From a virus, in the IMG/VR virus record IMGVR_UViG_3300044998_000953, positions 1 to 20,824 of that record: 20,824 nt of DNA. One strand, written 5' to 3'. Positions 1 to 20,824 of the stretch are shown here, one piece after another (the first letter of the stretch is position 1; each line of letters begins with the position of its first letter). A program made the position numbers and the translations under genes. Under the pieces are notes generated by a model. The model had not been told where the DNA came from. It did not search any database and worked only from the letters and a program-made list of their open reading frames with translations.

Positions 1-2
1 AA

Positions 3-167
3 GATGATGAACTCATCTATACCGAGGCGGAACTAAATGCTATGAGCAAAAAAGACATTGAGAAACTGATTCTCGATGGTTATGAGCTCAGTTCAAAAGA
101 CCTAGAGGCCATCAAAAGCATGAGTAAGGCTAATTTGGTCAAATACTACCTTGAGTTGCAATCTTAG
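3..167 (+). CDS. C-terminal end of an unidentified phage protein (partial)
   Basis: An open frame enters from the left edge and ends at a TAG at 165-167, giving 54 visible residues. They are acidic at first (DDELIYTEAEL) and then form two short helical stretches separated by a turn, around MSKKDIEKLI and MSKANLVKYYLELQ. This spacing recalls small HeH/SAP-like helix-turn-helix tails found at the ends of some phage head proteins, but the match is too short to assign. It ends 10 nt before the next start, so it is probably in the same transcript. From gene order, a head or head-completion protein would be expected here; that is inference only. Confidence 0.6.
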   Translation, partial: DDELIYTEAELNAMSKKDIEKLILDGYELSSKDLEAIKSMSKANLVKYYLELQS

Positions 168-177
168 ATAGAACCCC

Positions 178-3100
178 ATGTTGCCCCCCGTAGCCAGATT
201 CTCTTTTCAGGCTGATTATTTCAACATTCAGTTTACTGACCGGAGCATAGCAAATCAAAGTCCCATAACTTCTTGGGTTTGGGACTTTGGGGATGGCAAT
301 AGTTCTAATCAACAGAATCCAGCTCATTATTATCATCTACCGGGAGACTACATAGTCTCCCTTACTGTTTCTAATGCCTTTGGTACAAATACTATATCCA
401 AGGGAATAAGAATAGTTGCCCCCACTCCCAAAGCTGATTTCAACACCACTAATCTGGATAACCTAAAGTTCCAGTTCAACGACCTATCTATAGGTAATGG
501 TGAAGAGATAACAGATTGGGAGTGGGATTTTGGCAACAACTCAAAATCCAAAGAGCAAAACCCCCAGTACATCTACCTTAGGGAGGGCACTTACATAGTA
601 TCCTTGACTGTTACTAACTACTGGGGCAATAGCCATAAAGTTTCTAAAGCAGTAGCTGTAAAGCCTTTACCTAAAAAAGCCCTCGTAGATTTTGATTACT
701 ATGTAGAGGCTGGTAAAGTTCAGTTTGTAAACAAAAGCCAAGACAACGGCTATAATATAACCTCTTACACCTGGTTTTTTGGGGATGGAGTTACTTCCAC
801 GGAAATATCTCCAGGTCATAGTTATTTGATACCTGGGACTTATATAGTCTCATTGATAGCTACTAATCTTGGTGGAGATTCCATATTCTCTAAGGAGATA
901 CTAGTCCCTATAACAAACCCAGAAGCTCCAAAAGCCTATTTCTCTTATACTCAGGATGGGTATTCCTTTAGCTTCAATGACCTCTCATTGGAAAACGGCT
1001 CAGAGATAATTTCTAGAGTTTGGAGCTTTGGCGAACCTGTTATATCCCTTGAAAAGAACCCTAAGCATAGTTACGATTTCGGTGGGGAGTATATAGTTAC
1101 ACTTGAGGTAAAAAACCGGTATGGTAGTTCCAAGTTTAGCCAGAAGGTAAACGCTGGACCCCGGCCGGGTTCTGAAATAGACATCATAGACCTCATTAAG
1201 TGCAAGATAAATGAAAGGGATTATGATGAAGACTGTACAAGGAGAGCCATAAAGAAATGGCAAATGTACCTTTATATATTCCCTTATAATAGAATACCCG
1301 AATCAAGAATCTTTGACCAAGATTATTGGCCCCCTATATTTAATGTCCTTATCGCAGAGTTGGTAATTTATGAACTTATAATTGCGGCTGCAAATAAGTT
1401 TATGCTGGGTGGGGGTATATCTCAAACAGTTAACCAAATTCAAAATAGCTTTGGAAGTGGCAATGGGGATGATGCAACAGTAATTCAACCCATAAATACT
1501 CCGGCAGCGCTTGAGGGTATCAAAGCTATAGAAACCGGGCCTTCTCGTGTGGAATTCTACAACCTTTCTGCTATAATAGAAGGTTTGCAGAAATACCAGA
1601 ATGAGTATGCTAAAACAGTATACTCTTATGGGGATGGCATGATGGAGTCTTATAGACGCCATATTTGCATGCTTGCCTCCAGATTGAGGGTCCCACTGGC
1701 TATTTGTGATAAACTAGCAGAGCCAACTATATTATTCAGTGGAGCATTCAACAAGAAGAGGCCCAGTATGAGCAAGCTTCTTGTGGGAGTTGCTCCTTAT
1801 GATTGGCCACAGAGAAGAAAGGAATCCAACTCTTATACCTCTGAAACCTACGAGGAATTTACTATGCCATTAGAACCTACATTCAATGCCATAGTATATC
1901 CTGAATCCGTGCAGCTAAGGGAAAGAAGGCCAGAAACCTTTACTTTCTTTGTAGCATTGAATAGAGTAAACTTGGTAGGGCCCATAGAAGGTATATACTC
2001 ATTTAAGAACACTAACATAGACGGCATAGCTGTAACTGGTGTAACTAGCATAACTGGAGACCACGTAATACTCCAACTAACCTACTCGGGGACAGCAAGA
2101 AATGGTCAATCAGGGTACATAGATATCCAATTCATACACAGAGATAGCAATATCCATAGGAACCTTAAAATTCCTATTAGTGTTGCTCCCCCAACTGTAG
2201 TAGATACAGAGATTAGGGCTGTACCATTGGGTGAGCTCCAAACCTACAGAAACTCTACAAAACGTAGGGTAGTATTAGTAAATAGGCTGGGAGATTGCAA
2301 TAGTGTAGTATATGTAACACCCGGGCCTTTGCCAAGTGGTGTAACTATAAACCCAATAACCATAGATGCTGGAGAATCCTATGCTGACCTAGACATTATA
2401 ACTGATAACTTAGTGGACTTTGGCCAATACCAAATAACACTAAACTATAGTGGATGTGGGGAATCTGCAACCTCCACATTTACCTTGATAGTTATGCCCG
2501 ACAACTATCAAACTCCCTCATTTAACGTAAGTAAGATACAGCCTATAACCATAATAAGAGGTAGAGAACACGCTGCATTGCTATCTGTATACCGATATAA
2601 TGGGTGTATATCTCATATCACAGTAGTACCTCAAAATTTACCTGATAACATAAGCATAAGCCCTATGGTAATTGCTTCAAATTCAGGCTATCTAAGGGTA
2701 TCTACTAATGACAATATACTTCCCGGTATATACAACATATTGCTGGCATTTTCAGGTTGTGGGCAATCAAAAGAGGAATATCTACAGGTTGTAGTTGTGG
2801 GAAATGAGCTAGAGTGCTCTGGTGCAGAAGATTTCACTTTAAACTCAGAGCTTTCAAACCTATCTGAGGTAAGCTTTGTGATTGGAAAATCAAAAGAGCT
2901 AACCCGTCATGTAACTATAACCAAGGGAGACAATTGCTTTGGAACTTTGGAACTCAAAGTAGATGAGACTCTTAGCCAGCTTCCCTTTGGATTCTCCGTA
3001 CCTAATTTGCCATCAAACTCCATAGGGGCATTCAAGGAGATAGAGATAGTATATGATGGCTCAACCACGGATGATGATAACAACCCAATAGAGCCGGGAG

Positions 3101-3201
3101 ACTATAGATTAGTAATCCTACTAGAAGCTTGCAATAGCTGCATAACATATCCTTATGAAATACCTATTAAGCTCAGTGAGCCACCCCCGGTGGAGGACTA
3201 A
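178..3201 (+). CDS. Multidomain neck protein: four PKD domains, adaptor-like core, C-terminal Ig-like domains
   Basis: This 1007-residue protein has three parts. Residues 5-80, 85-163, 168-246 and 252-328 are four tandem PKD domains, with signatures WDFGDG, WDFGNN, WFFGDG and WSFGEP, each followed by a GxYIVxLxVxN strand. Residues 331-515 are mainly helical, with LIAELVIYELIIAAANKF, a glycine stretch, then ETGPSRVEFYN and another helix; this layout resembles head-tail adaptor (connector) proteins. Residues 564-1000 hold about four Ig-like beta domains, three with cysteines ending strands (NRLGDC/YSGC; RYNGC/FSGC; GDNC/EAC). PKD and Ig domains often mediate surface or glycan binding. The gene precedes stopper-like and gp10-like genes, which fits a neck role. 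The ATG has no Shine-Dalgarno sequence. The PKD call is firm; the adaptor call is inference, and a tail fibre or collar whisker is the alternative. Confidence 0.75.
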   Translation: MLPPVARFSFQADYFNIQFTDRSIANQSPITSWVWDFGDGNSSNQQNPAHYYHLPGDYIVSLTVSNAFGTNTISKGIRIVAPTPKADFNTTNLDNLKFQFNDLSIGNGEEITDWEWDFGNNSKSKEQNPQYIYLREGTYIVSLTVTNYWGNSHKVSKAVAVKPLPKKALVDFDYYVEAGKVQFVNKSQDNGYNITSYTWFFGDGVTSTEISPGHSYLIPGTYIVSLIATNLGGDSIFSKEILVPITNPEAPKAYFSYTQDGYSFSFNDLSLENGSEIISRVWSFGEPVISLEKNPKHSYDFGGEYIVTLEVKNRYGSSKFSQKVNAGPRPGSEIDIIDLIKCKINERDYDEDCTRRAIKKWQMYLYIFPYNRIPESRIFDQDYWPPIFNVLIAELVIYELIIAAANKFMLGGGISQTVNQIQNSFGSGNGDDATVIQPINTPAALEGIKAIETGPSRVEFYNLSAIIEGLQKYQNEYAKTVYSYGDGMMESYRRHICMLASRLRVPLAICDKLAEPTILFSGAFNKKRPSMSKLLVGVAPYDWPQRRKESNSYTSETYEEFTMPLEPTFNAIVYPESVQLRERRPETFTFFVALNRVNLVGPIEGIYSFKNTNIDGIAVTGVTSITGDHVILQLTYSGTARNGQSGYIDIQFIHRDSNIHRNLKIPISVAPPTVVDTEIRAVPLGELQTYRNSTKRRVVLVNRLGDCNSVVYVTPGPLPSGVTINPITIDAGESYADLDIITDNLVDFGQYQITLNYSGCGESATSTFTLIVMPDNYQTPSFNVSKIQPITIIRGREHAALLSVYRYNGCISHITVVPQNLPDNISISPMVIASNSGYLRVSTNDNILPGIYNILLAFSGCGQSKEEYLQVVVVGNELECSGAEDFTLNSELSNLSEVSFVIGKSKELTRHVTITKGDNCFGTLELKVDETLSQLPFGFSVPNLPSNSIGAFKEIEIVYDGSTTDDDNNPIEPGDYRLVILLEACNSCITYPYEIPIKLSEPPPVED

Positions 3202-3682
3202 TATCAACTATATTCTAATTGCACTTATAGCCCACTTAGTAGTGGGCTGTGGTGTAAGTAAAGTAAATGTAGCTAGGCCCCAATTACTTCCTGAAAACTC
3301 AGATATTACTAGTCTATCCCTCACGGAGTTTCATAAAATAACCAACAGGAGAGAAATAGATAATAGGGATATTGAACTGGAATCCAATATCCCATTACCC
3401 AGTGACACGCTAGTGAAAGATTCCATTATCCATGAGAATATAATCATAGAGGATGGGATACTGACTAAAAACTATAATGCCCACTACAAAAAAGAAGTAG
3501 AAAAGCCCAACTCTATAAAGTCTAAACAACCATCAAAAGCCAATCTTAAGGTTAGAATGGCAGGGGTAGAGGTAGAAGCAACAAGTATTAGTGATTGGGT
3601 TATTCTATCGTTCTTTTTAATGGTCATCATATTATATTGGTTAAACCTAAGAAATATAAGGTATGGCAAAATACATAAGTAA
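3155..3682 (+). CDS. Lipoprotein with C-terminal membrane anchor; unimolecular spanin (u-spanin) candidate
   Basis: The 175-residue product has a basic N-region (RWR), a hydrophobic core (residues 17-30) and a lipobox V29-V30-G31-C32, so the mature protein would start at Cys32 as a lipoprotein. The +2 residue is Gly, not Asp, which fits outer-membrane sorting. Residues 33-146 are polar. Residues 148-165 form one membrane helix followed by RNIRYGKIHK, a basic tail expected to face the cytoplasm. A lipoprotein N-terminus plus a C-terminal inner-membrane helix is the topology of u-spanins such as T1 gp11, which join the two membranes during Gram-negative lysis. The start is uncertain: ATG 3155 overlaps the previous gene by 47 nt, and GTG 3176 would shorten it by seven residues. 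No holin or endolysin is adjacent. An alternative is a superinfection-exclusion lipoprotein. Confidence 0.7.
   Translation: MKYLLSSVSHPRWRTNINYILIALIAHLVVGCGVSKVNVARPQLLPENSDITSLSLTEFHKITNRREIDNRDIELESNIPLPSDTLVKDSIIHENIIIEDGILTKNYNAHYKKEVEKPNSIKSKQPSKANLKVRMAGVEVEATSISDWVILSFFLMVIILYWLNLRNIRYGKIHK
3229..3248 (+). other. Perfect 8-bp RNA hairpin over the lipobox codons
   Basis: AGCCCACT (3229-3236) is the exact reverse complement of AGTGGGCT (3241-3248), with a TAGT loop. It starts 27 nt after the stop of the large neck gene and covers the codons for the end of the lipoprotein signal peptide. There is no following T tract, so it is not an intrinsic terminator. It could slow ribosomes or stabilise an mRNA end. 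A hairpin of this size can also arise by chance once or so in a window of this length. Confidence 0.3.
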
Positions 3683-4136
3683 TGCATCTTGGAACCAATA
3701 CAAGAACATCATAGATGGTGTACATTTTGATTTTAATCAAGATACCATCATTTGGAAAAGGTATAGCTTTGGCCAACCCCGGTATGGAGAAGACCAAGAC
3801 AATTGGGTTTTTGAAGAAATCCCTATAAAGGGCTTAATGAGGTACAATTACTTTCAGGCTTGGCCAATAAATAAACCAAGTATGACCGGGGAATTGGACG
3901 ACGCCAATACGTACTTGATACTTAACATTTCTTACCTAAGAAGGAATAATTGGTTAACCCCAGCAGGTAATCTTAATTACACCAAAGGTAAGGATTTGTT
4001 TATACATCAAGGTATAGAATACAGACCCATGGGTGAGACCCCATTATCCCAAGCTAAGGATATACCTTTACATATAGGTATAATCTTAGAACGCCAAGAA
4101 ATCTTAACTGGAAATACACCAGATGACCGGAGCTAG
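3663..4136 (+). CDS. Head closure (stopper)-like neck protein
   Basis: This 157-residue protein has no signal peptide or membrane segment. Visible features are an N-terminal helix, FDFNQDTIIWKR, RYGED, a central WPINKPSMTGELDDAN stretch and a C-terminal KDLFIHQGIEYRPMGET followed by QAKDIPLHIGIIL. The pattern of a beta-barrel with a D-x-F-x-x-x-G-x-x-Y element near the end resembles head-closure proteins that sit under the adaptor. It lies between an adaptor-like protein and an HK97-gp10-like protein, the expected slot. It overlaps the upstream gene by 20 nt and the downstream gene by 14 nt, and no other in-frame start avoids the upstream overlap without removing conserved-looking sequence. 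Role is inferred from position and pattern. Confidence 0.55.
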   Translation: MAKYISNASWNQYKNIIDGVHFDFNQDTIIWKRYSFGQPRYGEDQDNWVFEEIPIKGLMRYNYFQAWPINKPSMTGELDDANTYLILNISYLRRNNWLTPAGNLNYTKGKDLFIHQGIEYRPMGETPLSQAKDIPLHIGIILERQEILTGNTPDDRS

Positions 4137-4641
4137 ACCCCATCTCATATACCAGAAGTATGGAGATTGGGAGGGTAATATAAGAACCTTTGAAAAGCTC
4201 TCCCAGAACTTTAAAGTAGCATTAGTTTCCGCCCAAAGAAGGGAAGCCTTTGCTATAAAAAAGAGATTGCTTGACCATGTTAATGCCCAGGATTTAGGTT
4301 GGCCTGAAAGGCAACCTAAAACAATAAGTGGGGATTCTAGGATATTAGTGGATACAGGCCAACTGATATCTGCAATACAGGTTCATACATTAGGCTCGGG
4401 TATGACGGTATTAGTTGGTATACTAAAGGGGATTAGCCATAACAAGTCTAGAGCCGATTTAGTAGATATAATGAGTTACCATGAATATGGTACAATAAAT
4501 ATGGTAGAGAGGCCTCTATTTACTCCTACTCTTGCAGAGATAGGAGGCCCAGAGGGTATAAAGCTTCGGCTTGTTGCTGCCCTCTCTGCGTATTTTTATA
4601 AGGTTACCAGGGGTAGTGATTGGAAACTAGAAATACTCTAA
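4123..4641 (+). CDS. HK97-gp10-like head-tail connector / tail completion protein
   Basis: The 172-residue protein shows the usual order of the HK97 gp10 / Mu gpG-like family: an N-terminal helix with charged residues (LVSAQRREAFAIKKRLLDHV), then LVDTGQLISAIQV, a beta strand VLVGILKG, and near the end SYHEYGTINMVERPLFTPTL. The motifs D-T-G-x-L and H-E-Y-G-T followed by R-P-x-F-x-P are the family hallmarks. Proteins of this family join the head connector to the tail or complete the tail top. The start overlaps the previous stop by 14 nt, and there is no later Met near the N-terminus, so the overlap appears real. Length is close to the family norm. Confidence 0.8.
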   Translation: MTGARPHLIYQKYGDWEGNIRTFEKLSQNFKVALVSAQRREAFAIKKRLLDHVNAQDLGWPERQPKTISGDSRILVDTGQLISAIQVHTLGSGMTVLVGILKGISHNKSRADLVDIMSYHEYGTINMVERPLFTPTLAEIGGPEGIKLRLVAALSAYFYKVTRGSDWKLEIL

Positions 4642-4642
4642 A

Positions 4643-5425
4643 ATGTCTATTTACCTAAGTGATATCCAAGAACGTATCGAAAGGAGCTTATATGAGACCC
4701 TGAGGAAATCTTGTGTTTCAGCTGGTTACTTACCAGACATTGAGCTATACCCCAATACTTCTGTCGGTTGGAATGATTACCAAGAGGCAATAAAGCAGAT
4801 AAAAAGGAATAAGGGCTTTGCTATAGAGGTATTTAACCATAGTTCCATGCATAACTATGGAGAAAAGAAAGTACCTAGGTTTGTTATACATACTGTAAAA
4901 TTCTTATCAGGGGGAGTCGGGGGACCCCCAGGCTATCAATTGGAGAAAAATGAGCTAACAGGGCAATTCAATAAAATAGAGATACCCACACTAGTACATG
5001 ATATGTATGTGGATATCTACCTTACTTCTAACAGCGCCGCCCAAGACCGTGTGCTTCACTCAATTATTGCAGCAACATTCAATATACGGAAGTACATAAG
5101 ATTCTACGATGACTTAGACCCCGCTAGTCTTCAAAGATTCCTCTTATTGGAAATCAACGAGAGGAATATACCTGAGTTAACTTCAGGGCTTATAGAAAGA
5201 GCCTACACATACCAAATACTTGACCTATATACTTGGGGCTGCCCAGTTGTTGGTACTTCAGTTCCAATTAGGGAGATATGCGTGGATATTATGGTAGTAG
5301 ATGTATTTAGCGCTTATTCTATACCCCTCGAAGAGTTTAGGATAGACGACACTATATGCGTTGAATTTATATGCAGCACTAGTTATGTAGTGTCTGGGTA
5401 TGTAAACTGTGGTTACGTACAATAG
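4643..5425 (+). CDS. Tail terminator-like neck protein
   Basis: The 260-residue protein begins with a long helix (LSDIQERIERSLYETLRKS), continues with mixed alpha/beta segments including DMYVDIYLTSNSAAQDRVL and an IIAATFNIRKYIRF helix, and ends with a beta-rich extension from about residue 190 that carries several cysteines. The position, directly after an HK97-gp10-like gene and before the sheath gene cluster, is where the tail terminator (gpU or gp15-like) is normally found. These proteins cap the tube and sheath and dock on the neck. The glycine/proline stretch GGVGGPPGYQ (residues 90-99) probably forms a loop. The C-terminal extension makes the protein longer than most terminators. The assignment rests mainly on synteny. 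Confidence 0.5.
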   Translation: MSIYLSDIQERIERSLYETLRKSCVSAGYLPDIELYPNTSVGWNDYQEAIKQIKRNKGFAIEVFNHSSMHNYGEKKVPRFVIHTVKFLSGGVGGPPGYQLEKNELTGQFNKIEIPTLVHDMYVDIYLTSNSAAQDRVLHSIIAATFNIRKYIRFYDDLDPASLQRFLLLEINERNIPELTSGLIERAYTYQILDLYTWGCPVVGTSVPIREICVDIMVVDVFSAYSIPLEEFRIDDTICVEFICSTSYVVSGYVNCGYVQ

Positions 5426-5432
5426 AGAAACC

Positions 5433-7529
5433 ATGCCATCACCTTACGATTTAATACTTCGAATTCTATCCAGCCCCTATGCTATAACAAAAGGGGACAC
5501 TCTAACTGAAGCGGAGTTGGATGGTAACTTTCTTCATTTACTGGGTATATTTAATGACCCTAGAAGTGTTATAGTTTCAGGAAATTACACAGTATTACCA
5601 ATAGACCAGGTTATCTGGGTTGATACAACTTCTGGCCCAGCAAACATAACTCTACCAACTCTGATAGAAAACAAGATGTTCTATATTGCAGATTACAAAG
5701 GTAATGCTGCAACAAACCCTATAACAATAAACCATGCGGGGGGAAAGAACATCAACGGTAGCCCCTCTTTTGTATTAGATTTGAACTATGCTTTTGGCAT
5801 AGCTCAATATAATAATGATGCCCCCAATGACATATTTATTGTAGCTGTAACTACAACTAATGTTTGTTGTAGTGCAGACCCTTGCGCCGGAATAACCCCA
5901 GCATTCTCAACCACATACCACCCCTCTAACCTGGAATTTCTTGAGGGAGAAGTATATTCACAGCAGATAGTTATAGTTTTTGATAAAACCTGTTGTGTTT
6001 CTAATATCACTGCAAGCTACAACCTTACTGGAACTATATCAGGGATTTCAGTAACAGGCCAGCCTATAATAGGCCTGACAGAAAATTTTATTATAGTTAC
6101 TGTAGAATCGGACGGCACTGATTCGATTGGGGAAACAGGGCAGTTAGAGATTGACCTAATAGGGTGTGATGGAACCCCATTAACGGATGACATTGATATA
6201 CCTATATCAATACTTGCCAATACAGCTCCAAATTTCATTATAACCCCTATACCAGACCTACAGGTAAATGCAGGTAACTGTATAAACCCCAACTTTGAAG
6301 TTACTAGGCTTAATGGCTGCTCGGATGTTCTGTTTGTAAGTGCAAATACCCCTCTTCCAACTGGCGTTAGCATACCAAGTTTCAATGTGGCTGGTAATAC
6401 TGTTACCTTCAGTATATGCGCAGCATTAAATGCCCCATTAGGAATATACCCTATAACTCTAACTGCTGGGGGTTGTAGTGTGTCTCATACTGTTTCATTC
6501 AATTTACAAATACTACCCCCTATAAGTGGGCCAGATTTTATAATAGATTCTATAACGGATATTACTATTCTTCAAACCGATGCTAATGGAGCAGGCCTTG
6601 TCACTATATCTCGATTAGGGGGATGTAATGACGAGATATTAGTAACAGCCATATCTGGATTACCCCCAGGAATAACCCTACCCAACTTCTCACTGCTGGG
6701 TTCAGAGCTCACAAAGGGATTCCTTGTACTTAACGACCTTACCGTTATACCCGGGGTATATACAGTAACCCTTGAGTTTACTGGCTGCAGCCAAGTAAAG
6801 AATGGGGCATTTACACTTACAGTTTTACAACAACTACCCCCGGGTATAACTCCTACTCCAGATGTAGCCTCTTTGGAGTTCAGAGTTAATAAACTAAATG
6901 AGTCGCTCGTAAGAGTAGAACTAAACCGAGTAGAATGCACTGGGAACGCTACCATATCTTACACTTCATCAAAAGTAAATTCCCAAATAGAAGTTATAGG
7001 TTTAGGTTCTTATATAGGGGATTTTATAGACCTCATAATAAGAAACCCAGAAACTAACCCAATAGGCTCAGAGATACTAACCTTTACAGTGGAAGCTTGC
7101 GGGGATGTACAAACTTTTGATATAGTGGTACAAGTAATAGACCCTTGTGCAACAGTTACACCTGCAGTAGAGGTAGTTAATGACATTACTAGTATCAACT
7201 TTATATCGGGCCTAGATGAGGCTATTGATGTACAATTTGATATCACTCGAGTTTGTTGTGAGGCTTCTGTGGTTGTAAGTATAAACCCCGTAGATATTGT
7301 ATACGTTAGAGGTAATTATGCTAAACTAACCAATGGGGCTATAATATCCTCTGCTCTAATCTTCCCGTCATCAATACCTTTAGCTATAACAACCGAAGAA
7401 TTTACACTTGGAGTTTATAATGAGGAAGATAATCCCCTTACAGGAGTGGTAAACCTTGAGGTCATATTTACTCCTCAGTGCCCAGGCTCTTCCCCCGAAA
7501 CAATCACTATACCTATTACTGTTAGTTAA
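5433..7529 (+). CDS. Virion surface protein with N-terminal fibre-like domain and five Ig-like repeats
   Basis: Counting from ATG 5433, the 698-residue protein starts with TLTEAELDGNF, a motif common at the start of phage tail-fibre proteins, then a beta domain with FYIADYKGNAATNPITI, as seen in fibre and decoration proteins. From about residue 163 it has five beta repeats of some 90-100 residues. Several carry a cysteine in an early strand (RLNGC, RLGGC) and a second in a late strand after GxYxxTL (AGGC, FTGC). These repeats resemble those at the end of the 1007-residue neck protein. A GTG at 5409 would add eight residues but overlap the upstream stop, so the ATG with an A-rich leader is preferred. 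Likely a surface-exposed tail or neck protein, possibly binding host or mucus glycans; this role is inferred. Confidence 0.65.
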   Translation: MPSPYDLILRILSSPYAITKGDTLTEAELDGNFLHLLGIFNDPRSVIVSGNYTVLPIDQVIWVDTTSGPANITLPTLIENKMFYIADYKGNAATNPITINHAGGKNINGSPSFVLDLNYAFGIAQYNNDAPNDIFIVAVTTTNVCCSADPCAGITPAFSTTYHPSNLEFLEGEVYSQQIVIVFDKTCCVSNITASYNLTGTISGISVTGQPIIGLTENFIIVTVESDGTDSIGETGQLEIDLIGCDGTPLTDDIDIPISILANTAPNFIITPIPDLQVNAGNCINPNFEVTRLNGCSDVLFVSANTPLPTGVSIPSFNVAGNTVTFSICAALNAPLGIYPITLTAGGCSVSHTVSFNLQILPPISGPDFIIDSITDITILQTDANGAGLVTISRLGGCNDEILVTAISGLPPGITLPNFSLLGSELTKGFLVLNDLTVIPGVYTVTLEFTGCSQVKNGAFTLTVLQQLPPGITPTPDVASLEFRVNKLNESLVRVELNRVECTGNATISYTSSKVNSQIEVIGLGSYIGDFIDLIIRNPETNPIGSEILTFTVEACGDVQTFDIVVQVIDPCATVTPAVEVVNDITSINFISGLDEAIDVQFDITRVCCEASVVVSINPVDIVYVRGNYAKLTNGAIISSALIFPSSIPLAITTEEFTLGVYNEEDNPLTGVVNLEVIFTPQCPGSSPETITIPITVS

Positions 7530-7976
7530 ATGGATTCACAAGAAACCTCAAAACTCATAGTTACACTACTTAGCGCGGGACTTATAAGCCTAATATCAGC
7601 ACTGATAACTCTGCTGATTCACAAAAAGAGCTCCAGTATAAAAATCCAGCAGCTATCCAATGAGCTATCTGCACATAAGTCTAACTCACAGTCTAATTAT
7701 GAGAAGCTTGAAAAGAAACTGATGGAGTTAGCTACTGAGTATGATAGGAAGCATCAAGAACTAACTCGAGAGCTAACTATGAGAGCTGAAAAACTAATAA
7801 AAGTTGAAACCCAGCTTGATTTCATCAATCAGCAACTTGATAAGCTTACTGAGGCTTTTAATCAATTTACTAATCAGGTTGGAGAAAACCTCAAAGAAAA
7901 CACACTCCTGATTATTAGGGTAGAGCAATCCCTATCCTCATTGACTAGGATAGTAGATAAGCTAGATAATACCTAA
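7530..7976 (+). CDS. Small membrane-anchored coiled-coil protein
   Basis: The 148-residue product has one membrane helix at residues 9-30 (LIVTLLSAGLISLISALITLLI) followed at once by HKK, then a long heptad-like helical region at about 36-115 (IKIQQLSNELSAH, YEKLEKKLMELATEY) and a second at 120-146. It contains no enzymatic motif. The start abuts the upstream TAA exactly, so it is translationally linked to the Ig-repeat gene. A single N-terminal membrane helix plus coiled coil is seen in i-spanins and in some holin or holin-associated proteins. The basic residues right after the membrane helix favour a cytoplasmic coiled coil, which argues against an i-spanin. Function is not assigned. Confidence 0.7.
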   Translation: MDSQETSKLIVTLLSAGLISLISALITLLIHKKSSSIKIQQLSNELSAHKSNSQSNYEKLEKKLMELATEYDRKHQELTRELTMRAEKLIKVETQLDFINQQLDKLTEAFNQFTNQVGENLKENTLLIIRVEQSLSSLTRIVDKLDNT

Positions 7977-8013
7977 TACAATACTAAAACGTTAAACTAT
8001 AAAATAGAGTGTC

Positions 8014-9906
8014 ATGCCTAATCCCGCATCTGTCCAATTTCGAGAGATAGACCTTACTACCACTGTAGAAAGTCTAGTAAGGGGTGTCTCCTTTGTTCTA
8101 GGGGAAACCCAAAGGGGCCCTATAAATAACCCATTCCTGGTTATCAATAGTGCTGAAAAGTTTAGACGCCATTATGGGGGAATATCAGGAGTATCCGACT
8201 TTCCCTTGCTTTGTGAGAGAGCTCTATCCTATGGAGCTATTCTTCGTGTTTCTAGAGTAGCTCATTACGATGATATCACCGATGAGAGCTCTCTAACAGC
8301 AACTAAAGCCTCATTTGCATTGGTGCAATATATTGAATTTGATGGCCCACTAGCAACAGGCGACGTATTCGATGCTATAATAGATGGCAACGCTTTGACA
8401 TCTACCCCTTTTGCAGTAAGTAATGACAATACACTTCAGCTTATTGCCAGCAAAATTGGGGACCTTACCAACGTACTTAATGCCTGGGTTCTTGATACAG
8501 ACCCCTTAAACGCCAATAGCGCTAGAAGGGTTGCTTTTGCTTCTGCCGGCCCAACTCCCCTAACCGTAACTGGCTTGAGTGTAACTGGGGGCCCATATCC
8601 AATTACAGTTACCCATGATGTATCAGGGTATGGTGTAACAGATGCTTTTGGTAGAGCCCTATTCACTGTGACCTCTAAGTACGAGGGGGCTGATTACAAC
8701 AACTTTGTATTCACAATCTTGGATTCTTCCAACAGAAGGCCTGAATACTTCAACGTGAGGATTCAACACATTAACGAACCCCAATTAACGGAGAATTTCA
8801 TCAATCTGATTATACCGGGTTTGCCTACGGCTTCTGAGTCTACGTATCTTGACGATATAAAGATATCTAGCGACTTCTTGGATATCACATACTACGACCT
8901 TTCTTCTTATAGTGGCCAACTGCGTCCTGCAAATGGCACATATAGATTGCAAGGGGGTAGTGATGGAGACCCTATAACCCTCACGGATTACATTGGAAGT
9001 GCATCCAGTAAGACAGGATTTCATTCCTTTGACGAATATGATGAAGCCCTGCAAATTGCAGTATTGGAAGCTTCAGATGAGCAAGTCCATCAGGCGGGGG
9101 AAGCCTATGCTGATAGCCGAAAAGACCTTATGTATTTTGGCCATATTGGTGGTACACTAAAGCTCTCAGCTGACCAATATGTTAGTTTGGTAACCAACAT
9201 GGGCCTTAGCTCAAGTTATACCGCTATTTTTGGAGGCGGCCTAAAAATTATCCACCCCGAAACCCTAGAAGACTACAATATCTCTGAATTAGGGGATATC
9301 ATTGGCATTGCGGCACGTAATGATACAGAGCAAGCCCCTTGGTGGTCATTCTCAGGTCCCAATAGGGGTATCCTAAAAAATACTAAAGGGGTGATTAACA
9401 ACTTTGGTAGCTCTGGGCAATTTAACGACCTAACCCTTCTAACCAATGTGGGTTTGAATATGGTAGTGACAAGGAAGGATAGCCGGGGAGTAAGTCAAAG
9501 AGTTTTGTGGGGTAACTTCACATCTCAGCCTAACAGCTCAAAACTCAGCTTTGTAAACGTCCGTAGGTTAGTAATCTTCATACGTAAATCTCTTAGCCCA
9601 ACACTGGAGAAATACCTAGAAGAGCCCAACGACCCGATAACTTGGAATCGGATGTACTACGAAGTACAACCCTTCTTTGAATTCCTCCAAAGCCCCCAAG
9701 CTAGAGCTCTATTTGAGTGGCGATGGGAAGGTGACCAATTCGTATCTGACCTAAGCCAATTGAAGGTTAATAATGCTATTGACGTTGGTAAAGGAAGGTA
9801 CCGAGTAAAGCTATTTATAACTCCGATAGTATCTATGCAAGAGATTCAAATGGACCTCATCATAGACTACGGTGCTGGAGTTATAAGCCTTAATGAACCC
9901 TCATAA
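8014..9906 (+). CDS. Contractile tail sheath protein
   Basis: The 630-residue protein has the sheath pattern: an N-terminal segment with VRGVSFVLGETQRGPINNPF and a following EKFRRHYGG, a variable central beta-rich insertion (about residues 100-330), a central domain, and a C-terminal domain with VNVRRLVIFIRKSL, a helix around TWNRMYYEVQPFFEFLQ and the strand pair VGKGRYRVKLFITPI / EIQMDLIID. In T4 gp18-type sheaths the terminal extensions weave subunits together. Length is close to gp18 (about 660). It is immediately followed by the tube gene. It is preceded by a 37-nt AT-rich spacer with no clear promoter. A very high expression level would be expected. Confidence 0.93.
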   Translation: MPNPASVQFREIDLTTTVESLVRGVSFVLGETQRGPINNPFLVINSAEKFRRHYGGISGVSDFPLLCERALSYGAILRVSRVAHYDDITDESSLTATKASFALVQYIEFDGPLATGDVFDAIIDGNALTSTPFAVSNDNTLQLIASKIGDLTNVLNAWVLDTDPLNANSARRVAFASAGPTPLTVTGLSVTGGPYPITVTHDVSGYGVTDAFGRALFTVTSKYEGADYNNFVFTILDSSNRRPEYFNVRIQHINEPQLTENFINLIIPGLPTASESTYLDDIKISSDFLDITYYDLSSYSGQLRPANGTYRLQGGSDGDPITLTDYIGSASSKTGFHSFDEYDEALQIAVLEASDEQVHQAGEAYADSRKDLMYFGHIGGTLKLSADQYVSLVTNMGLSSSYTAIFGGGLKIIHPETLEDYNISELGDIIGIAARNDTEQAPWWSFSGPNRGILKNTKGVINNFGSSGQFNDLTLLTNVGLNMVVTRKDSRGVSQRVLWGNFTSQPNSSKLSFVNVRRLVIFIRKSLSPTLEKYLEEPNDPITWNRMYYEVQPFFEFLQSPQARALFEWRWEGDQFVSDLSQLKVNNAIDVGKGRYRVKLFITPIVSMQEIQMDLIIDYGAGVISLNEPS

Positions 9907-9926
9907 CCCCCGTAAACTAGATAAAG

Positions 9927-10499
9927 ATGGCATACGTTAATAACCCTGCCAAGGTTTTCAACTTTAGGATAGATTTTCCTGGTAGACCTTGGAACCAATG
10001 GCTAGCTCAAAAGGTAACCATACCTGAGCATGAAATAGAAGTAGTAGAACATGGTGATGCAAATCACGTAATTAAGACGGGAGGCCTTATCAAGTTCGGA
10101 ATGATTACCGTGGAGAAGATATCAGAGGCTACTCAGCCTGATTCTTTTGCATGGGGTTGGATTCGTCAGGTTCAATCTGTAATAAGAAGGGGAGGAGATT
10201 TGCCTATCCAGTACAAAGCCACCTGTCTTATCACTCAGTTGAGTGTAGATGGCATAACTCCTTTGAACGTCTGGGAATGCACTGGAGTATGGCCTAGTAA
10301 GATTAACGGTATTGACTTGTCTAGAACCGAGTCCGAAAATACTATGCAAACTATTGAGTTTTGTGTAGATGGCATAGAGGTGAGAAACGGTGCTGGGGCA
10401 GTTATTGCTTCTTCTGCTGCCTCCTCCGCTGCATCTGCTGCCGGGGTGGGGAATAGTTTTATTGGTGGAGCAGCTGCTGGTGCAGGCTCTGTTATTTAA
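9927..10499 (+). CDS. Tail tube protein with low-complexity C-terminal tail
   Basis: Residues 1-153 form a gp19-like tube fold: FNFRIDFPG at the first strand, VTIPEHEIEVVEHGDANHVIKTGG for the long loop with the tube hairpin, KFGMITVEKIS, then WGWIRQVQ and CLITQL / WECTGVWPSKINGIDL. The position directly after the sheath is canonical. Residues 154-190 are an unusual Gly/Ala/Ser-only-rich tail (GAGAVIASSAASSAASAAGV and GGAAAGAGS). Most tube proteins end near the last strand, so this tail is an addition, and could project outside or into the tube lumen. The gene starts 20 nt after the sheath stop behind an A-rich leader and ends just before a strong terminator. Confidence 0.9.
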   Translation: MAYVNNPAKVFNFRIDFPGRPWNQWLAQKVTIPEHEIEVVEHGDANHVIKTGGLIKFGMITVEKISEATQPDSFAWGWIRQVQSVIRRGGDLPIQYKATCLITQLSVDGITPLNVWECTGVWPSKINGIDLSRTESENTMQTIEFCVDGIEVRNGAGAVIASSAASSAASAAGVGNSFIGGAAAGAGSVI

Positions 10500-10528
10500 G
10501 GCTACCACGGGGATTTGTATTCACTTCG

Positions 10529-10568
10529 AGGGGACTATTTGTCACAAAGACATTAGTCCCCTTTTTTT
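10529..10568 (+). terminator. Intrinsic terminator after the sheath-tube module
   Basis: GGGGACTA (10530-10537) pairs perfectly with TAGTCCCC (10554-10561). A second stem, TGTC (10540-10543) with GACA (10549-10552), extends it across a small bulge, leaving an ACAAA loop. Seven Ts follow (10562-10568). This is a textbook Rho-independent terminator. It lies only 12 nt before the next start codon and no good promoter follows it, so downstream genes are probably reached by partial read-through. Confidence 0.88.
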
Positions 10569-10579
10569 ATTTGTAAACC

Positions 10580-11377
10580 ATGGAAGAAGCACAAAAACCC
10601 TTTAGCATCCCAACCCTAAAAGTTCATTTGCCAAGTGGCCATTGGGTTGAGATAAGAGAACAGAATGGTGAAGATGATGACATTCTTAGTAAGAGCTCCT
10701 ATGTTCAAAGCCATGAGAACGTAAACAGATTTCTGGCTGGAATCATAGTAAACAGTTCTTACAACAGGCCTATTACTGAGAAAGATATCAAACAGTGGAG
10801 AGTAAACGATAAGTATTATCTTCTCCTCAAAAGTCGGATTTTTTCACTAGGACACGAGCTAATCTTCGATTATTCATGCCCCAAATGCAAGACTAAGACC
10901 CAGATGGTGGAAGACCTAAGTATTTTTGATGCTGACCTAGATAGGGACTCAGAAAACTTTATAGGTAAACTGCTAGAGAAAAACCCTAATAGCGAGGAAC
11001 TAAGAAATAAGATTTGGCCTCTAGAGCATAATGAGCCAGTAAGACATCTTGTACTTAATTCAGGAAAAGAGGTTAGGTATAAGTTCCTTACGGTTGCTTC
11101 TGAGCATAATGCAATAAAAATTCCCTTTGGGGAGCAGTCCAGAAATAAGGAGCTCATTATAAGGGACTTTGAAATGAAGGTTGATGGTATGTGGATGTCA
11201 GTTCAGAATTTCAAATTACTATCAGCCAAAGATATGGCGCAAATTCGAGCAGATGTAAATAAGCATGATGAGCTGTTTATTATGGAATCCCATATTAAAT
11301 GCCCTGCTTGCAACCATGAAGAGGTTATGCCACTTATCGCTATACCGGATTTTTTCTTCCCAACGAGCGTGAGCTAA
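10580..11377 (+). CDS. Tail assembly chaperone / T4 gp26-like protein with split zinc ribbon
   Basis: The 265-residue protein starts with TLKVHLPSGHWVEIREQNGE, the beta hairpin typical of the T4-baseplate (gp26-like) family. It then has helices and two CxxC pairs, C100-P-K-C103 and C241-P-A-C244, which probably bind one zinc. Proteins in this slot, directly upstream of the tape measure, act as chaperones that coat the tape measure during tail assembly. Near its 3' end is a T TTT TTC slippery heptamer, and the next ORF lies in the -1 frame, so a longer frameshifted product of 315 residues is predicted. It starts just after a terminator with no visible promoter. Chaperone role is inferred from position and frameshift layout. 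Confidence 0.75.
   Translation: MEEAQKPFSIPTLKVHLPSGHWVEIREQNGEDDDILSKSSYVQSHENVNRFLAGIIVNSSYNRPITEKDIKQWRVNDKYYLLLKSRIFSLGHELIFDYSCPKCKTKTQMVEDLSIFDADLDRDSENFIGKLLEKNPNSEELRNKIWPLEHNEPVRHLVLNSGKEVRYKFLTVASEHNAIKIPFGEQSRNKELIIRDFEMKVDGMWMSVQNFKLLSAKDMAQIRADVNKHDELFIMESHIKCPACNHEEVMPLIAIPDFFFPTSVS
11350..11356 (+). promoter_or_regulatory. Predicted programmed -1 ribosomal frameshift site
   Basis: The heptamer T TTT TTC is in the correct zero frame (GAT TTT TTC), matching X XXY YYZ. Slippage by -1 continues as CTT CCC AAC GAG and runs without a stop into the next ORF, ending at 11524-11526. The zero-frame stop is 11375-11377, so the two frames overlap by less than 30 nt. I do not see a clear downstream hairpin or pseudoknot, so efficiency may be modest. 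Confidence 0.75.
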
Positions 11378-11526
11378 TGGAGCAATTTCTCTACCTTCAA
11401 TGGTCAGAGATTTACATAGGATATCGAGAGTTTCTTAGTTTACCTACAAGAACCAGGCATAAGATGCTAGAACTGGTTATAAAAAGGAACGACGAACTCA
11501 AAAGAAAATTCAAATCTAAGAAGTAG
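11377..11526 (+). CDS. Small tail assembly chaperone extension (-1 frame; gpT/gp51-like position)
   Basis: The 49-residue ORF starts at an ATG overlapping the upstream stop (TAATG) and lies in the -1 frame of the upstream gene. It is basic and helical, with YLQWSEIYIGYREF, LPTRTRHKMLELVIKRNDE and a lysine-rich end. The LP-x-R-x-R followed by a helix recalls the C-terminal parts of frameshifted tail chaperones. It lies 1 nt before the tape measure gene. It can be made either by frameshift from the slippery site 24 nt earlier, giving a fused 315-residue protein, or by restart at the overlapping ATG. Which of these occurs cannot be read from sequence alone. Confidence 0.7.
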   Translation: MEQFLYLQWSEIYIGYREFLSLPTRTRHKMLELVIKRNDELKRKFKSKK

Positions 11527-11527
11527 T

Positions 11528-13726
11528 ATGGCCTTAGGTCTATCAAGGGCCCAAAATATGGGTATAGGTATTACAGTAAGCCTGGTGGATAAATTTTCCA
11601 ACCAGGCTTCTCGTATTACTAGCGCTTTCCGTAACATGGACGAGAGAGCAGCCAAACACGCAGCTGGAACCCTAACCACAATGAGGGATGTCAGTAGTAA
11701 AGTGTTTGCTGCTTCTTCCTTGGCTGCGGTAGGTATAGGGCTTCTTGTAAAAAAGGGTATAGATTTTGAACACCAAATGAAAAGGGTTCAAGCTATATCT
11801 AAGGCCAATACAAAGGAGTTAGAGGCCATGAAAAAACAGGCGATTGACTTATCAAAAGCCTTTACATATAGCCCAAAGGAGATAGCCGAAGCTCAGGAGA
11901 TATTGCTTAGAGCGGATATCACCAAGGAGCAATTACCTGCTATACTTAAACCCGCTCTTGCGTTATCCAGATTGGAGGACGTAACAACTCAATTTGGCGC
12001 AGAAGCGATTATTCAAATGCAGTCCATGTTTGGATGGGAGAGAACATCTCAAAATATGGAGAAATTGGCCTCTATGATGAGCTTGGCAACAGACCTTGGG
12101 CCATTAAATCTAAGGGACATGTTTGAATACATGAAGTATGCCGGTTTTCAACATAACCAATTAGGGCAAAGCCCAGCAGAAGCTATGGCCTTAGCTGCAT
12201 CAATATCCCAGTTTGGTTTGAAGGGCAGTATGGCAGGTACTGGCATATCAAACTTCCTCTCTGTTATGCCGGGTCTAGCAGAGGGCACCAAAGGCAAAAA
12301 ACAATATGAGGCTTTAGCTAGGTTGGGATTGACTTCTCAAGATTTTATAGATGCTAGAACGGGAGAGCTTAAGACAGCGGGAGAGCTTCTGACTATACTT
12401 GCTAAGGCTACTAGGGGTATGTCAGATACCGCGGCATTTGCAAACCTGGAGGTTCTCTTTAATAAACGGGGTGTTAGACCTTTGCTCGGCTTACTTCAAC
12501 AGATAAACAGGGCGGCAGATAAGTCTGGGACTAGTCTTGATAATCTCGGAAGGGGCTATAAAGATATTTTAGCTCAACTTGAAAAGGCTACGGGTAAAGA
12601 CTTGTTTGGTAAAGTTGATACAATGCAAAGTAGTATATTATCCCAATGGAAGCTCTTTACTAATGCCTTAGAAGACCTTGGAGTCGCTATAGTTGAGATA
12701 ACTGGGGGCCCTTTAGTTGGGTTACTAAAGTTTATGACTAAGCTAGTAGACCTTTTTACTAAGTTTATAAGAACTCCAGTAGGCCAATTTTTAACTGCAG
12801 CGGCTATTGCGGCTGTGGGATTCATTGCGGCTTTTTCGGGTATTAGTTTTATAGTAAGCCAAATGGGCCTAATGGTGATAAGATTAGGGATGATAGGCCG
12901 AGGTTTAAAGTCAATAGCTGCAGCTGGGGGTATAAGTAACATACTTGGCTTGGCGGGGGCCGCAGGAGGAAGTGGTATATTAAGTAAGATACCTGGAATC
13001 GGATTATTTAACAAAATACCTGGATTTGGAGCTTTGGGAAGATTCGGAAGCAAAATGGGGGGCGCAGGGGCTGCAAGAATGGCAGCTGGTGGAGCAGGTA
13101 ATCTTCTTTCTGGGGGTGGTATGAGAATTTTAGGTTTGGCTAGCAGGGGCTTAGCCGCAATAGGCCCTGTTGGCCTAGCTGCAGCCGCTGGGCTATACGC
13201 TTTAGACTATGCTTTGGATGATACCAAGAGTATAACTAAAGACTTAGCTTGGGTGCTTAGCGGGGTAACAGGATTTTTTGAGATACTTATAGATTCCCTA
13301 ACGGGCTCTATAGACGCCATAGAGCTTATGAATAAGGCTCTTATGTCAGCATCTGCCACTGACAAGCAACTTGCTTTTGATGAGCTAATGAATTTTGCAG
13401 CTAGTACAGGTAAAACTGATTTACTTTTAGCTTCTCAAGACCCCCAACTTCTGGCGCAACTTAAGTCAGAGTATGGGGAGGAAAGAGGTGAAAAATTAGC
13501 TCAGCTTGCTAATCTGGGGATGGTTAAAGTTAAGAGAGCTTGGAGCACACCGGGAGACCAAATTGGAGGCAGAACCTACTCAGCTGAGGAGAGCGCTAGA
13601 GAGATAAATAAAGAGCCCGTATCCACTATAAACCTAACGCTCAACGGCAAGGCTTTGGGCTCATTCAACCTGGGTGAAAATATGAATGTAGACCTTGAAA
13701 ATGACAGATACCTAAATCTAAAATAA
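11528..13726 (+). CDS. Tail tape measure protein (TP901 family)
   Basis: The 732-residue protein has the TP901-type core at about residues 55-330, including DFEHQMKRVQAISKANTKEL, a FTYSPKEIAEAQEILLRA helix and GTGISNFLS. This is followed by a helical linker, a hydrophobic segment at 421-455 (FLTAAAIAAVGFIAAFSG), and a Gly/Ala-rich region (460-560) with the repeated KIPGxG and GAAG elements. The C-terminal region has a beta strand TINLTLNGKAL. Tape measures set tail length and are ejected at infection; at the usual 0.15 nm per residue this predicts a tail near 110 nm. It follows the chaperone pair by 1 nt. The hydrophobic stretches probably interact with the membrane. Confidence 0.92.
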   Translation: MALGLSRAQNMGIGITVSLVDKFSNQASRITSAFRNMDERAAKHAAGTLTTMRDVSSKVFAASSLAAVGIGLLVKKGIDFEHQMKRVQAISKANTKELEAMKKQAIDLSKAFTYSPKEIAEAQEILLRADITKEQLPAILKPALALSRLEDVTTQFGAEAIIQMQSMFGWERTSQNMEKLASMMSLATDLGPLNLRDMFEYMKYAGFQHNQLGQSPAEAMALAASISQFGLKGSMAGTGISNFLSVMPGLAEGTKGKKQYEALARLGLTSQDFIDARTGELKTAGELLTILAKATRGMSDTAAFANLEVLFNKRGVRPLLGLLQQINRAADKSGTSLDNLGRGYKDILAQLEKATGKDLFGKVDTMQSSILSQWKLFTNALEDLGVAIVEITGGPLVGLLKFMTKLVDLFTKFIRTPVGQFLTAAAIAAVGFIAAFSGISFIVSQMGLMVIRLGMIGRGLKSIAAAGGISNILGLAGAAGGSGILSKIPGIGLFNKIPGFGALGRFGSKMGGAGAARMAAGGAGNLLSGGGMRILGLASRGLAAIGPVGLAAAAGLYALDYALDDTKSITKDLAWVLSGVTGFFEILIDSLTGSIDAIELMNKALMSASATDKQLAFDELMNFAASTGKTDLLLASQDPQLLAQLKSEYGEERGEKLAQLANLGMVKVKRAWSTPGDQIGGRTYSAEESAREINKEPVSTINLTLNGKALGSFNLGENMNVDLENDRYLNLK

Positions 13727-13729
13727 GCT

Positions 13730-14275
13730 ATGATAGACAAGAATAAGCTATACATATTAGACAAGGTTACTGGGGAATACCTAGAGATTCAGTTTGTACC
13801 TTTAGAGATTTCCTATAACCCAGAATCTAAGTTTATACCTATAGCATCTCCAGGTAGAAATAATGCCCTATATCATTATACTGGCTCAGAGGATACTCTG
13901 AGCTTTACTTTAGATTGGCATAGTATTGACACCAACAGAGAGGATGTCATACAAAAATGCCGATGGATGGAAGCATTAACTAAAAACGATGGCCTAGCTT
14001 TACCCCCTCATTATGTATCTTTGATTTGGGGGCAAAGCATATCATCAGACTCCCGGCCTAGGGTTAGTCTTTTCGGTGATTCGGAAATAGATAATACTTG
14101 GCTAGTTGTATCAGCTCCTTATAGGTTATCCCTATTTCATGGAGAATACAATATGTTACCGATTCAAGCATATCAGGAGGTAACACTAAAACGAGTGGTT
14201 CCCTATAGCAGGAGCCGAGATTTGATTTTAGGTGTAAGGGGTAGAACCTCAGTGATAAATCGTAATACAAACTAA
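13730..14275 (+). CDS. CIS-tube-like baseplate protein
   Basis: The 181-residue protein has LEISYNPESKFIPIAS followed by YHYTGSEDTLSFTLDWHSID, which resembles the N-terminal part of Afp7-type contractile-injection-system tube proteins, and a later DNTWLVVSAPYRLSLFHGEY segment with a basic end. The next gene is a LysM protein; in Afp7-like proteins the two parts are fused, so here the pair looks like the split version. It probably sits at the tube-baseplate junction. It starts 3 nt after the tape measure stop. No membrane segment or enzyme motif is visible. The family match is a pattern judgement. Confidence 0.6.
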   Translation: MIDKNKLYILDKVTGEYLEIQFVPLEISYNPESKFIPIASPGRNNALYHYTGSEDTLSFTLDWHSIDTNREDVIQKCRWMEALTKNDGLALPPHYVSLIWGQSISSDSRPRVSLFGDSEIDNTWLVVSAPYRLSLFHGEYNMLPIQAYQEVTLKRVVPYSRSRDLILGVRGRTSVINRNTN

Positions 14276-14276
14276 T

Positions 14277-14582
14277 ATGCTTATAGATAACTTAGAGCTA
14301 AGGAGAGATAACCCCTACTCATTAGGGGTTATTTATGATGCTGGAGACCTAGAATATATACTAGAAAGGCCCCCAGTTAAATATACTCCAAGTATAGATG
14401 ATATATACCACTTAGTAGTGGAGGGGGATAATCTATCTAATTTGGCTTATAGGTATTATAAGAATTCCAAATACTGGTGGGTAATCGCAGATGCTAACCA
14501 GATAATCAATCCATTCGACTTGGATGATTTTGCAAGCTTGGTTATTCCAGATTTACAAAGGGTTTTAGCAGGTATAGGATAA
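14277..14582 (+). CDS. LysM-domain baseplate protein
   Basis: In this 101-residue protein, residues 43-97 form a LysM domain: DIYHLVVEGDNLSNLAYRYY, then WWVIADANQI, INPFDLDDFASLVIPD. The order Y-x-V-x-x-G-D-N-L-x-x-L-A, W-x-x-I-A-x-A-N and a final P is typical of gp53/gpX-like baseplate proteins, which use LysM to hold wedge or hub components rather than to bind peptidoglycan. Residues 1-42 are an N-terminal extension with no clear motif. It starts 1 nt after the previous stop and overlaps the next start by 1 nt (TAATG). Confidence 0.85.
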   Translation: MLIDNLELRRDNPYSLGVIYDAGDLEYILERPPVKYTPSIDDIYHLVVEGDNLSNLAYRYYKNSKYWWVIADANQIINPFDLDDFASLVIPDLQRVLAGIG

Positions 14583-16513
14583 TGGCAGATTTTACTTACA
14601 TGGATATTGGCGGCAAGTTCCTAGGCTATGGAGCTCCGTTTGTTAAAGCGTATTCTGGTAATTACACCGGCATAGAGAACAACATAGTAGACTTCGAGTA
14701 TGTGTATGATAATCAAGAAGGGGATTATTGTAGCATTAAACTACACTTCAGTAATCTAGGGGATAAGCCATTTGTGGAGGGAGAATACAAGAATAGAATA
14801 TACGAAGCAGATGAGGCTTACTTAAAAACTGGTGCAAAGTGGGTAATTACTTTTGGGTATCTTAATGGGCCAACTAGCACAAGGATAGTGTATCTATTCA
14901 ATGATAAAGTAAGTTATTCAAAAGATGGCCTAGAGATAGATTTAGTCTTAAAGCCAAGGGCTGCTATTCTTAATGGGGTAACTTCAAAAGCCACATCTCA
15001 AACCACTCAGGAATTTATAAATGAAAGCTCTAGGAATTTTGGTATAAATACCAAAACATTCCTTAATGATATTGCATACAACAGGGCGGGAAATTACCAA
15101 CCAGCAAGTGCTAGAGATAGGACTGAAACATCTGTTGCAGCTTTTGGCTTTAACCGGGGTATACAACCTATAGTGGGTATAAACTCAGAAGGTAGAGCCA
15201 CTCTAAGCCTGATAGGAACAGAAGGGGATAATCTAGGAACAGTCCAACTTCAAAGCAACTTCAACGACATATTGAATACATCAGTTACCTTCGGTAGAGG
15301 TACTAAGGACTTTGGAAAGAGGAAAATAACCCAAGGCCTAGGCTCAGACTATAAAACCATTGCCGAATCTGTTAACCAGGAATCAGGGGGCCCCTATGAT
15401 ATAATACGTAGGGATGATGATTTGATAATCTCAAAGAGAGATTACTCAACTGCCCCCATAAAGGTTCTGAAGTATATGGAACATGATGGGCTATTATTAA
15501 GCTATATTCCTGAAAGTAAAGGGTATGGTGCTGGGGTAGCAGCTTCAGTTAGAACTAGTTATTATGAGGGCGAGACAAAGACAAATTTTTCAGAAGATGT
15601 AACACCAGAGAATTTAGATAACCTAACTGGCAACATTGTACCTACAACTCTTAACCCAACTTTCTCAAGTTCACGAGATAATACTGAAACATATGTACAA
15701 TCAGTAGGATTTAGAAATGAGGTTAATGCTATACCTAAACTAAACCCTGAAACAGGAGAATTACTAATAGAAATCATAGACCCAGAGGGTAAAAGCTTGG
15801 CAAATGTAAATGCTGGTAGGGACTTTAATAAGCTTCTTTCTACTAGGGTAAATTTTGGAAGGAAGTATGACTCGTTAATACAAAACTTTAGGTCAAAGGT
15901 TTCATACCTACAGGGTGGAGAGGACCAACTAAAGGATTTTGCTAATGCCTTCATGGGAGATGTAACGGATGAGTTCGACCCAGAAGGTAATGTTGCTAGA
16001 GCAAATGCTCTAAACCAGATGATGAAACAGATGGAAGATAAACACCCATCTGAAATTGAAACAGTTGGAGACCCATCATTAGAGGCGGGAAGGGTAGTAA
16101 GAATGGAGGGGGTTGCATATGTTCACTCAGGTAATATCTATATCACACAGGCAAGGCATGTGATAAATGCAAATAATGGATATAGGACAATTCTAACTAA
16201 TGCCAGAAATGCCAAATTTGAAGTGCCCCCTAAGGCCACCAAAAAAGTTATTAAGAAAACGATAACTGCGGAAAAGGCAGTAAAACCCAAAGCAACAACC
16301 ACTCCTAAAATAACCCCGGTACCCCAAAAAACAATAGATGTAAGGGATATAAATGCAGTGGGGTTACCAATAGGAGTTAGTCTTGACGGATTCTTGGATG
16401 GCGCATATCGTCTTCAGGCTACTCCCCAAGGTACTGTTGAGGAGCGATTCATACAAAGGGGCGAATTTGAGAACACTACTGTTCCTAATGTCACGGAGTA
16501 TTTTGAAAAGTAA
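14582..16513 (+). CDS. Baseplate hub protein (gp27/gpD-like) with internal duplication
   Basis: The 643-residue protein begins with a hub beta barrel (residues 25-130, including ENNIVDFEYVYDNQEGDY and WVITFGYLNG). A duplicated module occurs at about residues 178-243 and 364-429: each has RDxTETxV, GF, PE/SEG, a beta pair, DFNKLL/NFNDIL and V-x-F-G-R. A late-control D/VgrG-type segment ends the core at 498-545 (EAGRVVRMEGVAYVHSGNIY and ARHVINANNGY). A Lys/Thr/Pro-rich linker (545-582) then leads to a 60-residue C-terminal extension. The hub joins tube, baseplate and spike. Neighbours are LysM upstream and spike downstream, each with TAATG overlap. Confidence 0.82.
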   Translation: MADFTYMDIGGKFLGYGAPFVKAYSGNYTGIENNIVDFEYVYDNQEGDYCSIKLHFSNLGDKPFVEGEYKNRIYEADEAYLKTGAKWVITFGYLNGPTSTRIVYLFNDKVSYSKDGLEIDLVLKPRAAILNGVTSKATSQTTQEFINESSRNFGINTKTFLNDIAYNRAGNYQPASARDRTETSVAAFGFNRGIQPIVGINSEGRATLSLIGTEGDNLGTVQLQSNFNDILNTSVTFGRGTKDFGKRKITQGLGSDYKTIAESVNQESGGPYDIIRRDDDLIISKRDYSTAPIKVLKYMEHDGLLLSYIPESKGYGAGVAASVRTSYYEGETKTNFSEDVTPENLDNLTGNIVPTTLNPTFSSSRDNTETYVQSVGFRNEVNAIPKLNPETGELLIEIIDPEGKSLANVNAGRDFNKLLSTRVNFGRKYDSLIQNFRSKVSYLQGGEDQLKDFANAFMGDVTDEFDPEGNVARANALNQMMKQMEDKHPSEIETVGDPSLEAGRVVRMEGVAYVHSGNIYITQARHVINANNGYRTILTNARNAKFEVPPKATKKVIKKTITAEKAVKPKATTTPKITPVPQKTIDVRDINAVGLPIGVSLDGFLDGAYRLQATPQGTVEERFIQRGEFENTTVPNVTEYFEK

Positions 16514-17478
16514 TGAGAAAGTCCCCATTTATAGATTTCCTAGACACCCTCATAAGGGACGGCCTAGAAAAATTTGGAAGGTATTATTCAGAATACCGGG
16601 GTGTGGTGTATGATAATGAAGACCCTCAGGGCCTATCACGAATAAAAGTTATAGTTCCTGAGATTACTGGAAATTCCGTTATAGATTATTGGGCTTGGCC
16701 TATTGGCCAAATGTCAGGCCAGGGGTATGGAATGCAGGCTCTACCAAGAAAGGGGGAATTAGTATGGGTATCATTTGAAAAAGGCTCTACTAGAAGGCCA
16801 GTATGGAAATTTGGATACCCAGGGCTTAAATCCGGTACTCTTAACCCAGATAAACCAAAGCATCTTAGGTCAATTGATAATTTTTGGTTCAGGACACCTG
16901 GGGGAATGCAAGTAGAGCTTGATGATACTCCCTCTGTACGCAGAATTAGAATAGCTCATGCCAACCAATCTGAGGTTATTATAGATGACAACACTATAAC
17001 CATCAAAAATACTGAAGGTAAACTTTTCTATATAGACAAGGATACTATAAAGATTGAGCATACTAATGGGTCCAATTTTGAGTTGAATTTATTAGACTCT
17101 AGTATATCTTATGCAACAGAGCTTGGAGTATTATCAAAAGTAGAACTAAATTCACTAGGGATAGTACAAGAGATACCCACAGCAGGCAGTGTTAATATAA
17201 AACATGGCGATGCCTCTATCTATCAATCTAATACTACTGCTATGGGCGACCAAACAGCAGATGTTATAAGCGATTTAGTTTATAAATTAGCTCAGTTTAT
17301 ACAGAAACTATCCATATATGCCTCAAGTCAAGCTAGCGCTGCAATCCCAACTCCTGCTGCTCCATTAGCTGGGGGCTTTACTCAATTAGGGGTAGATGCA
17401 TCAAATTTTGCTATAGAGCTTTCTTCAAAACTATCAGAGATAGAACAAATAAAAACCCCAACGCTAAAGTTTGAGTAA
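16513..17478 (+). CDS. Tail spike / baseplate assembly protein (gp5/gpV-like, no lysozyme)
   Basis: The 321-residue protein has a helical start, an OB-fold at about 26-105 (GVVYDNEDPQGLSRIKVIVP, PRKGELVWVSFEKGSTRRPV, GYPG), then short beta-helix repeats at 125-235 (VIIDDNTITIKNTEGK, IDKDTIKIEHTNGSN) and a helical, Ala/Pro-rich C-terminus (245-321). This is the trimeric spike layout of gpV or gp5, which pierces the outer membrane. There is no lysozyme insertion as in T4 gp5, so any peptidoglycan hydrolase must be elsewhere. The start overlaps the hub stop (TAATG), and the stop overlaps the next start in the same way. Confidence 0.87.
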   Translation: MRKSPFIDFLDTLIRDGLEKFGRYYSEYRGVVYDNEDPQGLSRIKVIVPEITGNSVIDYWAWPIGQMSGQGYGMQALPRKGELVWVSFEKGSTRRPVWKFGYPGLKSGTLNPDKPKHLRSIDNFWFRTPGGMQVELDDTPSVRRIRIAHANQSEVIIDDNTITIKNTEGKLFYIDKDTIKIEHTNGSNFELNLLDSSISYATELGVLSKVELNSLGIVQEIPTAGSVNIKHGDASIYQSNTTAMGDQTADVISDLVYKLAQFIQKLSIYASSQASAAIPTPAAPLAGGFTQLGVDASNFAIELSSKLSEIEQIKTPTLKFE

Positions 17479-17888
17479 TGTCAATAGGAAATAGCTTAAA
17501 AACCCAATTTGGCTCGGGTATATCTTTTCCAATAGAGATAGACTCAGCTGGAAGGCCTCTTATTAAGTCAGATATACAGCTAATAAGGGATTCTATAAAG
17601 ACTATCATAAGTTGGAATACTGGCTCTAGGTATTTTCTTGGAGAATACGGGGGTAATGTAGAACTTCTACTAGAAGAGCCTAATGATGATATCCTTAGAG
17701 CTAAACTAAGAAACATCATAGTTACTTCCGTTGCTACTTGGGAGAAGAGAGTAGAGGCAGTTTCGGTTGATATCACTAGCCCAGACAGGTTGGGTACAAC
17801 TTTAAATGCCAGGATAAACTACAGAATTGTAAAAACCCAACTAGAGGATAGCTTCATATATCCATTTTACCAAAGACTAGTATACTAA
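17478..17888 (+). CDS. Baseplate wedge protein, gp25-like
   Basis: The 136-residue protein has the gp25/gpW-like pattern: GSGISFPIEIDSAGRPL, helix SDIQLIRDSIKTIISW, then NTGSRYFLGEYGGNVELLLEEPND, and helix LRNIIVTSVATWEKRVEAV followed by strands with ITSPDRLGTTLNARINYRI. The invariant G-x-R-x-x-x-x-x-x-G segment before the second helix is intact. gp25 is the innermost wedge component, on which the sheath begins to polymerise. The length is normal for the family. It is translationally coupled to the spike by a TAATG overlap and lies 1 nt before baseplate J. Confidence 0.9.
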   Translation: MSIGNSLKTQFGSGISFPIEIDSAGRPLIKSDIQLIRDSIKTIISWNTGSRYFLGEYGGNVELLLEEPNDDILRAKLRNIIVTSVATWEKRVEAVSVDITSPDRLGTTLNARINYRIVKTQLEDSFIYPFYQRLVY

Positions 17889-17889
17889 T

Positions 17890-19614
17890 ATGAAAGTTCT
17901 AAATCCATGGGTTAGCTATGTTGACCGAAGCTATGAGCAGATAAAGAGGTCTTTGGTATCAAGGCTAGTTTCAAACAACCCTGAAATCACCGACCATACA
18001 GAAAACAACATTCTTATTATAATAATTTCAATGTTTGCCGGCATAGGTGAGCAATTGAATTATTACATAGACAACATGGCAAGAGAGGCTTTCCTAGAAA
18101 CTGCTAGGAAATATACCTCAGTTGTAAGGCTAACTAGAATGCTTGACTATAGAATCAAGGCAAAAAGCCCTGCTTATGTAGACATTACTCTAACCTTACT
18201 TAACGGGGTAGACCCAATAGCTGCTCAATCCAACATATTTGTACCGGCCGGAATAGTTGTAACAAATGGCCAATACAATTTTGTTGTAACATCTGACCAT
18301 TTCATTAGAGCTGGAAGCCAAACTACTCAACTTTTTGCAAGGCAAATAGATACTTTTGTTGACATTGTTGTAGGAACTTCCACTGGGGCTCCCAATCAGC
18401 AATACACTTTAGGAGAGAACTATGCTCAAGGTACAGCCCGAATAACCATAAATAACCAAACCTGGGAGCTAGTAAGTACATTAGGTTTTTCAAGGCCTAC
18501 TTCAAGACACTTTATAATAGATATAGAGGTAGATGGTCAAGCCTATATAAAATTTGGGGATGGCCTATTTGGAGCAATACCGGAAGCAAATTACGATATA
18601 TATTGTACTTTTGATGTTACAGTAGGTTCTGAAGCAAACAACGTATTACCTAATGCTATAACCCAGGTAAGCTTTGTTCCCCCCGCCTTTGGTAGTATTA
18701 TAGCAGGGTTAGGCTATGCAGATGGGTTTAGGGTTACAAACTTATTATCGCCAGCAGGGGGTACAGACTATGAGGGAATTGAGCAAATAAGACAAAGAGC
18801 CCCATTAAGTTTGAGGACTCTTGATAGGGCTGTTACACCCCAAGACTATCAAGATATAGCTCTTACTATAAATTCGGTATTCAGAGCAAAAGTAGGCTTC
18901 TGTTGTGGGAAATCAATAGATATCTATATTGCCCCATTTGGAGAGTCCATAGCTTCCTCATCACTGCTAAACCAGATTCAGGATTACTTTGATTGTAGGA
19001 AAATGGTTACTACATTTGTAAAACCCCAACCTGCGGGCATAACATACTTTGACCTTACTATGCAAGTAACCCCTAAGTTTTTTGCTAATCCCGCTATAGT
19101 AAACCAGAAGATAATAGATGCTCTAAATACCATCTATTCATACCCGAACTCAGACATAAACAAACCCATATTTTTCTCCTATATTTATCGAGCTTTAGCC
19201 CCTATAAACGAGATTGATACAGTGGCTATTACAATGCTTAGGACTAGGCCCTATGCAAGGCCCTTTAACCATACAGCAAGGCTATTTGGTACAATCTTAA
19301 CTCTGCCTGGTTCTGGAGCTAAAACAAAATGGAAGGTAGTATATCAAAACTCGGTATTTACCTTATTCAGGGAGCAGCAATTTATAACTAACCTAAGTAT
19401 AAATCAGCCATTTATAACTAACCTAAACGAGGTTCAAATAACTATAACCCCAGGCATATACTCTGAGGGTATGCAATGGGATTTTGTGGTATATCCTTAC
19501 ACCCAAGATATTAGTCTGGATGACTTTACAGTACCAGTTATAAACCCTTCAACTCTTACTATACTTCTGAATCCCGCCTCGGATTTGAATACCTGTAATA
19601 CTACCTGCGCATGA
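17890..19614 (+). CDS. Baseplate wedge protein J / gp6-like
   Basis: The 574-residue protein shows the baseplate J layout. The N-terminus has helices DHTENNILIIIISMFAGIGEQL and EAFLETARKYTSVVRLTRML. A beta domain follows, with FVPAGIVVTNGQYNFVV and the hallmark FGDGLFGAIP (residues 222-231) and GSEANNVLPN. Next comes GGTDYEGIEQIRQRAP, then TLDRAVTPQDYQDIAL at about 309-324. Residues 455-574 form a beta-rich extension beyond the usual J length. It carries the short duplication FITNLSINQPFITNL. gp6/J dimers form the ring that holds the wedges together. The last four bases of the gene overlap the next start (ATGA). Confidence 0.9.
   Translation: MKVLNPWVSYVDRSYEQIKRSLVSRLVSNNPEITDHTENNILIIIISMFAGIGEQLNYYIDNMAREAFLETARKYTSVVRLTRMLDYRIKAKSPAYVDITLTLLNGVDPIAAQSNIFVPAGIVVTNGQYNFVVTSDHFIRAGSQTTQLFARQIDTFVDIVVGTSTGAPNQQYTLGENYAQGTARITINNQTWELVSTLGFSRPTSRHFIIDIEVDGQAYIKFGDGLFGAIPEANYDIYCTFDVTVGSEANNVLPNAITQVSFVPPAFGSIIAGLGYADGFRVTNLLSPAGGTDYEGIEQIRQRAPLSLRTLDRAVTPQDYQDIALTINSVFRAKVGFCCGKSIDIYIAPFGESIASSSLLNQIQDYFDCRKMVTTFVKPQPAGITYFDLTMQVTPKFFANPAIVNQKIIDALNTIYSYPNSDINKPIFFSYIYRALAPINEIDTVAITMLRTRPYARPFNHTARLFGTILTLPGSGAKTKWKVVYQNSVFTLFREQQFITNLSINQPFITNLNEVQITITPGIYSEGMQWDFVVYPYTQDISLDDFTVPVINPSTLTILLNPASDLNTCNTTCA
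19380..19426 (+). repeat. 17-bp tandem duplication within the J gene
   Basis: ATTTATAACTAACCTAA occurs at 19380-19396 and again at 19410-19426, a 30-nt (ten-codon) period. It encodes FITNL twice. The two copies are identical, while the bases between them differ, so it looks like a recent in-frame duplication inside the C-terminal extension. Confidence 0.85.
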
Positions 19615-20824
19615 TATTCAGAGATTACTTATTCAGCCTACTAAGTAGCCATTTCAAAATAAATGACACTTATAAGGATGAGAATGATGAGGGCCTATTA
19701 GAAAGGTACCTTAGAAACTTTGGGCAGGAACTGGATGATGAATTTATACCCATCATTGAGAATGTAACTGAGCAGCTTTCCCTTAATGAGGCTGAGGCCA
19801 AATTTCTAGTTCATTTTGCTTACACTCTAGGTAGACCTCCATATATAAATAATGACCCAGAGCTTTACAGAAAGCTCCTAGAGAACATTGTATCTATCTA
19901 CAAGATAAAAGGCACAAAGAAAGCCTATGAGCTTCTTTTTGGGTTGTTAGGCTTCAATGTGAGCTTAGTAGAGTTTGAGCCAAAAGAGTATATCTACGAT
20001 GAAAATCCCCCAGTTCTATATGACAAGATAGATTTTGTAAATAGGGCTACTCCACCATTTTACGATAGTGATTGCCCATCCTGTAGCGATTACAGTATAT
20101 TCTATGTACCTGATTATATTGATTGTCGGGCTTTTAGAAATACCAGTTTCTTTCTTAATTGCATAGATACATTACCTGGGGGCTATGCAGGATTCATATT
20201 CAATATAACTACAGCAGAGCCAGGCTCTGTTTTTGTATTTAATGATGGTACAGGTAATCGGGTAGAAGTAGAATATACTCAACCTACTCTATCGGATTTC
20301 AAAGATGCTGTAGTATTAGCCTTATCAACAAACCCTGCTCAATTTTGGGCAGAACTTGATGTTGATGGGTATATCAGAATCTATATAAACCTACTATACT
20401 GGCAAGCACAGAACCCTGAGTTTGACCTATGCACCTCAAGAGTATTTATAGTAGATGATATTGCTAATGCTAGTATAAGCCTGCCTGGGGGTAACCTTAG
20501 GCTTATAAAGAATATCAAATGCCTTAATTGCAGTAACCTACAAGATATCTCTTATACCTTTGCTAAAGTATCATTTACCCACTCTAAGAGTTCAAATGGG
20601 GCTCAAATTACAGTAACATTTACCGAGGCATTTTCAACTAATGGGTCGGGAGTTATAGTAAGTAGGCTATGGAGCTTCGGAGATGGAACCACCTCCACTG
20701 AAGAAAACCCCACTCATGTATATACTGAGGGTAATAAATCATACCTAGTTAGCCTATTAGTTAATACCTCAGATGGCCTAACTTCAAGGTATACTACTAG
20801 GGTTGTTTTAATAGGGAATACCCC
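19611..20824 (+). CDS. gpI-like tail protein with C-terminal PKD domain (partial, runs off the window)
   Basis: The ATG at 19611 overlaps the J stop (ATGA), and the frame stays open to the window edge, giving 404 residues. Residues 50-120 resemble the P2 gpI-type tail protein: LSLNEAEAKFLVHFAYTLG, DPELYRKLLENIVSIYKIKG and TKKAYELLFGLLGF. A cysteine-containing region (DCPSC, DCRAF, LNC) follows at 150-185 and near 303. From about residue 317 a PKD domain begins, with WSFGDGTTSTEENPTHVY at 354-371. gpI joins J in the wedge and carries the tail fibres. The PKD addition suggests a surface-binding arm, as in the neck protein. The C-terminus is not visible. Confidence 0.85.
   Translation, partial: MIFRDYLFSLLSSHFKINDTYKDENDEGLLERYLRNFGQELDDEFIPIIENVTEQLSLNEAEAKFLVHFAYTLGRPPYINNDPELYRKLLENIVSIYKIKGTKKAYELLFGLLGFNVSLVEFEPKEYIYDENPPVLYDKIDFVNRATPPFYDSDCPSCSDYSIFYVPDYIDCRAFRNTSFFLNCIDTLPGGYAGFIFNITTAEPGSVFVFNDGTGNRVEVEYTQPTLSDFKDAVVLALSTNPAQFWAELDVDGYIRIYINLLYWQAQNPEFDLCTSRVFIVDDIANASISLPGGNLRLIKNIKCLNCSNLQDISYTFAKVSFTHSKSSNGAQITVTFTEAFSTNGSGVIVSRLWSFGDGTTSTEENPTHVYTEGNKSYLVSLLVNTSDGLTSRYTTRVVLIGNT

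Follow-up and report, generated by a model that had tools for sequence, protein, structure and literature searches.

Organisation of the locus

The stretch of viral DNA analysed here (the window; 20,824 nucleotides, positions 1 to 20,824 of the 20.8-kb IMG/VR virus record IMGVR_UViG_3300044998_000953) contains a contractile-tail module with genes for a sheath, a gp19-like tube, a PF12322 protein, a tape measure, a LysM protein, a spike OB domain, gp25 and baseplate J (Table 1). Judging from the sheath gene, the tail is contractile, in agreement with the first-pass annotation, which had assigned the locus to a contractile phage. The PF12322 gene encodes a tail assembly chaperone, TAC-N; it sits between the tail tube and tape measure genes and is the only gene of its family in the record. 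On either side of the tail module an adhesin-like PKD-domain protein is encoded, at 178-3201 with four repeats and at 19611-20824 with a single repeat behind a Tail_P2_I-like domain. A clear Shine-Dalgarno signal is absent at every gene start examined in the window, which, together with the 1-base TAATG overlaps of the baseplate genes, would fit a Bacteroidota-like host.

Table 1. Features of the chaperone locus and its surroundings in the window
Feature	Position	Strand	Details
Tail sheath	8014..9906	+	PHROG 23, E 2.3e-33
Tail tube, gp19-like	9927..10499	+	PF06841, E 5.5e-13
TAC-N, gp26/gp51-type (PF12322) tail assembly chaperone, 265 aa	10580..11377	+	TAA stop 11375-11377
Two CxxC knuckles	10877..11311	+	CPKC (residues 100-103) and CPAC (residues 241-244)
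Slippery heptamer T TTT TTC	11350..11356	+	zero frame GAT TTT TTC, X XXY YYZ phase
TAC-C, -1 frame extension, 56 codons plus stop	11356..11526	+	conserved with relatives
Predicted stem	11366..11444	+	9 nt after the heptamer, contains ATG 11377; weak in the window
Possible coupled restart ATG in TAATG	11377..11379	+	alternative route; product would be 49 aa, beginning MEQFLYLQW
Tape measure protein, 732 aa	11528..13726	+	PhageMin_Tail E 6e-26, PHROG 28
Zero-frame C-terminus of TAC-N			CPACNHEEVMPLIAIPDFFFPTSVS
Predicted tryptic junction peptide of TAC-NC			CPACNHEEVMPLIAIPDFFLPNER

A slippery heptamer at the end of the chaperone gene

Eight codons upstream of its stop, the chaperone gene carries a T TTT TTC heptamer in the phase required for -1 slippage. 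The -1 frame is open from 11320 to 11526, and a single base (11527) separates its end from the ATG of the tape measure gene. Reading the zero frame up to the heptamer and the -1 extension thereafter would give a protein of 315 aa (37.3 kDa), TAC-NC. Heptamer, phase and frames are thus as the first-pass annotation had described them, including the small -1 ORF that stays open up to 1 nt before the tape measure gene. The zero-frame stop and an ATG in the -1 frame overlap in the sequence TAATG (11375-11379).

Among 24 in-phase candidate heptamers in the window, only this one has a -1 frame that runs past the stop of its own gene (58 codons, against 2-23 codons for the others, all of which end within their genes). 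Since the protein motif at this point is DFFFP, however, a T6 heptamer turns up in phase in 62% of synonymous resamplings of the last 30 codons. The -1 relation of the two ORFs is forced by the TAATG overlap itself, and the same 1-base overlap with the next gene in -1 occurs at three other gene junctions (14582, 16513 and 17478). Taken on its own, the window makes a weak case for frameshifting at the sequence level, and it is the homologues that decide.

Conservation of the heptamer and the -1 frame in relatives

Homologous loci were collected by tblastn on phage records and by alignment-guided scans of viral and genome contigs. No near relatives were found in viral contigs with the window's TAC-N, tape measure or sheath protein as query, so that alignments were needed; the alignment of the C-domain was too variable to serve as a scan query. 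Since the scans used amino-acid patterns, codons were not selected by the search. The clade of the window comprises 88 loci, 69 after dereplication (window included), at about 30-42% protein identity.

Of the 69 dereplicated loci, 61 have a T6 heptamer at this FF motif, again in phase and usually 7 codons before the stop. The run ends in a conserved C (TTTTTTC) in 57 of these 61 loci, and TTTTTTT occurs in three dereplicated relatives. Every one of the 68 motif-bearing loci has a T immediately before the first Phe codon, although the residue encoded there varies among seven (D, S, G, T, N, A and H). Of 61 FF loci, 60 read T|TTT, compared with 24.6 expected from codon usage (binomial p 7e-23; p values here ignore shared ancestry, which inflates them, and synonymous sites between loci are near saturation, with a pooled pS of 0.82). 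Beyond the zero-frame stop, the -1 frame is open for at least 40 codons in 67/69 loci, while the corresponding median for +1 is 10 codons (first 25 loci). The heptamer is immediately preceded by a stop in the -1 frame in 7 of the first 25 loci, which closes that frame to entry from farther upstream. These counts for heptamer, codon choice and open -1 frame support the proposal of the first-pass annotation that the chaperone gene undergoes programmed -1 frameshifting. Site, frame relation, conservation and codon constraint are all read directly from the nucleotide sequences.

Start codons are rare near the junction: an ATG, GTG or TTG lies no more than 15 codons from the heptamer in only 5 of the 61 T6 loci, the window among them, and in none of the other 56. 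The nearest relatives (L048 and L049, 40-42% identity) keep the heptamer and the FFLPN junction and lack the ATG of the window. The alignment of homologues that the first-pass annotation had suggested as a check therefore shows heptamer and frame relation persisting at about 30-42% identity, mostly in loci with no -1 start codon nearby. In the one close set that could be compared (L003/L012/L015 versus L004), TAC-C has a dN/dS of 0.25-0.26. The first three of these loci, from a phage scaffold of human faecal origin, a contig in IMG/VR and a Dysosmobacter-binned contig, are nearly identical; this sharing may reflect a prophage or a misbinned phage.

Homologues that keep both ORFs and lose the heptamer, which the first-pass annotation had counted against its own reading, amount to seven relatives, a minority. 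Six have T TTY TAY (L035, L067, L069, L080, L097 and L100) and one has T TTC TTC (L115); all keep the -1 domain together with T TTY, with no start codon before the domain, and a slip of one tRNA on T TTY would be enough in principle. Two further loci have a -1 extension of 20 codons only (L112) or none (L124). The strict heptamer is, as these loci illustrate, not universal.

RNA structure downstream of the heptamer

Segments downstream of the heptamer are predicted to fold more stably, relative to dinucleotide shuffles, than control segments from the same contigs (mean z -1.97 versus -0.62; 25 loci, p 5e-4). In a larger set the mean z is -1.35, versus -0.31 for controls, and the site lies below its controls in 50 of 68 loci (p 4e-6). 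A hairpin beginning 7 nt past the heptamer shows two-sided changes in 10 of its 14 pairs across 14 loci (4.0 in shuffles, with 0/500 reaching the observed value), a figure to be read with the caveat that the hairpin was derived from some of the tested sequences and that the region is protein-coding. Placed at 7 nt, the hairpin scores above all slid versions. The stem predicted in the window differs from that of the relatives in being longer-range, and it is not significant (z -2.0 and -1.6, and -0.9 on 60 nt). Several architectures occur among the relatives, so that one consensus hairpin for the whole set was rejected, and a sub-threshold mir-12 match, the only one from Rfam, was taken as chance.

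Family and predicted fold of the products

TAC-N matches PF12322 with 33.1 bits (curated cut-off 24.5; E 5.8e-8), as well as PHROG 150 (baseplate hub). The second stretch of the PF12322 match reaches profile position 218/219 at window position 11356 and so ends exactly at the heptamer. The AlphaFold2 model of the 265-aa protein has a pLDDT of 87. Of 53 BFVD matches with E ≤ 0.001, the best are to baseplate-hub, gp26-like and gp51-like proteins, including a T4 gp51-like protein (CP21) and gp26 of Aeromonas phage 25. Foldseek found nothing in the PDB at E below 0.1. When solved structures were compared a second time, with VIA, two stood out, both on residues 1-94: 3klu (Z 6.6) and 2ob9 (Z 6.1), with the next rows at 3.6 or lower. 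Although a Z below 8 may reflect no more than a shared arrangement, the model is suggestive of an N-terminal chaperone-like fold; 3klu is YqbN, which we take to be a tail assembly chaperone.

The first-pass annotation had described the long form as a gp26-like, zinc-binding protein. The gp26 type is borne out by the PF12322 match. As for zinc, the CPKC and CPAC pairs are present and could possibly form one split zinc ribbon in the model; zinc-binding chains (S27e, Tim15) align weakly, with Z of 2-3 over 41-47 residues spread across approximately 91-255, and the cysteines are lost in many relatives. The further claim that the protein is not of the lambda gpG type went too far, given that residues 1-94 align, with modest Z, to the HK97 chaperone (2ob9) as well as to 3klu.

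TAC-C is modelled as three helices (pLDDT 89), with helix 1 spanning residues 5-17. The ATG at 11377 corresponds to residue 9 of this model, inside helix 1. Searched alone, the C-domain gave no convincing Pfam or PHROG family match.

Proposed mechanism and alternatives

In our judgement the best explanation, and very probably the correct one, is a programmed -1 frameshift that yields TAC-N and TAC-NC for a lambda-like role in assembly. A minority of ribosomes would shift back by one base at T TTT TTC, bypass the TAA at 11375 and continue to 11526, and a single mRNA would then give a major 265-aa TAC-N and a minor 315-aa TAC-NC with the three-helix C-terminal domain. Both forms would coat the tape measure protein, and TAC-NC would recruit tail tube subunits, by analogy with lambda gpG/gpGT. 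We infer the slippage itself; its presumed rate and role in assembly are taken from lambda (PMC5009743).

A second reading overlaps with this one and is, we think, rather unlikely: TAC-NC would be made by frameshifting and a free TAC-C in addition by restart at TAATG. Heptamer and restart ATG do coexist in the window and in the 595-kb phage L010 (LR756511). The ATG is not conserved in near relatives, however, and clear Shine-Dalgarno signals, which might have been weighed here, are absent from all gene starts.

We give distinctly less credence to translational coupling, by which restart at ATG 11377 after the TAA would produce a separate 49-aa protein and the heptamer would be a by-product of the FF motif. 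TAATG is present, the same type of junction recurs three times in the window, the ATG lies near the beginning of the conserved domain, L010 likewise has a -1 ATG overlapping the zero-frame stop, and T4 makes gp26 and gp51 from separate genes. Yet most relatives have no start codon there, the nearest ones lack the ATG of the window, a start at 11377 would fall inside helix 1 of the C-domain model, and the protein motif does not account for the T|TTT codon constraint. In the window itself, restart at ATG 11377 could still act as an extra route or, as the first-pass annotation had allowed, as an alternative one.

Transcriptional slippage on the T6 run, through which a portion of the transcripts would carry the C-domain in frame, is very improbable: the run is present, and extends to seven T in three relatives, but it is short and ends in a conserved C, the -1 ORF is retained in the T TTC TAC and T TTC TTC relatives, which have no T6 run, and a covarying stem at 7 nt fits the ribosome. 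The least probable reading of all, a slippery-looking heptamer that arose by chance in a Phe-rich C-terminus beside an unrelated small gene, would draw on the high resampling frequency of the heptamer given the protein motif and is already contradicted by the conservation statistics across relatives.

The preferred reading, -1 frameshifting, very probably accounts for the gp26-type long form at a large number of loci that can be aligned, and with that set the idea that the T4 gp26/gp51 pair replaced an ancestral frameshift becomes testable. The small ORF should be annotated as joined to the chaperone, instead of as a hypothetical gene or not at all. The constraint at synonymous positions and the covarying stem offer concrete changes for a reporter assay.

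Relatives with other arrangements

A scan with further T4-like relatives yielded 79 contigs after dereplication. Nine of them (L127-L135) have T TTT TTC and an open -1 frame, and in two of these nine the +1 frame is longer still. Of the remaining 70, which represent a large marine T4-like clade, nearly all have the C-terminal ORF in +1; their FF/FL motif is encoded by a near-invariant YTT TGG, in most cases with CCT after it. Several +1 loci have an interrupted T run (TTC TTT TGG, CTT TGG), which argues against transcriptional slippage there. The domain is also in +1, with looser motifs, in SP-15, LIS04, GXN1, immuto, Mel-JY01, BRock and LR756508. Programmed +1 frameshifting is, from these sequences, probable in the marine T4-like clade, and a short literature search found no description of the YTT TGG class. 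The loci with the domain in +1 are L136-L206, L006-L009, L041, L042 and L044.

Jumbo phages and relatives with an in-phase T6 at the FF motif and a -1 extension include XacN1 (L043), Atu_ph07 (L046), RAS14 (L047), L010 and L127-L135; where annotated in these, the extension is a separate hypothetical gene. In L005 (KX501134), a hypothetical reverse-strand protein is annotated at 200-430 over the chaperone gene, which is itself unannotated.

On balance we lean towards the view that the FF motif at the end of the PF12322 chaperone is a fixed point at which different phages use different solutions: -1 recoding on T TTT TTC in the clade of the window and several jumbo phages, +1 recoding on YTT TGG in the marine clade (with looser motifs in phages like SP-15) and a gene for each form in T4. 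Loci that have both the heptamer and TAATG, such as the window, would then be possible intermediates towards separate genes.

Comparison with known systems

The 2022 article by Vladimirov, Gautam and Davidson (Virology 566:9), which identified chaperone genes of T4-like phages, reportedly names 26 and 51 as the T4 genes in its abstract and ascribes frameshifting to several further T4-like groups. The short and the long chaperone are encoded separately in some T4-like phages, according to the passage in PMC10885494 that cites Vladimirov, Gautam and Davidson 2022, and polyT -1 signals in T4-like TAC-N genes are attributed to the same study in the corresponding passage of PMC12846349. The link drawn by the first-pass annotation between the gp26/gp51 arrangement and frameshifting is, going by these passages, not new (Vladimirov et al. 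2022, via PMC12846349 and PMC10885494). Given that earlier proposal, the device is a known one, now seen in another clade, and our finding extends T4-like chaperone frameshifting accordingly.

A 2016 review described the tail frameshift as conserved among long-tailed phages except T4 (PMC5009743). T4 gp26 and gp51 both match PF12322 across the whole profile, gp51 over residues 1-201 of 249. Gp51 has about 48 extra C-terminal residues that are absent from gp26, which ends just after its FF. Judged by sequence, the T4 pair is the same two-form layout made by separate genes, and the window resembles it in the PF12322 family, in the FF near the gp26 end that matches the FF of the shift site and in the C-terminal extension of approximately 50 residues as in gp51. 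Unlike T4, where gene 26 is on the minus strand and gene 51 lies upstream of genes 27-28-29, the window has one PF12322 gene and a -1 ORF. When our family profile was compared with T4 gp26, only the last 29 columns aligned (E 0.0055), and the comparison with gp51 gave nothing useful.

Xu, Hendrix and Duda are said to have described, in 2004, the conserved tail chaperone frameshift of dsDNA phages (lambda gpG/gpGT). Lambda gpG/gpGT was not recovered by any sequence search in this analysis. Unlike lambda gpG, the protein of the window combines an N-terminal chaperone-like fold, as modelled, with a C-terminal part of PF12322 type that carries CxxC pairs. The HK97 chaperone (2ob9) and YqbN (3klu) share only approximately 10% sequence identity with it, and their chains, of 104 and 119 residues, are much shorter than 265 aa.

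The TAC locus of Pakpunavirus/Vandenendeviridae has an invariant GTTTTT -1 site (PMC12846349). These are different phage families; what they share with the proposed reading of the window is a -1 shift on a T run near the 3' end of TAC-N, found by conservation, and an extension that had earlier been annotated as a separate ORF (PMC12846349).
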